Positions 1 through 64,000 of a stretch of 64,000 bases of DNA are shown here, one piece after another. This DNA comes from Haloarcula salinisoli (GTDB lineage: Archaea > Halobacteriota > Halobacteria > Halobacteriales > Haloarculaceae), in NCBI RefSeq assembly GCF_019599405.1, contig NZ_RKLQ01000001.1, forward strand, positions 744,001-808,000, given 5' to 3'. Numbering within the stretch: the stretch's first letter is position 1; each line of letters starts with the position of its first letter. The position numbers and the translations under genes were made by a program. The notes under the pieces are model-generated. The model was given only the letters and a program-made list of their open reading frames with translations. It had not been told where the DNA came from and made no database searches.

Positions 1-566
1 ACGAGCACAACGGGGACTCTGAGGTCCATCACTCCCGAGGCGAGTGTCAACATATGTTCGGTACCGTACACGCTGATAGCGTCGTACACCGCGAGTACCG
101 ACAGCAACAGCAGGGCGGGGAGGATACCGAAGCTGATGCCAAAGAGGCCGGCCGCGGCCGCGCCCATCACCGCGCCGGCGGTATCGATGACGTACCACTC
201 CGGGTACACGAGCAGTGCGACGCCCAGCAGCGTCGCCAGGGCGAGGGCGACGACGTTGAAGCCACCGACGTACACCGGCGGCGCGACCAGGCGGAAGATG
301 TACAGCGAGAGCCACGCGCTGGAGAAGACGATGAGTCCGCGGATGAGCTGGTCGGCGTCGTATTTGAACGCGAGCAACATCCCGCCCGTTGCCAGGAGGA
401 TGGCACCGACGTAGACGATGCTGTTGGTCGGGTCCGACGGGTCCTCGACGGCCTGGTAGCCGGCCGTCTTGAACGGCTCGACCAAGGCGAGTGCGCCCAC
501 CTGGACGAACAGGAATATAAATCCGATGAGCGTACACCCGGCGACGGCACGCCAGCGTCTGTCCAT
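1..566 (-). CDS. Presenilin-like intramembrane aspartyl protease PSH (A22 family), N-terminal part, cut by window start
   Basis: The visible part is 188 residues from ATG at 566. It is highly hydrophobic with about six membrane segments. Near the end of the visible part lies the motif YDAISVYGTEHM, which matches the YD motif holding the first catalytic aspartate of archaeal presenilin/signal-peptide-peptidase homologues (COG3389). The second motif (GxGD) and the PAL motif would lie before base 1 and cannot be seen. The family cleaves transmembrane helices inside the bilayer; the substrate in haloarchaea is not known. The gene follows srp19 and gar1 on the same strand with a 72-base gap, so co-transcription is possible. 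Confidence 0.85.
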   Translation of the reverse strand, partial: MDRRWRAVAGCTLIGFIFLFVQVGALALVEPFKTAGYQAVEDPSDPTNSIVYVGAILLATGGMLLAFKYDADQLIRGLIVFSSAWLSLYIFRLVAPPVYVGGFNVVALALATLLGVALLVYPEWYVIDTAGAVMGAAAAGLFGISFGILPALLLLSVLAVYDAISVYGTEHMLTLASGVMDLRVPVVL

Positions 567-638
567 GCCATCCGTCGCACAGGGCCGGATTTCAGCGTTA
601 CGGACTGCTCTGATGGGACCCAGCCACACGGCTGTCCG

Positions 639-866
639 TCATCGCGCGTACAGCGGCGACCCCAGCAGCGCCGGGAGGTGGACCCCACTGCTCGGCGAAA
701 CAGCCATGTAGGGTTGCTCGACCGGCCCGAACACGTCGACGACCTCGCCGACCGACGTGAGCTCGTCGTCGACGACTCGCGTGCCGATGTCGGCGTAGCT
801 CTCGTCGGTGGCCCGGACCACGGCCAGCCCCTGTGCCAGCCGCTCGACCGAGCCCACGCGCCTCAT
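639..866 (-). CDS. gar1: H/ACA RNA-protein complex component Gar1
   Basis: This 75-residue protein starts [13 protein letters not shown] and carries the small beta-barrel typical of archaeal Gar1, with the segment [18 protein letters not shown] near the middle. Gar1 binds Cbf5 in the box H/ACA pseudouridine-guide complex and helps product release from rRNA. The start codon overlaps the end of srp19 by four bases (ATGA), which indicates translational coupling. Nop10, another member of the same complex, is encoded at 38265 in this window. The length is normal for the archaeal family. Confidence 0.9.
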
Positions 867-1141
867 TCGCGCAGCACCTGGACGTAGGCGGCGACGGCGC
901 CCAGCAAGTCGGTCTTCGTGGCGTCGTCGGCGTCCTTGACGACCACGCGGCCGCGCTGTTCGCGTTCGCGGGGGTACGTCTTGTCCCGTTCGATGACGGC
1001 GTCGTAGCCCACCTGCTGGACTGCCTTCGCTATCTCGTCGACCGTCGGCTCTGTCACCGCCAGGTCGCTGGGGACGCGACGTCCCTCGCTGCGCGAGCGC
1101 TCCGCGTCGAACGCGACCGGCCAGATGACGTTCTCGACCAT
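863..1141 (-). CDS. srp19: Signal recognition particle 19 kDa protein
   Basis: The protein is 92 residues and begins [20 protein letters not shown], the usual N-terminus of archaeal SRP19, with the RSEGRRV patch that contacts SRP RNA helices 6 and 8. SRP19 helps assemble the archaeal SRP by ordering 7S RNA for SRP54 binding. An in-frame upstream start at 1222 exists, but the added residues do not resemble the family, so I chose ATG 1141. It overlaps gar1 by four bases. A divergent promoter region is shared with the gene starting at 1207. Confidence 0.93.
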
Positions 1142-1206
1142 GTCGGACAGTCGCCACCCCTGAGTTAAGTGCTTTTCCGACGGTCCCGGGGAAGGTATAC
1201 ACTTAC

Positions 1207-1989
1207 ATGATTGTGCATACAAGTCGGGGCCAGATGGTCAACAAAGCCTTCCTCAGTCTAGCCGCAGTCGTGCTGTTTGCCGTGTTCGGAACAGGGGTCT
1301 TCGTCGGGATGCAGGTCGGCGGGCTATCCGAGGAGGGGCCCGACGGCCCAGAAGCCTCGGAGACGAGCCCAGAGACAACCGACACACAGGTCACTTCGAC
1401 GCCCTCCGGGTCCGACTCGACGACCGAACCGTCGGACGACAGTGACGTCGACGACGAAGATATCGTCGAGCGCGAAACGATTCCACCGCGTGAGTTCAAC
1501 GAACGCAACATCAGTGCCAGTGTCGTCGAGAGCATCAACGACGCCCGCGAGGCAGAAGGGTTAGAGCGGCTCTCGACCACCGGCAGCACGGCCGAGGACC
1601 TGCGCCTTATGGCAGGTAGTCACAGCGACGCCATGGCGGACGCCGGCCTCGTCAGACACACGATAGACGGCCTCACCAGCACCGAACGATACGAGCAATA
1701 CGGCCTCTATGACACCTGTCAGTTCCAGGTCGAGAGCTACATCGAGAACGCCGATAACAACGATCTGGAGGTCATCGGGCGGACCTACGCCGGGCAGAAC
1801 TACCCCGACAACGGGACTCAGCGGTTCAACGAGAACGACACCGAGGTCGGTAACGCGCTGACCGAAGACTGGCTGTCGACCCCGGTTTTCGAGGACCGGC
1901 TACTCCTCCCTAACGCCGGCCGTATCGGCGTCGGCGTCACCGTCACGAACACCGGCTCTGTCTACGCGACGGTCAACATCTGTAGCTAA
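1207..1989 (+). CDS. Membrane-anchored CAP-domain (SCP/PR1-like) protein
   Basis: The 260-residue protein has an N-terminal hydrophobic anchor (about residues 12-35), a Ser/Thr/Glu/Asp-rich linker (about 40-100), and a C-terminal domain with features of the CAP superfamily: a conserved His in [14 protein letters not shown] and a C-terminal strand ending in a Cys. CAP proteins are usually extracellular; their biochemical role in archaea is unknown. ATG 1234 is an alternative start that would remove nine residues before the anchor. It is a single gene, divergent from srp19 and convergent with the MaoC gene, whose stop overlaps it by four bases. Confidence 0.75.
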
Positions 1990-2417
1990 CGTCGTTCCCA
2001 CAGGACCTGGGCCACCATCGAGAGGACGGTGTCACCGCGCTGTGTCGTCGTCGTCACCTCGATGGCGACCCTGCCGCGATCATCGTCGAACGGCTCTTTC
2101 TCGCGAATCTCCGTACTGACCGAGAGCCTGTCGCCGGGGCGGACCGGCTCGGGCCACCGGAGCGAATCGACACCGAGTGCCCCCAGCGCTCGGGAGTCGG
2201 TCAGCCAGCCATCGACCAGGAGCCGCATCGTCATCGCAGCCGTGTGCCAGCCGCTGGCGACCAGCTCGCCGAACATCGACGCCGCTGCGGCCTCCGGGTC
2301 GGTGTGTATCGGCTGTGGGTCGTACTGCCCCGCGAAGCTCGTCACCTCCTCGGCTGTGACCTCGTACTCGCCAAAGCTGTCGGTGTCTCCGACGGCAAGC
2401 GCTTCGAAGTACTCCAT
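1986..2417 (-). CDS. MaoC-like hot-dog dehydratase
   Basis: The 143-residue protein has the (R)-specific enoyl-CoA hydratase signature: the Asp/His catalytic segment in QYDPQPIHTDPEAA (residues about 31-44) followed by the central helix SGWHTAAMTMRLLVDG. Members hydrate enoyl-CoA thioesters, or act on similar CoA substrates; the substrate here cannot be told from sequence. It sits alone between the CAP protein and coxB; nothing nearby suggests a fatty-acid operon. Confidence 0.85.
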   Translation of the reverse strand: MEYFEALAVGDTDSFGEYEVTAEEVTSFAGQYDPQPIHTDPEAAAASMFGELVASGWHTAAMTMRLLVDGWLTDSRALGALGVDSLRWPEPVRPGDRLSVSTEIREKEPFDDDRGRVAIEVTTTTQRGDTVLSMVAQVLWERR

Positions 2418-2477
2418 AGTGCCGAAAGGGTCGGTCGCGGCCTAACGGTACCGGAAAAACAGCTCGAGGAAAACGTA

Positions 2478-3296
2478 TCAGGCCGGAGTGGGCGTCGGGG
2501 TCGCCGTGCCCGACGTACTGTTGTCGGCCGTGCTGTTGTCACTGCTGGTCTCGTTTCCGCTACTCGAGGACTGCTGATCCTGTATCCACTGGTCGTACTC
2601 GTCCTGTGGCATCACCTGGACGGTCCCGAGCATCTTGGAGTGGCCCGAGCCACAGTACTCCGCACAGTAGAGCTGGTAGGTGCCCGTCTCCGTCGGGACG
2701 GTCCGGAGCTGGTTGTACTGGCCCGGGAAGGCGTCGGCCTTCAGCCCGAGGCTGGGCACGTGGAACGCGTGGAGCCAGTCGGTGGACGTGACCCGCAAGT
2801 TCACTTCCTGATTGGCCGGCAACCGGAGCGTGCCCGTGGAACTCACCGCCGTCGACTGGTCGAAACTGGAGCCGTTGTAGTAGAACGTCCAGCCGTAGCG
2901 GTACGCTTCGACCTCGATGTGCTCGACCTCCTCGGTCTGGAGGTCCGCCTGATTGGTCGATTCGGCCGTCACGAAGGGGCTGGCCAGCACCTGGTAGGAC
3001 GCGATGCCGACGAACAGGAGGATGACGGCCGTCGCGACCGTCCAGGTGATCTCCAGTCGCCGGTTCTCCATCGTCGGCAGCGGCTCCTCTTGCTTGCGGA
3101 ACTTCCAGACGGTGTAGATGAGAATCCCCTCGACCAGCACGGTGATCGGGATGGCCACGTAGAGCAGATTCATGTTGAGGTTCCAGATCTGCTCGACCGT
3201 CGTGGAGGCCGATGGCTGTGCGGCGACGGGTTCGGCGGCAAGCGCGAGCAACGCAGCGCCGAACAGCGCGACCAGACCGGCGCGTCTCCGAGTCAT
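2478..3296 (-). CDS. coxB: Cytochrome c oxidase subunit II (CuA subunit)
   Basis: The 272-residue protein has a cleavable or retained N-terminal hydrophobic stretch, two membrane helices (about 35-60 and 85-110) and a periplasm-facing cupredoxin domain. CuA ligands are visible: His in WLHAFHVPSLGLKADAF, and CAEYCGSGHSKM with the two Cys, Glu, His and Met. The tail is rich in Ser, Thr, Asn and Asp, as often seen in haloarchaea. It receives electrons, probably from halocyanin, and passes them to subunit I, which is not in this window. The neighbouring heme A pathway gene at 6092 fits this role. A lower-GC insert separates the two. Confidence 0.95.
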   Translation of the reverse strand: MTRRRAGLVALFGAALLALAAEPVAAQPSASTTVEQIWNLNMNLLYVAIPITVLVEGILIYTVWKFRKQEEPLPTMENRRLEITWTVATAVILLFVGIASYQVLASPFVTAESTNQADLQTEEVEHIEVEAYRYGWTFYYNGSSFDQSTAVSSTGTLRLPANQEVNLRVTSTDWLHAFHVPSLGLKADAFPGQYNQLRTVPTETGTYQLYCAEYCGSGHSKMLGTVQVMPQDEYDQWIQDQQSSSSGNETSSDNSTADNSTSGTATPTPTPA

Positions 3297-3652
3297 GTGC
3301 GCGGCTTAGGATTTCGGGGATAAATAACTGCTGTCTCTGTCCTGTCCGACGGTACCGTTCGTGAGACCGCTTGGCTGTCCTATCTTTATACGGCGACATC
3401 AGCAACCGCCCTCGGTGGCCGTTCCGTCACGAGCATATACGACAGTGACAAAGATGGTCGGCGTGACTCCCGTGGTGCGGACTCGATCGACGAGGGCAAC
3501 GGGACGCTGGGAACATAAATCAACCATATCGACGCGGAGAGCGAGCACAGAGGACCGCGGTTCCAGCATCAACATTGCGTCGACAGCTGTACCGACGACG
3601 GACATATTTTCATATGAAAGAATCTAAAAGAAAGACAGTCGATACACTCTAC
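3297..3652. other. Intergenic stretch before the Tat-exported protein
   Basis: I see no convincing gene in these 356 bases. Several AT-rich TATA-like stretches are present: tctttatacg near 3382, gcatatacga near 3433 and catattttcata near 3602. The last lies about 45 bases before ATG 3653 and is the best promoter candidate for that gene. Short open frames on both strands here have no recognisable similarity and unremarkable composition. Confidence 0.5.
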
Positions 3653-5416
3653 ATGCCTCAATCCTCCCCTGATAGTCGACTTGCGGAGATGGAATCGCGA
3701 CTCGACCGACTCGAAGCGGAAAACGAAGCGCTCCGGGCTGCCCTCGACGACAGCGGTCGCCCAGCCATCTCTCGGCGGACAGCTCTGGGTGCCGTCGCCG
3801 GGCTGGCCGGTCTCGCATCGGTCGGCTCCACGAGCGCCGACATAAAGCAGTCTGACGACGGATACGACCTGGGCTCCGATGCGGCTCCCCTTGACGTCCG
3901 TGCCGGCGAGCTTCGGGCAGACAGTATCACTACTGACTCCCTCACGGGACCCGATGCTGGCAACTCCATCACGCAATCGCTCCGTGACGGCTACATCGTC
4001 GGCGTCACAAACGGGTATCAACTCACCGTGGACCCGAGAGACTACACGGATGCTGGGAGTGCCATCGATGATGTCAACAAGAAACTCGTGGCCAACATGA
4101 TTGGCCATAACATCGGTTTTGTCTACTTTAGCCCCTACGACCCGGACGGCAATATCCTCACAATCACGCAGCCGATTAAATTCGGGAGCGGCAAAGGCGA
4201 GGGGACCGTCCTGCCGCGAGGTTGGGGTTTCGGCGGCGGAGGCCACTCAGCCATACAGTGCAACGTCCCGCAGGGTGAGATGACGATGGAGGTTCGGGGC
4301 GACAAAAAAAACGGGAAGACCGTTGCACTACAGGGAACGTGGTTTGGGGGTTTCGTGCTTGATGGGGCGACCAGCGGCAGTCCGAACAACATCGGCGGTA
4401 TTGAATTAAACTTCCTTGGCGGCTTCTACATGAAAGACATCTTGCTCAAGGATTTTGACACTACAGGCAACTCTGATAATGATGATGTGCCAAACCCAAA
4501 GGGTGCATTTGTCTTCAACACGCGCTGTTTCAACTCTTTTGTTGACCACACGACGTATCAAAACTACTACGAAACCCCGAACACGGACGTGTGGGTCTTC
4601 CGCGACGACTACGACGCAGAAAAGAGTAACCCCGGCGAAATAGTCCTGGGTCACAATAACGGGACGTACTCTAAAACCAGTACAAATGGATTCAACAGTG
4701 GGGTTCGGATTGACTCGACTGACGCCGACACGATAACCTTCAACGGCCGCATCGAGGGTGTCGGCGGCGACGGCATGATATATCTCGACAACTCTGAGGC
4801 ATATCTCAATATCGGCTCGGGGGCAGAGTTGGACCGTATGGAGGACCAAGACGGCACGGGAACGCCGAAGGTGTACGCCAAGAACTGCTATGGCCTCTAC
4901 ATATCGCCGAATGCCTACATCAAGACAAACAAGACCGGAGCCCCTCTCGTCAAAATAGACAATATCACTCGGGGGTACATCATGCCGATTAACAACGATA
5001 TCGGGGACGAGACCAGCGCAAAAGCAATAGCCCTGAACGACGATTCAAGCCCTTCGAACCCGATTGTCGTTCCGCGTGAGACTATGCTGCCTGGCCCTGT
5101 TGAGTATCCAGACCCGAGCTGGCAGGGGATTGTCTACCCAGACGGCTGGCAACTCTACCGCGAGGGGACGACGGAGCTCTCTGCTGGCGGAGACACTCAG
5201 GCTAATCAGTTCGCGGGGAAACCCGAAGAGAGGGTCCGTGGCCCCCACGAAGGAGCCGGGTGGGCCGTCCAAAATGAAAAACAGAACGCCGGCCACGAGC
5301 CGGAATTCTACTGGAAGTTCGCCAACAACAACGCCCAGCGAGAGCTGTTCGTGCGCGACAACTCCACGTCTTCCACCGGGTCAATTACCATCGACTGGCA
5401 GATAGAGCGGAGCTAG
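3653..5416 (+). CDS. Tat-exported large protein, probable right-handed beta-helix fold, with N-terminal coiled coil
   Basis: The protein is 587 residues from ATG 3653. Residues 8-33 form heptads (LAEMESRLDRLEAENEALRAAL), followed at about 40 by a twin-arginine motif SRRTALGAVAGLAGLASVG ending in an Ala-rich cleavage region. The rest is Gly/Asn/Asp-rich with short alternating strands (for example GGFVLDG, GFYMKDILLKDFD, NSFVDHTTYQNYYE, FNGRIEGVGGDGMIYLDNSEAYL), which resembles parallel beta-helix proteins such as pectate lyase-like or tail-spike folds. I cannot name a catalytic site. A coiled coil ahead of a Tat signal is unusual. ATG 3614 is an alternative start. Base composition is less GC-rich than the neighbours (for example gacaaaaaaaacggg near 4301), which suggests transfer. 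Confidence 0.6.
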   Translation: MPQSSPDSRLAEMESRLDRLEAENEALRAALDDSGRPAISRRTALGAVAGLAGLASVGSTSADIKQSDDGYDLGSDAAPLDVRAGELRADSITTDSLTGPDAGNSITQSLRDGYIVGVTNGYQLTVDPRDYTDAGSAIDDVNKKLVANMIGHNIGFVYFSPYDPDGNILTITQPIKFGSGKGEGTVLPRGWGFGGGGHSAIQCNVPQGEMTMEVRGDKKNGKTVALQGTWFGGFVLDGATSGSPNNIGGIELNFLGGFYMKDILLKDFDTTGNSDNDDVPNPKGAFVFNTRCFNSFVDHTTYQNYYETPNTDVWVFRDDYDAEKSNPGEIVLGHNNGTYSKTSTNGFNSGVRIDSTDADTITFNGRIEGVGGDGMIYLDNSEAYLNIGSGAELDRMEDQDGTGTPKVYAKNCYGLYISPNAYIKTNKTGAPLVKIDNITRGYIMPINNDIGDETSAKAIALNDDSSPSNPIVVPRETMLPGPVEYPDPSWQGIVYPDGWQLYREGTTELSAGGDTQANQFAGKPEERVRGPHEGAGWAVQNEKQNAGHEPEFYWKFANNNAQRELFVRDNSTSSTGSITIDWQIERS

Positions 5417-5464
5417 TAAACCGCGTCGGCCATACGACATGAGGCTCTATGCAGTAGCCTGGCT

Positions 5465-5737
5465 ATGACCACCGACAACCGGCAGTTGCAGCAGACACGA
5501 GATGCCTTCGATAATGTCTATTTCAACCGGACGAACGCCTTCGATATTGCCTCGCATTACCCAAACACGCCCGTTCGCTGGCGGATTTGTGTTGACGGGA
5601 ACAGAGTGGTTCCCGAATACGATTCTGTTAGTTGGTACAATCATGCTGACGATTTCCGCGAGATAACCCAGAATGCTGGCGAGACAGTCGTGTTTGAGAC
5701 GCTAGAACAGCCGAGATACGTTTCCAATACGAATTAG
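5465..5737 (+). CDS. Hypothetical protein of the 3.6-6.0 kb insert
   Basis: This 90-residue protein follows the beta-helix gene by 48 bases. I do not recognise it. It is soluble, rich in Asn, Asp and aromatic residues, and looks beta-strand rich (VRWRICVDGNRVVPEYDSVSWYN). There is no signal peptide or membrane segment. Its position between the beta-helix protein and another small orphan suggests a three-gene unit, possibly phage-derived or a surface-structure accessory set; this is inference from context only. Confidence 0.6.
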   Translation: MTTDNRQLQQTRDAFDNVYFNRTNAFDIASHYPNTPVRWRICVDGNRVVPEYDSVSWYNHADDFREITQNAGETVVFETLEQPRYVSNTN

Positions 5738-5751
5738 CCCTAGCTTCGCGT

Positions 5752-6027
5752 GTGCACTCAACAAAGCAGGCGATGATTTGCAAGGCGACGATCGAGGCCA
5801 ACTCGACGACACTCGTTACCAGGTTTGCCGGCCTCCCCGGCGAGGAGTTCAAGCTGACCAACCTCACAGTCGATTCCAACCCGGACGCAGACGTCGAGTT
5901 CCAGAAGGTGTATGGCTGGCGCGAAGTCTCTAACGAGGACGGGAAACAGGCCGTCAAGATAAACGAGACGGCGGGGACCTCGTTCGACCTGTCGTGGGAA
6001 CTGCACAAACGACCCGCTGAGGACTGA
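5752..6027 (+). CDS. Hypothetical small beta-rich protein of the 3.6-6.0 kb insert
   Basis: The open frame starts with GTG 5752; ATG 5773 (MICKATIEANSTTLV) is equally plausible and gives 84 residues. I do not recognise the family. The pattern of alternating hydrophobic residues (KATIEANSTTLVTRFAGL, EEFKLTNLTVDSN) suggests a small beta-sandwich. No export signal is visible. It ends 64 bases before the heme synthase gene and is the last gene of the insert. Confidence 0.6.
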   Translation: MHSTKQAMICKATIEANSTTLVTRFAGLPGEEFKLTNLTVDSNPDADVEFQKVYGWREVSNEDGKQAVKINETAGTSFDLSWELHKRPAED

Positions 6028-6091
6028 GATCGCTGGTCGGAGGGCCACGAAAAGCGAGGAGTCTAAGTGTGCGCCGTCAAAGGGTGTAGCA

Positions 6092-7489
6092 ATGGCAGAG
6101 AGTCGGACCTTCACCGGGTTGTTGGCCGCGACGGCAGTAGGTGTCTATCTGCTGGTCATCGCCGGTGCAACGGCGACCATCACGGACGCCGTCACAGCCT
6201 GTAGCTCCTGGCCACTGTGTCAGGGGCCGGTGACGCTCGCCGAGCCCGACCTGCTGATAGCGCGCGGGCACCGCTTGATTGCGGCGGTCGTCGGAGCCCT
6301 CGCACTGGGAACGGTCGGGCTGGGCCTGCGGACGACGACGCGCAGACGGGTCAAAGCCGCTCTGCTCGTCGGTATAGCCCTCTATCCCGTCCAGATTGCG
6401 CTGGGTGCGTTCGTCGCGACCTCCGGGGCGACCGCCGTCCCCGGTGTCCATCTCGGCGTCGGCATGGCTATCTTCGTCTCGTTCGTGCTCGCGCTCGCGT
6501 GGCAGCTGGAGTTCGAGACGGGCGACGACGACGAGACGCCGGTCGAGGACCTCTCCCCGGCGCCGATACCCGACGAAGACGAGACGGACTCGCCGACCCC
6601 GGTCGCCGCGCTCTCGACGAAAGAGCGCGTGCTGGGCACCCTGGGCGCGTACTTCCGGCTGATGAAACCGCGACTGATGTGGCTGTTGTGTCTGGTCGCC
6701 GCCGCCGGGATGGCGCTGGCGGCCGGGCCCGCGCTGACGACCCGGACCGTCCTGCTGACCCTCGGTGGGGGCGTGCTGGCTATCGGCTCCTCGGGGACCT
6801 TCAACCACGTGCTCGAGCGCGATATCGACAAGCGGATGGACAGGACCTCGGACCGACCCATCGCGACCCACCGGATTCCGGTGGCCAACGCGATGGCCTT
6901 CGGCGTCGCGCTCGCGGCCGCAGCCCTCGTCCTGTTCTGGCAGGTCAACGTGCTGGCGGCGGCGCTGGGACTCACCGCAATCGTATTCTACAGCGTCATC
7001 TACACGCTTGTCCTGAAACCGAACACCGTCCAGAACACGGTCATCGGCGGGGCCGCAGGGGCGCTGCCGGCGCTCATCGGCTGGGTCGCCGTCGAGGGGT
7101 CGCTGGGGCTGCCCGGCATCGCGCTGGCCGGCGTCATCTTCCTGTGGACGCCCGCCCACTTCTACAACCTCGCGCTGGCGTACAAGGACGACTACGAGGC
7201 CGGCGGCTTCCCGATGATGCCGGTCGTCCGCGGCGAGACGGAGACACGCAAACACATCGTCTACTACCTGGGCGCGACGCTCGTCGGGTCGGGCGTCCTG
7301 GCGGCGCTGACATCGCTGGGCTGGCTGTACGCCCTGACCTCCGCGTCAGTGGGGGCCGTCTTCCTCTGGACAGTCATCCGGCTGCACCGCGAGCAGACCG
7401 AGGGGGCCGCCTTCCGGGCGTTCCACGCCTCGAACGCCTATCTGGGCCTGCTACTGGTGGCCATCGTCGTCGACTCACTCGCCCTATGA
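6092..7489 (+). CDS. ctaB: Heme O synthase (protoheme IX farnesyltransferase) with an N-terminal half-CtaA domain
   Basis: The 465-residue membrane protein has two parts. Residues 1-150 hold four helices with His in ARGHRLIAAVVGAL and GVHLGVGMAIF, like one four-helix half of heme A synthase CtaA (a full CtaA has two such halves). After an acidic linker (150-180) follows a complete UbiA-type farnesyltransferase with the motif FNHVLERDIDKRMDRTSDRP near 245 and the second Asp-rich loop YKDDYEAGGFPMMPV near 370. It converts heme B to heme O for the terminal oxidase. The stop overlaps the next gene (ATGA). Whether the CtaA half is active alone cannot be decided from sequence. Confidence 0.9.
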   Translation: MAESRTFTGLLAATAVGVYLLVIAGATATITDAVTACSSWPLCQGPVTLAEPDLLIARGHRLIAAVVGALALGTVGLGLRTTTRRRVKAALLVGIALYPVQIALGAFVATSGATAVPGVHLGVGMAIFVSFVLALAWQLEFETGDDDETPVEDLSPAPIPDEDETDSPTPVAALSTKERVLGTLGAYFRLMKPRLMWLLCLVAAAGMALAAGPALTTRTVLLTLGGGVLAIGSSGTFNHVLERDIDKRMDRTSDRPIATHRIPVANAMAFGVALAAAALVLFWQVNVLAAALGLTAIVFYSVIYTLVLKPNTVQNTVIGGAAGALPALIGWVAVEGSLGLPGIALAGVIFLWTPAHFYNLALAYKDDYEAGGFPMMPVVRGETETRKHIVYYLGATLVGSGVLAALTSLGWLYALTSASVGAVFLWTVIRLHREQTEGAAFRAFHASNAYLGLLLVAIVVDSLAL

Positions 7490-8184
7490 GCACGCTCGAG
7501 AACGACTGGCGCGGGCTGGTTCCGGAGGGCCGCTCGCTCGCGCTCTGGGCGGTCGTCCTGAACACGGAGCTACTGCTAGTGATGCTGTATCTCCTCTTGC
7601 TCCCCGGCGCCGCGACGGACCCGTTCCTGCTTGCCTTCCCCTTTATCTGGCTCAACGTCGCCGCCTGGGTGCTCCTGCGAGTGCGACCCGCGCCCGCCTC
7701 CGACCGCCGTCGATACCTCGCCGCGGCCGTCGCCGTCGGTTACGGCCTCCTGCTGGGCTACGTCGGTGGCGTCTTCGGCACCGGTGGGGCGGGGACGGGA
7801 CTCCGCGTCGTTCTCGCGGCACCGCCCGGCTTTGCCCCGTCGTTCGTCTACAGCGGCGCGACCCTCGCGGTCGTAGTCACGCCGTGGAAGGTGGCTGGCT
7901 ATCTCGCCCTGTCGTATCTCGTCTACGTCACCGTCGTCGACGCCAGCGGCGGCCTCGCCGGCGGCGTGGTCGGCCTCTTCTCGTGTGTGAGCTGTGTGCT
8001 CCCCATCGTCGCCTCGGTCGTCGGCGGGGCCATCGGCGCCGGCGGGGCGCTGTACCAGGTCGCGCTCGCCCAGTCCTACGGCCTCTCGACGGCTGTCTTT
8101 CTCGTCTCGGTGGGCCTGCTGTACGCCGTCCACCGGTTCGATATCACCGTCGTGAGTGGGCTCCGGCGTGCGATAAGCCGCTGA
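7486..8184 (+). CDS. Polytopic membrane protein, unknown function, coupled to ctaB
   Basis: The 232-residue protein has about six membrane helices and begins at an ATG that overlaps the ctaB stop. A Cys pair in a helix (FSCVSCVLPIVASVVGG, near residue 165) followed by Gly-rich helices might bind metal, but this is speculation. It lies between ctaB and an ABC-2 exporter, so a part in cytochrome oxidase biogenesis or copper handling is possible. I do not recognise the family with certainty. Confidence 0.8.
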   Translation: MSTLENDWRGLVPEGRSLALWAVVLNTELLLVMLYLLLLPGAATDPFLLAFPFIWLNVAAWVLLRVRPAPASDRRRYLAAAVAVGYGLLLGYVGGVFGTGGAGTGLRVVLAAPPGFAPSFVYSGATLAVVVTPWKVAGYLALSYLVYVTVVDASGGLAGGVVGLFSCVSCVLPIVASVVGGAIGAGGALYQVALAQSYGLSTAVFLVSVGLLYAVHRFDITVVSGLRRAISR

Positions 8185-8245
8185 GCCCCTGTTCTTTCAG
8201 GCCGTCTTGCGACAGCTTTTCGGGCGCGCCGCGAGTCTGACGGCT

Positions 8246-8446
8246 GTGGACCTCCCCCTCCCGCTGCTCGACGTCGCCGAACGGACCCTCATCACCCTCG
8301 GTCTCGTGGCTGGTGCCGGCTCGCTTCTGCTGTGGGCCGTCGGTGGCGTCTCGCCGGTCATGGTCCCGGTCGGTGTCCTGTTGCTCCTCCAGTCCGTCCA
8401 CTACCTGCGAGAGCGGACCGCCACAGAACACGGGCTGTCGGACTGA
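8246..8446 (+). CDS. Small two-helix membrane protein
   Basis: From GTG 8246 the product is 66 residues (begins with DLPLPLLDVAERTLITLG after the start) with two hydrophobic helices and a charged C-terminus LRERTATEHGLSD. A longer TTG start at 8207 adds 13 residues unlike a membrane protein N-terminus. It lies in the ctaB-ABC gene run and all genes here point the same way. The function is unknown. Confidence 0.6.
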   Translation: MDLPLPLLDVAERTLITLGLVAGAGSLLLWAVGGVSPVMVPVGVLLLLQSVHYLRERTATEHGLSD

Positions 8447-8493
8447 AAGCCCGTGTCGGTGGTTTTGTCACCACTCGCGCCCTACGAGCGGGC

Positions 8494-8724
8494 ATGACGG
8501 ACGTCGAAGTCGAATACTGCGTGCCCTGTGGCTTTCGCGACCGGGCACTGGACGTACAGCGAGCGATTCTGAACGCACTGGAGACCGACCTCGACCGCGT
8601 GAGTCTGGTGACGGGCGACCACGGGGTCTTCCGGGTCACGGTCGATGGAGAGGTGGTCTACGAGAAAAGCGAGGACGACTACGACGTCGACGGTATCGTG
8701 CGGCAGGTCCGCGAGCGGCTGTAG
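8494..8724 (+). CDS. Rdx-family (SelT/SelW/SelH-like) thioredoxin-fold protein
   Basis: The 76-residue protein begins MTDVEVEYCVPCGFRDRA; the CxxC at residues 9-12 follows the first beta strand, as in the Rdx family, where one Cys is selenocysteine in some organisms. The rest (ETDLDRVSLVTGDHGVFRVTVDGEVVYEK) matches the short thioredoxin-like fold. The family is thought to be redox-active; the target is unknown. It sits 49 bases before the ABC ATPase gene. Confidence 0.85.
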   Translation: MTDVEVEYCVPCGFRDRALDVQRAILNALETDLDRVSLVTGDHGVFRVTVDGEVVYEKSEDDYDVDGIVRQVRERL

Positions 8725-8773
8725 CCGCCGGGAGAACGGAACGGCTTTCGGCCATCGATTCTGACCCACAGGT

Positions 8774-9718
8774 ATGACCGAGGTACTCGTCGCCGAAGAC
8801 GTCCGCCGTAGCTACGGCGACACCGTCGCGCTGGACGGCGTGTCGCTGTCGGCGACGGCGGGCGAAGTGCTGGCGCTGGTCGGCCCGAACGGGGCGGGCA
8901 AGACGACGCTCGTTCGCGCGCTGACCGGAACCACGGAGGCTCAGGGGCGCGTCGAGCTGTTCGGTGAGGCGCCGACGGTGGTCGACCGCGACCGCATCGG
9001 CCTGCTGCCCCAGTCCTTTACGCCCCACGAACGGCTCACTGCCCGAGAACTGGTCGCCTACTACGCCGGGCTCTACGACGAGACACGGGACGTCGACGCC
9101 GTGCTTGAAGACGTGGGCCTGGCCGACACCGCCGATACCCACTACGAGAACCTCTCGGGCGGCCAGCAGCGTCGGACCTGCGTGGCGACGGCGCTCATCA
9201 ACGACCCCGACCTGCTGGTGCTGGACGAGCCAACGACCGGCATCGACCCGGCCGGTCGGCAGGCGCTGTGGGAACTACTGGAGGGGCTGGCAGACCGCGG
9301 CGTCACCATCCTCGTGACGACCCACTACATGGAGGAGGCACAGCGACTGGCCGACCGCGTGGGACTGCTGGCCGACGGACGGCTCGTCGCGCTCGACGCC
9401 CCGGAGGCACTGGTGGCCGACCACGGCGGCGATAGCCAGCTCCTCGTCGACGGGGAGTTCGACGCGGCCGCTGTCGACGCCATCGACTACCCGGCCGAGA
9501 CGACGCTCCGCAACGGCCGACTCGTCGTCTACGGGGTCCGCCCGGAGTCCATCGGCGGCGTCGTGGACGCGCTCGACGCGGTCGGGCTGGGCTACGACAG
9601 CCTGACGTGGAAACAGCCGGACCTCGAAGATGTCTATCTGGAACTGACCGGGACCGGTGTCGGCCGGGCGGGCGAACCGAAGGAGACTGCCTCCGCGGCC
9701 GCTGGAGGGGCCAGATGA
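8774..9718 (+). CDS. ABC-2 exporter ATP-binding protein
   Basis: The 314-residue ATPase has Walker A GPNGAGKTT (about residue 38), Q-loop LLPQSF, signature LSGGQQRR (about 132), Walker B LLVLDEPTTG (about 150) and the H-loop TTHYMEEA. The C-terminal 90 residues form the accessory domain seen in drug or polysaccharide exporters of the DrrA/CcmA type. It overlaps the permease gene by four bases. Being next to heme synthase it may serve oxidase assembly, but the substrate is unknown. Confidence 0.93.
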   Translation: MTEVLVAEDVRRSYGDTVALDGVSLSATAGEVLALVGPNGAGKTTLVRALTGTTEAQGRVELFGEAPTVVDRDRIGLLPQSFTPHERLTARELVAYYAGLYDETRDVDAVLEDVGLADTADTHYENLSGGQQRRTCVATALINDPDLLVLDEPTTGIDPAGRQALWELLEGLADRGVTILVTTHYMEEAQRLADRVGLLADGRLVALDAPEALVADHGGDSQLLVDGEFDAAAVDAIDYPAETTLRNGRLVVYGVRPESIGGVVDALDAVGLGYDSLTWKQPDLEDVYLELTGTGVGRAGEPKETASAAAGGAR

Positions 9719-10455
9719 GCCGCCTCGGGCGACTCCAGTCGGAGTCCAGAGCGGCGAGCCGTGCGTTCCTGCGCCGCCGGACCGCCGTCTTCTTCACCTT
9801 TTTCTTCCCGCTCATCATCGTCGTCATCTTCGGGGTGCTGGTCCAGACGCGGCCCGGTGGCGGCGGGCTGTTCACCCGCGAGCCGGCGTACTACGTGCCG
9901 GGCTATCTCGCAGTGGTCGTCCTCTTCACGCCGCTCTCGCGGGTCGGCAGCGAGGTCGCACGCCACCGCGACGGCAACCGCTTCGAGAAGCTGGCGACTA
10001 CCCCGCTCACCCGACCGGAATGGCTGCTGGCCCAGACGCTGGTGAATACGGTCATCATCGGGCTGGCGGGACTCCTCCTGCTCGGACTGATGGTGGTCCT
10101 GACCGGTGCAGACATCGTGTTCTCGCCGGTCTTGCTCCCGTTCGTCGTGCTCGGCGTCGCACTGTTCTGTGGCGTCGGCGCGATGCTGGGGAGTCTCGCG
10201 AGTTCCCAGGACGGCGTCATCTCTGCGAGCAACGGTATCGCCCTGCCCTTGCTCTTCCTCTCGGAGACGTTCGTCCCGCCGGAGTTGCTCCCGGCGTGGT
10301 TCCCCACGTGGCTCTCGCCGCTGACCTATTTCTCCCGGGGTGTGCGCGCGGTGAGTACGGGCGACGGTGCGGTCCTGGTGCCGCTGGCAGTGCTCTCGGT
10401 CTGTGCCGTCGTGTCCTTCGCCGTGGGCGCGACGCTGTTGCCCCGGACGGACTGA
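9715..10455 (+). CDS. ABC-2 type permease
   Basis: The 246-residue protein has six membrane helices in the ABC-2 arrangement, with an N-terminal amphipathic stretch (RAASRAFLRRRTAVFFTFFF), a conserved region ATTPLTRPEWLLAQTL between helices 2 and 3, and the C-terminal motif ETFVPPELLPAWFPTWLSPLTY typical of DrrB-like permeases. It pairs with the ATPase at 8774 (ATGA overlap). Substrate not predictable. Confidence 0.9.
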   Translation: MSRLGRLQSESRAASRAFLRRRTAVFFTFFFPLIIVVIFGVLVQTRPGGGGLFTREPAYYVPGYLAVVVLFTPLSRVGSEVARHRDGNRFEKLATTPLTRPEWLLAQTLVNTVIIGLAGLLLLGLMVVLTGADIVFSPVLLPFVVLGVALFCGVGAMLGSLASSQDGVISASNGIALPLLFLSETFVPPELLPAWFPTWLSPLTYFSRGVRAVSTGDGAVLVPLAVLSVCAVVSFAVGATLLPRTD

Positions 10456-10502
10456 GCCGACGGGACGCGAGTGTTCTGCTGGAAAAAATACGGCGGTTGT
10501 CC

Positions 10503-11000
10503 TTACGATTCGGCCATCCCCTGGTAGGAACGGATGGCACCCGCAACGAAGACCAGCGTGGCCAGGTATATGGGGCCGAGATGGGTCAGCCAGTCGTGGG
10601 CGAACGCCCCGCCGGTCCAGTGCATCGGGAGGGCGATGGCGAGGGCGACCACAGCGGCGACGATGGCCGTGGCCCACGCCCACCTGCGCCGCTCCTGGAC
10701 GCCGTACCAGGAGAGGGCCGTGATCGCGATACCTGTCGAGATGATGAAGGCGGCCGTGGCGACGTGCAGATGACTGATGTAGTAGGCGACGGCCGGGTTC
10801 AGCTCTGCAGGCGTCAGCCCGCCGAGCGTGCTCACGCCGAGTTCGAAGCCGCTCCCCAGGAAATTCAGCGCCAGGAAGACGACGCCGTAGCCGACGAAGG
10901 CCAGGCCCGCAAGCGACATCAGGATGGACCCCTGCTGGAGCGCCGAGCCGTGCTCGACGCTGGTCGATTCCTCGGTGACTGATTGGCCGGTTTCTGGCAT
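10503..11000 (-). CDS. Four-helix membrane protein, unknown
   Basis: The 165-residue protein has a polar N-terminus (residues 1-25) and four helices with His in YYISHLHVATAAF, ALPMHWTGGAFAHDWLTHLGP. The His-rich loops near membrane faces resemble heme or quinone proteins, but I do not recognise a family. It is convergent with the ABC permease and lies two bases from the small DUF1059 gene, with which it may form an operon. Confidence 0.75.
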   Translation of the reverse strand: MPETGQSVTEESTSVEHGSALQQGSILMSLAGLAFVGYGVVFLALNFLGSGFELGVSTLGGLTPAELNPAVAYYISHLHVATAAFIISTGIAITALSWYGVQERRRWAWATAIVAAVVALAIALPMHWTGGAFAHDWLTHLGPIYLATLVFVAGAIRSYQGMAES

Positions 11001-11002
11001 GG

Positions 11003-11176
11003 TCAGACGGTCTCTAGGTGTTCGGTCCTGAGTTCGTCGTCCGTGACTTCCTGTCCGTGGACCTCCTGCATGTGGTCACTGGCCAGTTCGACGGCCTCCG
11101 ATTCCTTCTCCGACTGGACGATAAATCGGCAGTCGGCCGCTGCGCTCTCACAGTCGAGTCTGTATGCGTCAGTCAT
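11003..11176 (-). CDS. DUF1059-family small protein
   Basis: This 57-residue protein reads MTDAYRLDCESAAADCRF at its start and matches the short DUF1059 family common in haloarchaea: a Cys pair in DCESAAADC, a helix with ASDHMQEVHG and an acidic C-terminus. The family function is unknown. It lies directly upstream of the membrane protein at 10503 on the same strand. Confidence 0.8.
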   Translation of the reverse strand: MTDAYRLDCESAAADCRFIVQSEKESEAVELASDHMQEVHGQEVTDDELRTEHLETV

Positions 11177-11297
11177 TGTCTATCACACCTCGGTAGATGA
11201 GACGACGAGAGCGAGGCTGAGGTAGCTACCGGTTGACAGATTCCCAGCCACTGACGGCCCGGCAGCCGGTGGGAACCGGTCACTGTCTGCACGGGTA

Positions 11298-12107
11298 TCA
11301 CCTCGTCGACGGTTCCACTGCGAGCGGGGTGCTCTCGCGACGGAACGACTGGTACCGGGACTCGACCCAGTCGCGGGCCGTCGGGTCGTCGGTGTCGACG
11401 AGCACGCGGACGGTCCCGCTGTCGGGGTCACAGCCGGTGAGTGCGACGCGGTCGTCGAAGCGCCCGAACCCGTAGGACGGGACGTCGTCGTGTGTCCGAA
11501 CCGTAAGCCCCGGGCTGTGGACCGCGTTGCCGGACCGCTCGGCCGGTTTCGCCCGGAGGCAATCGACGACGTCCGGCGGCTCGATAATCTCGGCGTCCAG
11601 ACCGTCCTGACACCGCTTTCGGAGCTCGGCCAGACACGGTTCGAACGTAGCGAGGCCGAAGCCCACGAACCGAAACCGGTCAGCTCCCCGGAGCAGCGAC
11701 AGGAACCGGTTCACCGGCCGGTACGGGGCGGCGGGCTCGGCGGTCGTGACCACCGCGTTCGACCACAGCGAGACGGTGAAGCCGTTCGCCTCGGTCGGGA
11801 GCAGGTGCCAGACGTCCCGGAGCGCTCGCTCGGTCTGCAGTCGGTCGAGCAGCTCCGCCATCCCCGACGCGACGAACGCACCCAGCTCCGTCGCTTCGTA
11901 CTGGCCGCCGTCTCTGCGGACCCAGTTGCGGTCTTCGAACACTCGCAGGGTGCGCCTGATAGTCGACTGCGACACGCCGGTGCGCTCGCGAAGCGCGGCC
12001 CGGTCCACCGGGCGCTCGGCCAGCGTACTGAGCGCGGTCACGCGATGTGGCGACCGTGCGAGATACTCGACGTCGGTGAGTGGTGAACTCGACGCGCTCG
12101 TGGCCAT
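11298..12107 (-). CDS. Helix-turn-helix regulator with FilR1-type middle domain
   Basis: From ATG 12107 the protein is 269 residues. Residues 10-80 form a winged helix (VTALSTLAERPVDRAALRERTG, then a recognition helix SQSTIRRTLRVFEDRNW). The remainder resembles the sensor domain of the archaeal FilR1-type regulators (DUF1724). An upstream in-frame ATG at 12122 adds five residues. The effector is unknown. It is a single gene between the DUF1059 and DUF420 genes. Confidence 0.75.
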   Translation of the reverse strand: MATSASSSPLTDVEYLARSPHRVTALSTLAERPVDRAALRERTGVSQSTIRRTLRVFEDRNWVRRDGGQYEATELGAFVASGMAELLDRLQTERALRDVWHLLPTEANGFTVSLWSNAVVTTAEPAAPYRPVNRFLSLLRGADRFRFVGFGLATFEPCLAELRKRCQDGLDAEIIEPPDVVDCLRAKPAERSGNAVHSPGLTVRTHDDVPSYGFGRFDDRVALTGCDPDSGTVRVLVDTDDPTARDWVESRYQSFRRESTPLAVEPSTR

Positions 12108-12171
12108 GTGATATATTCGCACACCAACAAGTTAGCTCATTCGCCCGGCGTGTCCGAGCCTGGCTGTCGGC

Positions 12172-12801
12172 TCAGCGTCGCAGTTTCGGGCCGACGATGG
12201 CGAGCAGCAGTGCGGCCTCGCCACGCGGCTCCCACATATAGATGTGGTTCAGCATGACGTAGGTGACGATACCGAGAAAGAGCGAGAGCCCCCAGGCGGC
12301 GACGGCGATGCGGCCCACCTTCGCGTGGGCTGTTTGCCGGAGTTCGTCGGGCGTGTGTGACAGCCCCAGCACGACGGCGTGGACCACGACGGGGACCGAG
12401 ATAGCCGACAGCAGGATGTGAATCGCCAGCATCACGAGGTAGGCGTAGTAGACGGGCCCCTCGACGAGGATGGCTTTCTCGAAGCCGCCGCCGACCTTCA
12501 GGAGGTACATCGCGAGGAAGAGCACGATGAGCCCGAAGGCGCTCAACATCGCCGCCCGGTGTTTGCGGACCTGGTCGGTCCGGATGAAGTAGACGCCAGC
12601 GACGATGGCTGTCAGCGCTGCGGTGTTGACGACCGCGATGGCGTCGGACAGCAGGATGACGGTCTCGTTACTGATGGAGGGGAACGGGAAGACCCCGCCG
12701 AAGGTCCCGAACACGAGGACGTAGCCGACGAGCGATACGACGGCGGTGACACGGCGCGGGGAGGCTCTCGCCTGCGACTGGAGTCTGTCTGCGACGGCCA
12801 T
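12172..12801 (-). CDS. DUF420 family membrane protein
   Basis: The 209-residue protein has five to six helices and conserved His residues (KHRAAMLSAFGLIV, LAIHILLSAISVPVVVHAVV, HAKVGRIAVAAWGLSL), matching DUF420, a family often beside cytochrome oxidase genes (CtaM/YozB-like). A role in terminal-oxidase assembly is likely from family context. It lies near coxB and ctaB in this window but is transcribed alone. Confidence 0.85.
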   Translation of the reverse strand: MAVADRLQSQARASPRRVTAVVSLVGYVLVFGTFGGVFPFPSISNETVILLSDAIAVVNTAALTAIVAGVYFIRTDQVRKHRAAMLSAFGLIVLFLAMYLLKVGGGFEKAILVEGPVYYAYLVMLAIHILLSAISVPVVVHAVVLGLSHTPDELRQTAHAKVGRIAVAAWGLSLFLGIVTYVMLNHIYMWEPRGEAALLLAIVGPKLRR

Positions 12802-12870
12802 ACCGGAACTGAGAATTCGAGGGGTTTCCGTGTTCTGGAACGCGAATCGAAAGCAGGTGGAGCGAGCGCT

Positions 12871-14085
12871 CTAGGCGAACGTCTTCGAGACGTCCTCGTC
12901 TTCCTCTTCGTCCTGCTGGATTTTCTCCCAGGCGTCGTGGAAGTCGGCCATCCGGACCTCGGTGCGGTCGTCGCGGATGGCGAACATCCCGGCCTCCGTA
13001 CAGATGGCCTTCACGTCGGCACCGGATGCGTCCTCGATCTCGGCGGCGAGGTCGGCGAAGTCCACGTCGTCGGCGATGTTCATGCTGCGGGTGTGAATCT
13101 GGAAGATCTGCTCGCGACCCTCGACGTCCGGATTCGGAACTTCGATGAGGCGGTCGAACCGGCCCGGGCGCAGGATGGCGCGGTCGAGCATATCGAAGCG
13201 GTTGGTGGCCGCGATGATGCGGATGTCGCCGCGGTCGTCGAAGCCGTCCATCTCCGAGAGGAGTTGCATCATCGTCCGCTGGACCTCGGCGTCACCGGAG
13301 GTCTTCGAGTCGGTCCGCTTGGCCGCGATGGCGTCTATCTCGTCGATGAAGACGACGGCGGGCTCCTCCTGACGGGCGAGCTCGAAGAGGTCCCGGACGA
13401 GCTTGGCGCCCTCGCCGATGAACTTGTGGACCAGCTCGGAGCCGGCCATCTTGATGAAAGTGGCGTCGGTCTCGTTGGCGACGGCCTTGGCCAGCATCGT
13501 CTTGCCGGTGCCGGGCGGGCCATGTAGCAGGACGCCGCTCGGCGGCTCGATGCCCACGTCCTCGAACATGCCGGGGTTGATGAGCGGCATCTCGACGGTC
13601 TCGCGTACCTCCTCCATCTGCTCTTCGATGCCGCCGATGTCGGCGAAGGTGACGTCGGGCGACTGGTCGACCTGCATCACGCGAGCGCGGACGTCCGTCT
13701 CGTCGTTGAGCTGTTTGACGATAGACAGCGAGTTGTTGACGGCGACGCGGTCGTCTGGCGCGAGGTCCTCGCGCATCTCGTCGGTGACCTCGGTCAGGGC
13801 CTCCTGGTTGTTGCCGTGCTGTTTGATGATAGCACCGTCGTCGTTGAGCTCCTGGACCGTGGCGACAAACAGCGGCGACTGCTTGAGCTTCTTGTTCTCG
13901 TGAGTGAGTCGCTCCAGTTTCTGCTGGTACTTGTTGTTCTCGGCGTTGGCGTCCAGCAGCTTGTCCCGCATCTCCTCGTTCTGGGATTCGAGCACCTCCA
14001 GACGCTCCTGCAGCGCCTCTATCTTCTTTTGCATGGAGGCGCCCTCGTCGTAGGGCAGGTCCACCTCGTCGACGGTGTCGGTCAT
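12871..14085 (-). CDS. pan: Proteasome-activating nucleotidase PAN (Rpt-like AAA ATPase)
   Basis: The 404-residue protein has an N-terminal coiled coil (about 15-75), an OB domain (about 76-140), and an AAA+ module with Walker A GPPGTGKT, Walker B VVFIDEIDAIA, sensor AATNR and the arginine fingers RPGRFDR. PAN unfolds substrates and feeds them into the 20S proteasome. The C-terminus reads DEDVSKTFA, so the penultimate residue is Phe rather than the Tyr of the HbYX docking motif. ATG 14085 is preferred because it gives the family N-terminus MTDTVDEVDLPYDEG. A perfect palindrome lies between start and TATA. Confidence 0.95.
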   Translation of the reverse strand: MTDTVDEVDLPYDEGASMQKKIEALQERLEVLESQNEEMRDKLLDANAENNKYQQKLERLTHENKKLKQSPLFVATVQELNDDGAIIKQHGNNQEALTEVTDEMREDLAPDDRVAVNNSLSIVKQLNDETDVRARVMQVDQSPDVTFADIGGIEEQMEEVRETVEMPLINPGMFEDVGIEPPSGVLLHGPPGTGKTMLAKAVANETDATFIKMAGSELVHKFIGEGAKLVRDLFELARQEEPAVVFIDEIDAIAAKRTDSKTSGDAEVQRTMMQLLSEMDGFDDRGDIRIIAATNRFDMLDRAILRPGRFDRLIEVPNPDVEGREQIFQIHTRSMNIADDVDFADLAAEIEDASGADVKAICTEAGMFAIRDDRTEVRMADFHDAWEKIQQDEEEDEDVSKTFA

Positions 14086-14091
14086 TATGCC

Positions 14092-14103
14092 CCCACTAGT
14101 GGG
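14092..14103. promoter_or_regulatory. Perfect palindrome in the pan upstream region
   Basis: CCCACTAGTGGG is a perfect 12-base palindrome ending seven bases before the pan ATG. On the minus strand a TATA-like CTTAATGATT lies just upstream (about 14107-14116), so the palindrome would sit near the transcription start, where archaeal repressors bind. Operator function is inference. Confidence 0.45.
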
Positions 14104-14238
14104 TGAATCATTAAGAGGCTTCGGGTAGTGCCAGAAACCGATACCGGCGGTAGCGACCCGGAGAACACCGAAGACGGCAGTCGCTCCGACCGCTCCTGAA
14201 CCGGCAGTTTTCTTTCCGGCCGTGGGCAACCGTCCCCT

Positions 14239-14976
14239 ATGGCAACATCGGACACCTCGGTAGTCGTCGTCGGTGGCGGCGTCGCGGGGCTCTCGGCGGC
14301 CCTCTACACCGGGCGTGCGGGACTCCAGACGACCGTCGTTTCGACCGGCGACTCCATCTTGCGGCGCAACGCCCACCTCGAGAACTACCCGGGCTTCCCG
14401 GCTGGCATCAACCCCCGGCTCCTGCTGGACCTGTTGGAAGAACAGGTCGCAGACGCCGGCGTCACGTTCGCAGACGGTCGTATCCAGCGGGTGACCAGCG
14501 AGGGCGACGGGTTCGAACTGCTTTCCGCCGACGGCGACAGCTACGACGCCGACTACGTCATCGCGGCCTCGTGGGCCGACGCAACCTATCTGGAGGGGCT
14601 GGACGTGGAGTTCGTCGACCGCGGGTCGAAGACGTTCGTCGGCGTCGACGACTTCGGCTCGACGACGGTCGAGGGCCTGTACGCGGCGGGCCGCCTGGCC
14701 GAACAGCACCACCAGACCGTCGTCGCCGCCGGCCACGGCGCACAGGTCGGTATCGCGGTCGTCGAGGACAGCGACGTCGACTTCTACCACGACTGGACGG
14801 TCCCGGAGGGGTATTTCACCGGCCGGGGCCGCGAGGTCCCGCCGGGGTGTGAGGAGATTGACGAGGCGGAGCGCGAAGACCGGGAGGCCGCGTCGCTGGA
14901 GCGGATGCGCGAGGCGTTTGCCGAGCCACATCCCGAGGCGCCGACGATGCATCCCAGTGTCGCCGAAGACGAGTGA
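14239..14976 (+). CDS. Minimal FAD-dependent oxidoreductase, thioredoxin reductase-like without NAD(P) domain
   Basis: The 245-residue protein starts with a dinucleotide-binding motif VVVVGGGVAGLSAALYTGRAG and ends its fold with GLYAAGRLAEQHHQTVVAAGHGAQVG, the FAD-closing motif of thioredoxin reductases. The usual central NADPH domain and the CxxC redox site are both missing: the chain goes directly from YVIAAS to the C-terminal FAD segment. The substrate is unknown. A Glu-rich C-terminal helix (residues 205-245) follows. It lies divergent from pan, with promoter space between. Confidence 0.8.
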   Translation: MATSDTSVVVVGGGVAGLSAALYTGRAGLQTTVVSTGDSILRRNAHLENYPGFPAGINPRLLLDLLEEQVADAGVTFADGRIQRVTSEGDGFELLSADGDSYDADYVIAASWADATYLEGLDVEFVDRGSKTFVGVDDFGSTTVEGLYAAGRLAEQHHQTVVAAGHGAQVGIAVVEDSDVDFYHDWTVPEGYFTGRGREVPPGCEEIDEAEREDREAASLERMREAFAEPHPEAPTMHPSVAEDE

Positions 14977-15140
14977 CGCCGGTAAGCACGGATTTCCCGC
15001 ACGAGTCGTGGATCCGCCGAGCTTACGCTGGATATCGACGACATAACCAAGCGGTCCTCTCCCATTCGGGTGACCGTGGTGGGTCACGCGAAAGCGCCGG
15101 ATAGCAGCACGCCCCCGGGGTTGTGGACGTCGAGTTGCCG

Positions 15141-16058
15141 ATGACGCACTCGCCAGACGAGACCGTCGTCATCCTGAACCCGGAGAGCGGGAGCGGGAGC
15201 CACGGCGCCAACGTCCGACAGCGCGCGAACCGCCTGGGGTACACCGTCGTGGAGACCGACACCGACGGCGACGCGGTGGCCCTGGCCGCCACGGCCGCCG
15301 AACGGGGCGTCGAGACGCTGGTCGCGGCTGGCGGCGACGGGACGGTCAACGAGGTCGTCCGAGGTATCCGGCGGGCGGGTGCCCTCGACAGCGTCACGGT
15401 CGGCGTCGTCCCCGTCGGGACCGGGAACAACTTCGCGAAGCAAATCGGCGTCACGGACGTGGCGACGGCGTTCGACGTCGTCGAGTCCGGCGACCGACGC
15501 CGCATCGACCTCGGGCAAGCCAACGGCCATCTGTTCGTCAACTCCTGTGTCGCCGGACTGACCGCGGACTCGAGCAGCAAAACGTCGCCGGCGATGAAAC
15601 AGCGCCTGGGTGTCCTTGCGTACGTCGTCACGACGCTCCGGACGGTCACCGACTTCGAATCGCTCCGGCTCACCGTCGCTATCGACGGTCACGAGCGGGC
15701 GGCCCCGGCCTGGACCGGTGACGCGCTCAGTGTCCTCATCGGGAACGCCCGGCAGTTCGGCCCGAACCGGACGGGCCCTGCCAACGTCGAGGACGGGCTG
15801 TTCGACGTCACCGTCATCGAGGACGTCCCGGTTCTCAGCCTCATGAGCGACGCCGTCGTCGAGCGGCTGCTCGGACGCGACTCCGCATATATCACCCGAT
15901 TCCGGGCCCAGTCGCTCGCTATCGAGGTCCACAATCCCTCGTCGGTCAGGTTCAGCCTGGACGGCGAGATAATCCAGGAGCGGCGCCTGGCCTTCGAGAC
16001 CCTGCCGCGAACGCTCTCGGTGGCCGTCGGCGACGGCTACACCCCTCCCCCGGAGTAG
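15141..16058 (+). CDS. Diacylglycerol kinase-family lipid kinase (YegS/DagK-like)
   Basis: From ATG 15141 the protein is 305 residues. The kinase catalytic loop AAGGDGTVNEVVRGI and VPVGTGNNFAKQIG match the DAGK_cat family; a C-terminal beta-sandwich domain follows. Members phosphorylate diacylglycerol or sphingoid-like lipids; in haloarchaea the substrate may be an ether lipid. GTG 15123 is an alternative start. Confidence 0.88.
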   Translation: MTHSPDETVVILNPESGSGSHGANVRQRANRLGYTVVETDTDGDAVALAATAAERGVETLVAAGGDGTVNEVVRGIRRAGALDSVTVGVVPVGTGNNFAKQIGVTDVATAFDVVESGDRRRIDLGQANGHLFVNSCVAGLTADSSSKTSPAMKQRLGVLAYVVTTLRTVTDFESLRLTVAIDGHERAAPAWTGDALSVLIGNARQFGPNRTGPANVEDGLFDVTVIEDVPVLSLMSDAVVERLLGRDSAYITRFRAQSLAIEVHNPSSVRFSLDGEIIQERRLAFETLPRTLSVAVGDGYTPPPE

Positions 16059-16075
16059 GGTATCGACCGGGCGAA

Positions 16076-16083
16076 CTTTTAGG
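16076..16083 (+). promoter_or_regulatory. TATA box of coaBC
   Basis: CTTTTAGG lies 23-30 bases before ATG 16106, the spacing expected for a leaderless haloarchaeal transcript. Confidence 0.6.
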
Positions 16084-16105
16084 CCGCGACGGCCAAGGGA
16101 GGCAT

Positions 16106-17284
16106 ATGTTGGAGGGAGTCAACGTCGTTCTCGGTGTTTCGGGCTCCATCGCGGCGGTCAAGACGGTGGAACTGGCCCACGACCTTCGCCGGCACGGAGC
16201 CGAGGTCCGGGCGGTCATGACCGACAGCGCGACGGGTATCGTCCACCCCTGGGCCGTCGAGTTCGCAACCGAGAACGACGCCGTCACCGACCTCACCGGT
16301 CGGGTCGAACACGTCGAGCTCTGTGGTGTCGACGGCTGGGGCGACCTGCTCCTGCTCGCGCCGGCGACCGCGAACACAGTGGGGAAGGTCGCCGCCGCCA
16401 TCGACGACACGCCGGTAACGACGACGGCCACGACGGCGCTGGGGGCGGACGTCCCGGTCGTCGTGGCCCCGGCGATGCACGAGCCGATGTACGACCACCC
16501 CGGCGTGCTCGACGCCATCTCTCGGGTCGAGTCCTGGGGCGTCGATTTCGTCGACCCCAGAATCGAGGAGGGGAAAGCCAAAATCGCGACCCAGGACGCC
16601 ATCGTCACGGCGGTCGCGCGGGCGGCGGGCGCACAGCCGCTGGCGGGCCGCCACGTCGTCGTCACCGCTGGCGCGACCACGGAGGAAATCGACCCGGTTC
16701 GGACCCTCTCTAACCGTGCCTCGGGCCGGACTGGCCGGGCGGTCGCGCGGGCCTGTCACGTCCTCGGGGCCGACGTGACGCTCGTCCACGATGGTACGGA
16801 GGTACCCTACGCGACCGTCGAACGCGTCGAGTCGGCCGCCGAGATGACCGCCGCCGTCGGAGATATCGCCGACGAAGCGGACGCGCTCGTCTCCGCGGCC
16901 GCCATCTCGGACTACACCGTCGACGCCGCCGACGAGAAGATACGCAGCGGCCAGGAGCGACTGACCCTCGAACTCGAACCGACGCCGAAGCTCATCGACA
17001 CCGTCCGGGCCGACCACCCAGACCTGCCTATCGTCGGCTTCAAAGTCGAGTCAACGGGCGGGGACGAGGGGTTGCTCGCCCGCGCTCGCGACCTCATCGA
17101 ACGGGTCGACCTCGCCTTCGTCGTCGCCAACGACGCCAGCGTGATGGGCGAGTCTGGGACCAGAGCACTGCTCGTCGAGAGCGAGGGCCACACCGAGTAC
17201 ACCGGCGACAAACAGGGGCTGGGCACCGCTGTCGCCGAGAAACTGGCCGCGAAACTGGGCGAACAATCATCCGTGGCCGAGTGA
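16106..17284 (+). CDS. coaBC: Bifunctional phosphopantothenoylcysteine decarboxylase/phosphopantothenate-cysteine ligase
   Basis: The 392-residue protein has the flavoprotein decarboxylase domain (CoaC, residues 1-180) with GSIAAVKTVELAHDL, the FMN motif APATANTVGKVA and APAMHEPMYDHP, followed by the CoaB synthetase domain (from about 185) with VVVTAGATTEEIDPVR and NRASGRTGRA. The active-site segment AAISDYTVD, expected in CoaB, is present. It makes 4'-phosphopantetheine in coenzyme A synthesis. Length is normal. Confidence 0.93.
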   Translation: MLEGVNVVLGVSGSIAAVKTVELAHDLRRHGAEVRAVMTDSATGIVHPWAVEFATENDAVTDLTGRVEHVELCGVDGWGDLLLLAPATANTVGKVAAAIDDTPVTTTATTALGADVPVVVAPAMHEPMYDHPGVLDAISRVESWGVDFVDPRIEEGKAKIATQDAIVTAVARAAGAQPLAGRHVVVTAGATTEEIDPVRTLSNRASGRTGRAVARACHVLGADVTLVHDGTEVPYATVERVESAAEMTAAVGDIADEADALVSAAAISDYTVDAADEKIRSGQERLTLELEPTPKLIDTVRADHPDLPIVGFKVESTGGDEGLLARARDLIERVDLAFVVANDASVMGESGTRALLVESEGHTEYTGDKQGLGTAVAEKLAAKLGEQSSVAE

Positions 17285-17376
17285 TTGCGAAATAGTTTTG
17301 CGTATCCCGACGTTCGCTTGGGGTAACGACTGTAGCGCCTCTCAGACACACAGATTCAGGATTCTCACAACCCATC

Positions 17377-18423
17377 GTGACTACTCCCGACGCCTTCCGC
17401 CTGCTGGTGCCCGTCGCCGACTCCGTGACGGTGCGAAATACCATCGCGTACGCGGTCGACGTGGCCACCGAAGCGGCCGCCGACCGGCCGGTCGAACTCC
17501 ACGTCGTCGACGTTGCCTCGACCCGCGCGGTCGACCCGGACGCGCCGGAGGAACTGGCCGCCGCCAGCGACCTGTTGACGCGGGTCGAGGCCTGGGTCGA
17601 CGAGGACACGGGCGGGGAGCAACCGTCGAATTTCTCCCTGGTCACCGAGGTCCTCGGCGCCGACCAGTACCTGTTTAGCCCCGGCGACTACGCCGACGTC
17701 TTGCTCTCCTACGCAGACGAACAGGACATCGACCGCATCGTCCTGGACTCCGAGTACAGCCCCGGGGGCGCGGGCCCCATGCTGCGGCCCCTGACAATCG
17801 AGCTGGCCCGCGGCGACGTGGCGATAGAGGAAGCGCCGGTCGAGCGCCGGACGGAACGGACAGTGCTCACCCGGGCCGCCTCGCTCCCGAAGTACCTCGC
17901 CGTCTTCGCTGCCTCCTACCTGTTTTACATGCTGCTCTCGTCGTGGAAACCCATCGACGTTTTCACCGGCTTTCTCACGGCGACACTCGTCGCCGTCCTG
18001 CTCGCTCCGGTCGCGTTCAGCGACCAACCGTCCTTCGCCCGGGTGGGCAAACAGACCGTCAGGATGGCCATCTACACGCCCTACCTGTTCAAGGAGATCG
18101 CCGTCGCGAACCTCCAGATCGCCTACGTCGTCCTCCACCCCGACCTCCCCATCGACCCCGAAATGGTCGAGCTCGAGGCGGCCGTCTGGGGCGACACCGC
18201 GGTGACGACGCTGGCAAACAGTATCACGCTCACGCCGGGGACGCTGACGGTCAGTGTCACCGACCGGGCCTTCGCCATCCACTCGCTGACCGCCGGCTCG
18301 CGGGCAGACCTCTTCGACGGCGGGCTGGAACGCGCCGTTCGGTTCGTCTTCTACGGCCGGGAGGCCGCGGCCATCGCGACCCCGCGCGAACGCGGGGACG
18401 ACGGGGGGCACAGCGATGGTTGA
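17377..18423 (+). CDS. mrpE: Mrp antiporter subunit E with N-terminal universal-stress-like domain
   Basis: The 348-residue protein starts at GTG 17377. Residues 1-165 have a UspA-like alpha/beta fold (RLLVPVADSVTVRNTIAYAV, ending in a Gly-rich segment). Residues 170-330 match MnhE/MrpE, with two helices (SYLFYMLLSSWKPIDVFTGF) and the amphipathic segment TLANSITLTPGTLTVSV, a hallmark of the family. It opens a nine-gene operon for a multisubunit Na+/H+ antiporter; the Usp domain may add nucleotide sensing. The next gene overlaps by eight bases. Confidence 0.92.
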   Translation: MTTPDAFRLLVPVADSVTVRNTIAYAVDVATEAAADRPVELHVVDVASTRAVDPDAPEELAAASDLLTRVEAWVDEDTGGEQPSNFSLVTEVLGADQYLFSPGDYADVLLSYADEQDIDRIVLDSEYSPGGAGPMLRPLTIELARGDVAIEEAPVERRTERTVLTRAASLPKYLAVFAASYLFYMLLSSWKPIDVFTGFLTATLVAVLLAPVAFSDQPSFARVGKQTVRMAIYTPYLFKEIAVANLQIAYVVLHPDLPIDPEMVELEAAVWGDTAVTTLANSITLTPGTLTVSVTDRAFAIHSLTAGSRADLFDGGLERAVRFVFYGREAAAIATPRERGDDGGHSDG

Positions 18424-18691
18424 GTTCTCGACTGCGCTGCTGGCCATCGCCGCGGCCTTCGTCCTCTTCGCCGTCGTCGCCCTCTACCGGGTGTTCGTCG
18501 GTCCGACCATCCACGACAGGGTCATCGCCGTCAACGTCGCCGGCACCAACACAGTGATAGCCATCGCGCTGGTCGCCGCGGCCTTCGAGGAGTCGGCGTT
18601 TCTGGACGTCGCGCTCGTCTACGCACTGCTCAACTTCCTGCTCTCGATAGCCTTCTCGAAGTTCAACGTCGAGCACGGAGGTGTGCTATGA
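18416..18691 (+). CDS. mrpF: Mrp antiporter subunit F
   Basis: The 91-residue, three-helix protein contains the MrpF motif YRVFVGPTIHDRVIAVNVAGTN and a C-terminal helix with LVYALLNFLLSIAFSKF. It overlaps mrpE by eight bases and mrpG by four, which indicates coupled translation. Confidence 0.93.
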   Translation: MVEFSTALLAIAAAFVLFAVVALYRVFVGPTIHDRVIAVNVAGTNTVIAIALVAAAFEESAFLDVALVYALLNFLLSIAFSKFNVEHGGVL

Positions 18692-18999
18692 CGCCCGTCG
18701 AGTGGGCCATCGTCGTGCTGGCGTTGCTTGGCGCGTTCTTCGGCGCCGTCGCCGCTATCGGTATCATCCGGATGCCGGACATATACACTCGCGCACACGC
18801 GGCATCGAAGAGTGACACGCTCGGTGCGGTGCTCACTATCGCTGCGGTCGCCCTTGCCCTCGAGTCAGGGCTCTCGACAGTCAAGGCCGCCTTCCTGGTC
18901 ATCTTCATGTTCATCACGAACCCGACGGCGGCCCACGCCATCGCCCGCGCCGCAGAGGACCAGGGTATCGAGCCGTGGACGACGGAGGACGAGCAATGA
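18688..18999 (+). CDS. mrpG: Mrp antiporter subunit G
   Basis: The 103-residue protein has three helices and the MrpG signature GIIRMPDIYTRAHAASKSDTLG, with the C-terminal segment FITNPTAAHAIARAA. It overlaps both neighbours by four bases. Confidence 0.93.
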   Translation: MTPVEWAIVVLALLGAFFGAVAAIGIIRMPDIYTRAHAASKSDTLGAVLTIAAVALALESGLSTVKAAFLVIFMFITNPTAAHAIARAAEDQGIEPWTTEDEQ

Positions 19000-19535
19000 G
19001 TCTGACGCTGCTCGAGGGGTCGTTGCTACTCTTCGTCCTCGCCTGCGCCCTCGGCACGGCGCTACTGAAAGACACGATGGCGGCAGTCATCGCCTTCGCG
19101 GCCTACAGCCTGGGCATCTCCGTCATCTGGCTCGTTCTCCAGGCCCCCGACGTGGGGCTGACCGAAGCCGCCGTCGGCGCCGGTATCATGACCGTCCTGT
19201 TCCTGCTGGCGCTTGCCAACACTGTCACGCCGGACGCGGACCGCCTCTTCGAGTCGGTGCGCTGGCGGACGGTCTTCTTCGTCGGTGGGTTCGTCCTCGT
19301 GATGGCCGCGACGGTGCCGTCGTTGCCGGCCATCGGCGACCCGACCGCGCCCGTCGTCGGCGGCGAGGTCACCCAGTACTACCTGGAAAACGCCAAAAAG
19401 GAGACGCAGGTGAAAAACGCGGTGACGGCGGTGCTTGCGGCCTATCGTGGCTTCGACACGCTCGGGGAGGCCGTCGTGGTCTTCTCGGCCGGCGTCGTCG
19501 CGCTCTCCGTGCTCCGTCGGGAGGTGTTCGCATGA
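18996..19535 (+). CDS. Mrp antiporter MbhD/MbhE-like subunit (separate C-terminal part of MrpA; DUF4040)
   Basis: The 179-residue protein carries the DUF4040/MbhD helices (LKDTMAAVIAFAAYSLGISVIWLVL, here shortened in words: residues 28-55) with APDVGLTEAAVGAGI, followed by an MbhE-like part ending VVFSAGVVALSVLRREVF. In bacterial Mrp these domains form the C-terminal end of MrpA; here they are a separate protein. It overlaps mrpG and mrpB. Confidence 0.9.
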   Translation: MSLTLLEGSLLLFVLACALGTALLKDTMAAVIAFAAYSLGISVIWLVLQAPDVGLTEAAVGAGIMTVLFLLALANTVTPDADRLFESVRWRTVFFVGGFVLVMAATVPSLPAIGDPTAPVVGGEVTQYYLENAKKETQVKNAVTAVLAAYRGFDTLGEAVVVFSAGVVALSVLRREVFA

Positions 19536-19999
19536 GCGCCGACGAGCAACCGGGGCTGTACGTCGAGTCGACCATCATCATGACGACGGTCCGGGTCGTC
19601 GCGCCCTTCGTGTTGACCTTCGCCCTCTTTATCATGTTCCACGGCGCGGACACGCCCGGGGGCGGGTTCCAGGGCGGCGTCATCGCCGGCTCGGTCGTGA
19701 TGATGCTCGCCTTCGCCTACGGCATCGACTCCACGCGGCAGTGGGTCGACGTGCGCGTCGTCGCAGCACTTGCCTCCGGCGGCGTCCTCGTCTTCGCCGG
19801 CATCGGGCTGGGCGCGATGGCACTCGGCGGCCAGTTCCTCCAGTACAACGAGTACCTGCCGCTCTACTCGAAAGCCAGCAAGTACGGTATCGAGCTGGTC
19901 GAGCTCGGTATCGGCGGGATCGTCGCCAGCATCGCCATCGGCCTCTTTTTCCTGCTCGCGGCCGGGTTCGGCCACGTCACGGGGGATGATGAGCGATGA
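19532..19999 (+). CDS. mrpB: Mrp antiporter subunit B
   Basis: The 155-residue, four-helix protein has the MnhB signature FHGADTPGGGFQGGVIAG in the second helix region. It fits between the MbhD/E-like gene and mrpC with four-base overlaps at both ends. Confidence 0.93.
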   Translation: MSADEQPGLYVESTIIMTTVRVVAPFVLTFALFIMFHGADTPGGGFQGGVIAGSVVMMLAFAYGIDSTRQWVDVRVVAALASGGVLVFAGIGLGAMALGGQFLQYNEYLPLYSKASKYGIELVELGIGGIVASIAIGLFFLLAAGFGHVTGDDER

Positions 20000-20370
20000 C
20001 GGCGGACGTGTTACAGCTCGACCTGCTGACGAGCCGGTACAACTACTACGCGGTCGTCCTGCTGCTCGGTATCGGGCTGTACACACTCATCGAGTCGCCC
20101 AACCTCGTGAAGAAGGTCATCGGGATGAACATCTTCCAGACGGGTATCTTCCTGTTTTTCATCACGCTGGCGTTCCGGACCGGCGCGAACCCGCCAATCG
20201 TGACGAAAGGCGGGGGACCCTACGTGAGCCCGTTGCCACACGTCCTCATCCTGACCGCCATCGTCGTCGGGGTGAGTCTGACGGCGGTGGCGCTCGCCCT
20301 CATCGTCCGCATCTACTCGGAGTACGGCACGCTCGACGAAGACACGCTGGAGGAACTCTACTATGATTGA
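19996..20370 (+). CDS. mrpC: Mrp antiporter subunit C (NuoK-like)
   Basis: The 124-residue, three-helix protein has the NuoK/MrpC signature NLVKKVIGMNIFQTGIFLFF and the conserved segment DPLPHVLILTAIVVG (here with SPLPHVLILTAIVVGVS). It overlaps the following antiporter gene by eight bases. Confidence 0.93.
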   Translation: MTADVLQLDLLTSRYNYYAVVLLLGIGLYTLIESPNLVKKVIGMNIFQTGIFLFFITLAFRTGANPPIVTKGGGPYVSPLPHVLILTAIVVGVSLTAVALALIVRIYSEYGTLDEDTLEELYYD

Positions 20371-21907
20371 GCATCTCCCCGTTCTGCTGGTCGTCCTGCC
20401 AATAATCGGCGCCTCGGTGCCGCTGGTCGCGAGTCTGTACACCGACCGCTCCGGCTGGTCCATCGCCGTCGTCACGATGCTTGGCCACGCCGCGCTCGCG
20501 GGCTTGCTCGCCGAGCGGGTCTGGACCGACGGCGTCGTCAGCTACGCCGTCGGCGGCTTCGCACTGCCCTACGGCATCGAACTGGTCGTCGACGGGCTCT
20601 CACTTGCCGTGGTGTTGCTCATCAGCGCCATCTCGCTGGGTGTGCTCGCGTACGCGAGACACGCCGGGCCCCACGAGAACACGTTCTACAGCCAGCTTCT
20701 CCTGCTGGTCACCGGCCTCACGGGGATGACGGTGACCGGCGACGTGTTCAACCTCTACGTCTTCCTCGAGATTACCGGTCTCGCGGCCTACGGCCTCGTC
20801 GCCAGCGGTCGCGAGGCCAGCGCGGCCGTCGCCGCGCTGAAGTACCTAATCGTCGGCACTGTCGGCGCCTCGCTGTATCTGCTGGGCGTGGGCTACGCGC
20901 TCGCCGCGACGGGCACGCTCAACATGGCGGACATGAGCGGGAAACTCGCCGCGGTCGGCTACGACTCGACGCTGGTCCTGACCGCCTTCGGGCTGATGGT
21001 CGGCGGCCTCTCGGTGAAAGTCGCGCTGTTCCCGCTGCACACCTGGCAGCCAGACGCCTACGCGAACTCACCCGACAGCGTCAGCGCGTTCATCTCGGCG
21101 CTGGTCTCGACGGTGTCGGCGTACGCGCTCGCTCGCTTGCTGTTCTCGGTCTTTACCGTCGACTTCCTGACGGCGGTGCCCGCAGCGCGGTGGGCGCTCA
21201 TCGTCGTCGCGTCGGTGAGCATCGTCGCCGGGTCGGCGCTGGCCGTCTCCCAGGCCAGCGTCCAGCGTATGCTGGCCTACTCCTCGGTGTCGCAGTTCGG
21301 TCTCGTCATCGCCGGATTCGCCGTCGCGACGCCCATCGCGGTCGTCGGCGCGACCGTCCACCTCGTCGGCCACGCGGTGATGAAGGGCGGCCTCTTTGCC
21401 GCCACCGGCATCATCGAGCGCGAGACGGGCGCCACGACAATCGGCGGCTACGCCGGGATGGGCGGGCGGACGCCGCTTGCCGCCAGCGCCTTTACGGTCC
21501 TCGCACTCGGCATGGTCGGCGTCCCGCCCGCCATCGGCTTCGTCGGCAAGTGGTACATCCTCGTCGGCGCCGTCGAGGCCGAGCTGTGGCCGGTCGTCGC
21601 CGTGTTGCTCGCGAGTACACTGCTGACGCTGGCCTACTTCGCCCGGCTCGGTGAACGCCTCTACTTCGCCGAGCCGACCATCCGCGAGGAGGGGTCCATC
21701 GCCGACGGCGGTGAGGAGTCCGATGGACTGCGAGCCTCGTCAGAACCCCGTTTTGACGGCGGTGACGGGGACGACGGTGAGGAAGCCGTCTCCACCGGTA
21801 TGCTCGCCGTGGTCGTCGTCGCCGCCGTCCTCGCGGTCGCGCTGACAGCCGCCGTCCCGGCGCTCGAACAGCTCCTGACAGAGACACTGCCGCCACTCAT
21901 ACAATGA
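20363..21907 (+). CDS. mrpD: Mrp antiporter proton-translocating subunit D (first NuoL/M/N-like)
   Basis: The 514-residue protein is a 14-helix Proton_antipo_M member. The key Glu of helix 5 is in FLEITGLAAYG, and the helix 7 Lys in SVKVALFPLHTWQPDAY. A further functional region, AHLVGHAVMKGGLF in sense, is seen at VHLVGHAVMKGG. Between the last two helices is an acidic insert (about 448-480) holding a short hairpin-forming DNA segment at 21716-21728. It belongs to the nine-gene operon. Confidence 0.92.
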   Translation: MIEHLPVLLVVLPIIGASVPLVASLYTDRSGWSIAVVTMLGHAALAGLLAERVWTDGVVSYAVGGFALPYGIELVVDGLSLAVVLLISAISLGVLAYARHAGPHENTFYSQLLLLVTGLTGMTVTGDVFNLYVFLEITGLAAYGLVASGREASAAVAALKYLIVGTVGASLYLLGVGYALAATGTLNMADMSGKLAAVGYDSTLVLTAFGLMVGGLSVKVALFPLHTWQPDAYANSPDSVSAFISALVSTVSAYALARLLFSVFTVDFLTAVPAARWALIVVASVSIVAGSALAVSQASVQRMLAYSSVSQFGLVIAGFAVATPIAVVGATVHLVGHAVMKGGLFAATGIIERETGATTIGGYAGMGGRTPLAASAFTVLALGMVGVPPAIGFVGKWYILVGAVEAELWPVVAVLLASTLLTLAYFARLGERLYFAEPTIREEGSIADGGEESDGLRASSEPRFDGGDGDDGEEAVSTGMLAVVVVAAVLAVALTAAVPALEQLLTETLPPLIQ

Positions 21908-23688
21908 CAGACGTCGCATCCCTCAGACCACTGGCCGCCGTGCTCGTCTCAGCGCTCGCTATTCCCGTGATTCTCTCGCTGAAATCGCGACCCAACGTCC
22001 GCGAGGGGGTCACCCTTCTGGTGGCCGGGTCCAAGCTCGCCATCGTGGCCAGCATGGTCCCCGGCGTGCTGTCGGGGACCGTCTACGTCACCGAGGTGGT
22101 CGACCTGGGCAACGGGCTCGTATTCGCACTCCGGGCCGACGCGCTCGGTATCCTCTTTGGCCTGCTCGCGAGCCTGCTGTGGGTGGTCACCAGCTTCTAC
22201 TCCATCGGCTACATGCGCGGACTGAGCGAACACGCCCAGACCAGATACTTCGCCTCATTCGCCGCGAGCGTCGCCACGGCCATCGGCGTGGCCTTCGGTG
22301 CGAACCTGCTGACCCTCTTTGTCTTCTACGAACTGCTGACGGTGTCGACGTATCCGCTGGTCACCCACGACGAGACCGACGAGGCCCGCGCCGCCGGCCG
22401 GAAGTATCTGACCTACACCTTCGGCGGCGGGGTGGCCGTCCTCGGCGGGACGCTGCTGGTCTACTTCCTGACTGGGTCGGGGGCGATGGCTGGGACCACG
22501 GCGTTCACGCCGGGCGGTATCGAGGCGCTGGCGACGGCCGACCCCACGCTCGCGAAGGCCGCCTTCGCGCTGCTCGTGGCCGGATTCGGCGTGAAGGCCG
22601 CGCTGATGCCGGCCCACTCCTGGCTCCCCGACGCGATGGTCGCGCCGACGCCCGTGTCGGGGCTGCTCCACGCTGTCGCGGTCGTCAAGAGCGGTGTCTT
22701 CGGCATCGCTCGCGTCGTGCTGGACGTCTTCGGCACCGACCTCATGGCCGACCTCGGAGTCGCCGTGCCCCTCGCTGCGGTCGCCGCGTTCACCCTGCTC
22801 GCCTCGAGTATCATCGCCCTGCGCCAGGACAACCTCAAGCGCCGGCTGGCCTACTCCACTATCAGCCAGCTCTCCTACATCGTGCTGGGGCTTGCGCTGC
22901 TTGAGGGCAACGCGCTGATAGGCGGCCTGCTCCATATCCCCGCCCACGCCTTTATGAAGCTCACCCTGTTCTTCTGTGCGGGCGCCATCCACGTCGAGAC
23001 CCACACCGACGACATCAGCGACATGGCCGGTATCGGGACACGGATGCCCCTGACGATGGCAGCCTTCGCCGTCGCCGCGGCGGGGATGGCCGGCATCCCG
23101 CTCGTTGCGGGCTTTGTCAGCAAGTGGTATCTCGTCATCGGGGCGCTGGAAGGCGGGCAGTCGATTTTCGCCGCCGCCCTGCTGGTTTCCGGGGTTCTGA
23201 ACATCGCGTACTTCTGGCCCATCGTCTACCAGGCGTACTTCGAGACGCCCGAACACCACGACGAGAAGCCCCTCGTCAGCGCCGTCCTCGGGGGGAGCGA
23301 GGCCATTCGGTCTGATGGCGGCGAGGGGACCGACAGTCCCCGCTCCCCGTCGGGCTCGCCCGACCTGACCCAGGAAGAGTCAGTCGACGACGCCGAACAC
23401 CTCGGTGATGGGGACGAACCGGATTCCGAGGCCGACGAGTCGGTGCCCGACCCAGCCCACGTCGACCATCTGGGCAAGCGTCACGAGGACGAGGAACATC
23501 ACGGCGGCCCGCCCGAGCGCGGGTGGGAACGCCGGGGCTGGCAGGGTCAGGAGAGCACCTGGTTCATGCTCGGCCCCATCCTTACGGCGGCGACGCTGTC
23601 GCTGGCACTCGGTATCGCGCCGCGGCTGGCGGTGTTCCTGCGTATCGTCGAGACCATCGTCGGCGGACTGCCGGGGGTGATGGGCTGA
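21904..23688 (+). CDS. Mrp antiporter proton-translocating subunit (second NuoL/M/N-like)
   Basis: The 594-residue protein is longer than its paralogue because of an acidic, hydrophilic insert of about 85 residues before the last helix (residues about 460-555). The helix 5 Glu is in FYELLTVSTYP and the helix 7 Lys in GVKAALMPAHSWLPDAM. DNA for the insert contains two perfect hairpins (23325-23341 and 23349-23364). It overlaps the genes on both sides. Confidence 0.92.
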   Translation: MTDVASLRPLAAVLVSALAIPVILSLKSRPNVREGVTLLVAGSKLAIVASMVPGVLSGTVYVTEVVDLGNGLVFALRADALGILFGLLASLLWVVTSFYSIGYMRGLSEHAQTRYFASFAASVATAIGVAFGANLLTLFVFYELLTVSTYPLVTHDETDEARAAGRKYLTYTFGGGVAVLGGTLLVYFLTGSGAMAGTTAFTPGGIEALATADPTLAKAAFALLVAGFGVKAALMPAHSWLPDAMVAPTPVSGLLHAVAVVKSGVFGIARVVLDVFGTDLMADLGVAVPLAAVAAFTLLASSIIALRQDNLKRRLAYSTISQLSYIVLGLALLEGNALIGGLLHIPAHAFMKLTLFFCAGAIHVETHTDDISDMAGIGTRMPLTMAAFAVAAAGMAGIPLVAGFVSKWYLVIGALEGGQSIFAAALLVSGVLNIAYFWPIVYQAYFETPEHHDEKPLVSAVLGGSEAIRSDGGEGTDSPRSPSGSPDLTQEESVDDAEHLGDGDEPDSEADESVPDPAHVDHLGKRHEDEEHHGGPPERGWERRGWQGQESTWFMLGPILTAATLSLALGIAPRLAVFLRIVETIVGGLPGVMG

Positions 23689-25469
23689 TGGCGGGACCGC
23701 TGACCACCGTGCCGCCCGTGGTCGTCCTGCTCGCCGTGGCTATCGCCATCGCGTTCTTGCCCCGCAAGGCCGGTCACGCGCTGGGTATCGTCGCCTCCGT
23801 GGCGGCGCTCGCGTGGTCGTGGGCAGTCCCCTCCGGGGCCTTCATCCGGACGACGTTCCTGGGATTCGACGCCGTCCTGCTGAACGTCGACGACTTCTCG
23901 CGGCTGATGGGCATCATCTTCGGCATCATCGGCATCGCAGCGGTGCTGTATTCGTACGCTAGCGAGGCCGAATGCGTCCAGACCGCCTTCGCGTACTCCT
24001 ACGTCGCCACCAGCTTCGGTGCGGTCTTTGCCGGCGACTGGCTCACGCTGCTGTTCTTCTGGGAGCTGATGGCCGTCACGAGCACGCTGCTGGTCTGGCA
24101 CCACCGCGGGAAGGCGGTCCGTGCGGGCTACCGGTACGCCATCTTCCACGGTATCGGCGGGACCCTGCTGATGGCCGCGATCCTCCAGAACTACGCCATC
24201 AAGGGTACCTTCCTCTTTGGTTCGGTGCCGGGCGGGCCCGAGACAGCGGGTATTGCTCCCGGATTGCCAGCGGCCCTCGCGGCGGTGGGTATCGGCGTCA
24301 ACGTCGGCTTCATCGGCCTGCACGCGTGGCTCCCCGATACGTATCCGCGGCCACACATCGCCGCCAGCGTCTTCCTCTGCGTGTTCACCACGAAGACAGG
24401 CGTCTACGGAATGTACCGGGCGTTCCCCGACGGCCACGTCGCTATCGCCTACATGGGCGGTGGGATGGCTGTCTTCGGGGCGACCTTCGCCCTCTTCCAG
24501 AACGATATGCGCCGACTGCTCTCCTATCACATCCAGTCCCAGGTCGGCTACATGATAGCCGGCGTCGGCATCGGGTCGGCACTCTCGCAGGCCGGCGCTT
24601 TCGCTCACGTGTTCAACCACATCCTCTACAAGGGGCTGTTGTTCATGACCGCCGGCGTCGTCGTCTACCGTACCGGTGAGGAGAACCTGAAGAAACTCGG
24701 CGGACTGGCCCGGCAGATGCCGATTACGGCGGGCGCGTTCACCGTGGCGGCGCTCTCTATCGCCGGCTTCCCCGGCTTCAACGGGTTCGTCAGCAAGGGT
24801 ATCGTCATCGACGGCGCTCACTACACGTTCGTCGATGGGCCCCTGCCAGTGTACGAGTGGACGACCCTGGAGTGGCTACTCCTGCTTGGTGGGGTCGGCA
24901 CGTTCATGTCGTTCATCAAGTTCGGCTACTACGCCTTCTTCCACGGCGAGTACGACGGTGACGTCGAGGACGCCAATCGGGGTCAGAGTGTCGCGATGGT
25001 CGGTGTCGCCGTCCTCTGTGTGTTCTACGGCCTGTCGGACGCGTCCCTGTTCGCGCTGCTCCCCTTCGACGTCACCAGTAAGGCGGCGGTCGAGAAAGTG
25101 TACACGACATACACCGTCGTCCACGTCGTCGAAGGCGTGCTGCTGGGGGTCATCGGGCTCGTCGCCTTCGCCCTCCTGAAGAAACCGCTCTCGAAACTCG
25201 GCCGGGTCCCCGACATAGATACTCTCACCAATCCTGCCGTGTTCTACGGGACCCGCGCACTCGTCGTCGGCCTCACGGACCTCTACGACGCCGTCGACCG
25301 GGCGACTGTCGCCGGCGCGAGCACCGTCGTCAAATCAGTTACAAATCCTGATACCGTCTACGAAGGGGTCGTCGAGGCTGACCACTCGAACTCACTTCGG
25401 GCCGGTATCGGGGTTAGCATCCTCGTGCTCGCCGTTTTCGTGACTGTCGTGCTACTTCTACTGCCCTGA
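23688..25469 (+). CDS. Mrp antiporter subunit (third NuoL/M/N-like), helix 7 Lys replaced
   Basis: The 593-residue protein starts at ATG 23688, one base inside the previous stop. The helix 5 Glu is present (FFWELMAVTST), but the helix 7 position that is Lys in its two paralogues is Asn (GVNVGFIGLHAWLPDTY). The HNHILYKGLLFM segment in the C-terminal half is intact. A long C-terminal extension (about 470-593) includes two further helices and ends in a hydrophobic anchor. It closes the operon. Confidence 0.9.
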   Translation: MAGPLTTVPPVVVLLAVAIAIAFLPRKAGHALGIVASVAALAWSWAVPSGAFIRTTFLGFDAVLLNVDDFSRLMGIIFGIIGIAAVLYSYASEAECVQTAFAYSYVATSFGAVFAGDWLTLLFFWELMAVTSTLLVWHHRGKAVRAGYRYAIFHGIGGTLLMAAILQNYAIKGTFLFGSVPGGPETAGIAPGLPAALAAVGIGVNVGFIGLHAWLPDTYPRPHIAASVFLCVFTTKTGVYGMYRAFPDGHVAIAYMGGGMAVFGATFALFQNDMRRLLSYHIQSQVGYMIAGVGIGSALSQAGAFAHVFNHILYKGLLFMTAGVVVYRTGEENLKKLGGLARQMPITAGAFTVAALSIAGFPGFNGFVSKGIVIDGAHYTFVDGPLPVYEWTTLEWLLLLGGVGTFMSFIKFGYYAFFHGEYDGDVEDANRGQSVAMVGVAVLCVFYGLSDASLFALLPFDVTSKAAVEKVYTTYTVVHVVEGVLLGVIGLVAFALLKKPLSKLGRVPDIDTLTNPAVFYGTRALVVGLTDLYDAVDRATVAGASTVVKSVTNPDTVYEGVVEADHSNSLRAGIGVSILVLAVFVTVVLLLLP

Positions 25470-25509
25470 GAATCAAGGGTGTTTTCACAACGGATAATCG
25501 GTACTGTAC

Positions 25510-25518
25510 CTTTATACG
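25510..25518 (+). promoter_or_regulatory. TATA box of first pilin gene
   Basis: CTTTATACG lies about 91 bases before ATG 25609. The long leader contrasts with the leaderless genes in the window and resembles the other pilin leaders. Just before the start codon a small inverted repeat GTGTC-G-GACAC is present (25589-25604 region). Confidence 0.55.
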
Positions 25519-25608
25519 TATCTGCCCTAATTCTGGGGATAGGGACACGAATGGGACTCAACTGGTAACAGTGCGGCGCCAGCGTCTCAGAACGTGTCGG
25601 ACACAATC

Positions 25609-25992
25609 ATGGATCTGAAAACACTCATACAAGACGACGACGCGGTGTCGCCGGTCATCGGCGTCATCCTGATGGTGGCTATTACAGTCATCCTCGCGGC
25701 CGTCATCGCGACGTTCGTGCTCGGACTCGGCGATTCGCTCAGTAATCAGGCGCCCCAGGCGAGTTTCTCCTGTAACGACACTGGCGCGCTGATACACGAT
25801 GGCGGCGACGAGCTCAAATCTGACAACCTGGAAACTGGTGACGGGAGCACCGGCTTCAGTTTCGGCACGGGAGACACCTACTCGGCTGGCAGTACGGTGG
25901 TTCCTGAGTTCAACAACAGTGAAGCCCCACTCACTTGGTCGTCAGATGGCAGCTCCGCGACGCTGCGGAGTGAGTCCTGCTCGACCACATAA
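25609..25992 (+). CDS. Type IV pilin (archaeal PilA-like), copy 1
   Basis: The 127-residue prepilin begins [18 protein letters not shown] and continues with the conserved hydrophobic helix [18 protein letters not shown]. PibD is expected to cut just after DDDA. The body (residues 45-127) is Ser/Gly/Asp-rich and ends with a Cys near residue 124 and another in FSCNDTGA. Such pilins build adhesion pili in haloarchaea. ATG 25594 is an upstream alternative that would add five residues unlike the family. Copy 2 follows after 20 bases, so the pair may be one transcript. Confidence 0.92.
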
Positions 25993-26012
25993 AAAAAATC
26001 TAATATATTCAA

Positions 26013-26390
26013 ATGAATATCAAAACCTTACTCGCTGACGACGACGCAGTTTCACCGGTCATCGGTGTCATCCTGATGGTTGCAATCACGGTCATCCTCG
26101 CGGCCGTTATCGCCACCTTCGTGCTCGGACTCGGGGACTCGCTGAGCGACCAGGCGCCGCAGGCGAGTTTCACCTGTGAGGGGACGACATTAGTCCACGA
26201 CGGTGGCGACGAGCTCGACGGCGATAATCTGTACCTGGCGAACGACTCGAACAACGCACTGAGTAATTACGGGCCGGATACACTCTCCGCCGGCGACAAT
26301 GTCTCAGCCCCGTTCGAGGATGCTCAGGCACCACTCACCTGGCGTTCCGACGGCAGCTCGGCGACGCTCCGGTCCCAACCCTGCTCATAA
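26013..26390 (+). CDS. Type IV pilin (archaeal PilA-like), copy 2
   Basis: The 125-residue prepilin begins [18 protein letters not shown] and has the same hydrophobic helix. The first 50 residues and the last 25 ([20 protein letters not shown]) match copy 1 closely, while the centre differs. Two Cys (FTCEG and the C-terminal SQPCS) are placed as in copy 1 and may form a disulphide. AT-rich sequence (taatatattcaa) precedes the start. Confidence 0.92.
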
Positions 26391-26462
26391 GCTGATTTGA
26401 GCCGCCTCTCTGGCCACCTTTTCGGCCGCTATTTTTCATTCGACGCTCAGTGGCGACGCCAG

Positions 26463-26470
26463 GAATATAA
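26463..26470 (+). promoter_or_regulatory. TATA box of third pilin gene
   Basis: AATATAAG lies about 73 bases before ATG 26543 and matches the haloarchaeal TATA pattern seen also in the leaders at 27853, 28596 and 29388. Confidence 0.55.
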
Positions 26471-26542
26471 GATTCCAGTCACTTCCTAACAGTCATATAA
26501 TAGCGGAACTAACTCCCTAGCATTCGGTACGGGAACAGGAAT

Positions 26543-26992
26543 ATGGCTGTCAGCACTCTCCGGTCGGCCGACGACGCGGTCTCCCCAGTCGTCGGTGTCG
26601 TCCTGCTCTTTGCCATCAGCATCACCCTCGCAGCAGTCACGGCGGGTGTAGTCGTGGGCGCCGAAGAGGGACTCATCAGTTCGGCACCCACGGCGTCGTT
26701 CGAGTTCAACTACGACGCCGATGCCACCGGGAGCGCTGACCTCAACCACAGCGGTAACTCCGGTGCGCTGACGCTCTCCCACGTCGGCGGTGACACGATG
26801 GACGCGTCGAACCTGGAGGTCAGGGCCCAACCAGGCGGGACGGCCGGCGAAAGCGCGCTCGGATGGAGCGGGGAGGTAGCGGCTGGTTCGAGCGTGACCG
26901 TCACCGTCGACGCCGGCGCGACGGTCAGGCTCGTCCACTCTACGGACGGCAGTTCGACCACGGTCGCGACCTGGGACGCCGATTCGGCCTAG
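26543..26992 (+). CDS. Divergent type IV pilin, copy 3
   Basis: The 149-residue protein has the motif [27 protein letters not shown], a diverged form of the pilin helix, and a long Thr/Gly-rich body with no Cys pair. It is clearly less related to the other five pilins and may be a minor pilin. It has its own promoter. Confidence 0.85.
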   Translation: MAVSTLRSADDAVSPVVGVVLLFAISITLAAVTAGVVVGAEEGLISSAPTASFEFNYDADATGSADLNHSGNSGALTLSHVGGDTMDASNLEVRAQPGGTAGESALGWSGEVAAGSSVTVTVDAGATVRLVHSTDGSSTTVATWDADSA

Positions 26993-27142
26993 TCCAGCCG
27001 CTGACAGCGGGAATTTGACGCCTGGACGGACTAACCCGTCAGTTGAACTTTAATTATTCCAATCGACCATCAACATTATTAGCTCCTGTCTCTCACTGCG
27101 TGGTAGAATGGCACTGCCGCGGGGTCAAGGTGAGCGTCGCAG

Positions 27143-27715
27143 ATGAGCCAGCAGCTTCGACGTGCGGAATCCGAGGACGGCCTCTCGAACGAGGAGATAT
27201 TCGACGTGCTCCAGAACGAGCGCCGTCGGCACGTCCTCCAGTATCTCCGCCAGCATGGCGGGCCGGTATCTCTCGGTGAGCTCGCAGACTACGTCGCCGC
27301 CGCGGAGTACGACTGTCTCACCGACGAAGTCACGAGTGCCCAGCGCAAGCGTGTCTACACCACCCTCCAGCAGTCCCACCTCTCCCAGATGGACGAGGTG
27401 GGTATCATCGACTACGATAGCGACGAGGGCGTCATCACCACGACCGACCAGACCGAGGAGCTGACGGTTTACCTGGAGATTGTCCCCGAGGGAGAGTTCC
27501 CCTGGCGCGAGTACTACCTCTCCTTTGGCGCGATCAGCCTCGCCGTCGTGACGGTGCTGTGGGTCGGCGTCTACCCCTTCACGCTTATTCCCCACCTCGT
27601 CTGGGCGACCCTGTTTGCTGTCGTGCTCACTATCTCGGCGCTCTATCATACGCTGGTCGCCCGGGAGATGACGCTGACCGAGTTCGCCAACGACGACGGC
27701 CGCGACGACGGCTAA
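27143..27715 (+). CDS. DUF7344-type winged-helix protein with two membrane helices
   Basis: The 190-residue protein has an N-terminal winged helix (NEEIFDVLQNERRRHVLQYL, then VSLGELADYVAAAEYD, residues 15-95) and a C-terminal pair of helices (about 132-170). This type is common in haloarchaea and is thought to be a membrane-bound regulator. It stands between pilin copies 3 and 4, so control of pilin genes is a reasonable inference. TATA-like CTTTAATTATT lies near 27049. Confidence 0.8.
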   Translation: MSQQLRRAESEDGLSNEEIFDVLQNERRRHVLQYLRQHGGPVSLGELADYVAAAEYDCLTDEVTSAQRKRVYTTLQQSHLSQMDEVGIIDYDSDEGVITTTDQTEELTVYLEIVPEGEFPWREYYLSFGAISLAVVTVLWVGVYPFTLIPHLVWATLFAVVLTISALYHTLVAREMTLTEFANDDGRDDG

Positions 27716-27817
27716 GCGCCCCGCCAATCAACTATGATAGTTCCGGGTGTCGAACCCCGATAGATCGCTTTCTTCGTTGAAACTGAAATCCGGCAGTACA
27801 GTGTACTCTTGACGCCG

Positions 27818-28117
27818 TTCAAGGCGGTGCTGAACGCGTGAAACGTAGGGTGGGTATAAGGGTGGACACCACATGGTAAGTAGATAACACACCCTCGGGG
27901 TCCACCTCACGGGTTAGAGGTGCCTGCTCAGACACACGCGGTGTGTTGGAGAACACAACACATGGATCTCAAACAACTAATCCAGGACGACGACGCAGTC
28001 TCACCGGTCATCGGGGTCATTCTGATGGTCGCGATTACAGTTATCCTCGCAGCCGTCATCGCGAGTTTCGTACTCGGGCTTGGCGACTCGGCTGGCGACG
28101 CCGCACCATCGGTCAGT
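27818..28117 (+). repeat. Direct repeat A: pilin leader plus N-terminal coding block
   Basis: This 300-base block recurs at 28561-28860 with no gaps and only 12 substitutions that I count (six in the 144 bases before the ATG, six in the first 156 coding bases). It begins at TTCAAGGCGG and ends in the codons after the pilin helix. Beyond it the two genes are unrelated until their last 60 coding bases. Confidence 0.9.
27853..27961 (+). promoter_or_regulatory. Promoter and structured leader of pilin copy 4
   Basis: TATA-like GGTATAAG (27853-27860) lies 101 bases before ATG 27962. The expected leader of about 77 bases forms hairpin 1 (CACCTC 27903-27908 with GAGGTG 27917-27922) and hairpin 2 (ACACAC 27932-27937, loop GCG, GTGTGT 27941-27946). 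Hairpin 2 ends two bases before the GGAG ribosome-binding site (27948-27951). Role in translational control is inference. Confidence 0.65.
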
Positions 28118-28333
28118 GTGGATTGTAACACGCAAGGCAATTATATGAACCACACTGGCGGCGCCGAGCTCCAGCATAATAACCTGAACGCCAGTACGGG
28201 TAGCCTCGATAAATCTTCCGGCGAGAATTACACCGCAGGTGACGTTATTATCAGCAGTGACGTGAGCGACGATACCCAGCTCGTCTGGAACAACCCCGAC
28301 GGCAGCAGCTCCTCGATCATCGCCGAGTGCTAA
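27962..28333 (+). CDS. Type IV pilin (archaeal PilA-like), copy 4
   Basis: The 123-residue prepilin begins [18 protein letters not shown] and has the same helix as copies 1, 2, 5 and 6, with [17 protein letters not shown] following. The C-terminus reads [15 protein letters not shown]; the Cys there can pair with that in SVDCNTQ. The middle (residues about 55-105) is unlike copy 5. GGAG 10 bases upstream supports this ATG over the upstream frame at 27920. Confidence 0.93.
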
Positions 28334-28393
28334 CGGACAGTCCCTAACCGATTTTCGTTTTTTGACCGTCAGTCCCGCAGTGACAACACCGAC
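28283..28393 (+). repeat. Conserved 3' block of pilin copy 4 (also at copy 5)
   Basis: From TCTGGAACAACCCCGACGG to past the stop, including the T-rich stretch ATTTTCGTTTTTTGA and the following AGTCCCGCAGTGACAAC, this block recurs at about 29026-29137. The T-run directly after the gene is likely a terminator for archaeal RNA polymerase. Confidence 0.75.
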
Positions 28394-28704
28394 AGACGAG
28401 TCAGCCTGAGACCTCTATCAATAGTGACCCGTTCGACGAGACAGACTGGTTGCGCCGCACGCAGTCACCGTTTCGACGGAGCCTGGCTGATACGGTCACT
28501 CCGACAAACAACTTCTCCTCTCAACTCAAAATCTGGCATTATTAGTCTTTAGAAGCCGATTTCAAGGCGGTGCTGAACGCGTGAAACGTAGGGTGGGTAT
28601 AAGCGTGGACGCCACATGGGAAGTAGATAACACACCCTCGGGGTCCACCTCACGGGTTAGAGGTGCCTGCCCAGACACACGCGGTGTGTTGGAGAACACA
28701 ATAT
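28334..28704. other. Intergenic between pilin copies 4 and 5
   Basis: It holds the terminator-like T-run (about 28352-28365), a gene-free stretch of roughly 170 bases with no recognisable content, and the repeated promoter and structured leader of copy 5 from 28561. Confidence 0.6.
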
Positions 28705-28860
28705 ATGGATATCAAACAACTAATCCAGGACGACGACGCAGTCTCGCCGGTCATCGGGGTCATTCTGATGGTCGCGATTACAGTTATCCTCGCAGCCGTT
28801 ATTGCGAGTTTCGTACTCGGGCTCGGTGACTCGGCTGGCGACGCCGCACCATCGGTCAGT
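28561..28860 (+). repeat. Direct repeat B: pilin leader plus N-terminal coding block
   Basis: This is the second copy of the 300-base block at 27818-28117, in the same orientation, 743 bases away. Such long, close, direct repeats favour gene conversion or deletion of the intervening pilin gene. Confidence 0.9.
28596..28704 (+). promoter_or_regulatory. Promoter and structured leader of pilin copy 5
   Basis: TATA-like GGTATAAG (28596-28603) and both hairpins are kept (hairpin 2 at 28675-28689). All six substitutions relative to copy 4 fall outside the hairpin stems. GGAG lies 10 bases before ATG 28705. Confidence 0.65.
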
Positions 28861-29076
28861 ACGGAGTGTAACCTCGGTGGCAGCGGTGACACGTATATGA
28901 ATCACACTGGCGGTAGTGAGCTGGACAACAGCTCTATCGAGATCAACGGCGGTACTCTTGATGGTGCCGACAATTATACTGCCGGTTCCATCATTGCCAC
29001 TGGCGTCGATAGCGATTCCCAACTCATCTGGAACAACCCCGACGGCGGCAGCTCCTCGGTCATCGCCGAGTGCTAA
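28705..29076 (+). CDS. Type IV pilin (archaeal PilA-like), copy 5
   Basis: The 123-residue prepilin begins [18 protein letters not shown]. Its first 52 residues and last 17 (WNNPDGGSSSVIAEC) match copy 4 almost exactly, while residues about 55-105 (GGSGDTYMNHTGGSELDNSS and on) differ. The shared NHTGG motif and the Cys at each end suggest a common fold with a variable surface. Confidence 0.93.
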   Translation: MDIKQLIQDDDAVSPVIGVILMVAITVILAAVIASFVLGLGDSAGDAAPSVSTECNLGGSGDTYMNHTGGSELDNSSIEINGGTLDGADNYTAGSIIATGVDSDSQLIWNNPDGGSSSVIAEC

Positions 29077-29493
29077 CGGACAGTCGCTACCCAATTTTCG
29101 TTTTTTTGAACGCAAGTCCCGCAGTGACAACGCCGACGCTCGGCCAGGCGCCCGCGCCATTGATGTGACGTTGCGACGACGCGCGCCGCGCGACGACAAC
29201 GACACAGGCCCCTGTGATACTGTCTCATGACAGCTGTTCTCTCAGCAACTATGATTTTGCCCGCTTGTAGCGGGGACCGACAACCCAAACCGCCAGACCC
29301 GACGGTCACTGTCTCAAACCCGATTCCGGTCGGACAGTCGCCCTTGAGAGGGTTCAAGCCACCCCTGAATCAATGAAGAATCGGGTGAATATAAGACTGG
29401 ATAGCTCATGGTACCCAGACAGCACACTCGCGGGGCTCCCCCAAGGTGGGGTGGCAGTCGGAGACACGCGATGTGTCATAAAAAGGGCAAACT
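29077..29493. other. Intergenic between pilin copies 5 and 6
   Basis: It starts with the copied T-run terminator (ATTTTCGTTTTTTTGAA, 29094-29110), continues with about 270 bases where I see no gene or RNA, and ends with the copy 6 promoter and leader. Confidence 0.6.
29388..29493 (+). promoter_or_regulatory. Promoter and structured leader of pilin copy 6, covarying with copies 4 and 5
   Basis: TATA-like GAATATAAG ends at 29395, 98 bases before ATG 29494. Hairpin 1 pairs CCCC (29439-29442) with GGGG (29448-29451) and hairpin 2 pairs GACAC (29463-29467) with GTGTC (29473-29477), keeping the GCG start of the loop. The sequence has diverged from copies 4 and 5 but both stems remain. Confidence 0.6.
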
Positions 29494-29877
29494 ATGGACA
29501 TCAAACAACTTATCCAGGACGACGACGCAGTATCACCGGTCATCGGGGTCATCCTGATGGTCGCTATCACAGTTATCCTCGCGGCCGTCATCGCGAGCTT
29601 CGTACTCGGGCTCGGTGACTCTGCCGGAGACGCTGCACCAACGCTCAGTGTCGAGTGTAACGTCGCGAACGACTACATCAACCATACCGGTGGTGACGAA
29701 CTCAACGGTGACGAGCTTACACTCCAGAACGGTGATGGCGGTACTATTAACTCAGGCACGTACAACGCTGGAGATCAGCTAGCGAACAGTTCGACTGGCA
29801 CAACTGTTAGTGGTGACGAACAAATCCAGTGGGCAAACCCCGACGGTAGCAGCACCTCCATCATCGCGGAGTGCTAA
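29494..29877 (+). CDS. Type IV pilin (archaeal PilA-like), copy 6
   Basis: The 127-residue prepilin begins [18 protein letters not shown], followed by the same helix and [19 protein letters not shown]. It ends [15 protein letters not shown], like copies 4 and 5. The centre ([20 protein letters not shown]) again differs. DNA identity to copies 4 and 5 is lower, so it is an older duplicate. Confidence 0.93.
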
Positions 29878-29956
29878 CGCCAGCTACCTAACTCGAATCG
29901 GCACCTGACCATTCCTTTTCCGTTTTATCAACCGACCAGCGACGGCTGACGACGAA

Positions 29957-29964
29957 CTTTAGTA
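29957..29964 (+). promoter_or_regulatory. TATA box of hpt
   Basis: CTTTAGTA lies 22-29 bases before ATG 29986, the spacing of a leaderless transcript. Confidence 0.6.
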
Positions 29965-29985
29965 CGCCGTGCCAGAAGCACGGCT

Positions 29986-30555
29986 ATGGACAAGCTGCAG
30001 CAGTCGTTGCTCGACGCGCCAATCATCGAGAAGGAGGGGTACCACTACTTCGTCCACCCCATCAGCGACGGCGTGCCGATGTTGCGACCCGAACTCCTGC
30101 GCGAGATTGTCATCAAGATCATCCGCAAGGCCGAGCTCGACGACGTCGACAAGATCGTCACGCCTGCGGCGATGGGCATCCATCTCTCGACGGCGGTGTC
30201 GCTGATGACCGACATCCCGCTCGTGGTGGTCCGCAAGCGCCAGTACGGCCTCGATGGCGAGGTCGCCCTCTCGCAGGTCACTGGCTACTCCGAGAACGAG
30301 ATGTACGTCAACGACGTCTACGACGGCGACCGCGTGCTCGTCCTCGACGACGTCCTCTCGACCGGCGGCACGCTGGCGGCCCTGACCGGCGCCCTGGAGG
30401 ACATCGGCGCGGACATCTGTGACATCGTCTGTGTTATCAAGAAAGACGACGGGAAGAACAAGCTCGCCGAGGCGGGCTACGACGCCAAGACGCTCATCAA
30501 CGTCGTCGTCGAGGACGGCGAGGTCGTGGTTACGGACGAGAACGGCGACGGGTAG
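29986..30555 (+). CDS. hpt: Hypoxanthine/guanine phosphoribosyltransferase
   Basis: The 189-residue protein is of the archaeal HPRT type related to APRT: the PRPP loop is [17 protein letters not shown] (about residues 117-133), and [13 protein letters not shown] and VVRKRQYGL match the family. It makes IMP or GMP from hypoxanthine or guanine in purine salvage. Length and start are normal and the promoter implies a leaderless mRNA. Confidence 0.92.
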
Positions 30556-30599
30556 GGCGGTATCGGCACTGGTCGAACGTGTGGGTCTGCTCTGATTGC

Positions 30600-30720
30600 G
30601 GACAAAAATAGCGGGAGATGAACTGTCCCGTGTGCTGAGACTTCCTGTGGATTCCGCTAACACACCCGCGACATCATCGGTATGGTCGCCTCAAGTGATG
30701 TCCCGGGCCACAGTCGGGGC
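30600..30720 (-). ncRNA. Candidate omega RNA (TnpB guide RNA) at the element right end
   Basis: TnpB guide RNAs overlap the 3' end of tnpB and run to the element end. Here the stretch after the stop (30691 downward) contains GGAATCC, then CAGGAAGTCTCAGCACAC, then the hairpin at 30612-30630. Sense overlapping RNAs at this place are known for haloarchaeal IS1341 elements. The exact end and guide cannot be set from sequence alone. Confidence 0.4.
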
Positions 30721-32000
30721 GTCCACGGCCCCCGATGCCTGCCGTCGTGCCTTCCGAACTGGTGGAAGATTGTCGAGAGCAGGCACATTCCCGTCTTGCG
30801 TTTTGTTGACACCTTTCGCAGCGATATTGACGCTTGCACTGCGGTCGCTGTGGTCTTGATGCTCGCAGCTTCGGCATTTGAATCGCTTTTTCCTCCGATT
30901 CGCTCGTTCTGTATGTCCACACATCGGACACTGTTGACTTGTGTATTCGGGATCAATCCATCCTGTCGGGATACCTTCGAACGACCCCTTGTACGACGTG
31001 TAGTACTGGATCGCTCGAAACGGGAGCCGATGCAAGCGTCGGTTCATCCGCGTGCCGCAGTCGATACTGTCGCGCATCTCTTTGAGGTCTTCAAAGACGA
31101 TACACGGCTGCACGAACTGTTGGCACCATTCTACGATATGTCGGGAGACTTTGTGGAGTCGGTCACGGACAAACCGCTTTTCGCACCCTTCCAGCGTGCT
31201 GTGGATGCTATTTTTCCCAGCCTTCTGTACACGCTTTCGAATCGTCAAGTACCGATGGCGTTCGAACTTGATTTCCGGGAAGTCGATAACCAACGTCTCC
31301 CTGACACCGTCTTGGGCAAGCGCGGCCAAAGCCACGTTGTCCTCGTTCACGTCCACACCGACCACTGTCTGCGAATCCTCCTTTGCGCGCACAGTCTGGT
31401 CAGTGTTGGTGACGCTGACGTGAAGTTCGGGGTTATCGTCGCGCCAGATTGCTTCGGCGGTACTGATCTTCCACTCGTCGCTGGCTAGTGCGGTCTTGAG
31501 AATTTCGAGGTGGGCTTCGTTACCGTTGAGGACTCCTTTGACATGTTTGTAGGGTTTCACACTAATTCTGAACGCTATCTCTCCATCGTCGGTCAGCGAA
31601 AGGGTGTACCCTTCCCCGTAGTTCGCTCTGAGAGGGTAAGTCCCGTCCTTGGTGTGACTCGGCTGGCCGAAGTCGTCGTACTCGTGGTAATTCTCCATCG
31701 CGTCGAGTGCCTTGGCCACAACACGTTGGGTCGTGTTCTTTACGAGACCAGCGTCGTTGGCTATTCGGTCGGGAATTTCATTCCAGTCCACGCCCTGTTT
31801 GGCAAGCCGGATGGTCTCGTTGTAGACTGACCGAGCTTCGAGTGTCGCATCGTACAGCAGACGCTCGTTGTCACTTTCGACCGCGAGCTGGAATACAAGC
31901 GTCTTAATTAATGTCGTTTCGCCTGACATATCTGCTGAGTGTTGGATTCATACCGGCGTGCGATTTCCCTGAATGACTCCAACGAGAGTGGTTGTGCTCG
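30605..32000 (-). mobile_element. IS1341-type element (TnpB only), ends not determined
   Basis: The element holds one gene, tnpB, without tnpA. The right side (low coordinates) has a hairpin CGGGA...TCCCG at 30612-30630, and the left side (31930-32010) contains the tnpB promoter (TTTTATTTAAATA on the minus strand near 32005-32017). No terminal inverted repeats are expected for the IS200/IS605 family. The bounds given are estimates. It lies about 190 bases from the initiator tRNA gene. Confidence 0.5.
30691..31929 (-). CDS. tnpB: TnpB RNA-guided endonuclease of an IS1341-type element
   Basis: The 412-residue protein has an intact split RuvC site: D193 in GVDVNEDN, E280 in IVFEDLKEM and D362 in HSDRSASVN. 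The zinc ribbon has C334, C337, C352 and C355. The N-terminal wedge/REC part and the C-terminal extension (RRQASGAVDAPT) are as in haloarchaeal IS1341 proteins. It lies in the opposite direction to hpt. No frameshift or missing motif is seen, so it may be active. Confidence 0.93.
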   Translation of the reverse strand: MSGETTLIKTLVFQLAVESDNERLLYDATLEARSVYNETIRLAKQGVDWNEIPDRIANDAGLVKNTTQRVVAKALDAMENYHEYDDFGQPSHTKDGTYPLRANYGEGYTLSLTDDGEIAFRISVKPYKHVKGVLNGNEAHLEILKTALASDEWKISTAEAIWRDDNPELHVSVTNTDQTVRAKEDSQTVVGVDVNEDNVALAALAQDGVRETLVIDFPEIKFERHRYLTIRKRVQKAGKNSIHSTLEGCEKRFVRDRLHKVSRHIVEWCQQFVQPCIVFEDLKEMRDSIDCGTRMNRRLHRLPFRAIQYYTSYKGSFEGIPTGWIDPEYTSQQCPMCGHTERANRRKKRFKCRSCEHQDHSDRSASVNIAAKGVNKTQDGNVPALDNLPPVRKARRQASGAVDAPTVARDIT

Positions 32001-32185
32001 TAATGGTATTTAAATAAAAGGCTGCCCACACTCAACTACTCAGTTAGAAAAACCCCCAGAAAACGGGTTTTCAGCCGTCCAAACTACGATAGCACGAGTA
32101 GTCCGCCAGATTACGCTAACCGAGACTCACTGCTACTTTGGGAGACTGAACTGCTCGAAGAAATGTAAAACGACCGCCAGGTTGA

Positions 32186-32260
32186 TAGCGGGAGGTAGAT
32201 TTGAACTACCGATCTGCGGGTTATGAGCCCGCCGGAATCTCCTGGCTATCCCATCCCGCT
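32186..32260 (-). tRNA. Initiator tRNA-Met (CAT)
   Basis: On the minus strand the 75-base gene starts AGCGGGATGGGATAGCC and ends CTCCCGCTA. The acceptor stem begins with A1-U72, the anticodon stem has three G-C pairs (GGGCTCATAACCC), and the anticodon is CAT; these are features of the archaeal initiator. The T stem reads GGTAG...CTACC. CCA is not encoded. Downstream T-rich sequence GTTTTACATTTC is a likely terminator. Confidence 0.95.
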
Positions 32261-32328
32261 ACCTGTTCATACCCGAGTGCCCTCATTAAGGCTTGTGATT
32301 CGACTGCCGTCCGTGAATTCTTGTCGCG

Positions 32329-32817
32329 CTACGGCGTGTCGTCGCGGTGGACCTGCCAGGTAAAGAGGCTCTCGAAGACGTAGTTCACCGACATCGCGGC
32401 GGCGATGGCGATGGGACTGGCGGCGATGAACCACAGGTCCCGGCCGGCGACGACGAGTTCGACGGTCAGCTGCTGGGTCAGGACCCAGTAAACGACCAGC
32501 TGGACGGTGACGCCACCGGTTCGGACCAGATGTGATTTCCCCAGCCGCCGCAGGAACGGCGTCAGGCCGGCTTCGCCGTCCTCGGAGAAGGTCCAGTGTT
32601 CGTTGACCAGAAACATGACCAGGATGGCGGTCTCGATGCCGGCGGCCTTCGCCCACAGCTCGGGGACGCCGAAGGCCAGGCCTAGCACTGCAAGCACGGC
32701 GTTGTCGCTGATGGCTCCGACGATACCGACCGAGAGGAACTGACCGAACCGGACGCCGGAGACGAGCGACTCGAAGCGGTCCGGTACCGCCCGGCGGAGC
32801 CGGTCGCCGACGCTCAT
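32329..32817 (-). CDS. GtrA-family membrane protein
   Basis: The 162-residue protein has four helices and the GtrA motif FLVNEHWTF near residue 70, with GAISDNAVLAVLG in helix 1. GtrA proteins are thought to move polyprenyl-linked sugars across the membrane. The ATG overlaps the stop of the glycosyltransferase gene upstream, which supports a joint role in transferring a dolichol-linked sugar to the outer face. Confidence 0.9.
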   Translation of the reverse strand: MSVGDRLRRAVPDRFESLVSGVRFGQFLSVGIVGAISDNAVLAVLGLAFGVPELWAKAAGIETAILVMFLVNEHWTFSEDGEAGLTPFLRRLGKSHLVRTGGVTVQLVVYWVLTQQLTVELVVAGRDLWFIAASPIAIAAAMSVNYVFESLFTWQVHRDDTP

Positions 32818-33581
32818 CGGTCCCGTTCGACGAGCGCGGTGGGCTGTTCGCGCCGGGCTGCGATGGCCGTGTGCAGCCGGTCGTCGCTCAGCTGTTTCGC
32901 GCGGTGTCTGGCCGACAGCAGCGCGCGGAAAAGAGCCAGCGAGTCTCTGACCGGCGAGACCGTCGAGCCGGGGCGGTCCTCCCAGTGAATCGGCACCTCG
33001 GCGACACGGAGGTCGAGCGCGCCCGCGATGGCGGCGAGTTCGACGTCCCACGCGAAGCCGGGTTCGTACAGGTGCGAGCGGACCTGTCCCCACCCGGCGG
33101 CCGTGATGGCCTTCGCTCCGCACTGGTAGTCGTACAGCGAGACCGTAAGCAGGGTGCCGGCGAGCCACGCGAACCCGTCACCCAGGAACCGTCGGGCGAA
33201 CGTCTGGTGGCTCCCGACCTCCGACTCCGGGTGGCGACGGGAGCCGACGGAGAGGTCGGCCTCGCCATCGGTGACGGGGTCGACGACAGCCGAAAGCGAG
33301 TCGGCCGGCGTCGAACCGTCGGCGTCGGCAAACACCAGCACGTCCGTCTCGAGATATTCGAAGCCGGCTGTGATAGCGGCCCCCTTGCCACGCCGGTACG
33401 GGACGGTCTCGACGACGGCCGGCAGGTCGTCGAGCTCTGCCGCGACACCGTCGCTGGGCGAGTCGAGTTCGATGACGACCGTCTCCGGCGCCAGCGTCTC
33501 CTCGATTGCCGTGACGTACCGCCGCAGTTCCGCGATATCGGGGCGGAACGCGGGAATCACTACACCGACGGTCGTCGACAT
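32814..33581 (-). CDS. Family 2 glycosyltransferase, dolichol-phosphate sugar synthase type
   Basis: From ATG 33581 the protein is 255 residues. It has the GT-A motifs VVIPAFRPD at the start, the metal-binding DADGS (FADADGSTPADS, about residue 88), and PYRRGKGAAITAGFEYL. The family makes dolichol-phosphate glucose or mannose. It is coupled to GtrA. The upstream in-frame ATG at 33644 is unlike the family start. Confidence 0.9.
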   Translation of the reverse strand: MSTTVGVVIPAFRPDIAELRRYVTAIEETLAPETVVIELDSPSDGVAAELDDLPAVVETVPYRRGKGAAITAGFEYLETDVLVFADADGSTPADSLSAVVDPVTDGEADLSVGSRRHPESEVGSHQTFARRFLGDGFAWLAGTLLTVSLYDYQCGAKAITAAGWGQVRSHLYEPGFAWDVELAAIAGALDLRVAEVPIHWEDRPGSTVSPVRDSLALFRALLSARHRAKQLSDDRLHTAIAARREQPTALVERDR

Positions 33582-33677
33582 AGTATCACCCTGTACGGTC
33601 AGTGAGTAAAAACCGTTCGGTCGCCTCCAGGCTGAATAAATCAAAAAACGTATAGGGGTTCCCCCAACTCTTACCCT

Positions 33678-36008
33678 TTGATGGAGTACGGTCTCGTTGT
33701 CATCTGGCTCGCTCTATATCTCCTGTTGACCTATGTTGGAGCGACCATCGCGTCGGCGCTGTTCCCCCGCTTTGCCGAACGTGGAATCGCGTTCGGATTG
33801 CCGGTCGCACTGGTGGTCCTCTGGCTGTCCACGTATTTCGTCGGTCGTGTCTCGATAACGGCCGGCATCTGGCTCGGCGTGGTGGCCCTCGTCGCCGGGG
33901 CCATCGCGGTCGCCTATCGCCGTGAGCCGGTCGACCTCCGCTCCTTTGGCGAGGTCGCCGCCGTCTTCACCGTCGCGTTCCTGTTCCTGGTGTGGGTCCG
34001 TGCGCTGGACCCGGCCATCTCGCCGCTGGCCGGCGAGAAGTTCCTCGATTTCGGGCTGGTCCAGTCGCTGCTCCGGGCCGACACCCTTCCACCGGAGGAT
34101 ATGTGGTTCGCCGGCGAACCGGTCGCCTACTACTACGGCGGCCACTTGCTGACGGCAATTCTCACCAAGCTCACGGGGACGGCCGGGCAATACGCCTACA
34201 ACCTCGCGCTGGCCGGCTTCTACGCGACGCTGGTGACGGGCGTCTACGGGCTAGCGGGGGCCGTCGCTGCCGCCCGGGACGTCCCCCGCCGGCTCGCCGC
34301 CGCCCTCTCGGCGTTCTTCGTCGGTATCGCGAGCAACCTCACGACGCCGGCCCGTACAATCCTCTGGCTGTTGCCCGACGGCGTCGCCAACGGGCTGGCC
34401 GGCGCTGTCGGCTACGAAATCAGCGGCCTCGCGAACGGACCCGACGAGTTCTACTTCTGGGACGCCAGCCGCGTCATCAAAGACGACCCCGCGGACTTCG
34501 CCACGTACACGCCCGCGAGGGGGTACAGCGTCAACGAGTTCCCGCTCTTTGCCTGGCTCAACGGCGACCTCCACGCCCACATGATGAGCACGGGTTTTCT
34601 CGTCCTGGCGGCGGCGCTGTGTTTCAGCTACTACCAGACCCCGGCCGAGGAGCGCAGACGGCGGCTGGCGCTCCTCTTCGGGGCGCTGCCGGCGGTCGCC
34701 GGGCTGATGGCCGTGACGAACACCTGGTCGTTCCCCTCTATCGCCGGGCTCGCGATGGTGACCGTCGCCATGGCACCGGCCAGCCCGCGGTCGCTCGTGC
34801 CGACCTCGCTCCGTGACCCCATCCCCCGAGAGGGGGCGGCCGGTGAGGGCTCCCGCATCGGCCTCGCGGTCGCCGTCGCGGTCGGCGTGGTCGGGCTGGG
34901 CCTGCTCTGGTCGCTCCCGTTCTGGTTCGGCGTCGGCAGCGGCCGCGAAGTGACGTACCTCCCGGACCGAAGCTCCATCGCGGAGCTGATAGGCATCCAC
35001 GGACTCTTCCTCGCACCGTTCGCCCTGTATCTGTACGCGCAGGTCGGCCGGTCGCTCGACACCAGACAGACCCGGTACGTCGGGCTTGGCTTCCTCGCGA
35101 CGGTCGCGGTCGGCGCGCTGGTCGACCTGGCCGCTATCGGACTCGTCCTCCCCCTGCTGGTCGGCGCGTGGCTGTTCGCCCGGTCGCCGACCGGCCAGCC
35201 GACCGAGGGCCCGCTGCCGGCGCTGGCCGACGGCGGCGAGCGCTCCGTCGGGTTCGAGACGGTGTTGCTGGTGGCCGGCGCTGGACTGGTCATCCTCGTG
35301 GAGTTCGTCTTCATCAAGGAGAACGTCGGGCGGATGAACACGGTGTTCAAGACGTACATGCAGGTGTGGGTGCTGTGGGCCGCCGCGGTCGGGCCGATAC
35401 TCGCGTGGTTGCTGACGCGCTGGCGCCCGGACAGCGAGCGGACCCGGTCGCTCGTAAAGAACGGGACGACGGTGTTCGTCGTCGTGCTGGTCTGTTCGAC
35501 GTCGGTGTACGCCGCCATCGCCTTGCCGAACCACGTCGGCCGCGCCGACGAACCCACCCTCGACGGGCGGGCGTACCTCGATGACTCACATCCCGCGGAG
35601 GCCGAAGCCATCCGCTGGATGGACCGCGAGATAGACGGTCGTCCGAACATCGTCACCGCGGCCCCGGCCGGCTACTACTGGGACCCCGAGGAGGGGCAAG
35701 GTGCCAGCGCCCCGTCGAGCCTGACCGGGATTCCGACGGTCGCGGGTTGGTATCACGAGAAACAGTACCGCAACGCCAGCGTCTACAACGACCGCGTCGA
35801 CGACGTCGACACCATCTATCGGGGCAGCGGGGCCCAGCAGCGTGCGCTACTCCAGAAATACGACGTCAAGTACGTCTACTACGGGCCGGCCGAACAGGCC
35901 CGTTACGGCGTTATTACGGTCAGTCAGCTGGAGGGTGTGTCGGAGATCCACCGCTCGGGCGAGGTCGTCATCTACCGCGTGGACCAGACTGCGTTAGCAG
36001 AATCGTAG
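33678..36008 (+). CDS. DUF2298 (Chlor_Arch_YYY) membrane protein, probable GT-C-type enzyme
   Basis: The 776-residue protein has about 14 helices and the family's YYY motif in GEPVAYYYGGHLLTAILTK (about residues 150-168). The long C-terminal soluble part has ETVVIYR-like strands ending in RSGEVVIYRVDQ. The family is thought to act in lipid-linked sugar transfer. It is divergent from the glycosyltransferase gene. A hairpin CCCCC-GAGA-GGGGG lies in an acidic loop at 34823-34836. Confidence 0.88.
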   Translation: MMEYGLVVIWLALYLLLTYVGATIASALFPRFAERGIAFGLPVALVVLWLSTYFVGRVSITAGIWLGVVALVAGAIAVAYRREPVDLRSFGEVAAVFTVAFLFLVWVRALDPAISPLAGEKFLDFGLVQSLLRADTLPPEDMWFAGEPVAYYYGGHLLTAILTKLTGTAGQYAYNLALAGFYATLVTGVYGLAGAVAAARDVPRRLAAALSAFFVGIASNLTTPARTILWLLPDGVANGLAGAVGYEISGLANGPDEFYFWDASRVIKDDPADFATYTPARGYSVNEFPLFAWLNGDLHAHMMSTGFLVLAAALCFSYYQTPAEERRRRLALLFGALPAVAGLMAVTNTWSFPSIAGLAMVTVAMAPASPRSLVPTSLRDPIPREGAAGEGSRIGLAVAVAVGVVGLGLLWSLPFWFGVGSGREVTYLPDRSSIAELIGIHGLFLAPFALYLYAQVGRSLDTRQTRYVGLGFLATVAVGALVDLAAIGLVLPLLVGAWLFARSPTGQPTEGPLPALADGGERSVGFETVLLVAGAGLVILVEFVFIKENVGRMNTVFKTYMQVWVLWAAAVGPILAWLLTRWRPDSERTRSLVKNGTTVFVVVLVCSTSVYAAIALPNHVGRADEPTLDGRAYLDDSHPAEAEAIRWMDREIDGRPNIVTAAPAGYYWDPEEGQGASAPSSLTGIPTVAGWYHEKQYRNASVYNDRVDDVDTIYRGSGAQQRALLQKYDVKYVYYGPAEQARYGVITVSQLEGVSEIHRSGEVVIYRVDQTALAES

Positions 36009-36068
36009 GCTACCACGTCGAGTAGAGCACGCTGGGAGAATGGCCGGCTTCAGTACGACGGCAGAACG

Positions 36069-36329
36069 TCAGGCCTCGGCCCGCTCGCGCAGGACGGTGA
36101 CGGCCTCGGCGTCGACGTTGTCGGTCTCGAGATGCATCGGGATGTACTCCTGGGTCTTGAAGGTCTCTTCTTCGTCTTCTTTGCCGATGGTACACCACAG
36201 CTGGACGCGGTCGGGGCCGTGCCAGTCACCCTGCCGGGCGACCGCGAACACCTCGTACTCGTCGCCGTCGTACTCGATGCGGCCGCCCTTCCGGAGGCCG
36301 GGGTCGCCACGGATGATGAGCTTCTTCAT
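36069..36329 (-). CDS. HAH_0734-family small protein
   Basis: The 86-residue protein begins MKKLIIRGDPGLRKGGRIEYDG and matches a short conserved haloarchaeal family named after the Haloarcula gene HAH_0734. It is beta-strand rich with a positively charged patch and the segment VQLWCTIGKEDEEETFKTQEY. Its function is not known. The start at 36329 fits the family; the open frame runs upstream to 36422 without similarity. Confidence 0.8.
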   Translation of the reverse strand: MKKLIIRGDPGLRKGGRIEYDGDEYEVFAVARQGDWHGPDRVQLWCTIGKEDEEETFKTQEYIPMHLETDNVDAEAVTVLRERAEA

Positions 36330-36445
36330 ACCCATAGCTTGGCAAACGGCGTACTTAGTGACTTCGAAGCCGCGTCTCTCGGGCGTCTGACGACAGGCAT
36401 TTGTCAGGTCGGCCGGTACCACGGTCCGTACGCTCAGCCTTGATT

Positions 36446-36859
36446 ATGACCGAAATCCTGAAACAAGTGCTCCTGAGTGCGTTGCTGGCAGTCGTGACGT
36501 GGGTCAGCAGTGCCCTCCTGGTGTTCGAAGTCGAGGTGATCAAGGGGGCAGTGACAGGGCTGTTCGGTGAACTGGGGATGTTGTTCCTCGTGTTCATCGC
36601 CGTTCCTGCGGCCGTCGGATTCGGCGCGGTGAAGGCCCTGGAGTTCGAGGCGATGTGGTTCTGTCTCGGTGTGGGCCTGGGATACGTCGCGCTCATCACC
36701 GGTGTGAGTATCTTCGCTGGCGGCGGAGAGTTGCACCCGGTCTTTCTGGCAGCCTGGGTGCTCCCGGCGGCCACCTGTCTCGGTGCAATCATCGACGCGC
36801 TCGGCCGTCGGTTGCGTGACGAGGCGTCCGCGACACAGGAACCGGCCGGCGCGGAGTGA
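36446..36859 (+). CDS. Four-helix membrane protein, unknown
   Basis: From ATG 36446 the protein is 137 residues, with four helices (about 8-28, 38-58, 64-85, 95-115) and a charged C-terminus RRLRDEASATQEPAGAE. I do not recognise the family. It lies alone between the HAH_0734 gene and the ribosomal cluster. Confidence 0.7.
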   Translation: MTEILKQVLLSALLAVVTWVSSALLVFEVEVIKGAVTGLFGELGMLFLVFIAVPAAVGFGAVKALEFEAMWFCLGVGLGYVALITGVSIFAGGGELHPVFLAAWVLPAATCLGAIIDALGRRLRDEASATQEPAGAE

Positions 36860-37005
36860 CTGTGACACCTGCACCACGGGACGTTCGCTGTCGCGCTCGC
36901 TGGGTCTGGCCTTCGTTGGCGGCCGTCCCCGACCCCGGTCACGATAATGCCGAACCGTCGGGGTTTTAAGCAGTCACATCAAAGCGACCTGTAAGGTCGA
37001 TATCT

Positions 37006-37290
37006 ATGGAGATGCCGCGACGTTTCAACACGTACTGTCCGCACTGTAACGAGCACAACGAACACGAGGTCGAGAAGGTCCGCTCGGGCCGCTCGTCCGG
37101 TATGAAGAAGGTCAACGACCGCCAGCGCAAGCGGCGCGGGACCGGTATCGGGAACAAAGGTAAGTTCTCGAAGGTCCCCGGTGGGGACAAGCCCACGAAG
37201 AAGACCGACCTGAAGTACATCTGCTCGGACTGTGGGAAGGCCCACCTCCGAGAGGGATGGCGCGCCGGTCGACTGGAGTTCCAGGAGTAA
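37006..37290 (+). CDS. rpl44e: 50S ribosomal protein L44e
   Basis: The 94-residue protein begins [25 protein letters not shown] with a CxxC, and has a second CxxC in [11 protein letters not shown], forming the L44e zinc site. It opens the conserved archaeal cluster L44e-S27e-aIF2alpha-Nop10-PAC2. TATA-like TTTTAAGC lies at about 36963-36970. Confidence 0.97.
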
Positions 37291-37292
37291 CC

Positions 37293-37466
37293 ATGGCAGG
37301 TAGTTTCGTCACCGTCGCCTGTCCGGACTGCGAGAACGAACAGACCGTCTTCGAGAAGGCCGCCAGCGAGGTCGCGTGTGCCGTCTGTGGCCACACGCTC
37401 GCCACCCCCACGGGCGGCAAGGCCGTCATCGAAGGCGAAGTGACCGACGTCGTCGAGGCACGGTAA
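37293..37466 (+). CDS. rps27e: 30S ribosomal protein S27e
   Basis: The 57-residue protein has a zinc ribbon: CPDCEN and [14 protein letters not shown]. It follows rpl44e by two bases and precedes the aIF2-alpha gene by one base. This tight spacing implies a single transcript. Confidence 0.96.
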
Positions 37467-37467
37467 C

Positions 37468-38268
37468 ATGAAATACAGCGGCTGGCCAGAACCGGGCGAA
37501 CTCGTCGTCGGCAAGGTCGACGAGATCGAAGACTTCGGTGTCTTCGTCGACCTCGAGGAGTACGAGGGCAAGCGTGGCCTCTGTCACATCTCCGAGGTCG
37601 CGAGCGGCTGGATCAAGAACGTCCGCGACCACGTCAACACCGGGCAGACCGTCGTCGCCAAGGTGCTCGACGTGGACGAGGACGCCCAGCAGATTGACCT
37701 CTCCATCAAGGACGTCAACGACCACCAGCGCAAGGAGAAGATACAGGAGTGGAAAAACGAGCAGAAGGCCGACAACTGGATGGAGCTTGCCTTCGGCGAG
37801 GACATCGCCGACGAGGAGTACAGCGCCATCGCCAACGCCCTGCTCTCTGACTTTGGCTCGCTGTACGACGGCTTCGAGGCCGCCGCCATCCACGGTGAGT
37901 CCGCACTCGACGAGACCGACCTCGACGATGAGGAAGTCGAGGCGCTCGTCGAGACCGCCCGAAACAACGTCTCGGTGCCGTACGTCAACGTCACCGGCTA
38001 CGTCGACCTGACCTGCCCCGACAGCGAGGGCGTCGACGTAATCAAGGAGGCGCTGAAAGCCGCCGAGGGCAACGGCGAAGTGCCCGAGGAAATCGAACTC
38101 GAAGTCACCTACGTCGGCTCGCCCGAGTACCGCATCCAGGTACAGGCCCCCGACTACAAGACCGCGGAGGGCGAACTCGAGGAGAGCGCCGCCCGCGCCC
38201 GAGCCGTGGTCGAGGAGCACGGCGGCAGTGCCGGCTTCCACCGCGAGCGAACCGAAGACGACGAATGA
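37468..38268 (+). CDS. eif2a: Translation initiation factor aIF2 subunit alpha
   Basis: The 266-residue protein has an N-terminal S1 domain (residues 10-85, [20 protein letters not shown]), a helical middle domain and a C-terminal alpha/beta domain. The conserved Ser/Thr-region loop [16 protein letters not shown] lies near residue 45. It binds the gamma subunit in delivery of initiator tRNA; that tRNA gene is also in this window. The gene overlaps nop10 by four bases. Confidence 0.97.
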
Positions 38269-38447
38269 AATCGGACATCCGGGTGTGTTCGGCCTGGCGG
38301 GCCGAACACGACCGCCCGGTGTACACCCTTTCTTCGACCTGTCCGGACTGCGGCGCCGCGGCCGAAAACAGCGCGCCCGCACCCTTCGACCCGGCGGACC
38401 CCCACGGCGAGTATCGACGTTCACTTAAGCGCCGACGCCGGCAGTAG
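38265..38447 (+). CDS. nop10: H/ACA RNP protein Nop10
   Basis: The 60-residue protein has the zinc-binding pair CPDCG in the N-terminal half, with the archaeal CxxC positions reduced to the form VCSAW...TCPDCG, and the C-terminal helix [17 protein letters not shown]. It binds Cbf5 and supports the active site for pseudouridine synthesis. It overlaps the aIF2-alpha gene by four bases. Confidence 0.92.
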
Positions 38448-38452
38448 GGGGT

Positions 38453-39211
38453 ATGGACGAATTCGATATCGACGATATCGCCGACCCGGAGCTCGAGGAG
38501 CCGGTGCTCGTCGAGGGGCTGCCAGGCGTGGGCCACGTCGGCAAACTCGCCGCCGAGCACCTGCTCGAAGAGCTCGACAGCGAGCTCGTCCGGCGGGTCT
38601 ACTCGACGCATTTCCCGCCCCAGGTCAGCGTCGAGGACGGACGCACCCAGCTTGCCTGTGCCGAGTTCCACGCGGTCACGCCCGAGGACGGGCGGGACAT
38701 GCTCGTACTCACCGGTGACCACCAGGCCCAGGACAACGAGGGCCACTACGGCCTCACGTCGACGTTCCTCGACATCGGCGAGGCGTTCGGCGTCGAGGAA
38801 GTGTACGCGCTGGGCGGGGTCCCGACGGGCGAGCTCATCGAGGAGTACGACGTGCTCGGTGCGACGACGACCGACGACTTCGGCGACCGCCTCGAGGACG
38901 CCGGCGTCGAGTTCCGTGAGGACGAACCCGCCGGCGGCATCGTCGGCGTCTCCGGCCTCCTGCTGGGACTGAGCGACCGCCGTGACCTACCCGCTGCGTG
39001 TCTGATGGGTGAGACCTCTGGCTACCTGGTCGACCCCAAGAGCGCGCAGGCGGTTCTGGAGATTCTCCAGGAGGTCGTCGGCTTCGAGGTCCCCTTCGAC
39101 CCGCTCGAAGAGCGCGCCGACGAGATGGAGGAGGTCGTCAGGAAGATACAGCAGATGGAAGAGCAAAATGCACCTTCGCCGGCCGACGAGGACCTTCGCT
39201 ACATCGGGTGA
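38453..39211 (+). CDS. Proteasome assembly chaperone family protein (PAC2)
   Basis: The 252-residue protein matches archaeal PAC2-family proteins: LVEGLPGVGHVGKLAAEHLLEEL near the start (residues 20-42, shortened here) and TGDHQAQDNEGHYGLTSTFL in the middle, with a C-terminal helix. The family is related to proteasome assembly chaperones, though its role in archaea is not proven. ACTTAAGCG inside nop10, about 25 bases before its ATG, could be its own TATA box. Confidence 0.9.
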   Translation: MDEFDIDDIADPELEEPVLVEGLPGVGHVGKLAAEHLLEELDSELVRRVYSTHFPPQVSVEDGRTQLACAEFHAVTPEDGRDMLVLTGDHQAQDNEGHYGLTSTFLDIGEAFGVEEVYALGGVPTGELIEEYDVLGATTTDDFGDRLEDAGVEFREDEPAGGIVGVSGLLLGLSDRRDLPAACLMGETSGYLVDPKSAQAVLEILQEVVGFEVPFDPLEERADEMEEVVRKIQQMEEQNAPSPADEDLRYIG

Positions 39212-39272
39212 GCGAGCGCAGTGACACGGTGAAAGCGGACGTTTCTTAGGCGCCGGGACCTAACGAGGGCCC

Positions 39273-39884
39273 GTGCAGGCAGACCCGGGCGGCCTCCCCG
39301 CGTGGCTGGTGTTCGGACTTCTTCTGGGGGTAGCCGGGAGTCTCGTCGTCGCCGCGCTGTTTGTCGTCGCCGGAAAGCTTTTTCCAGCCAAGCGACAGGC
39401 CCGCGGGGTTCGAGAGGGCGGCGAGGAGCGCCGTCGGGTCGAGATTCGCGAGTACCTGACGGCCATCGACGAGCAGTTCGCCGAGAACCACCCGCTGGCC
39501 GGCGGGGAGGTCGCTTTCTATCTCCCCACCCGCGACGTCGCCATCACCTTCGACGCCAGAGCGTTCTACCGTCTCGAGCGCTCGCCGACCGTTCCGGTGC
39601 TGGTCGAACACGAGATGCCGGGTGCCGCCCTGGGCAAGCGTCTGCCCTTCGAGACGCCCGACGTCTCTATCGGGTCCGAGCCCGAATCGGAGCCACAGGC
39701 CTCCGTCGACCCCACCCGGCAGGCCTTCGCCGAGCTGGGGCTGCGAGAGACGGCCTCCGTCGACGAGGTAAAGTCCGCCTATCGGGCCCGGGTGAAGCAG
39801 GTCCACCCGGACCACGGCGGCGACGAGGAGGAGTTCAAGCGCGTGCGGGAGGCCTACACGCTCGCGAAACAGCACGCTGGCTAG
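39273..39884 (+). CDS. Membrane-anchored J-domain protein
   Basis: The 203-residue protein starts at GTG 39273, 23 bases after a TATA-like TTTCTTAGG. It has one helix (residues 10-33), a middle alpha/beta region of unknown fold, and a C-terminal J domain (about 148-203) with the HPD motif in VHPDHGG. J domains stimulate DnaK; this arrangement is known in haloarchaea, with unknown clients. It overlaps the next gene's stop by four bases. Confidence 0.85.
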   Translation: MQADPGGLPAWLVFGLLLGVAGSLVVAALFVVAGKLFPAKRQARGVREGGEERRRVEIREYLTAIDEQFAENHPLAGGEVAFYLPTRDVAITFDARAFYRLERSPTVPVLVEHEMPGAALGKRLPFETPDVSIGSEPESEPQASVDPTRQAFAELGLRETASVDEVKSAYRARVKQVHPDHGGDEEEFKRVREAYTLAKQHAG

Positions 39885-40330
39885 CTGTGTCCGGGAGCGT
39901 GGTCCTCGTACAGATGGACCATCTCCGCGACGAACCAGAACTTCAGGGCCATCGACAGGGCCGTCGCGAGCGCGATCTCGGCCGGTCGTCGCTCGATGGC
40001 GGCGTAGACGGCATACAGCGCAGCGAGTCCGTTGAAAAGGTTCAGAATCTCGGGGTAGCTGAAACGACCGTGGTCCCGCTGGGTCCACAGTCGCTCACCG
40101 TACACCACCCTGGTCATCCACGCGCTGTCGTCCTCGGGCGGCGAGAACAGGACGGGGTTGAGGATAACGAACGCCAGTGTCAGCGCCAGCCCGCGCCAGT
40201 TCCGGCGGTAGATGCAGGTCATCAACAGCGGCATGGAGGCGACCCGGGACCAGCCGCTCTTCGGGTTCGCGTGACGCGCCCAGAAGTACCGGTCGAGAGC
40301 CGAGGCGTCTTCGGGTAGCTCGGGGGCCAT
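39881..40330 (-). CDS. DUF6653-like membrane protein
   Basis: From ATG 40330 the protein is 149 residues with three helices and the segment WARHANPKSGWSRVASMPLL and IYRRNWRGLALTLAFVILNP, which fits the haloarchaeal family DUF6653. Function is unknown. It is convergent with the J-domain gene. Confidence 0.7.
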   Translation of the reverse strand: MAPELPEDASALDRYFWARHANPKSGWSRVASMPLLMTCIYRRNWRGLALTLAFVILNPVLFSPPEDDSAWMTRVVYGERLWTQRDHGRFSYPEILNLFNGLAALYAVYAAIERRPAEIALATALSMALKFWFVAEMVHLYEDHAPGHS

Positions 40331-40391
40331 ACTTTCGGAGACGGAGACCGGCGACAAATCCCTGTCCCCAACATGTACGCCTGCTGCCGGC

Positions 40392-41516
40392 TCACATCCC
40401 CTGGCTCATCAGATGGGAGCGCAGGAGGTCTGCCTCCTTGCTGCCGGCGACGGGATTGACGAGCACGACCTCGTCGGCAGCGTCGAAGGCTCCTCGGTCG
40501 GCCAGCGCTCGCGCGCCGGCGACGGCGGTGCCGCCGGTGGCGCCGATTTCGGGCCCCATCTCGCAGCCGTCGACGGCCGCCTGGAGAATCGATTTGTCCT
40601 CGACTGCGACGCCGTCTCCGCCGCTCGCGTCGATGGCGTCGATGGCGGCGGCCCCGGTGACGGGGTCTGGCACTTCTAGCGGGCCGACGATGGTGTCGGG
40701 ATGCTCGACCGGCACCGGCTCGGCCGCACCGTCGGTGACTGCCGCTGCGATTGGCGCACAGGCGTCGGGCTGGGCGGCGTAGATTCGCGGGACGGCGTCG
40801 GTGAGGCCGGCGTCCACCGCGAGGGCGAACCCGCGCTGGAGCCCCACGGCCGTCTCGCCGTGGCCCGTCGGGTGGACGACGGCGTCGGGGGCGCCCTCGC
40901 GGTCGGCGAGCAGCTCCAGGGCCAGGGCCGTCCCGCCGGCGATGCGGAACGGGTGGCCCGGCGCGACCGGCGTGAGCGGCTCGTCGCCCTCACCGAACGC
41001 GTCGACGGCGTCCTCGTAGCGCCCCTCGACGACGTACATATCGCCGCCGTGGACGTTCACCATCGCCTTGTTGAGGAACGGACAGCGGGTCGGGACCACA
41101 CCTTTGGAATCGATGCCGGCGCGGGCGGCGTAGGCCGCCGCCGACTGGGCGCCGTTGCCCGTCGATGGCGTCCCGACGCGGTCGGCGCCCCCCTGGACGG
41201 CGGCCGCGACGGCCAGCGCGAACTTCCGGTCGGCGAGCGAGCCCGTCGGATTCCGGCCCTCGTCTTTGATTGCGATGCTTTCGACACCGAGTTCGTCGGC
41301 CAGTTCGGAAACGGCCACGAGTGGCGTGGCCCCCTCGTCGATGGAGACGGTCGCCCCGGGCGGGAACGGGTGAGCGTCGGCAGCCGAATCGACCCGGTCC
41401 GCGTCGAAGTCGACGACCAGGACGCCCCCGCAGTCGGGACACCGGTGCGCCGAGAGTTCGGCCGACTCGCCACACGCCGTACAGCTCAACCCGCGGACTG
41501 CCGCTGTCGTCTGCAT
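40392..41516 (-). CDS. Threonine synthase-like protein with the PLP lysine position changed
   Basis: The 374-residue protein belongs to PLP fold type II: an N-terminal zinc ribbon (CTACGES and CPDCGG), then ESIAIKDEGRNPTGSLADRKF. In active threonine synthases the last part reads NPTGSFKDR, where Lys forms the PLP Schiff base. Here Ala is in that place and a Lys comes three residues later. The phosphate-binding segment PSTGNGAQSAAAYAARAG and C-terminal ATGGTAVAGARAL are intact. ATG 41516 is chosen as the ribbon starts there. Activity is uncertain. Confidence 0.85.
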   Translation of the reverse strand: MQTTAAVRGLSCTACGESAELSAHRCPDCGGVLVVDFDADRVDSAADAHPFPPGATVSIDEGATPLVAVSELADELGVESIAIKDEGRNPTGSLADRKFALAVAAAVQGGADRVGTPSTGNGAQSAAAYAARAGIDSKGVVPTRCPFLNKAMVNVHGGDMYVVEGRYEDAVDAFGEGDEPLTPVAPGHPFRIAGGTALALELLADREGAPDAVVHPTGHGETAVGLQRGFALAVDAGLTDAVPRIYAAQPDACAPIAAAVTDGAAEPVPVEHPDTIVGPLEVPDPVTGAAAIDAIDASGGDGVAVEDKSILQAAVDGCEMGPEIGATGGTAVAGARALADRGAFDAADEVVLVNPVAGSKEADLLRSHLMSQGM

Positions 41517-41569
41517 ACGCGGCTCTCGGGACGCCGTCCCCAAGTGTCGTCCGGTCCACTCCAGCACGC

Positions 41570-41578
41570 TCTTTTAGC
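41570..41578 (+). promoter_or_regulatory. TATA box of the flavin amine oxidase gene
   Basis: TCTTTTAGC lies 21-29 bases before ATG 41599, fitting a leaderless transcript. Confidence 0.55.
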
Positions 41579-41598
41579 CTGCGTCCGAACGGACGGCC

Positions 41599-42858
41599 AT
41601 GACAGACGCCGTTGTCGTCGGTGGCGGCCTCGCTGGACTGGTCGCGGCCCGTCACCTCGCCGAGTCGGGACAGGACGTGACGCTACTGGAAGCGAGCGAC
41701 GGCGTCGGTGGCCGCGTCCGGACGGCCCACGAGGACGGCTACACCTTCGACCGGGGGTTCCAGGTGCTGTTCTCGGCCTACCCCGCAGTCAAGCGCGAAT
41801 TCGATGTCGAGGCCCTCTCGCCGCGGCCCTTTACTCCGGGGGCGACCATCGCTCGTCCGAACCACCGCTCGGTGCTGTCGGACCCCCTGCGCAATCCGAC
41901 GGCGGCCCCCCAGACCATCTTCAACCGCGACGTTCGGACGGCCGACAAGCTCCGCGTGTTCAAACTGCAGCGCGAACTCGCAGGCAAGGACCCGGAGGCA
42001 CTGCTCGACGGGGGCGGCGAGCCCATCGCCGAGTACCTGGCCAGGCGAGGGTTCTCAAAGCGGTTCGTCGAGCGGTTCGCGGCGCCCTTCTACGGCGGCA
42101 TCACGCTCGACAGGTCGCTGGGTACCGACAGCGGGATCTTCGAGTACACCTACAAGATGCTCTCCGAGGGCGAGATATTCGTGCCGGCCGACGGGATGCA
42201 GGCGATGCCCGAGCAACTCGCCGACCGGGCGAGCACAGCGGGCGCGACAATCGAGACGGACGTGCCTGTGGAGGCCGTCGAGGCTGCAGACGGTCACAGC
42301 GAGGTGACAGTCGAGACAGCCTCGGAGACACTCTCCGCCGAGGCCTGCGTCGTGGCTACAGACCCCGCGACGGCCGCGGAGCTAACCGGTGTCGATACGA
42401 TTCCGACGGAGACACTCGGCTGTGTCACCCAGTACTTTGCCCTGCCGACGAGCAAGGCACCCAGCATGGGCAAGCGTATCGTACTCAACGCCGCCGACGA
42501 CCGGCCCAACACCGTCGCGCCGCTGTCGGCGGTCGCCTCCGAGTACGCCCCCGAGGGGATGGAGCTGTACAGCGCGACGTTCCTCGGCGAGCAAGCCGCC
42601 GACGACGAGGACCTGGCCGCCGACGTCTACGACGCGCTGACCGCGTGGTATCCGTCGGCCGGGTTCGACGCACTGGAGCTCCTGCGGACGGACCGCGTCC
42701 CGCTCGCGCAGTTCGCCCAGCGGCCCGGGTTCCGCGAGTCGTTGCCCGCGCCCGACGCCCCCGAGGGACCGGTCGCCCTGGCTGGCGACTACACCCGCTG
42801 GTCGTCGATTCAGGGCGCACTGGAGAGCGGGCGCGTGGCCGCCGAGCTACTGGCGTAA
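41599..42858 (+). CDS. Flavin-containing amine oxidase/phytoene desaturase-like protein
   Basis: The 419-residue protein has the FAD motif VVVGGGLAGLVAARHLAESG at the start, the following GGRVRTAHEDGYTFDRGFQ, and the C-terminal FAD segment ALAGDYTRWSSIQGALESGR. It belongs to the family with carotenoid desaturases and protoporphyrinogen oxidases. The substrate is unknown; there are no carotenoid genes nearby. Confidence 0.9.
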   Translation: MTDAVVVGGGLAGLVAARHLAESGQDVTLLEASDGVGGRVRTAHEDGYTFDRGFQVLFSAYPAVKREFDVEALSPRPFTPGATIARPNHRSVLSDPLRNPTAAPQTIFNRDVRTADKLRVFKLQRELAGKDPEALLDGGGEPIAEYLARRGFSKRFVERFAAPFYGGITLDRSLGTDSGIFEYTYKMLSEGEIFVPADGMQAMPEQLADRASTAGATIETDVPVEAVEAADGHSEVTVETASETLSAEACVVATDPATAAELTGVDTIPTETLGCVTQYFALPTSKAPSMGKRIVLNAADDRPNTVAPLSAVASEYAPEGMELYSATFLGEQAADDEDLAADVYDALTAWYPSAGFDALELLRTDRVPLAQFAQRPGFRESLPAPDAPEGPVALAGDYTRWSSIQGALESGRVAAELLA

Positions 42859-42867
42859 AAAGGCGCC

Positions 42868-43014
42868 TCAGGCCGCGTGGTCGCCGTCGTCGTGGTCCTC
42901 GTGTTCGTCCCCTACCAGCACGTCCGAGACGTACTTGATGGTCGCGAAGTAGAGCAAGACGATACAGATGAGTGTCGTCGCGATGAGCGCGAGTGCCGGT
43001 CCGGTCTGAATCAT
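42868..43014 (-). CDS. Small single-helix membrane protein
   Basis: The 48-residue frame starts at ATG 43014 with MIQTGPALALIATTLICIV, one membrane helix (about 5-27) and an Asp/His-rich tail DEHEDHDDGDHAA. The acidic, His-rich tail and one-helix form are seen in haloarchaeal small proteins of respiratory complexes. It is not long enough for firm assignment. Confidence 0.6.
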   Translation of the reverse strand: MIQTGPALALIATTLICIVLLYFATIKYVSDVLVGDEHEDHDDGDHAA

Positions 43015-43113
43015 ATTCGCTGTTCCACCGCGATAGCCCAAATACCTACCGACCTCGGGTCAGGTGCCGACGGGGGGCGACGCTACTGCTGGCAGGTCGG
43101 GTTTCCAAAAGTG

Positions 43114-43122
43114 CTTTAATTA
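43114..43122 (+). promoter_or_regulatory. TATA box before the PH-like membrane protein gene
   Basis: CTTTAATTA lies 22-30 bases before ATG 43144, as for a leaderless transcript. Confidence 0.6.
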
Positions 43123-43143
43123 GCTGTCGGCTTACTGCCATTT

Positions 43144-43941
43144 ATGCGACCGAAGACGCTGTTCAGCCTCGGGGGTGGCCTCCAGGGGGGTGGGGGAGTC
43201 GCGACGTTCGCCGTCCTCCTGGCCAGCGTGGCCGGCGGTCCCACGGTCGAGACTGCCCTTGTCGCGGGCTGTCTGGGCTCGGCGGTGGGCTTGGCGCTGG
43301 CCCGCCAGCCCGCGGAGGCCGACATCGAACGGTACCAGGGTGCGCTGGTTCCCGTCCTGACGGTGTTCGCGCTCCCTGCCCTCTCACTGGTGGCGGTCCT
43401 GGCCGTTCACTGGTGGGTACCCGGCGGCGTCGCGTTCTACGAGGGTCTGACCGCCGCTGGCCTCGCTATCCTCGGGGCCCTCCTGCAGAGCCACGCCGCC
43501 GAGCGCCAGCACGTCCTCGCTCTCACGGTCGGCCCGGCGGTCGCGGTGACACTGCCCGGCCGCTACACCCAGTTGCGCCGCGAGCATGGGTCGGTGCTTC
43601 TGGTCCTCGGCATCGGTCTCGCACTCCTGTACGGCTACTTCGCCTGGTTCAGCCGTAGTCTGGTGAGTGTCGCGGCGGGACTGGGCTTCCTGCCGCTGGC
43701 CTACGGTGTCGTCCGGAACAGCGAGGCGAAGGTGGTCCCGGACGGCCTGGTCACCGGGTTCAGAGTCATGCCGTGGGACCGGTTCGAGGGCTACGAAATA
43801 CGGGACGACGCGGTGGTTCTCCACCAGTGCAGCGCGCTGGGCCGCGCGCGGTTGCAGTTCCCCCTGGCCGATATTGACGACCCCAGAGCCGTCACTTACG
43901 CACTCTCGCAGTATCTCCGTCCGAAACAGACCGACTGGTGA
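43144..43941 (+). CDS. Polytopic membrane protein with a C-terminal PH-like domain
   Basis: The 265-residue protein has about seven helices in residues 1-190 and a soluble C-terminal part (EAKVVPDGLVTGFRVMPWDR, FEGYEIRDDAVVLHQ) resembling bacterial PH-like domains such as DUF5673. The function is unknown. It is convergent with the phosphoesterase gene, three bases away. Confidence 0.75.
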   Translation: MRPKTLFSLGGGLQGGGGVATFAVLLASVAGGPTVETALVAGCLGSAVGLALARQPAEADIERYQGALVPVLTVFALPALSLVAVLAVHWWVPGGVAFYEGLTAAGLAILGALLQSHAAERQHVLALTVGPAVAVTLPGRYTQLRREHGSVLLVLGIGLALLYGYFAWFSRSLVSVAAGLGFLPLAYGVVRNSEAKVVPDGLVTGFRVMPWDRFEGYEIRDDAVVLHQCSALGRARLQFPLADIDDPRAVTYALSQYLRPKQTDW

Positions 43942-43944
43942 CCG

Positions 43945-44625
43945 CTATAACAGCCGCCGGAACTCGCCCAGCGGCGGGAACGCCTTCGTCTCCCGGGCGT
44001 GCTCGTCCCACACCACCGGCGCCAGCGAGTCCGCGTCGGTCACCAGCGGCGACTGGAACTCGCCCGCCGACATCGTGTTGACCCTGACGCCGGCGTTCAG
44101 TTTGTTGAACGACGGGAGCATGACGACCTCGCTGCCGCGGTACTGGCCCTCACCGACCAGATAGCAGGGCCGTCGCTGCCCCTCGATTTCGATGGTCGGG
44201 TGGTCGTGACCGACGACGTACCGGTCGGCGTCGCCCTCGGGCGCTTCGTGACCGTGCAGGACGAGCGTGTCGCCGACCCGGTACTCCCGCTCGACGGGCC
44301 CGTCCCACACCGAGTCGAGCATCGTGTCGTGGTTTCCCGGCGTGACGACCAGGCGAGCCCCCGACTCCCGACAGACCGCTCGCAGCCCCGCGACGGTGGT
44401 CTCGACCGTTCGGGGCACGGTCTGGAAGGAGTGCAGGAGGTCGCCGGCGACCACCACCTCGTCGGGCTCGTGGCGCTCGACGAGGTCGCGGAACCGCTCG
44501 ACCATCTCGCTCCCGGAGCCGACCGGGAACTCCAGCTCCCCGCCGGTCCCCCGGCCGACGTGGCAGTCCGCGACGACCAGCGTGTCCTCGAGTACGAGCG
44601 CGCGGCCGTCGTACGTCAGGTCCAT
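43945..44625 (-). CDS. COG1407-type metallophosphoesterase
   Basis: From ATG 44625 the protein is 226 residues with the calcineurin-like motifs: LVVADCHVG, VVAGDLLHSFQ, VTPGNHDTML and HGHEAP/VGHDHPTIE. This group (PdeM-like) is often linked to DNA repair helicases or ligases, though none is in this window. The upstream frame to 44673 shows no similarity. Confidence 0.9.
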   Translation of the reverse strand: MDLTYDGRALVLEDTLVVADCHVGRGTGGELEFPVGSGSEMVERFRDLVERHEPDEVVVAGDLLHSFQTVPRTVETTVAGLRAVCRESGARLVVTPGNHDTMLDSVWDGPVEREYRVGDTLVLHGHEAPEGDADRYVVGHDHPTIEIEGQRRPCYLVGEGQYRGSEVVMLPSFNKLNAGVRVNTMSAGEFQSPLVTDADSLAPVVWDEHARETKAFPPLGEFRRLL

Positions 44626-44703
44626 TGGGATGGTGTCCGGGCTGGGGCTACATACCGATGACGCACCTAGCAACCAAAGCCGATGCTATCGTCCTGATTG
44701 AGA

Positions 44704-44966
44704 ACAGCCAGAAAGCCCCGACTGGCTTCGGTCCCACGACTCGCTGAGCCCTTCGCTCCTCACTCCGCTCGTCGCTCCAGTGCTTGCGTCGTCGGGGTTC
44801 CCGAAGCCAGTCGCCCCTTTCAGTCCCACCCGTAGCCGGTTGGTCAGTCGGCATGGGTGGGACTGAAAGGGGCCGAGCGCTCGACGAGCGAGACGAAGTA
44901 AGCACCGAGCGAAGCGAGGCGCGCAGCGAGTCGCAGCCGTCGAGCGCTCGGGGGCTTTCTGGCTGT
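44704..44966. repeat. Nested inverted-repeat element
   Basis: Outer arms are perfect 16-mers: ACAGCCAGAAAGCCCC (44704-44719) and GGGGCTTTCTGGCTGT (44951-44966). Inner arms are perfect 18-mers: CCCCTTTCAGTCCCACCC (44814-44831) and GGGTGGGACTGAAAGGGG (44855-44872), extended by one G-C pair. The inner loop is 23 bases. There is no coding capacity. A miniature transposable element or a palindromic intergenic repeat is the likely nature. Confidence 0.85.
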
Positions 44967-45041
44967 CGACAGTAGCTATCCCGATAGCCGTCCCGCTGTC
45001 CGCGATTCTCTGGGCCACGAACGTTGTTCCTAGGCGGCGGT

Positions 45042-45049
45042 CTTTTAGT
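45042..45049 (+). promoter_or_regulatory. TATA box of the MarR-type regulator
   Basis: CTTTTAGT lies 24-31 bases before ATG 45073. Confidence 0.55.
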
Positions 45050-45072
45050 GGCAGGAATCCAGAGACACGGGT

Positions 45073-45843
45073 ATGGTCGACGTCCTCGAGAACAAACGCT
45101 CGGCGACGCGGTTCCGCATCCTCGTCGAGATAGCGGACCGGCAGCCGGCAGTCAGCCAGGGGGAGATCGCGGAGGCCGTCGGCGTGACGAGCCAGGCCGT
45201 CAGTGAGTACATCCGGGACCTGGTCGAGGAGGGGTTCGTCGAGAAGGAGGGCCGTTCGCGCTATCGCGTGACGAAGGAGGGCGTCGACTGGGTGTTCCAG
45301 TCGGCCAACGACATGCGCCGCTTTGTCGACCACGTCACCGACGACGTGCTGGGCAGCGTCCAGGAGGACGCCGCCATCGCCGACGCCGAATTCGCGGCCG
45401 GCGAGACGGTGTCACTGTCGCTGGAGGCGGGGCTGCTTCACGCGGGCCCGCAGGAGGGTGACGGTGCCACGGGCGTGACGACGACCGACGCGGCCGCTGG
45501 CGAGGTGGTCGGCGTCACCGGCTTCGAGGGTGTCATCGACCTGGAGCCCGGTCACGTCAGTGTGGTCCAGGTGCCGACGGTCCGCACCGACAGCGACGGC
45601 TCCGGGGCGGACATCGCAGCGACCTGTGCGGGCGTGCCCATCGTCACCGCCGCCGGCGTCGAGGCCGTCTCGGCGCTCCGGGACGCCGGGGTCGAACCGA
45701 CGACCTACTTCGCGCCGGGTGCGGTCGCCGCCGACGCCGCCTCGCGGGGACTGGACGCCGTCGTCGTCGCGACCCAGGACACCATCGGCCGGGTCACCGA
45801 CGCGCTGACGGACGCGTCGGTGAGCTACGACGTGGCGAAGTGA
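45073..45843 (+). CDS. Winged-helix regulator (MarR/HTH type) with a C-terminal sensor domain
   Basis: The 256-residue protein has a winged helix in residues 8-75 (RFRILVEIADRQPAVSQGEI, recognition helix TSQAVSEYIRDLVEEGF) and a C-terminal alpha/beta domain of about 150 residues (TAAGVEAVSALRDAG, VVATQDTIGRVTDAL) common in haloarchaea. It may bind a small ligand. The next gene is 35 bases downstream. Confidence 0.85.
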   Translation: MVDVLENKRSATRFRILVEIADRQPAVSQGEIAEAVGVTSQAVSEYIRDLVEEGFVEKEGRSRYRVTKEGVDWVFQSANDMRRFVDHVTDDVLGSVQEDAAIADAEFAAGETVSLSLEAGLLHAGPQEGDGATGVTTTDAAAGEVVGVTGFEGVIDLEPGHVSVVQVPTVRTDSDGSGADIAATCAGVPIVTAAGVEAVSALRDAGVEPTTYFAPGAVAADAASRGLDAVVVATQDTIGRVTDALTDASVSYDVAK

Positions 45844-45878
45844 GGACGGTTTTGTGCGGTGAGCCCGTCCGCTTGACT

Positions 45879-46043
45879 ATGAGCGACACTGACGACCTCG
45901 AAGCCGCCGTCGAAACGTTTCTGTCCGAGGCTGACTCGGCCTACGAGGAGTACGACCGCGGGTACACCGACGCCGACGCGACGCTGCGTCGGCTCGAGAC
46001 CGCCATCGAGCAACTGCGGACCGCCGAAGCGGCGACCGAATAA
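45879..46043 (+). CDS. Small acidic coiled-coil protein
   Basis: The 54-residue protein starts MSDTDDLEAAVETFLSEAD and is almost all helix with a heptad pattern (ATLRRLETAIEQLRTAEAA). I do not recognise it; it superficially resembles exonuclease VII small subunits, but no large subunit is near. It follows the regulator by 35 bases. Confidence 0.65.
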   Translation: MSDTDDLEAAVETFLSEADSAYEEYDRGYTDADATLRRLETAIEQLRTAEAATE

Positions 46044-46093
46044 GCCTCCGCTACCGCCCGACAGTATTTGTAGCTCCGGCGACACGTTCGCGT

Positions 46094-47299
46094 ATGACCG
46101 ACGTGGTCGTCGTCGACGGCGCGAGAACCGCACACGGGGAACTACTGGGCTCGCTCGCCGGGAAGACGGCGACTGAGCTGGGTCTCACAGTCACCGAGGG
46201 GCTGCTAGAGCGGAGCGGTATCGGCCCCGACCTGATCGACTGGGTCTGCCTGGGCAACTGTGTCCAGGCCGGCGTGGGCCAGGTGCCGGCCAGGCAGGTC
46301 GTCGTCGATTCAGACCTCCCCGATAGCTGTCCAGCGACGACCACGAACGAGGCCTCCGGGTCAGGCTTGCGGGCGATTACGAACGCTATCGACCGCATCG
46401 AAACGGGCCGCGTCGGGGTGGCTATCGCCGGCGGGATGGAGTCGATGTCGAACGCGCCCTATCTGGTCCGCGAGATGCGTGGTGGCCGCCGCCACGGTAA
46501 CACGACGCTCGTGGATTCGATGATTTACGACGCGCTGTGGGACGTGAACTACGACGCCCACATGGGGACGCTCACGGACCGCATCGCTGCGGAGTTCGAC
46601 ATCGGCCGGGCACAACAGGACGAGTACGCCCAGCGGAGTAACCAGCGGGCCGGGGAGGCCATCGAGTCGGGCGCGTTCGAACAGGAAATCGTTCCAGTAG
46701 AGGTTAGCGGCGCGTCGGAGACGCGCCGAGCAGACGGCGAAGCCGTCAGTGACCACCTCGTCACCGAGGACGAGGGACCGCGGCCCGAGACGACCGCAGA
46801 GGACCTCACGGCGTTGCCGCCCGCCTTCGGCGATGACGGGACCATCACCGCCGGTAACGCCTCGAAGCTCTCGGATGGCGCGGGCGCGGTCCTGCTGGCC
46901 GACGCCGAGGCCGCCAACGCCGCCGGTGTCGGTCCGATGGCCCACGTCGAGGAGTACGCGGTCGCCTACCGCGACCCCGCCGAGTTCTCGCTGGCGGTCT
47001 GTGACGCCCTGCGGGCCCTCTTCGAGCGGGCGGATATCGGTGTCGCCGACGTCGACCACTTCGAGCTCAACGAGGCCTTCGCCGCTCAGATGGTGTACGT
47101 CGCCGACGAACTCGACATCCCGGCGGCGAAACACAACCCGCTGGGCGGGGCCGTGGCGCTTGGCCACCCCATCGGTGCCAGCGGTGGCATTCTCACGACC
47201 ACGCTGGTGTACGCCATGGAACACGGGGATCTGGATAGAGGGGTCGTGGCGATGAGCGTCGGCGGCGGGGGCGCGCTGGCGATGTCTTTGACGCGGTGA
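46094..47299 (+). CDS. Thiolase-family protein lacking both catalytic cysteines
   Basis: The 401-residue protein has the thiolase fold and many hallmarks: GGMESMSNAP, NEAFA, and GHPIGASGG with the catalytic His. At the nucleophilic Cys position (N-x-x-C-G-S-G) it reads NEASGSGLRA, and at the second Cys position (C-x-G-G-G) it reads SVGGGGALA; both are Ser. Residues 206-219 are an in-frame insert encoded by a double hairpin. The last part of the gene is the first unit of a 68-base tandem array. It may be a non-classical acyltransferase or an inactive homologue. Confidence 0.9.
   Translation: MTDVVVVDGARTAHGELLGSLAGKTATELGLTVTEGLLERSGIGPDLIDWVCLGNCVQAGVGQVPARQVVVDSDLPDSCPATTTNEASGSGLRAITNAIDRIETGRVGVAIAGGMESMSNAPYLVREMRGGRRHGNTTLVDSMIYDALWDVNYDAHMGTLTDRIAAEFDIGRAQQDEYAQRSNQRAGEAIESGAFEQEIVPVEVSGASETRRADGEAVSDHLVTEDEGPRPETTAEDLTALPPAFGDDGTITAGNASKLSDGAGAVLLADAEAANAAGVGPMAHVEEYAVAYRDPAEFSLAVCDALRALFERADIGVADVDHFELNEAFAAQMVYVADELDIPAAKHNPLGGAVALGHPIGASGGILTTTLVYAMEHGDLDRGVVAMSVGGGGALAMSLTR
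46709..46750. repeat. In-frame 42-base double-hairpin insertion in the thiolase gene
   Basis: Hairpin 1 pairs GGCGCGTC (46709-46716) with GACGCGCC (46720-46727), loop GGA. Hairpin 2 pairs GACGGC (46733-46738) with GCCGTC (46742-46747), loop GAA. It encodes GASETRRADGEAVS, a stretch not present in related thiolases as I know them. Ends are set by analogy with the element in the aminotransferase gene. Confidence 0.6.
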
Positions 47300-47520
47300 G
47301 CCCGCCCGGCGGCGACGCGATGGAAGTCGGCGGCGGGGGCGCGCTAGCGATGTCGTTGACGCGGTGAGTCCGCCCGGCGGCGACGCGATGAGCGTCGGCG
47401 GCGGGGGCGCGCTGGCGCTGTCGTTGACGCGGTGAGTCCGCCCGGCGGCGACGCGATGGAAGTCGGCGGCGGGGGCGCGCTGGCGATATCGTTGGTCCGG
47501 TGAGCCCGCCCGGCGGCGAC
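47249..47520 (+). repeat. 68-base tandem array of four units, first unit is the thiolase 3' end
   Basis: Units are 47249-47316, 47317-47384, 47385-47452 and 47453-47520, each exactly 68 bases. Unit 1 holds the last 17 codons of the thiolase with its stop (47297-47299); units 2-4 are non-coding copies that keep the TGA. Units 1 and 3 share GATGAGCGTC while units 2 and 4 share GATGGAAGTC, which suggests growth by duplication of a two-unit block. Confidence 0.95.
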
Positions 47521-47627
47521 TTCGACGACAGCGATACGCTCGTAGCTGTCGAGTGCTCGTCGGCCGCGCCTATCAAGTTGGTACACACTCTGACACTACG
47601 CTTGTAACCACCCATCGGGTATGTCAT
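47300..47627. other. Intergenic after the thiolase gene
   Basis: Most of it is the tandem array (to 47520). The rest (47521-47627) has no gene that I can support and leads to the HalOD1 gene. Long open frames on the minus strand across it are by-products of the GC-rich repeat. Confidence 0.7.
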
Positions 47628-47960
47628 ATGATGTCAGATTCTCAGTCAGATAACTCCGGAGACGGCCAGACCGACGGTGGCGGAATCGTGCGCCGGCAGA
47701 TACCACCGGACCCCGCGACCTCCGAATACGACCTCCTGGAGATACTCGCCGATATCGAGGAGGTCGACATCGAAACGCTCCCGCCGCTGTACAACCAGGT
47801 CGAACACGTCGTCGAGACGCTGTTCAAGACGCCCCCGTCCGCCGACGCCCAGATGTCCATCTCGTTTTCCTACGCCGGCTACCGAATCACCATCGACCGG
47901 ACCGGCACCGTCCAGTTCGTCCCCGTCAAGGACACGATAGAGCGAAACCGTCAGCTGTAA
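47628..47960 (+). CDS. HalOD1 output-domain protein
   Basis: The 110-residue protein has a polar N-terminal part (residues 1-35) and the HalOD1 domain (about 38-105, DLLEILADIEEVDIETLPPL then MSISFSYAGYRITID), which is a haloarchaeal output domain found at the end of sensory proteins and alone. ATG 47631 is possible too. Function of stand-alone copies is unknown. Confidence 0.85.
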   Translation: MMSDSQSDNSGDGQTDGGGIVRRQIPPDPATSEYDLLEILADIEEVDIETLPPLYNQVEHVVETLFKTPPSADAQMSISFSYAGYRITIDRTGTVQFVPVKDTIERNRQL

Positions 47961-48026
47961 TCTGACCTGCGCTGACCGCCGCCCGTTTCGGGAAGAATTA
48001 TCGGCCCGGCCGCCCCCAGGGGAGAT

Positions 48027-49196
48027 ATGACAGGATTCTCCAGTCGCGTCGAAGCCGTCTCCATCTCGGGTATCCGTGAAGTGTTCGAAGCCGCCGGCGA
48101 GGACGCTATCAACCTGGGGCTGGGGCAACCGGACTTCCCGACCCCCGACCACGCCCGCGAGGCCGCAATCGAGGCCATCCAGTCGGGGAAGGTCGACGCC
48201 TACACCTCCAACAAGGGGACGCTCGAACTCCGCGAGGCCATCGCAGAGAAACACGCACGCGATAACGACCTCGACGTCGACCCCGAGGATATCATCGCCA
48301 CCTCCGGCGGGAGCGAGGCACTGCACATCGCGCTGGAGGCCCACGTCGATAGCGCGGGACATCGTCCCGCGAACGAGCGGACGCAGTCCGAGAGCGCCGG
48401 CCAGGAGGTCATCTTCCCCGACCCCGGCTTCGTCTCCTACGACGCCTTGACCCATCTCGCCGGCGGGACGCCGAAACCAGTCGGCCTGCGCGAGGACCTG
48501 ACGATGGCGCCCGAGGCCGTCGAGGAGGCAATCACCGACGACACCGCGGCGTTCGTCGTCAACTCCCCCGCCAATCCGACCGGGGCCGTCCAGTCCCCCG
48601 AGGATATGCGGGAGTTCGCCCGCATCGCCGACGAACACGACGTGCTCTGTATCTCCGACGAGGTGTACGAACACCAGGTGTTCGAGGGTGAGCACCGCTC
48701 TCCGGCCGAATTCGACGAGTCGGGCAACGTCGTCGTCGTCAACGCCTGCTCGAAGGCCTACTCGATGACCGGCTGGCGGCTGGGCTGGGTCACCGGCGCG
48801 ACCGACCGCATCGAGCGGATGCTCCGGGTCCACCAGTACGCCCAGGCCTGTGCCTCCGCGCCCGCACAGTACGCTGCCGAGGCGGCCCTGACAGGACCTC
48901 AGGACCCTGTCGCGGAGATGCGGGAAGCCTTCCAGGAGCGCCGGGATATCCTCCTTTCGGGGTTCGACGAGATGGGGCTGGAGTGTCCCACACCCAAGGG
49001 GGCGTTCTACGCGATGCCGAAGGTCCCCGAGGGGTGGGTCGACGAGGTCATAGAGCGGGGCGTCGTCGTCGTTCCGGGCGACGCCTTCGGCGAGAACGGC
49101 TCGGGTTACGCCCGCATCTCGTATGCGACCGATACCGAGACGCTCCGCGAGGCGATCGATATCATGGCCGACGCCACTGCAGCGCTGCGAGAGTAG
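48027..49196 (+). CDS. Aspartate-type aminotransferase (PLP fold type I) with in-frame palindromic insert
   Basis: The 389-residue protein has the class I/II hallmarks: NLGLGQPDFPTPDHA, the TSNKGTLELREAIA segment, VNSPANPTGAV, ISDEVYEHQVF and the PLP Lys in NACSKAYSMTGWRLGWV. Residues 110-123 (GHRPANERTQSESA) interrupt an otherwise standard segment; without them it reads DSAGQEVIFPDPGFVSYD, as in relatives. The substrate may be aspartate, alanine or an aromatic amino acid. Confidence 0.93.
   Translation: MTGFSSRVEAVSISGIREVFEAAGEDAINLGLGQPDFPTPDHAREAAIEAIQSGKVDAYTSNKGTLELREAIAEKHARDNDLDVDPEDIIATSGGSEALHIALEAHVDSAGHRPANERTQSESAGQEVIFPDPGFVSYDALTHLAGGTPKPVGLREDLTMAPEAVEEAITDDTAAFVVNSPANPTGAVQSPEDMREFARIADEHDVLCISDEVYEHQVFEGEHRSPAEFDESGNVVVVNACSKAYSMTGWRLGWVTGATDRIERMLRVHQYAQACASAPAQYAAEAALTGPQDPVAEMREAFQERRDILLSGFDEMGLECPTPKGAFYAMPKVPEGWVDEVIERGVVVVPGDAFGENGSGYARISYATDTETLREAIDIMADATAALRE
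48355..48396. repeat. In-frame 42-base double-hairpin insertion in the aminotransferase gene
   Basis: The insert is bounded by AGCG at 48351-48354 and at 48393-48396. Hairpin 1 pairs GCGGGAC (48354-48360) with GTCCCGC (48364-48370), loop ATC. Hairpin 2 pairs CGGAC (48378-48382) with GTCCG (48386-48390), loop GCA. Its removal restores the family sequence exactly in frame. Confidence 0.75.
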
Positions 49197-49364
49197 TCAC
49201 GAATTTGGAAGAGAGTTCGAAGAAGGGTTTTGTAGTCGGGTTACATCGCTACGGACGAACCAGCCGTGGTCACCGTTCATGAAACCGACCGACGCAAGCG
49301 ACGTAAACGGGACCGTGAGAGCCAACTATTTAGTACCGGCACAAAGACCACCGAAGGGAGAGGA

Positions 49365-49643
49365 ATGGAGAAAGCGCTCTGGTATCTGTTGACGGCGACG
49401 CGTGGCGGCGCCAACCGGGCGCGTATCATCGACGCTCTCACCGAACGACCACAGAACGCCAACGAGCTGGCCGACGAACTCGACGTCGGGTACAAGACCA
49501 TACGCCACCATATGGAGCAACTCGAAGAGCACGACATCGTCGAATCGGGTGAGGAATCGTACGCGAAACTCTACTTCCTCACCGACCGGTTCGACAAGTA
49601 CCGCGAGACGTTCGAGGATATCACGGAGCAGATGGACACATGA
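49365..49643 (+). CDS. ArsR-like winged-helix regulator
   Basis: From ATG 49365 (preceded by GGGAGAGG) the protein is 92 residues with a winged helix: ARIIDALTERPQNANELADEL, recognition helix GYKTIRHHMEQLEEH, wing ESGEESYAKLYFLTDRF. It is likely a DNA-binding regulator of its neighbour. An ATTTAGTAC sequence at about 49327-49335 could be its TATA box. Confidence 0.88.
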   Translation: MEKALWYLLTATRGGANRARIIDALTERPQNANELADELDVGYKTIRHHMEQLEEHDIVESGEESYAKLYFLTDRFDKYRETFEDITEQMDT

Positions 49644-49686
49644 CCGGACACATTGACAGGACGTGCCAGCGCGGGGGCGGTCAGTG

Positions 49687-49983
49687 ATGGCGATGGGGAC
49701 GCTCATCACCGCCGCCGTGGTCCTCGCGGGTCTGAACACGCTCCTCTTGCTTCCGCTCGTGGGCGTGTGGATCCGCAACTACAACACCTTCGGGACCGGC
49801 CTGGTCGGCGGCCTCGTCCTCTTTGCCGTCGCCATGCTCGCCGAGAACGCCATGGCCATCTACTTCTTCTTCTCGATGGCCAGTTTCTACAGCGGCGACC
49901 CAGGCGTCCAGAAAGTGGTCTTGATACTGCGGGGCCTGCAGTTCGTCGCTATCGCTGCGCTGTCCTACACGACGCTCCGGTAA
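49687..49983 (+). CDS. Three-helix membrane protein paired with the ArsR-like gene
   Basis: From ATG 49687 the protein is 98 residues with three helices (about 6-26, 38-62, 76-96) and no recognisable active site. Haloarchaea often keep such a regulator-membrane protein pair. GTG 49663 is an alternative start. Function unknown. Confidence 0.7.
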   Translation: MAMGTLITAAVVLAGLNTLLLLPLVGVWIRNYNTFGTGLVGGLVLFAVAMLAENAMAIYFFFSMASFYSGDPGVQKVVLILRGLQFVAIAALSYTTLR

Positions 49984-50046
49984 ATTCGCGTGCGTTCGCT
50001 GGAACGAGCGAAGCACCGATAACGCTGCACCCGTTAGGAGGGCCCA

Positions 50047-50427
50047 ATGGACCACCTCGCACGGTCGAACGTGCCGGTGTACGCGACGACGGCCGAACAG
50101 CAACGTATCTGGGACCGCTGCAGCGACCGCGGGCAGCCGGTCATCGCCATCCGGACGGCCGCCCGTGGCCACATCGTCAGATACGACCTCCAGCATCTCG
50201 ACGTCGAGCTCTCACAGCGCACCCTCCAGCAGCTCCGCGACCGGGTCCGCTCGCGACGAGGCTACCAGACCAGCCCGGACGCGTCCGACCCCGTCTCCGA
50301 GACGGAGGGGGTCGGCGGCGAGGCCGGCGCCGTCTCCGGCGAGCTTCACACGCCGACCGAGCGCGCGGCCCGAGACCTGGCCTCGCACATCTCACCCTTC
50401 GTGCTGGACCGGGACAACTGGCGTTAG
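50047..50427 (+). CDS. Hypothetical cytoplasmic protein
   Basis: The 126-residue protein has a well-ordered N-terminal half (VYATTAEQQRIWDRCSDRGQ, RGHIVRYDLQHLDVELSQ) and a low-complexity linker (about 78-105) before a C-terminal helix ARDLASHISPFVLDRDNWR. I do not recognise it. It has regular haloarchaeal composition. Confidence 0.65.
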   Translation: MDHLARSNVPVYATTAEQQRIWDRCSDRGQPVIAIRTAARGHIVRYDLQHLDVELSQRTLQQLRDRVRSRRGYQTSPDASDPVSETEGVGGEAGAVSGELHTPTERAARDLASHISPFVLDRDNWR

Positions 50428-50453
50428 ATGGTCGCGCAGGAGCCGGCCGGCTC

Positions 50454-51008
50454 TCATTGGTTGTATTTAACGAACGAGACCTCTTCACTGTCGGCCGCTC
50501 GTTCGGTCATGACCTGGTCCATCGGATACGCCCAGACCATCCCACGGAACTCGGAGGTCATCTTCTGAGAAGTGCTGTCCTCGTCGTAGTCGACGACGCC
50601 CTCCGCAAGTTCATATCTACTGCTAGTGATATTGTAACTCCCGTCGCTTTTCCGCCCAACCTGACCGAGTGATTCCGTAAACGTCATCGAGTCGCTCCCG
50701 ACACTTGCGTCGACGGTCTCGATACCGATGAGACCGAAGGAGTTGTCCGTTTGTCCCTCGGCCCCCTCTTCGTCGAGTACTACCCGAGTCAACTCCCCGA
50801 AGTTATAGAAGATCTCGTATTCGTCGATCCCGTACTGGTCAAGGGGGCCGTCGACCTCGACCAGACCCCCGACGACTCTGTAGGAGTTGTCGTCCTGTTT
50901 TTCGGCGTCGGTAAACGTCACGTCGAAGTTCAGTTCCGCCCCGAAGTCTCCGTCCTCTGTGTCGAGGGTCCGCTCGAAATTCAGGTCGACGTTCTCGATG
51001 TCTACCAT
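50454..51008 (-). CDS. Orphan beta-rich acidic protein
   Basis: The 184-residue protein starts MVDIENVDLNFERTLDTEDG and has alternating polar and hydrophobic residues typical of a beta-sandwich (FGAELNFDVTFTDA, YRVVGGLVEVDG, YNITSSRYEL). No export signal or membrane helix is seen, and I do not recognise a family. Its promoter region (51009-51050) is AT-rich (TTCATATTAAATAATATTTG), unlike the surroundings, which hints at transfer. Confidence 0.65.
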   Translation of the reverse strand: MVDIENVDLNFERTLDTEDGDFGAELNFDVTFTDAEKQDDNSYRVVGGLVEVDGPLDQYGIDEYEIFYNFGELTRVVLDEEGAEGQTDNSFGLIGIETVDASVGSDSMTFTESLGQVGRKSDGSYNITSSRYELAEGVVDYDEDSTSQKMTSEFRGMVWAYPMDQVMTERAADSEEVSFVKYNQ

Positions 51009-51143
51009 AATTCAACAATAATGTTCATATTAAATAATATTTGCGGGCGTAATTAAGGGCACAAACGGGGATTGGGCCCGGAGCCACGCGATCCAGCCCC
51101 GGGTGGCCCGCATCGTCGACAGATCTCCCGATGCAGTCGGACT

Positions 51144-52046
51144 ATGGCGGGTGTGCGAGACTTTTTCAGGCTGCCGTCCCTCGGTACCGGTATGGCAGTG
51201 GCCCGACACGAGACCGGCGTCGTCGGTGCCAGCAAGGCGCTCGCCTCGCAGGTCCATCCTGTGTTTATGTTGCCGCCCCTGGCGACCTCGCTCTTTGGCG
51301 CCGTCCTCGCCGGGACTGTCGACCTCCGGGTGGCGGGGCTGCACACCCTGGCGATGTTCTTCGCCGTCTACACGGCCCACGTCAAGGACGGCTACGTCGA
51401 CTTCCACGTCCGCGGCGAGGACGACGACCATCCCCTAACCGTCGGCGGCTGTCGGGGTGCACTCCTCGCGAGCGCTGCGGGCTTTCTGGCCTGTACAGCC
51501 GGGCTCTGGCTGCTCGTCTCTCCGCTCGCAGCGCTGGTGACGGCGCCGACCTGGCTCATCGGCTACACGCACGCGCCCCAGCTCGACCTCAACCCGGTCG
51601 GGGCGACGATGGGCTATCCGACTGGTATCGCGCTGGCGCTGCTGGGGGGCTACTACGTGCAGGCGACGAGCTTCGGTCCGCAGGTACTGGGGCTGGCCAC
51701 AGTGTTCCTGCTGTTGCTGACTGGTATCAAGATAATCGACGACGAGACTGACTTCGACTACGACAGCTCCATCGACAAACGGACCGTCGCGGTCGTGCTC
51801 GGCCCCCGGCGGGCCAGACAGCTTGCGCTCGGACTCTTTGCCCTCGCGATGGTCGGCGTCGTCGCGCTCGCGATTGCGCTACCCGGGATTCCGCCGACTG
51901 CGGCGGGCGGGGCCGTCGTCTTCGGCGCCGTCCTGGCGCTTGCCTACCGGGCCGAGGCCGAACTCGCGACGATGCTGTTGATACGGGGGTCGTATCTCTT
52001 TCTCGCCGTACTGGTGGCTGCGGTGTGGTTCCGGCCACTGGTGTAG
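51144..52046 (+). CDS. UbiA-family prenyltransferase
   Basis: From ATG 51144 the protein is 300 residues with about eight helices. The two Asp-rich motifs are HVKDGYVDFHVRGEDDDHP (loop 2-3) and IIDDETDFDYDSSIDKRT (loop 6-7), as needed for Mg-diphosphate binding. The family prenylates quinones, hemes or lipid heads. The substrate is unknown. ATG 51192 is an alternative start; the frame extends to 51072 without similarity. Confidence 0.85.
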   Translation: MAGVRDFFRLPSLGTGMAVARHETGVVGASKALASQVHPVFMLPPLATSLFGAVLAGTVDLRVAGLHTLAMFFAVYTAHVKDGYVDFHVRGEDDDHPLTVGGCRGALLASAAGFLACTAGLWLLVSPLAALVTAPTWLIGYTHAPQLDLNPVGATMGYPTGIALALLGGYYVQATSFGPQVLGLATVFLLLLTGIKIIDDETDFDYDSSIDKRTVAVVLGPRRARQLALGLFALAMVGVVALAIALPGIPPTAAGGAVVFGAVLALAYRAEAELATMLLIRGSYLFLAVLVAAVWFRPLV

Positions 52047-52064
52047 CGCGCGGTCGCGAGCGGC

Positions 52065-52283
52065 TCACACAGTGTCTAGCTCACGTGTCCGCTCGTCCGT
52101 CGACCCACAGAGGGTGACACCGCACCGCAGCTCTGCGAGACAGGCCCGGTGCACCAGCAGTTCCTGTCGCCGGTCGTCCGGCCGGGGAATCGGCTGGTGA
52201 CAGACTCGACAGATATGGTCCGGGTCCGACGTATCTGACACACCAGCTGACTCCTGGGGCTGCGAGTTCGACGTTGGTTCCAT
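52065..52283 (-). CDS. Small zinc-finger-like protein
   Basis: The 72-residue protein has an Asn/Ser-rich N-terminus and then ICRVCHQPIPRPDDRRQE, HRACLAELRCG and LCGST. The spacing of Cys and His could bind one zinc. Such small zinc-finger proteins are common in haloarchaea. It is convergent with the UbiA gene. Confidence 0.7.
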   Translation of the reverse strand: MEPTSNSQPQESAGVSDTSDPDHICRVCHQPIPRPDDRRQELLVHRACLAELRCGVTLCGSTDERTRELDTV

Positions 52284-52384
52284 AGCTACTAGTTGCGTGG
52301 AAAGAAACGGCATCCACACCTTGTTAGATGCTGTTTAAACCAGGGGACTGCCAGTTCAATGTCCAGATACTGGCCAGCCGTCGC

Positions 52385-53533
52385 TCACGACCTGTTGAAC
52401 CAGACGTCGACGTGGTGGTCGGGGCCGTAGGACTTCCCGACGAGGTCCGGTCGGCCGCTGCCGGTCAGGTCGACGACTTTCGCCTCGTGGGTCTCGATGC
52501 CAGTCGCGACCGTCTCGCGCTCGAACTCCCCACCGCGGTTGTAGAAGACGAAGTGGCGAGGGTCGCTGTGTTTTCCGAGCCCCATCTCCGCGACGTAGAT
52601 GTCCGGCCGGCCGTCGCCGGTGAAGTCCTCGACCTCGAGCGAGTGGGGACAGAACAACCCGTCCGCGATGACGGTCTGCTCCCAGTCGGGCGGGTCGAAC
52701 CAGGCGACCCGTCCCGGATGGGTCCCCAGATGGGGCGAGTCCCCCTCGGAGAGGACGACCTCGAGGTCGCCGTCGTCGTCGACGTCGGCGACGGCGACCC
52801 GGGTGTTGTCCCATCCGTCGACAATCGTCTCCCGTCGCCACCCGGTCTCGGCGTCGGGCTCCCGGTGGTAGACGTTCGGCCCGGCGACCAGCTCCGTCCG
52901 GCCGTCGCCGTCGATGTCGACGACGGCGACACCCTCTAGCTCGCGCCCCCGGTCCACGATGTGGAGGTGCTCCTCGCCCCAGGGGCCCTGTCGCGGTTCG
53001 ACTGGGATGTCGTAGTAGAAGACGGTCTCGGACACCTGTGAGAGCCCGACGACTTCCGGCTCGCCATCGTCGTCGACGTCGGCGACGGTGACGTCGTGGT
53101 ACTTCTCGAAGCGGTCGGTGACGAGGTGGCGTTCCCACGGCTCGCGCGGGTCCGCGCCCGGTTCGAACCAGTACAGCTCCGTGTTGTCGATGCCCTGGCC
53201 GGCCACGACGTTGGGGTCGCCGCTGCCGGTGACGTCGCCGACGGCCCCGCCCACGTCCAGGTCTGGTGTGAACGATATCTCGTGGCGCTCGAAGCCGGGA
53301 TTCTCGTACCAGAAGAGGTTGGACTCGCCGATGCCGACCGCCGACCGGAACGCGGCCGTGGGGACCCCGCGGCGCTCGGCTTCCCAGACGATGCCCTTGC
53401 CGGGGAACCCCTCGCCGGCACCGCCCACGATGACGTCCTCGCGGCCGTTCCCGGTCAGGTCCGCGGTCAGACAGAAGCCGAGTTTCGAACAGGGGGGCCG
53501 CTCGTCGATCCGCTCGTGACTGAACCCACTCAT
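52385..53533 (-). CDS. FG-GAP/VCBS repeat protein
   Basis: The 382-residue protein has repeated calcium-binding-like blades of the type DVDDDGEPEVV, DIDGDGRTELV, DVDDDGDLEVV and DFTGDGRPDIY (at least seven), which form a beta-propeller. No signal peptide is seen; the start MSGFSHERIDERPPCSK is cytosolic in type. The function is unknown; similar proteins bind sugars or act in surface adhesion. Confidence 0.85.
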   Translation of the reverse strand: MSGFSHERIDERPPCSKLGFCLTADLTGNGREDVIVGGAGEGFPGKGIVWEAERRGVPTAAFRSAVGIGESNLFWYENPGFERHEISFTPDLDVGGAVGDVTGSGDPNVVAGQGIDNTELYWFEPGADPREPWERHLVTDRFEKYHDVTVADVDDDGEPEVVGLSQVSETVFYYDIPVEPRQGPWGEEHLHIVDRGRELEGVAVVDIDGDGRTELVAGPNVYHREPDAETGWRRETIVDGWDNTRVAVADVDDDGDLEVVLSEGDSPHLGTHPGRVAWFDPPDWEQTVIADGLFCPHSLEVEDFTGDGRPDIYVAEMGLGKHSDPRHFVFYNRGGEFERETVATGIETHEAKVVDLTGSGRPDLVGKSYGPDHHVDVWFNRS

Positions 53534-53801
53534 ACGTTGTATCCCGGGAATCGACCGGATAGCTCATGAGTAATCACCAGCTAACCAGCTCGGTCGGTGG
53601 TCTGGGACCGAACCGGAAGTAGCGACAGTGCAGGCCCACTGGTCGTCCTTCTCGGGTGCCTGTCGGTCGATTCCGGGCTGGGTAACTAACTGTCAGAATC
53701 GCGAGTCGTTCGTCAATGCCCTGCCCGAAGCGGTGGTCACGACCGCGACCTGTGGCGTCGAGTCTCCGAGGTGCCCAGCCGTGTCGCGACGGGCGAGGAT
53801 A
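53534..53801. other. Intergenic between FG-GAP and membrane hydrolase genes
   Basis: I find no gene in these 268 bases. There are two copies of a short CTAACCAGCT/GGTAACTAACTG-like motif, without clear meaning. It holds the promoters of two divergent genes. Confidence 0.5.
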
Positions 53802-54371
53802 ATGTGGCCGTGGACCCATCTGGCCTTTGGCTACCTTCTCGTCTCGCTACTGTGGCGCCTGCGTGCCAGGCGACTCGACGGCACGGCGGCCGTCGCCGCG
53901 GCGGTCGGGACGCAGTTTCCCGACCTCGTCGACAAACCGCTGGCGTGGGCGCTGGGGGTCTTGCCGGCCGGGCGCAGCCTGACACACTCGGTTCTTGTCG
54001 CGACTGTGGTGTCGGCGGTCGTCCTCTACGTGGCTCGCCGACGTTCCCACCCGGACTCGGGGCTGGCCTTTGTCGTGGGCTACGCCAGCCACCTCGCCGG
54101 TGACGCCATCCCGAAGCTTCCGGCCGGTGAGTTCGACTCGCTAACCTTCCTCCTGTGGCCGCTCCTGCCGCTCCCGGAGTACGACGGGTCGGGGCCGGTG
54201 GTCGCGAACCTCGCCGAGGTACTCGCCGCCCCGGCGGCGTACCTGCTTGCCAGTCCGGGCCGGCTGGCCTTCCTCGTCGTCGTCCTCGCTCTCTGGAGCG
54301 CCGACGGATTCCCGGGCGTGGCCGGAATCGGGCGCTATCTCACGCGTCACACGGGGCGCAGAACCGATTGA
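53802..54371 (+). CDS. YdjM-like membrane-bound metal-dependent hydrolase
   Basis: The 189-residue protein has a His in THLAFGYLL, the Asp in GTQFPDLVDKPLAW, a His in SLTHSVLVATV and another in ASHLAGDAIP, the metal ligands of the YdjM/DUF457 family, across about four helices. Family members are linked to membrane or DNA-damage responses. The substrate is unknown. Confidence 0.85.
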   Translation: MWPWTHLAFGYLLVSLLWRLRARRLDGTAAVAAAVGTQFPDLVDKPLAWALGVLPAGRSLTHSVLVATVVSAVVLYVARRRSHPDSGLAFVVGYASHLAGDAIPKLPAGEFDSLTFLLWPLLPLPEYDGSGPVVANLAEVLAAPAAYLLASPGRLAFLVVVLALWSADGFPGVAGIGRYLTRHTGRRTD

Positions 54372-54426
54372 GAGTCCCGATTCCCACGCCGGCGGTAGTC
54401 GATTGCAGCGCCGGCCGCCAGCGTCC

Positions 54427-55710
54427 TCAGGACTGGACGGCCGAGCGCTGGGGCGCCGTCGCTCCGTCGTCCGCACCGACGAGTCGCGACAGCAGGTCGT
54501 CGAGTCGGTTCGCGATAGCCCGGCGGTCGTACTGCTCGACCACGTGCTCCCGGCCGGCCGCGCCGAGCTGCCGACGGCGTTCGGGCGCGGCGAGCAAGCT
54601 GTCGAGCGCCTCGGCGATGGCTTCCGGGTCGACCTCGGCGTGGTGGCCCCCGCCGGAGACCTCGACGAACCGCTGGACTTCGCCGCGGCCAGTGACGACG
54701 ACCGGGACTCCGCAGGCGAGATACTCGTAGGTCTTCGTCGGCATCGCGTAGGCCAGTTCCGGGGAGTCCTTGATGGGTGCCAGCCCCACTGCGGCGTCGG
54801 TGATGTGGGCGGGCACCGCCTCGCGGTCGACCAGGCCGACGAACTCGACGCGGTCACCCAGCCCGAGCCGTTCGGTCAGGGACTCGAGACGAGAGCGCTC
54901 GTCGCCGTCCCCGACGAACCGCAGGACAGCGTCCTGAGAGAGTTCGTCCATCGCACGGATGCAGGGCTCCAGAGGTTGTGCGCTGCCGAGGTTGCCGGTG
55001 TAGACGATGACTGGCCGCTCATCGCTCTCTGTCCCCTCGCCCTGAACCGACCCTGTCCGTTCCGCAGCCGGCTCGAAGACGTCCGTGTCCACCCCGTTGG
55101 GCACGTGACGGACCCGGTCGGCCAGCTCCGCGCCGTACTTTTCGCTGACGGCGGCCCCGAGCGATTCGGTCGTAACCGTGATGCGGTCGGCCGTCCACAG
55201 GACGAGGCCCTGAAACCAGCGGCTCGCTCCGACCAGCGGGCTGTCGGCGTCGACGTAGCCCAGCGCGACCGAGTTGTCTATCCAGAGGTCGCGGACGTCG
55301 ACTACCCACGGGGTCCCGAGGAGCGCGGCCGCCAGCCCCGGGAGACCGGTCGTTATCGGCGGGGTCGACGTCAGCACCGCGTCGTACGAGCGGTGGTTCC
55401 AGCAGAGCCACAGCGTCGCGTGCAGCGCGAACAGGAGGTAGTACGGGAGCCGGCGCAGCAAGCCGGGATTCTCGACCTGGGGCTGCCAGGACCAGAGCCG
55501 GTGGACCACGACACCGTCCCTGCGCTCGGTAACGCTGCGCTCCCAGCTCCGGTCGAAGTTCCCCGGTGGGTACGACGCCGGCGGTGCCAGGACGGTCACA
55601 CTGTTTTCCTCGGCGACGTTGACCGCGAGGTCACGGATACGGGAGGCGTTGCCCCCCTTCTCCGGTGGGTACCGCTGGGAGACGAAGACGTACCGATTGG
55701 AGTCGGACAT
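54427..55710 (-). CDS. Family 4 glycosyltransferase
   Basis: The 427-residue protein has the GT-B fold: N-terminal YVFVSQRYPPEKGGNASRI and C-terminal nucleotide-binding region IVYTGNLGSAQPL, then MPTKTYEYLACGVPVVVTGRGE. The catalytic E-x7-E region is modified to EYLACGVP. It builds a surface or secreted polysaccharide. It is the first gene of the glycan locus and is followed by the toroid-formyltransferase gene on the other strand. Confidence 0.92.
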   Translation of the reverse strand: MSDSNRYVFVSQRYPPEKGGNASRIRDLAVNVAEENSVTVLAPPASYPPGNFDRSWERSVTERRDGVVVHRLWSWQPQVENPGLLRRLPYYLLFALHATLWLCWNHRSYDAVLTSTPPITTGLPGLAAALLGTPWVVDVRDLWIDNSVALGYVDADSPLVGASRWFQGLVLWTADRITVTTESLGAAVSEKYGAELADRVRHVPNGVDTDVFEPAAERTGSVQGEGTESDERPVIVYTGNLGSAQPLEPCIRAMDELSQDAVLRFVGDGDERSRLESLTERLGLGDRVEFVGLVDREAVPAHITDAAVGLAPIKDSPELAYAMPTKTYEYLACGVPVVVTGRGEVQRFVEVSGGGHHAEVDPEAIAEALDSLLAAPERRRQLGAAGREHVVEQYDRRAIANRLDDLLSRLVGADDGATAPQRSAVQS

Positions 55711-56140
55711 CGGTTAGCTGCCTCGCTCCCCTCGTCGGTCACCGACGACCCCGCTATCGCGGCGCTGTTTCACCGAAGGCGACCCCCTGAGACCGTCGCA
55801 TCCATCCGTAGCTGCGCTCATTGAACCATCGGATAGCAGCGCTGAAATCGACATTAGTATACGTTCTTTACCACTCCAGCCCGCTGTCTACGTGAACTAC
55901 GCGGCACTTGATACCGAGGTATATACCAATTCGAAACACACGGTTACGCCGCGATACAGCCCCGCGGACGCCCAGCTCCGGCGATAGTCCGGGCCAGTCC
56001 ATCGCTGCGAGCGGGTGCCGTACTCGCTGTTCGGCGCAACCCCGAATCGGCGGCGTAGAGACGATATAACGGCTCAGTAGCCCATTTCGACCGCGTTCAT
56101 GGCGAGCATACTTACCTACTGAGCACTCCGCGTTGGTTCC
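55711..56140. other. Intergenic upstream of the toroid-formyltransferase gene
   Basis: The 430 bases have no supported gene. AT-rich runs include CATTAGTATACG (55852-55863) and GATATAACG (56065-56073). The TATA-like GCATACTTACC near 56106 is 25 bases before ATG 56141 and would give a leaderless mRNA. Confidence 0.55.
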
Positions 56141-58105
56141 ATGGAACGCAGCGTTGCAGACAGGGTGGGACCGCTGGTCGATTCGCTCCAGTCACAGTTC
56201 CCACAGGATTCGCGAGTCGAATCGGACGACACCCACCTCGACGCCGCCATCGACTGGCTCTGTCACAGTCAGGACGTCACGGACACCGGCGGCTCGGCCG
56301 CGACGTACAATCTGCTCCTTGGGTGGGAAGACCCCTATCCCGAGACCTCCGGTTACATCGTCCCGACGCTGTTCGAGTACGCCGACCGGTTCGACGACGA
56401 CGCGGTCCGCGAGCGGGCGGTCGCGATGGCCGAGTGGACCCTCGCCACGCAACACGATACCGGTAGTTTCCCGGGTGGGACCGGCGGGGACGGTGACCCG
56501 AACGCGTTCAACACGGGCCAGATTATCCTGGGGCTGGCCGAGGCCTACAGACAGACGGGCGACCAGAAGTACCACGATGCGGTTCGGGACGCCTGTGATT
56601 GGCTCGTCGACGCCCAGTCAGCCGCGGGACACTGGGCGGACCACGACTACAAGTCCCGCCCACACGTGTACACGGCGCGTGTCGCCTGGCCGCTGCTGGT
56701 GGGTGCCGAGCTACTGGACGGCGAGACGGAGCCGTACCGCCGGGCCGCTCGACGGAATCTCGAGTGGGTCGTCGACAACCAGCGCTCGAACGGGTGGTTC
56801 GACCGGGCCAGTTTCGACGCGGGCGAGTCCCCGTTCCTGCACACGATAGCCTACACCATCCGTGGCCTCCTCGAAGGCGGCCGTCTCCTCGACGACGCCG
56901 AGATTTTCCAGTCTGGGAAACGAGCCGCCGACGCCTTACTGACCATCCAGTCGAACGAGGGCAGTCTAAAGGGGAGCTACGACGAATCGTGGACGCCCAG
57001 CTGGTACCACTGCCTGACCGGCAACGCACAGATGGCGCTCGTCTGGGCTCGTCTCTACGAGTTCACCGGTGACCACGACTATCTGGTCGGTACACGGACG
57101 GCGGTGCAGTTTTGCAAACGCCACCAGTCTATCGACGGCGACGCTGCGACCAGCGGCGGGCTTCCGGGCTCGTACCCCATCGTCGGGCGGTATATGTATC
57201 TCCGGTACCCGAACTGGAGCGCGAAGTTCTTCGCGGATGCCCTGCTGAAACTGCAGGAACTGGACGGCGACCCGACCCAGACGGACGGGACGTCGGAGAC
57301 TCGGACGGACAGTCCGGCGGCCCCCCTCCAGATGTGTCTCCTGGTCGACGGTGAACACGTCTTCCGGTGGGTCGCGGACGCGATAACGGAGCTGGTCGAA
57401 GCGACCGAGACCGAAATACCGCTGGTCGTCATCAACGAGGACGCGGGCCTGCTCGACAGCGGGAACGTCAAACGGGGGAAGCGGTATCCGGCCTACGCGG
57501 CCTATCGGATTCTCTCGAGTCCGTTCACGAACGCTGGCGACGAACCTCAGTACGACGACAGTGTCCATATCTCGGAGATTCCAGCAGTGCGTAACGCGGA
57601 GTGGATACGGACGTATCCGGACAACGTCGACGGGTTGTGGAACGAACTGCCCTCTGAGGCCGTCGAACGAATCGAGGCGACCTCGGACATCGTCTTCCGG
57701 CGCGGGTTCGGACTGATTCGGGGCGATATCCTGACGGCGACCGAACACGGCGTCATCAGTTACCACCACGGTGACCCGGAACAGTATCGGGGCGGCCCGG
57801 CCGGATTCTGGGAGTTCATGCACGACGAACCGACGGCCGGGATGATGGTCCAGTCGCTCCGGGACGAGCTGGACGCCGGCGTCGTCCAGGCCTACTCTGA
57901 GGTCGACCTGACGGACTGTGATAGCTGGGGTGAGATACGGAACAGACTGTACACCCAGTCGACGCATCTGCTAACCGACGCGGTCCGGACGATTCAGTCC
58001 GAGACGGTAGAGCCGATGCGGGTAGAGGAGTTCGGGCCGGTAAACACCCCGCCGTCAGCGGTCGAACTCGGGAAGTGGGCCGCGAAACACGTCCAACAGC
58101 AGTAG
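56141..58105 (+). CDS. Fusion of an alpha/alpha-toroid domain and a formyltransferase-like domain
   Basis: The 654-residue protein has an N-terminal toroid (about 20-370) with repeated helical hairpins (NTGQIILGLAEAYRQTGDQK, YDAVRDACDWLVDAQ) as in glycosidases and terpenoid cyclases. After a linker (370-395) comes a Rossmann-like domain with HGVISYHHGDPEQYRGGP and ELDAGVV, the pattern of formyltransferases of the methionyl-tRNA or sugar N-formyl type. It may edit a polysaccharide: the toroid cutting or binding and the second domain formylating an amino sugar. This is inference. Confidence 0.8.
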   Translation: MERSVADRVGPLVDSLQSQFPQDSRVESDDTHLDAAIDWLCHSQDVTDTGGSAATYNLLLGWEDPYPETSGYIVPTLFEYADRFDDDAVRERAVAMAEWTLATQHDTGSFPGGTGGDGDPNAFNTGQIILGLAEAYRQTGDQKYHDAVRDACDWLVDAQSAAGHWADHDYKSRPHVYTARVAWPLLVGAELLDGETEPYRRAARRNLEWVVDNQRSNGWFDRASFDAGESPFLHTIAYTIRGLLEGGRLLDDAEIFQSGKRAADALLTIQSNEGSLKGSYDESWTPSWYHCLTGNAQMALVWARLYEFTGDHDYLVGTRTAVQFCKRHQSIDGDAATSGGLPGSYPIVGRYMYLRYPNWSAKFFADALLKLQELDGDPTQTDGTSETRTDSPAAPLQMCLLVDGEHVFRWVADAITELVEATETEIPLVVINEDAGLLDSGNVKRGKRYPAYAAYRILSSPFTNAGDEPQYDDSVHISEIPAVRNAEWIRTYPDNVDGLWNELPSEAVERIEATSDIVFRRGFGLIRGDILTATEHGVISYHHGDPEQYRGGPAGFWEFMHDEPTAGMMVQSLRDELDAGVVQAYSEVDLTDCDSWGEIRNRLYTQSTHLLTDAVRTIQSETVEPMRVEEFGPVNTPPSAVELGKWAAKHVQQQ

Positions 58106-58212
58106 GCTCCAGCCGCGGGCGTCGTTCGACCACTGTCGAGACGTCTTCTGCAGCAGTAGACCCTTCGACCGACGAGTCGCGGGCGTCGTCGGTGCCGTTT
58201 GGGTCGGGACGC

Positions 58213-59715
58213 TCAGCCCCTGATGCCCTTCGTTATCATCTGGAGGTTGCTGCGGATGCCCCACTCGAACTGGGACTCAAGCAGCACTGCGACGCCGCCA
58301 TAGATGACCGCGCCGGCGGGGACGAGGATCGCGAACTCGACCAGGTTGGACACGTCGAGCAGGGAGCGTGCGTACCACAGCGTCCCGAACATCGTGACCG
58401 ACGCGACGAAGGGATAGACGTACTCCCTGTAGAGCGCTATCGACCGAAGTTCGGTCAGGTTAGCGGTGAGGTAGATATCGAGCGGGAGTATCGGGAAGAT
58501 GTAGGTGGCCGTGATGACGAACGCGGTGCCCTCGATACCCCATCGGGCTGTGGCCGGCAGGATGAACAGGCTGAACATGAGTACGCGGAGCCCCGACGTC
58601 TTGAGAATCAGGTCGGGACGGTCGAGCGTCTTCCACACTTCGCCGTAGTTGCCGGTGATCGCGTGACAGAGGCCATACAGCGCGAGTAGCTGCATCGTCA
58701 CGACCATCGGCGTCCACTGGGGGCCCAGCAGCAGCGGCACGAAGCTCGGGGCGACGAGTGCGATACCGAACGACATCGGGAAGGCGAGAAACGCCACGAA
58801 CCTCGTCGACTGCAACAGGGCGTTCTGCAGCGCCGAGATATCCCCCTGGACGGCCGAGTAGGCGGGGAAGGTGACCTGTGAGACGATCTGGGACATCTCC
58901 GTCGCGGGCATATCGGCGAGCCGGTAGGCGTACTGGTAGAAGCCGAGCGCGGTGGCCGAGAGGAACCAGCCGACGAAGGCGTCGTCCCCCTCGCGAGCTA
59001 TCCAGTACATTATCGAGGCGCCGGTCATCCACTTGCCGAAGCTGACGAGGTCTCTCGCCGCGTCGACGTCGAACGACGGCCACGGACGGTAGTCGTGGAG
59101 GACGTACGACAGCACCGTCTTGACCGTGGGCCGGCTGAGCGACGCTGCGACCAGTGCCCAGACGGTCGGCGAGTACCACGCGACGGTCACGCCCACGACG
59201 AACTGCGCGACTGCCCCGCCGGTGTTGTACAGGAAGTCCCGGTGGAACTCGAGGTCCTTCTCGAAGTAGACGATGGCCGGGTTCCTGAGCCCTCCAATCA
59301 GGGGGACGAACCCGATGGCTCGAATCAGATTCGTGGCCCTCGGTTCGCCGAAAAAGTCCGCGACGAGCGGGGCGGCCAGAAACAGCACGCCCAAAATCAA
59401 CAGCCCGCGGGCGATCTCCAGCAGCCACGTCGTATTGAGATACCTGTCGATGTTGCTCTCCTTCTTCCGGATGAGTGCGGCGTTGATACCGATATCCGTG
59501 AACCGCTTGCAGACGGAGAGCAAGAGCAGTGCAATCCCCATGAGCCCGAACTGGGCGGGCGAGAGCACCCGGGCGAGCACTATCAGCATCAGCACCTGCA
59601 GGAGGCGCCCGGAGATGTTGGTCAGCGTCGCCCAGATGCCGCTCTTGACCGTCCGCTGGAGCACCGAGCCGGTCGGAAGGAACCGCTCGAACAGCTGTTT
59701 GAGCTTCTTTCGCAT
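58213..59715 (-). CDS. Wzx-type polysaccharide flippase
   Basis: From ATG 59715 the protein is 500 residues with about 13 helices of the MOP superfamily. Typical segments are GIWATLTNISGRLLQVLML, VLSPAQFGLMGIALLL and FGKWMTGASIMYW. It should move a lipid-linked oligosaccharide across the membrane. It belongs to the same locus as the glycosyltransferase at 54427. Confidence 0.92.
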   Translation of the reverse strand: MRKKLKQLFERFLPTGSVLQRTVKSGIWATLTNISGRLLQVLMLIVLARVLSPAQFGLMGIALLLLSVCKRFTDIGINAALIRKKESNIDRYLNTTWLLEIARGLLILGVLFLAAPLVADFFGEPRATNLIRAIGFVPLIGGLRNPAIVYFEKDLEFHRDFLYNTGGAVAQFVVGVTVAWYSPTVWALVAASLSRPTVKTVLSYVLHDYRPWPSFDVDAARDLVSFGKWMTGASIMYWIAREGDDAFVGWFLSATALGFYQYAYRLADMPATEMSQIVSQVTFPAYSAVQGDISALQNALLQSTRFVAFLAFPMSFGIALVAPSFVPLLLGPQWTPMVVTMQLLALYGLCHAITGNYGEVWKTLDRPDLILKTSGLRVLMFSLFILPATARWGIEGTAFVITATYIFPILPLDIYLTANLTELRSIALYREYVYPFVASVTMFGTLWYARSLLDVSNLVEFAILVPAGAVIYGGVAVLLESQFEWGIRSNLQMITKGIRG

Positions 59716-59881
59716 GGTTATTCTGTCGTGCCGACGTCGAGCCTGGCTTCGACCGTTCGACTGCCACAATTCATCGACTCGTCGTTGAACTAAACGTCAC
59801 CTTGTTATGGTCGCAATAACCGGTTTCCCGATGGTGGCCGACGAAACCGGGGCTGTATACAGAGCGCCCGAGACGGCCGGT

Positions 59882-61681
59882 CTATGACTCTTCCTCGTCG
59901 GGCGCGTCGACCCGATAGACGTCGTACTCGCCGTTGTCGTAGACCTGCGTGACGGACTCGTCGCGGTCGAGCCGCTGGAAGTCCGCCTGCTCGTACTTCC
60001 AGTACTGCCGGTAGTCTGGGTAGAGATTCGGGTAGAAGATGCGGCCGGCCCGCGTGAGGACCATGTATCTATCGTCCTCGTACCCGGCCCCGAGCGTCTC
60101 CCGGTCGGTGTAGCCGAAGTGTGGCGGTATCTCGGCGGTGTCGCTGGTGACGACCTGTCGCGTGCCGTAACTCTCCCGGCCGTATATCGCGTCGCGATAG
60201 CGGTGGACGTCGGTGCCGAACTCGGAGAGCCGGACCTGGTTGTTGCGGTGTTCCAGATACCACTCCGACCCCTCAAGCTCCATCCGAGTGACCTGCTGGT
60301 TCTCGTCGACGCTGTAGGGCGAGGCGTAGAGCCCGAACGTGCTGAAGACGACCAGCAGCGTGACGATACCGTAGAGGCTGGCGTACATCGTCCGGCGGGA
60401 CACGGCCGTGTTCGCCAGCGCGTAGAACAGCGACCCCGAGAGCAAGGCCGCGAAGAGTTCGGCGTACAGCAGCGGCCGGCCAAAGCCCACGACGAGGTCG
60501 ACGAGGAAAAAGAGGGCCGACAGCCCGGTAAATACCGTGAACAGACCGACGAAGGACGCTCTGGAGACGTCCCAGCCCGAGCGCCGCCAGATAACCGCCC
60601 CGGCGAACAGGAGGGCAGCGAGCCCCCCGATGGTGAGGAGTATCGCCGACTGGCCGTATCTGACGAGCGCGATGCGGACGAGGTCTACCAGTGCAGGCGA
60701 ATACTGCGACACCGTCGAACTGTACGTCGACGCCGGTGACCCGCCACCGCCCGGTGCGGCCAGGTTCTGGACGACGACACCGAACCGTTCGACGATCGTG
60801 GTGAAGTCGAGATACCAGACAGCGAAGACGGCGACGACGAGCTGGGAGAGCGGCTTCGCTCCGACCGAGCTACCGGCCGGCCCGTCGTCCGCGCCCAGGA
60901 GGTTGCGGTCAGACAGGAGCTGTGCCACCCCGTACACGCCGAAGATGAACAGGAGGAACAGCGCCGTAATCGGGTGGTAGATGACGATGCCAAACAGCGT
61001 CGTCGCCAGTGCGGCTCTGATATGCAGCGTCCGTGTCCGTCGCTCTTTGACGAAGAGATACAGTACGAACGGAACGAGGAGCGTGCTGAACACGTACGGA
61101 ACCGACTGGACGGCGACGAGCACTGTCGCGAACGGGAGCGACAGCAAGGCACGGCGACGGTCGAACACCGTCGAGACCAGCGCCAGGAAGCTGACGATGC
61201 TAAAGAGCGAGCCGATGCCGGCGATACCCGTTATCATCGTCGACGGGTCGACACCGACGACGTAGGCAAGCGAAAGCACCAGCAGGTGGAAGTTCGGGTA
61301 GATGTTTCGCTGCCCGATAGCTCCCGTCTCCTGAATGTCTCTGATGTAGCCCACGTGGGAGAGGACGTCCGCCCTGCCGAAGACGGCGTAGCCCCGAAAG
61401 TACGGGAGGAAGACGAGCACGCCGACGACCGTGCCCACCAGGAGGAGCCCGTACATCCAGTCGGCCGTCTCCTCGGACGCACTGCGGACGATAACGACGT
61501 TGCCCAGAACCAGGGCGAGACACGCGATGGCCCAGAAGTACCAGGGATAGGCGTCGTAGATAGATATCTCGTAGGTCGTCGCGTCCGGCGTCAGGGACAG
61601 TATCACGGTCAGGACCAGAACAAGCCCGAACCCGACGGCCGCGAGCCACCGGGTTCCCGTTCGTTCGTTAGGTCGGCTCAT
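59882..61681 (-). CDS. Large polytopic membrane protein, probably GT-C-like
   Basis: The 599-residue protein has about 13 helices and a C-terminal soluble part (residues 490-599, VHRYRDAIYGRESYGTRQ, EYDVYRVDAPDEEES). This layout is seen in GT-C glycosyltransferases and polymerases. A short motif DVLSHVGYIRDI in the first large loop resembles the family's Asp site. Clear assignment is not possible. The start abuts the DUF1616 stop. Confidence 0.75.
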   Translation of the reverse strand: MSRPNERTGTRWLAAVGFGLVLVLTVILSLTPDATTYEISIYDAYPWYFWAIACLALVLGNVVIVRSASEETADWMYGLLLVGTVVGVLVFLPYFRGYAVFGRADVLSHVGYIRDIQETGAIGQRNIYPNFHLLVLSLAYVVGVDPSTMITGIAGIGSLFSIVSFLALVSTVFDRRRALLSLPFATVLVAVQSVPYVFSTLLVPFVLYLFVKERRTRTLHIRAALATTLFGIVIYHPITALFLLFIFGVYGVAQLLSDRNLLGADDGPAGSSVGAKPLSQLVVAVFAVWYLDFTTIVERFGVVVQNLAAPGGGGSPASTYSSTVSQYSPALVDLVRIALVRYGQSAILLTIGGLAALLFAGAVIWRRSGWDVSRASFVGLFTVFTGLSALFFLVDLVVGFGRPLLYAELFAALLSGSLFYALANTAVSRRTMYASLYGIVTLLVVFSTFGLYASPYSVDENQQVTRMELEGSEWYLEHRNNQVRLSEFGTDVHRYRDAIYGRESYGTRQVVTSDTAEIPPHFGYTDRETLGAGYEDDRYMVLTRAGRIFYPNLYPDYRQYWKYEQADFQRLDRDESVTQVYDNGEYDVYRVDAPDEEES

Positions 61682-62656
61682 CTACACACCGTCCTCCTGT
61701 GCGGGCACGTCGACCCAGATGTGCGTTTTCCTGTACGTGTCGTCCAGACCGGGGTTTTCGGAGACGCTCCCGGTGTAGAGCAGGAACGTGAGCCGGACCC
61801 GGTCGCCGCTGGCCCACGCCGGTGGCGAGAACTGCTGTTCGGTGCGACTGGATTCGCCGGGCCCGAGCGTGGTCCGGTATCGGTCGACCTCCGTCCGGGA
61901 CGTGACGATGCGCTCGCCGTCGACGGACCTGAACTGCTGGAACTCGACGACGACTGTGTAGTTCAACGTGCGCCCCTCCTCGTTCCCGAGGCCGACGTGG
62001 ACTGTCGCGGTCTCGTTGGGGCTGACCTCTGTCGGGTAGTCGTCGGCGACGAGGGCACCGGTTTCGTTCTCGGCGAGCAGCGAGAACTCGGTGAAGGTCT
62101 CGCTGTCGCCGGGCTGGACGAGCGCACTGCCCGCGACGCCGACCGACAGGACGAGCAACACGCCGATGACGACGTTGACCCGTCTCGCTGCGACAGCACG
62201 GAGCGGCCGACCGACCGGGAGGACGAACCGCTGCGTGGGTGGGAGGCGGAGCCGCCGAACGACGGCGACGGCGCTGGCGGCGAGTGTCACCGAGAGGAGT
62301 GCCAGCCGGATGGGGGTCGGATTGATTCCCCACGCCGTGAAGTTCAGGAAGAGGACGACCAGCGGGACGACGACGACGCTGAGGCCGACCGAGAGGGTCA
62401 GCCGCTCTAGGGCAGACAGAGAGGGCTGGCTGGACTGCCCGCTGGCGCTCCCGGGGAACATCGCCACAGTCAGGGCGTACCCGGGCAGGAAGACGACGAA
62501 CGGGACCCCGAGCGCGACGCGCAGCGGCGTCACCAGGGCGCCGGTGTACTGCCAGAGCAGTGCCGTTGTGAGTGCGATGCCGACGACGACCGCGATATCG
62601 AGCAGCGTCAGCAGCGCTGTGTGGATACCACGCCCACCGTTTCGAACACGTACCAT
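61682..62656 (-). CDS. DUF1616 membrane protein
   Basis: The 324-residue protein has four N-terminal helices (FVVFLPGYALTVAMFP, LSVVVVPLVVLFLNF) and a C-terminal beta-rich domain (NETATVHVGLGNEEGRTLNY) typical of DUF1616. The family occurs in glycan loci with unknown role. TATA-like TTTTTATTATG on the minus strand lies about 30 bases before its ATG. The next gene starts right after its stop. Confidence 0.85.
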   Translation of the reverse strand: MVRVRNGGRGIHTALLTLLDIAVVVGIALTTALLWQYTGALVTPLRVALGVPFVVFLPGYALTVAMFPGSASGQSSQPSLSALERLTLSVGLSVVVVPLVVLFLNFTAWGINPTPIRLALLSVTLAASAVAVVRRLRLPPTQRFVLPVGRPLRAVAARRVNVVIGVLLVLSVGVAGSALVQPGDSETFTEFSLLAENETGALVADDYPTEVSPNETATVHVGLGNEEGRTLNYTVVVEFQQFRSVDGERIVTSRTEVDRYRTTLGPGESSRTEQQFSPPAWASGDRVRLTFLLYTGSVSENPGLDDTYRKTHIWVDVPAQEDGV

Positions 62657-62832
62657 TGGCTCACTCCAGCGCGGATTGGTACATAATAAAAAGCTCCCTA
62701 CTAGCCACCAGCTATCCAGATATCATCTGGTAACCAAACGGTGGCACCGGGTCATACTGCCAACTGTAACAAACGCAAATAATTCGCCACCTCGGGGTGG
62801 CGAATATTTTTACGAACGTACAGCCGGCAGTA
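62657..62832. promoter_or_regulatory. Intergenic with a perfect hairpin between heparinase and DUF1616 genes
   Basis: A perfect 10-base stem, ATTCGCCACC (62782-62791) and GGTGGCGAAT (62796-62805) with loop TCGG, is followed on the plus strand by ATTTTTACG. No plus-strand gene ends here, so a normal terminator is unlikely; it could be an operator or a processing site between the two minus-strand genes. Confidence 0.55.
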
Positions 62833-64000
62833 TCACTCCGTCGCGGGGAGCGACCGATATCGGTCGTCTATCGAGACGCCGGTGACGGTCTCGCCGTCGT
62901 GTTCGACGGCGACGGACCGACGCGGCCGCCTGGACAGCAGCCACCCGAACTGGACCGACCGCCCTTCTGCCGTCATCGATAGCTTCGGCCTGGTCTCGGC
63001 CCGTCGAAACTCGGGGAAGTACTGGCTCGTCGCCACCGTCGCGCTGTCGGCACCCAACGGGACCAGCGAGGCGAGCGGGTCGTCGGTGTTCCCGTCGGCA
63101 GCGGCCAGTTCGAACCGGGGCTGTGTGCTGTCAGTTTCGGTCGCGACGTCGATACCCGGCTGGACGTGGAGGCGGCTCGTCACCGGCGCGCTCTCGGACG
63201 CGTCGACCGTGTCCCAGACGAGCCACCAGTCCTCGTCGTGGTAGATACGCCGACGGTGGCTGTACTGGGTCTGTAGCCGCCCGCGCCGGCTGTAACGCCC
63301 GTCGAAGAACTGGACACCGTCGCCCTCGGCCTCGCGAACGGTCGGGTCGAGCCGGCGACCGAGCAGGTAGCTGCCGCTGATGGGTATCGGTTCGATATCA
63401 CCGTACTGGACCGTGTTGTGAGCGGCGACGCTGCGGGAGTACTGCCGTTTGTCCGTCGGCGCGTACTCGTAGGTGCCGGTGTCGGTCAGGAGCCGCTGGC
63501 CGTCGGCCCAGAACGTGATGGCGAACTGGTCGTTGTGGCTGTGTCCGGGGAGGTGTGCCGGGCCGCTCTGGCCGCCGTCGACGAGCATACGGTCCTCACC
63601 CTCGCCCAGCCAGTAGTAGCCTGACGCGTCGAGCGACGCCGCCCCCACCGACCCAGACTGGATGCCGACGGCGTCGGCGTATCTCAGACACGCGTCGACC
63701 GGCAGGGCCTCACCGAACACCGCGTCGTTCACGAGCGGGAGCCGACCGTCGGGCGGTCTGAGCTGTCGGAGAAACTCGGTTCCCGACGTCGCGACGTCCA
63801 GGAGCTCGCTCGGCACGTCCCGGCCCTCCCGTCGCAGTGTATCGACGGCCGTGAGATAGCGCGAAAGCGCTATCACGTGGTACATCGGACTCCGCTCGAA
63901 GTGGCCGCCGTCGGCGAGGAACTGGTCGCTCGCGTCGACGAGTATCTCGATACCGGTCTCGGTCCACTGGGTGCCTTCCTCCTCGAACAGCGAGCCCGCA
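62833..64000 (-). CDS. Heparinase II/III-family protein, C-terminal part, cut by window end
   Basis: The frame is open from 64000 to a stop at 62833 and gives 388 residues; the start is outside. The family motif GHSHNDQFAITFWADGQRLL is seen (with the catalytic-type His and Asn), followed by the beta-sandwich (LLTDTGTYEY, HNTVQYGDIEPIP). Such lyases cleave uronic-acid polysaccharides. In this locus it may trim a surface glycan during export. Confidence 0.9.
   Translation of the reverse strand, partial: AGSLFEEEGTQWTETGIEILVDASDQFLADGGHFERSPMYHVIALSRYLTAVDTLRREGRDVPSELLDVATSGTEFLRQLRPPDGRLPLVNDAVFGEALPVDACLRYADAVGIQSGSVGAASLDASGYYWLGEGEDRMLVDGGQSGPAHLPGHSHNDQFAITFWADGQRLLTDTGTYEYAPTDKRQYSRSVAAHNTVQYGDIEPIPISGSYLLGRRLDPTVREAEGDGVQFFDGRYSRRGRLQTQYSHRRRIYHDEDWWLVWDTVDASESAPVTSRLHVQPGIDVATETDSTQPRFELAAADGNTDDPLASLVPLGADSATVATSQYFPEFRRAETRPKLSMTAEGRSVQFGWLLSRRPRRSVAVEHDGETVTGVSIDDRYRSLPATE

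What the first reader, a model, noticed from the sequence alone, without database searches (positions are those of the whole stretch)
3653..6027. Three-gene lower-GC insert between oxidase genes
A Tat-exported large protein with a coiled-coil leader and beta-helix-like body, and two small orphans, sit between coxB and the heme A pathway gene. Composition and lack of known relatives suggest transfer, possibly from a virus or from a surface-structure locus. A long coiled coil in front of a Tat signal is odd and may serve oligomerisation before export.
Basis: partly seen in the sequence, partly recalled or inferred. Interest (0 to 1): 0.55.

Follow-up and report, generated by a model that had tools for sequence, protein, structure and literature searches.

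The report
Foreign surface-protein cassette with viral piece
An archaeon, probably a salt-lover, carries between two respiratory-chain genes an acquired three-gene cassette: a large, probably exported protein, a loose copy of that protein family's end domain, and a free-standing piece related to a particle protein of salt-lake viruses, which hints that cells and viruses trade parts for handling the cell surface.

Summary
In detail: three genes (587, 90 and 91 residues) of lower GC fill an insert of about 2.7 kb between coxB and a ctaB-type gene. Of 29 other measurable genomes of the genus, 26 have only 65-194 bp there and three have other inserts, so the spacer is an insertion site. The genes are not orphans. 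The large protein has a 34% relative in the same genome and a distant one in a polysaccharide cluster of another genome. Gene 3 is a detached copy of that relative's C-terminal domain (43%). Gene 2 is a stand-alone homologue of the N-terminal domain of gp20, a virion protein of Haloferax tailed virus 1 (36%; profile E 4e-10); elsewhere I found that domain only in viruses, apart from one marginal match. Best reading: an acquired surface cassette whose coiled-coil/Tat-led, perhaps beta-helical protein is exported to bind or trim glycan, with two small partners. Export, fold and partnership are inferred: both structure predictions failed (pLDDT 35 and 47), and profile evidence for a pectate-lyase-type helix is weak. 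Moderate interest; a new variant of a known kind.

The parts
2478..3296 (-). coxB, cytochrome c oxidase subunit II; left flank, not part of the insert
   Evidence: Pfam COX2 1.8e-16 and COX2_TM 4.9e-15
3338..6042 (.). The insert, absent from 26 of 29 other measurable genomes of the genus; no exact repeat of 9 or more bases shared by its two ends, no tRNA, no integrase among its three genes
   Evidence: (ends 3301-3460 and 5941-6080 compared)
3653..5416 (+). Large protein (587 aa): coiled-coil leader, Tat signal, perhaps beta-helical body, C-terminal tip
3680..3745 (+). Coiled-coil heptads of the leader (residues 10-31; a/d positions L M L L N L L), upstream of the Tat signal
   Evidence: heptad score reached by 0 of 5000 shuffles; helix 6-30 in the low-confidence model, pLDDT about 57-71 there
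3770..3838 (+). Tat signal SRRTALGAVAGLAGLASVGSTSA (residues 40-62), possible cleavage after residue 62
   Evidence: by eye; motif rules recalled, no predictor run
3839..5161 (+). Body (residues 63-503), shared over nearly its whole length with the paralogue and the G349 relative; its start aligns weakly with the cap of Pect-lyase_RHGA_epim proteins
   Evidence: suggestive only
5162..5413 (+). C-terminal tip of the large protein (residues 504-587); its first 23 residues match the paralogue, the rest has diverged
   Evidence: rank 33 of 5001 against a profile of the C-terminal domain
5465..5737 (+). Gene 2 (90 aa): stand-alone homologue of the N-terminal domain of HFTV1 gp20
5752..6027 (+). Gene 3 (91 aa; alternative ATG start at 5773): stand-alone copy of the C-terminal domain of the paralogue
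   Evidence: 43% over 87 aa, E 1e-18
6092..7489 (+). ctaB-type (UbiA family) gene; its first 200 residues look like ctaA (recalled, no Pfam match at 1e-5); right flank
   Evidence: Pfam UbiA 4.4e-62, residues 201-445

Best explanation
The insert is an acquired three-gene surface cassette that landed in an insertion-prone spacer. The large protein oligomerises through its leader coil and folds in the cytoplasm, is exported by the Tat route as a folded fibre, loses coil and signal on cleavage, and binds or trims glycan at the cell surface or in the capsule, much as phage tailspikes do from the outside. Gene 3, a free copy of the family's C-terminal domain, works as an assembly partner or cap of the fibre. 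Gene 2, a free-standing relative of a virion-protein domain, is a further binding module that leaves with the complex, since by eye neither small protein has a signal of its own. Shown: insertion, the three homologies, the leader's coil pattern and RR motif. Inferred: fold (about 0.65), export (about 0.9), glycan function (about 0.5), co-export of the small partners (about 0.3).
For: Short spacer in 26 of 29 other measurable genomes of the genus, and low GC. The paralogue in the same genome joins in one chain what the window splits: body plus gene-3 domain. The G349 relative lies between glycosyltransferases, a polysaccharide flippase and a sulfatase (Pfam for one glycosyltransferase, the flippase and the sulfatase, the rest by eye). 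The N-terminal module of that relative recurs in 19 haloarchaeal plasmid records, some of sister strains; in the two that I opened, annotated glycosyltransferases lie within about 6 kb. The same spacer holds a PKD-domain gene in G228 and polysaccharide genes in G391 and G336. Gene 2 is a gp20-domain homologue, and HFTV1 gp20 was found in virions by mass spectrometry (PMC12494034, passages). Coil-then-Tat leaders, by eye, also precede repeat-rich proteins in L004 and L005, whose best Pfam match is a beta-roll model below its cut-off. Tat carriage of signal-less partners is shown for PaoABC (PMC4273604, abstract and opening).
Against: No Pfam, NCBIfam or PHROGs family reaches its cut-off for the large protein; the best was DUF3138 at E 0.0014, 17.9 bits against a cut-off of 27.3. 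Both structure predictions failed. Comparison with eight pectate-lyase-type proteins gave 17% probability as a family and at most 3.4% one by one; a viral beta-helix protein gave 0.7% and the L007 protein 0.1%. No glycosyltransferase lies in this insert. Nothing shows that the genes are expressed or that their products meet; genes 2 and 3 may stay in the cytoplasm. A profile of the three known members found no further full-length member in 371 genomes, so no conserved gene association could be tested. In G349 the relative has no Tat signal (by eye). The one other insert whose own GC was computed is not low (G391, 0.647). Asn at a heptad 'a' position favours dimers (recalled), whereas tailspikes are trimers.
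Confidence: 0.46

Rival explanations
1. Virus debris: the insert is a fragment of a halovirus host-recognition module (fibre, fibre-tip domain, gp20 domain) left behind by a decayed provirus, now without function.
For: Gene 2 is cut to about the first domain of gp20 and lacks the other 320 or so residues; its relatives are virus genes. One such viral contig also encodes a beta-helix protein that matches a PHROGs tail spike family (L106).
Against: None of the insert's three genes matches an integrase, capsid, portal or terminase. All three frames are open. The large protein has a Tat leader, which a virion fibre does not need. Four viral-contig scans with it, its paralogue, the G349 relative or their alignment found no relative; in phage records it had only matches at E 3-6 and the paralogue none. 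The G349 relative was not searched in phage records.
Confidence: 0.21
2. Polysaccharide-locus spill-over: the genes came from a capsule or exopolysaccharide cluster, and the gp20 likeness of gene 2 only reflects a small surface-binding domain that viruses borrowed from cells.
For: The G349 relative and the relatives of its N-terminal module lie in or near such clusters. The same spacer holds glycosyltransferases, a flippase and a polysaccharide deacetylase in G391, and by eye the same set in G336.
Against: With a profile of the domain, 2 of 361 genomes of the class matched at E<=0.01: the window's own, which is in the profile, and one marginal match with a stop. Eight viral contigs carry it, one of them HFTV1 itself. 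Virus to cell is the simpler direction.
Confidence: 0.22
3. Displaced-tip cassette: gene 3 is the family's older C-terminal tip, pushed aside when the large protein acquired a new one, and is kept as a silent store for switching specificity.
For: Gene 3 matches the paralogue's tip at 43%, while the large protein's own tip matches the paralogue by BLAST only over its first 23 residues.
Against: The large protein's tip still scores weakly as the same domain (rank 33 of 5001 with its shuffles; pairwise E 9e-4 without composition correction, 0.075 with it), so divergence after duplication suffices. No repeat of 14 or more bases links the two tip copies.
Confidence: 0.1

Closest known systems
WceF of Pantoea stewartii (PMC7949094, abstract and outline seen)
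   Same: A cell-encoded tailspike-like beta-helix protein tied to a surface polysaccharide; shows that a tailspike fold can serve the cell's own glycan.
   Different: WceF lies in its EPS cluster and has a crystal structure and a proven activity. Here fold and activity are inferred, the gene lies between respiratory genes, has a coil-Tat leader and comes with two small genes. No sequence comparison was made.
gp20 of Haloferax tailed virus 1 (Haloferuviridae; PMC12494034, passages and outline seen)
   Same: Gene 2 is homologous to about its first 95 residues (36% over 76 aa, residues 19-93 of gp20).
   Different: gp20 has 418 residues and sits behind the major capsid gene; gene 2 has only the first domain and sits in a cellular locus. 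The passages report gp20 in virions by mass spectrometry and give it no place in the structure.
Haloarchaeal Pect-lyase_RHGA_epim (PF12708) proteins
   Same: Some are Tat-led and lie beside flippase- or sulfatase-like genes (by eye); cap helix then strands.
   Different: The large protein does not match PF12708; hhalign probability only 17%.
PaoABC Tat hitchhiker complex of E. coli (PMC4273604, abstract and opening seen)
   Same: One signal-bearing subunit and two partners without signals.
   Different: A heterotrimeric enzyme, not compared by sequence; co-export is shown there and only proposed here.
Phage fibre chaperones such as that of T5 pb1 and of Alteromonas phage A5 (PMC4690869, PMC10579305; search listing only)
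   Same: A C-terminal or separate small part that helps a fibre form.
   Different: No sequence relation tested; gene 3 is a copy of the family's own C-terminal domain.

Membership tests
Right-handed beta-helix / pectate-lyase-like proteins (PF12708, PF13229) | Significant profile match | tested here: not met
   No such hit for the window protein, its paralogue or the G349 relative
Right-handed beta-helix / pectate-lyase-like proteins (PF12708, PF13229) | Beta-helix fold | tested here: inconclusive
   AlphaFold2 pLDDT 35; hhalign probability 17%, E 0.0015, against E 0.33 for the reversed control
HFTV1 gp20 family | Homologous N-terminal domain | tested here: met
   36% over 76 aa, E 4e-9; profile E 3.7e-10, 35.5 bits against at most 8.5 bits for 2000 shuffles
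HFTV1 gp20 family | Full-length protein with the C-terminal part | tested here: not met
   Gene 2 ends after 90 residues; not filed as a gp20
Tat substrates | Twin arginine before an uncharged stretch | tested here: met
   SRRTALGAVAGLAGLASVGSTSA, residues 40-62, by eye; no predictor run
Tat substrates | Tat-dependent export | not testable with these tools
   needs an experiment
Provirus | Integrase, capsid, portal or terminase genes; attachment repeats | tested here: not met
   None among the three genes; no exact end repeats of 9 bases or more in the stretches compared; only tRNA of the window is at 32184
Surface-polysaccharide locus | Glycosyltransferase or flippase genes in the same stretch | tested here: not met
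   Not in this insert; met for the G349 relative and for the G391 insert
Known anti-virus defence systems (PADLOC) | Profile match | tested here: not met
   No match for the three proteins at E<=1

The most novel reading that the evidence does not exclude
The cassette is a receptor-masking shield: the exported fibre carries gene 2, a copy of a virion-protein domain, to the cell surface, where it occupies the glycan that HFTV1-like viruses bind, so that the cell uses a piece of the virus against its adsorption.
Probability: 0.07. Interest if true: 0.8.

Novelty: new variant of a known kind. Interest (0 to 1): 0.42.

Why it matters
It gives a cellular stand-alone homologue of a halovirus virion domain of unknown role (HFTV1 gp20), beside a gene for an apparently exported large protein; no other clear cellular copy surfaced in the 361 genomes searched with the domain profile. 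If the three products assemble, two questions become testable: what gp20 binds, and whether archaea put fibres together in the cytoplasm with a disposable coil ahead of the Tat signal. It also marks the coxB-ctaB spacer as a place where this genus takes up genes, several of them for the surface.

Tried and rejected
Chimaera of a host leader and a foreign body: GC by segment suggested it (0.67 in 3653-3840 against 0.53 in 4171-5000), but third-position GC does not differ (39/61 against 362/526, p 0.47); rejected. Beta-trefoil fold for gene 2: a profile hit on a designed trefoil (E 0.00087; first seen with gp20) rests on repeats of one short match and is not used. Structure search: not run, because both models were too poor. 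The large protein, its paralogue or the G349 relative in viruses: four viral-contig scans and two phage searches gave no relative. Gene 2 alone as query found nothing in viral contigs; gp20 and the joint alignment did. Large protein on plasmids: none. Relatives of the large protein in genome contigs: two scans, none. Gene 3 in phages: one match at E 8, ignored. Solved structures for genes 2 and 3 and for the large protein: nothing usable. Leader alone: none on plasmids, only E 0.03-0.6 elsewhere in its own genome. Sigma-70-type promoter and terminator scans and Rfam: nothing usable. Weak gene-2 matches in 27 other genomes (E 0.005-0.09) were not counted as relatives.

HFTV1 gp20 was looked up in two papers.

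Full report
What is there. Three plus-strand genes fill a spacer between coxB, which reads leftwards, and a UbiA-type (ctaB-like) gene that reads rightwards. The stretch is a real insert. Against the nearest genus-mate (G394, about 91-92% identical in both flanking genes) identity stops at base 3337 and resumes at about 6043. Thirty-two genomes of the genus, the window's own included, have both flanking genes; in 30 the spacing can be measured. It is 65-194 bp in 26 and above 1 kb in four: the window's genome (2.75 kb), G228 (1.3 kb), G391 (7.9 kb) and G336 (8.4 kb). In the other two, G397 and G398, the genes lie on separate draft contigs; beside the ctaB-type gene G397 has a TnpB gene and G398 a PQQ-propeller gene and, by eye, ABC transporter genes. 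So this spacer between divergent genes takes up foreign DNA repeatedly. The insert's GC is 0.562 against 0.650 +- 0.036, low but not unique, since a pilin region at 27.7-32.5 kb is as low. The G391 insert has ordinary GC (0.647). No exact end repeats of 9 or more bases in the stretches compared, no repeat pair at the two ends, and no nearby tRNA were found.

The large protein. It has 587 residues: a leader with about three clean heptads (residues 10-31), a twin-arginine signal (residues 40-62, by eye), a body and a C-terminal tip. In a sample of 391 genomes of the class, seven had a match at E<=0.001; only two, its own and G349, matched through the body, and five matched in the leader alone. 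Its own genome holds a paralogue (34%; L009:9654-11291) with a Tat-like signal but, by eye, no such coil. G349 holds a distant relative without a Tat signal, in a run of glycosyltransferases with a flippase and a sulfatase. A profile of these three found no further full-length member in 371 genomes, only partial matches in three at E 4e-4 to 0.009. The N-terminal module of the G349 protein recurs in 19 haloarchaeal plasmid records, some of sister strains; the two that I opened show annotated glycosyltransferases within about 6 kb. No Pfam, NCBIfam or PHROGs family reaches a cut-off for the body (paralogue and G349 relative, with one weak PHROGs match at E 0.009 for the latter). Comparison with eight haloarchaeal Pect-lyase_RHGA_epim proteins aligned the expected starting region (cap helix, then strands) with E 0.0015 and 17% probability, against E 0.33 for the reversed control; single proteins gave 3.4% at most, a viral beta-helix protein 0.7%. 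That is suggestive, no more. The AlphaFold2 model made without relatives has pLDDT 35 and was not used.

Gene 3. It is not an orphan: 43% identical over 87 residues to the C-terminal domain of the paralogue (E 1e-18), and that paralogue is its only other match in 391 genomes at E<=0.01. The large protein's own tip resembles the paralogue by BLAST for 23 residues and then drifts; against a profile of the domain it ranks 33rd among itself and 5000 shuffles. So the locus carries two versions of the tip, one attached and diverged, one free and closer to the paralogue's. That the attached tip is the same domain is only weakly supported.

Gene 2. tblastn in 50,697 phage records found three: two records of HFTV1 and one uncultured large phage, all over residues 13-86 or 13-85 (E 0.006-0.008). 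The HFTV1 gene is gp20, directly behind the major capsid gene; pairwise E is 4e-9. A profile of six viral gp20 proteins gives gene 2 E 3.7e-10 and 35.5 bits; the best of 2000 shuffles has 8.5 bits, and no unrelated ORF of the window passes 3.1 bits (one of the six rows ran past its gene). The phage's protein is a gp20 relative over most of its length (27% over 96%) and by eye follows two fibre-like genes. In viral contigs eight loci carry the domain, one of them HFTV1 itself; gene 2 alone was too distant a query. Among 361 genomes of the class only the window's own and one marginal match with a stop do. HFTV1 gp20 was detected in virions by mass spectrometry; the passages that I read give it no place in the structure (PMC12494034). 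The structure prediction of gene 2 with eight viral rows failed (pLDDT 47).

How it most likely works. By eye neither small protein has a signal of its own. Tat moves folded proteins and is known to carry signal-less partners (PaoABC, PMC4273604, abstract). I therefore propose that the leader coil brings the large chains together in the cytoplasm, that gene 3 caps or helps the fibre fold, that gene 2 rides along, and that the complex works on surface glycan. A cell-encoded tailspike-like protein with such a job is known: WceF (PMC7949094, abstract). Coil-then-Tat leaders in front of other proteins, two with repeats whose best Pfam match is a beta-roll model below its cut-off (L004, L005) and one beside a gene that looks like a sulfatase (L007, by eye), make early oligomerisation plausible as a wider habit. 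Every step beyond the homologies is inference.

Other inserts at the same place. G228: a PKD-domain gene whose product has, by eye, a signal and a dockerin-like end. G391: two family-2 glycosyltransferases, a flippase, a polysaccharide deacetylase and, by eye, dockerin-like proteins; G336 looks the same by eye. This fits a site that collects surface genes, though so few cases cannot prove a preference.

Verdict. Transfer is well supported, orphan status is not, and the two proposed sources each fit a different gene. The surprise is the free-standing virion domain next to an apparently exported large protein; the shield reading is the boldest one left open, at about 7%. On checking, I lowered the best explanation from 0.48 to 0.46 and the fold from 0.7 to 0.65, because the one-by-one profile comparisons were weaker than the family comparison and the profile of three found no new member.

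Noticed in passing
25594-29877: A run of six genes with archaeal type IV pilin N-termini (by eye; Pilin_N confirmed by Pfam for the three that were scanned) in a low-GC stretch; may be a pilin-variant array.
   Followed up: partly
30691-31929: A TnpB/OrfB-like gene (Cas12f1-like TNB domain) next to the pilin run, about 250 bases from the only tRNA that ARAGORN found in the window (Met, 32184-32261).
   Followed up: partly
L074 1310-9174 and L075 (G391, G336): 8 kb inserts in the same coxB-ctaB spacer: glycosyltransferases, flippase, polysaccharide deacetylase, and by eye proteins with dockerin-like ends and long Asp-Gly-rich repeats.
   Followed up: partly
L106 6939-8783: A viral contig with a gp20 relative also encodes a 614-aa beta-helix protein (Pfam Beta_helix 3.3e-14; PHROGs tail spike 8e-5).
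   Followed up: partly
L004 1324-2898, L005 1390-2961: Coiled coil plus Tat-like leader in front of a repeat protein (Pfam LbR_Ice_bind below cut-off) that by eye resembles trimeric adhesin heads.
   Followed up: partly
window 3617-3629 and L009 9619-9631: The window gene and its paralogue share the 13-mer AAAGAATYTAAAA, 23-24 bases before their start codons, perhaps a common promoter.
   Followed up: no
G000 C1:814919-815029 and 819265-819501 (L135, L130): Two further pectate-lyase-like matches in the same genome, 65-70 kb from the insert; the first lies in an open frame with a Tat-like start.
   Followed up: no

Follow-up and report, generated by a model that had tools for sequence, protein, structure and literature searches.

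The extra segment in an aminotransferase gene of Haloarcula salinisoli is one copy of a dispersed Halobacteriales family of very small double-hairpin repeats, for which dispersal, precise insertion, conservation of the palindromes and restriction to one reading phase are demonstrated. The best explanation overall, and one that we consider probable, is that these repeats are a mobile family tolerated in a single coding phase. For 25 years, in-frame palindromic elements have been a curiosity known largely from rickettsiae and proteobacteria; the present family is a distinct archaeal one, found in most Halobacteriales, including culturable, genetically tractable genera. It is apparently undescribed: in line with what a first, sequence-only reading of this DNA had stated, a literature search, with subscription papers and preprints outside its scope, found no paper describing elements of this kind in archaea or, more narrowly, in haloarchaeal genes. 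Coordinates (Table 1) refer to the window, i.e., the whole 64,000-nt stretch of DNA that was analyzed.

Table 1. Positions of the aminotransferase and thiolase inserts and of their parts
Feature	Position in window	Strand	Basis or remark
Aminotransferase class I/II (PF00155), 389 aa	48027..49196	+	Pfam domain and orthologue alignment
Inserted element, 45 nt / 15 codons (AGC...AGC; SAGHRPANERTQSES)	48351..48395	+	Alignment with empty orthologues
Hairpin 1, CGCGGGAC-ATC-GTCCCGCG, 8 bp, 3-nt loop	48353..48371	+	Fold; compensatory form known
Inter-hairpin linker AACGAG	48372..48377	+	Copy comparison
Hairpin 2, CGGAC-GCA-GTCCG, 5 bp, 3-nt loop	48378..48390	+	Fold and copy comparison
Match to covariance model R1, 58.2 bits	48348..48398	+	Holds by construction, the copy being a member of the seed alignment
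Thiolase gene	46094..47299		
Thiolase double-hairpin insert, 14 codons, in frame	46700..46741	+	Comparison with sister species (G017) and genus
Thiolase hairpin 1, CGGCGCGTC-GGA-GACGCGCCG	46708..46728		Followed by linker AGCA
Thiolase hairpin 2, GACGGC-GAA-GCCGTC	46733..46747		Right arm also in empty site

The extent of the aminotransferase insert was set by its orthologues, which have 373 to 374 aa. Only the window gene and those of G025 and G026, i.e., 3 of the 32 Haloarcula genomes, carry the insert, each being 15 residues longer, and the alignment with the nearest solved relative, Pyrococcus AspAT (PDB 1gd9), leaves a 15-residue gap at the insert. The sister species H. rara (G017 = NZ_CP119785), the closest relative of the window genome by gene comparison, has the gene without it. 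The alignment, which had been proposed earlier as a check, thus showed the residues to be absent from most orthologues, their presence being scattered in the order. The filled site reads GTC GAT [AGC GCG GGA CAT CGT CCC GCG AAC GAG CGG ACG CAG TCC GAG AGC] GCC GGC CAG, and the empty site of H. rara reads GTC GAC^GCG GGA CAG (GTCGAC^GCGGGACAG), so that the extra segment is 45 nt long and lies directly 3' of the Asp codon GAT at 48348-48350. One further orthologue (G018:C1:3380747-3381863) is split over two frames by a frameshift or an assembly error.

The sequence-only reading had placed a 42-base insert at 48355-48396, in frame, made of two hairpins with three-base loops, flanked on both sides by AGCG and restoring the expected sequence when removed. 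That segment is indeed in frame in the pyridoxal phosphate (PLP) aminotransferase ORF, and both hairpins were recovered, but the length is corrected by the orthologues to 45 nt (15 codons). Removal of the 42 bases does not restore the ancestral sequence, since orthologues read HVD-AGQEV (HVDAGQEVIFPDPGF) at the site, so that neither a serine nor either AGC is ancestral; the 42-nt length and the restored DSAGQEV were an artefact of a reading in which no orthologues were compared. Both AGCG copies are present, but they are not ancestral flanks: AGC is missing from the empty site, which rules out a target duplication of AGCG.

Comparison of copies at this site showed that the pairing is maintained. 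Hairpin 1 of G131 takes the compensatory form CCCGGGAC-ACA-GTCCCGGG, and hairpin 2 of G080 and G111 takes a 7-bp form, ATCGGAC-GCA-GTCCGAT. The AACGAG linker departs from the family consensus GGGCAG, and this variant is confined to aminotransferase copies. No match to the 38-nt core of the insert is expected in shuffled sequence, and the 64-kb window harbors only three hairpins with a 3-nt loop and arms of at least 8 bp, two of which are each accompanied by a second one; these two pairs are the aminotransferase insert and the thiolase insert about 1.6 kb upstream, the latter missed in the sequence-only reading. The thiolase insert has different arms and is missing from H. rara as well as from most other genomes of the genus; in G025 (L382) and G026 (L368), the same element sequence lies in another thiolase paralogue. 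In an AlphaFold2 model of the aminotransferase (mean pLDDT of 71.5), insert residues 109 to 123 have a pLDDT below 50 and fall between helix 95-106 and strand 127-131, the peptide being thus predicted to be disordered.

Searching the source genome with the insert by BLAST gave no convincing exact or near-exact second copy, because the arms vary, and a structural pattern and a covariance model were therefore needed. We searched 392 Halobacteriales genomes with a pattern in which only the central arms were fixed (GGGAC-N3-GTCCC-N10-GGAC-N3-GTCC), obtaining about 80 matches in 58 genomes; the spacer, left free in the pattern, was nonetheless conserved as TCGGGCAGYC, and the reversed pattern gave no match in the same 392 genomes. 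A covariance model (R1), built from 33 copies and assuming 3-nt loops, as does the unit scan, matched 24 of 26 relatives. At an E value of ≤1e-4, R1 had matches in 197 of 243 Halobacteriales genomes and none in about 101 genomes of the phylum from outside this order. The search for related sequences suggested by the sequence-only reading thus yielded at least 27 matches in the source genome at this threshold, and others across haloarchaea; since the best 24 to 150 candidates per genome were scored, these copy numbers are lower bounds.

Taken together, the copies define the layout RAC^-AGCG-[hairpin, 3-nt loop]-CGGGCAG-[hairpin, 3-nt loop]-GAC, in a unit that is usually 45 nt long but can measure 42 to 51 nt. 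Arms differ widely (GGAAC, GGAGC, GGCGC, TCGAAC), while linkers are unchanged. Two pairs left free in the search pattern covary, namely, columns 8-22 (A-T 16, C-G 8, T-A 6, G-C 2) and columns 30-44 (C-G 16, T-A 15), and the whole structure counts 52 doubly changed cells versus 16.9 in shuffles. The hairpin 2 loop is GNA in 54 of 84 units; 3-nt loops of the GNA type are a class that is stable in DNA. Units also occur in tandem with a 45-nt period, and intergenic hairpin arrays carry linkers identical to those of the gene copies. Viral spread of the units was rejected, as searches of IMG/VR and of phage records gave no related copies.

Within genes, the units are read in sense phase 0 in 64 of the 68 cases with a clear coding context, as judged from flanking codon periodicity, a sample that includes some orthologous copies, so that the 64 are not all independent. 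All gene copies compared have a length that is a multiple of 3 and are open in phase 0, and they encode a hydrophilic peptide, D-S-x-G/E-x-x-P/S-S-x-S-R-T-x-S-D-D. We infer that the favored phase yields a soluble, disordered acidic or polar loop that a surface turn of a high-salt protein would tolerate, which may be why copies persist in genes, while copies in nonzero phases and at unsuitable sites would have been purged. The repeats themselves would then be selfish or neutral mobile DNA.

The host genes encode an aminotransferase, a beta-CASP nuclease, MerA, a thiolase, putative histidine kinases and an aconitase and are unrelated to one another. Four comparisons of filled and empty sites were concordant: the aminotransferase, the beta-CASP-like gene, plasmid merA and the right end of an IS605/TnpB element. 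At the beta-CASP-like site (GTC GAC^GAC GGC GAG), the insert measures exactly 45 nt in several families and 42 nt in G371. At the merA site (GTC GAC^GAC ACG ACC), Natrinema zhouii carries an insert of exactly 45 nt, by which it exceeds the other plasmid copies, and the insert of Salinigranum rubrum measures 51 nt. Loops were of 3 nt throughout in the aminotransferase, beta-CASP and N. zhouii merA copies. In the S. rubrum copy (L356 1201-1257), hairpin 2 is extended symmetrically by 3+3 nt and the reading frame is kept. The IS605/TnpB right end (GTGAAC^GACGGGG) is empty in G015 and longer by 42 nt in L244. The unit is preceded by GAC, AAC or GAT in 76 of 84 cases and ends, after hairpin 2, in GAC in 68 of 84, a combination (RAC before, GAC at the end) that is inseparable from a duplication or microhomology of 2 to 3 nt. 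A third closing stem formed by the target flanks was ruled out, as the flanks showed no excess complementarity.

Several units lie inside the terminal palindromes of IS605/TnpB-type transposons (L267 1984-2034, L244, L248 and L271), TnpB being confirmed by Pfam only beside L267; these units are distinct from the transposon ends themselves. The end hairpin region of TnpB transposons encodes guide-RNA scaffolds, and the units enlarge this end hairpin, which would belong to the scaffold.

A longer in-frame double-hairpin subfamily occupies a second site of the beta-CASP-like gene, after FHT (L339-L349), the G120 copy reading CGCGGAAGC-TTC-GCTTCCGCG ... GAATCGACTC-GGC-GAGTCGATTC; these second-site inserts suggest that several subfamilies resembling the Rickettsia palindromic elements (RPEs) exist. 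In the source genome, units are also found in four putative histidine-kinase ATPase domains (L262-L265; C1:1055743, C1:1132183, C2:1134742 and C6:53391). Three of them sit at an N-box-like motif (NAVEHG), whose native codons make up one arm of hairpin 1, and L262 carries units in tandem.

Among the 392 Halobacteriales genomes, the identical aminotransferase site harbors a matching insert outside the genus in G131, G080 and G111. G131, from the same genus as G196, is probably a Halomicrobium, because the same gene, likewise empty, is found in H. katesii; G080 and G111, which group in the tree with H. paucihalophilus, whose gene is empty, are probably Halalkalicoccus. On a tree of 118 aminotransferase genes, from which the insert columns were left out, 6 changes of insert state are most parsimonious and at least 4 are forced by well-supported branches. 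G131 is filled and the near-identical G196 is empty, and over codons 87 to 185 they differ by two codons only, both directly flanking the insert. The linkers of the aminotransferase copies (AACGAG, AGCGAT and GACGAT) were absent from all other pattern matches, and because the linker is private to them, all these copies most likely descend, judging from sequence, from a single insertion. This one event would have been followed by spread between genera through short-tract recombination. The scattered presence in orthologues could thus be due in part to recombination of old alleles rather than to new insertion; in the aminotransferase, it is such recombination that the private linker favors. Within genera, conservation at third codon positions is higher in the insert (87 to 100%) than in the flanks (about 60 to 73%), whereas between genera the insert is about as diverged as its flanks; a recent transfer of the insert alone between genera is thus unsupported.

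As to how the units move, we tentatively favor, at clearly less than even odds, a model in which they would travel as single-stranded DNA. Both hairpins would fold in this strand, and a candidate enzyme, an IS200/605-type (HUH) transposase acting in trans, would do the cutting and joining. This model fits the hairpins, the fixed preceding triplet, the lack of a long target duplication and the GNA preference in hairpin 2. However, IS200/605 transposases usually recognize specific end hairpins, while the arms of the units are hypervariable. In addition, some arms equal the host sequence at the site (GCCGTC in the thiolase, GCGGGAC in the aminotransferase and GTGGAACACGG in the histidine kinases), a match compatible with local templated growth and with transposition alike. 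Template switching at native arms may aid the growth or correction of units.

The nearest haloarchaeal relatives in kind, compared by description, are the PATEs and SMRs of Haloquadratum, which are transposase-free and palindromic (PMC3119063). That the units derive from them, either as a minimal terminal-only remnant of an IS605/PATE element or as a short SMR targeting IS605 palindromes, is unlikely but deserves consideration. PATEs bear palindromes and have terminal-only forms of 52 bp, and SMR-A inserts without target duplication in near-terminal IS605 palindromes, just as some double-hairpin units lie inside TnpB-end palindromes. However, in the parts of that report on which we draw, SMR-A is about 110 bp long with inverted terminal repeats and one SMR-B is 80 bp, so that PATEs and SMRs (52 to 110+ bp) are longer than the units of 42 to 51 nt, and in-frame gene copies like those of the double-hairpin units are not described there.

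Local fold-back or template switching, by which a polymerase would make the palindromes in situ with no mobile unit at all, is disfavored and rather improbable. The GCCGTC arm of the thiolase insert is native in G017, the N-box codons of the histidine kinases make up a hairpin arm, and perfect yet variable arms are what palindrome correction is expected to leave. Nevertheless, linkers and unit length recur across unrelated genes and families, the unit usually begins after RAC and finishes with GAC, the empty sites of merA and of the beta-CASP-like gene contain no matching arm, and palindromes arising de novo would not have CGGGCAG and CGGAC-GCA-GTCCG in common.

It is improbable that the explanation lies at the protein level only, with a useful or tolerated 15-residue loop spread by ordinary homologous recombination and the palindromes a by-product of codon usage. 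Haloarchaea do recombine widely, and the aminotransferase copies, with their private linker and a divergence between genera close to that of their flanks, would fit. The compensatory arm changes, the conservation of third codon positions of the insert beyond that of the flanks within genera, the copies in intergenic arrays and TnpB ends, and the identical unit type in nonhomologous genes all argue against it. Finally, an RNA-level element (translational bypass, intron or structural RNA) that is not a translated insert is very improbable: stable hairpins and covariation would suit it, but gene copies are multiples of 3, open in phase 0 and conserved in their hydrophilic peptide, three copies submitted to Rfam 15 matched no covariance model at an E value of ≤1, and the 3-nt loops, mostly GNA in hairpin 2, belong to a DNA-stable class.

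Among known systems, RPE-1 to RPE-10 are palindromic repeats found in frame in many unrelated genes, to which they add peptide segments, and have no known dedicated transposase (PMC10969869, PMC3733652). The analogy drawn in the sequence-only reading holds, in that the haloarchaeal units are likewise palindromic DNA inserted in frame, in one phase, in unrelated genes, encoding an additional peptide that is predicted to be a disordered loop. By description, the double-hairpin family is thus a functional archaeal analogue of the RPEs. In contrast, RPEs are about 150 bp long (PMC10969869), a length that the units do not match, and come from an AT-rich bacterium, while the units consist of two 3-nt-loop hairpins with hypervariable arms and fixed linkers. 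GTAG/CGTC-tagged REPs (Di Nocera et al. 2013; PMC3733652) are also short hairpins with intragenic dimers, including RPE-4/6, some of them in frame. However, CGTC REPs occur in bacterial phyla and have stems of 8 to 9 bp, a CCA-like tail and loops of 4 to 5 nt, a loop size not seen in the aminotransferase, beta-CASP and N. zhouii merA copies, on a model that assumes 3 nt. CGTC does appear beside the stem on the other strand (GACG, columns 46 to 49; GAC in 68/84 and G at column 49 in 54/84), but this is expected anyway from Asp codons and may simply be that. The mitochondrial double-hairpin or repetitive hairpin-forming elements of Allomyces and sponges (PMC2800124) share two hairpins per unit, complementary substitutions, a scattered distribution and tandem hairpins but are mainly intergenic or located in rRNA, unlike the phase-constrained coding family described here.

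It is conceivable, though we would put it below an even chance, that the units represent a class of minimal mobile elements present throughout the order and moving as single-strand DNA. Each would consist of two hairpins with trinucleotide loops, whose arms are interchangeable, and would insert after RAC, its sequence having been shaped to give a harmless polar loop in one of the six phases. Such elements would be stealth parasites of coding DNA, growing in tandem by 15 codons, with several subfamilies and protein loops across the proteome. Some of the odd indels seen when haloarchaeal proteins are aligned are explained by the family, and as tractable genera and clean filled/empty pairs between close relatives are at hand, both the movement of the element and the effect of selfish DNA on enzymes are testable.

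Other repeats were encountered in these searches. The GGGACAATGTCCC repeats of contig L211 are unrelated to the double-hairpin units. Intergenic arrays of 3-nt-loop hairpins occur at L225 (source genome C1:276865-277270) and elsewhere, and a noncoding class of 57 to 59 nt (GAGGGACC-N3-GGTCCCTC ... GGGCGGC-N3-GCCGCCC) forms long intergenic arrays (L268-L278) and is common in the source genome. Among hairpins with arms of 8 bp, those with loops of 3 and 5 nt are enriched (85 and 66, respectively), compared to about 25 at 4 and at 6 to 8 nt.
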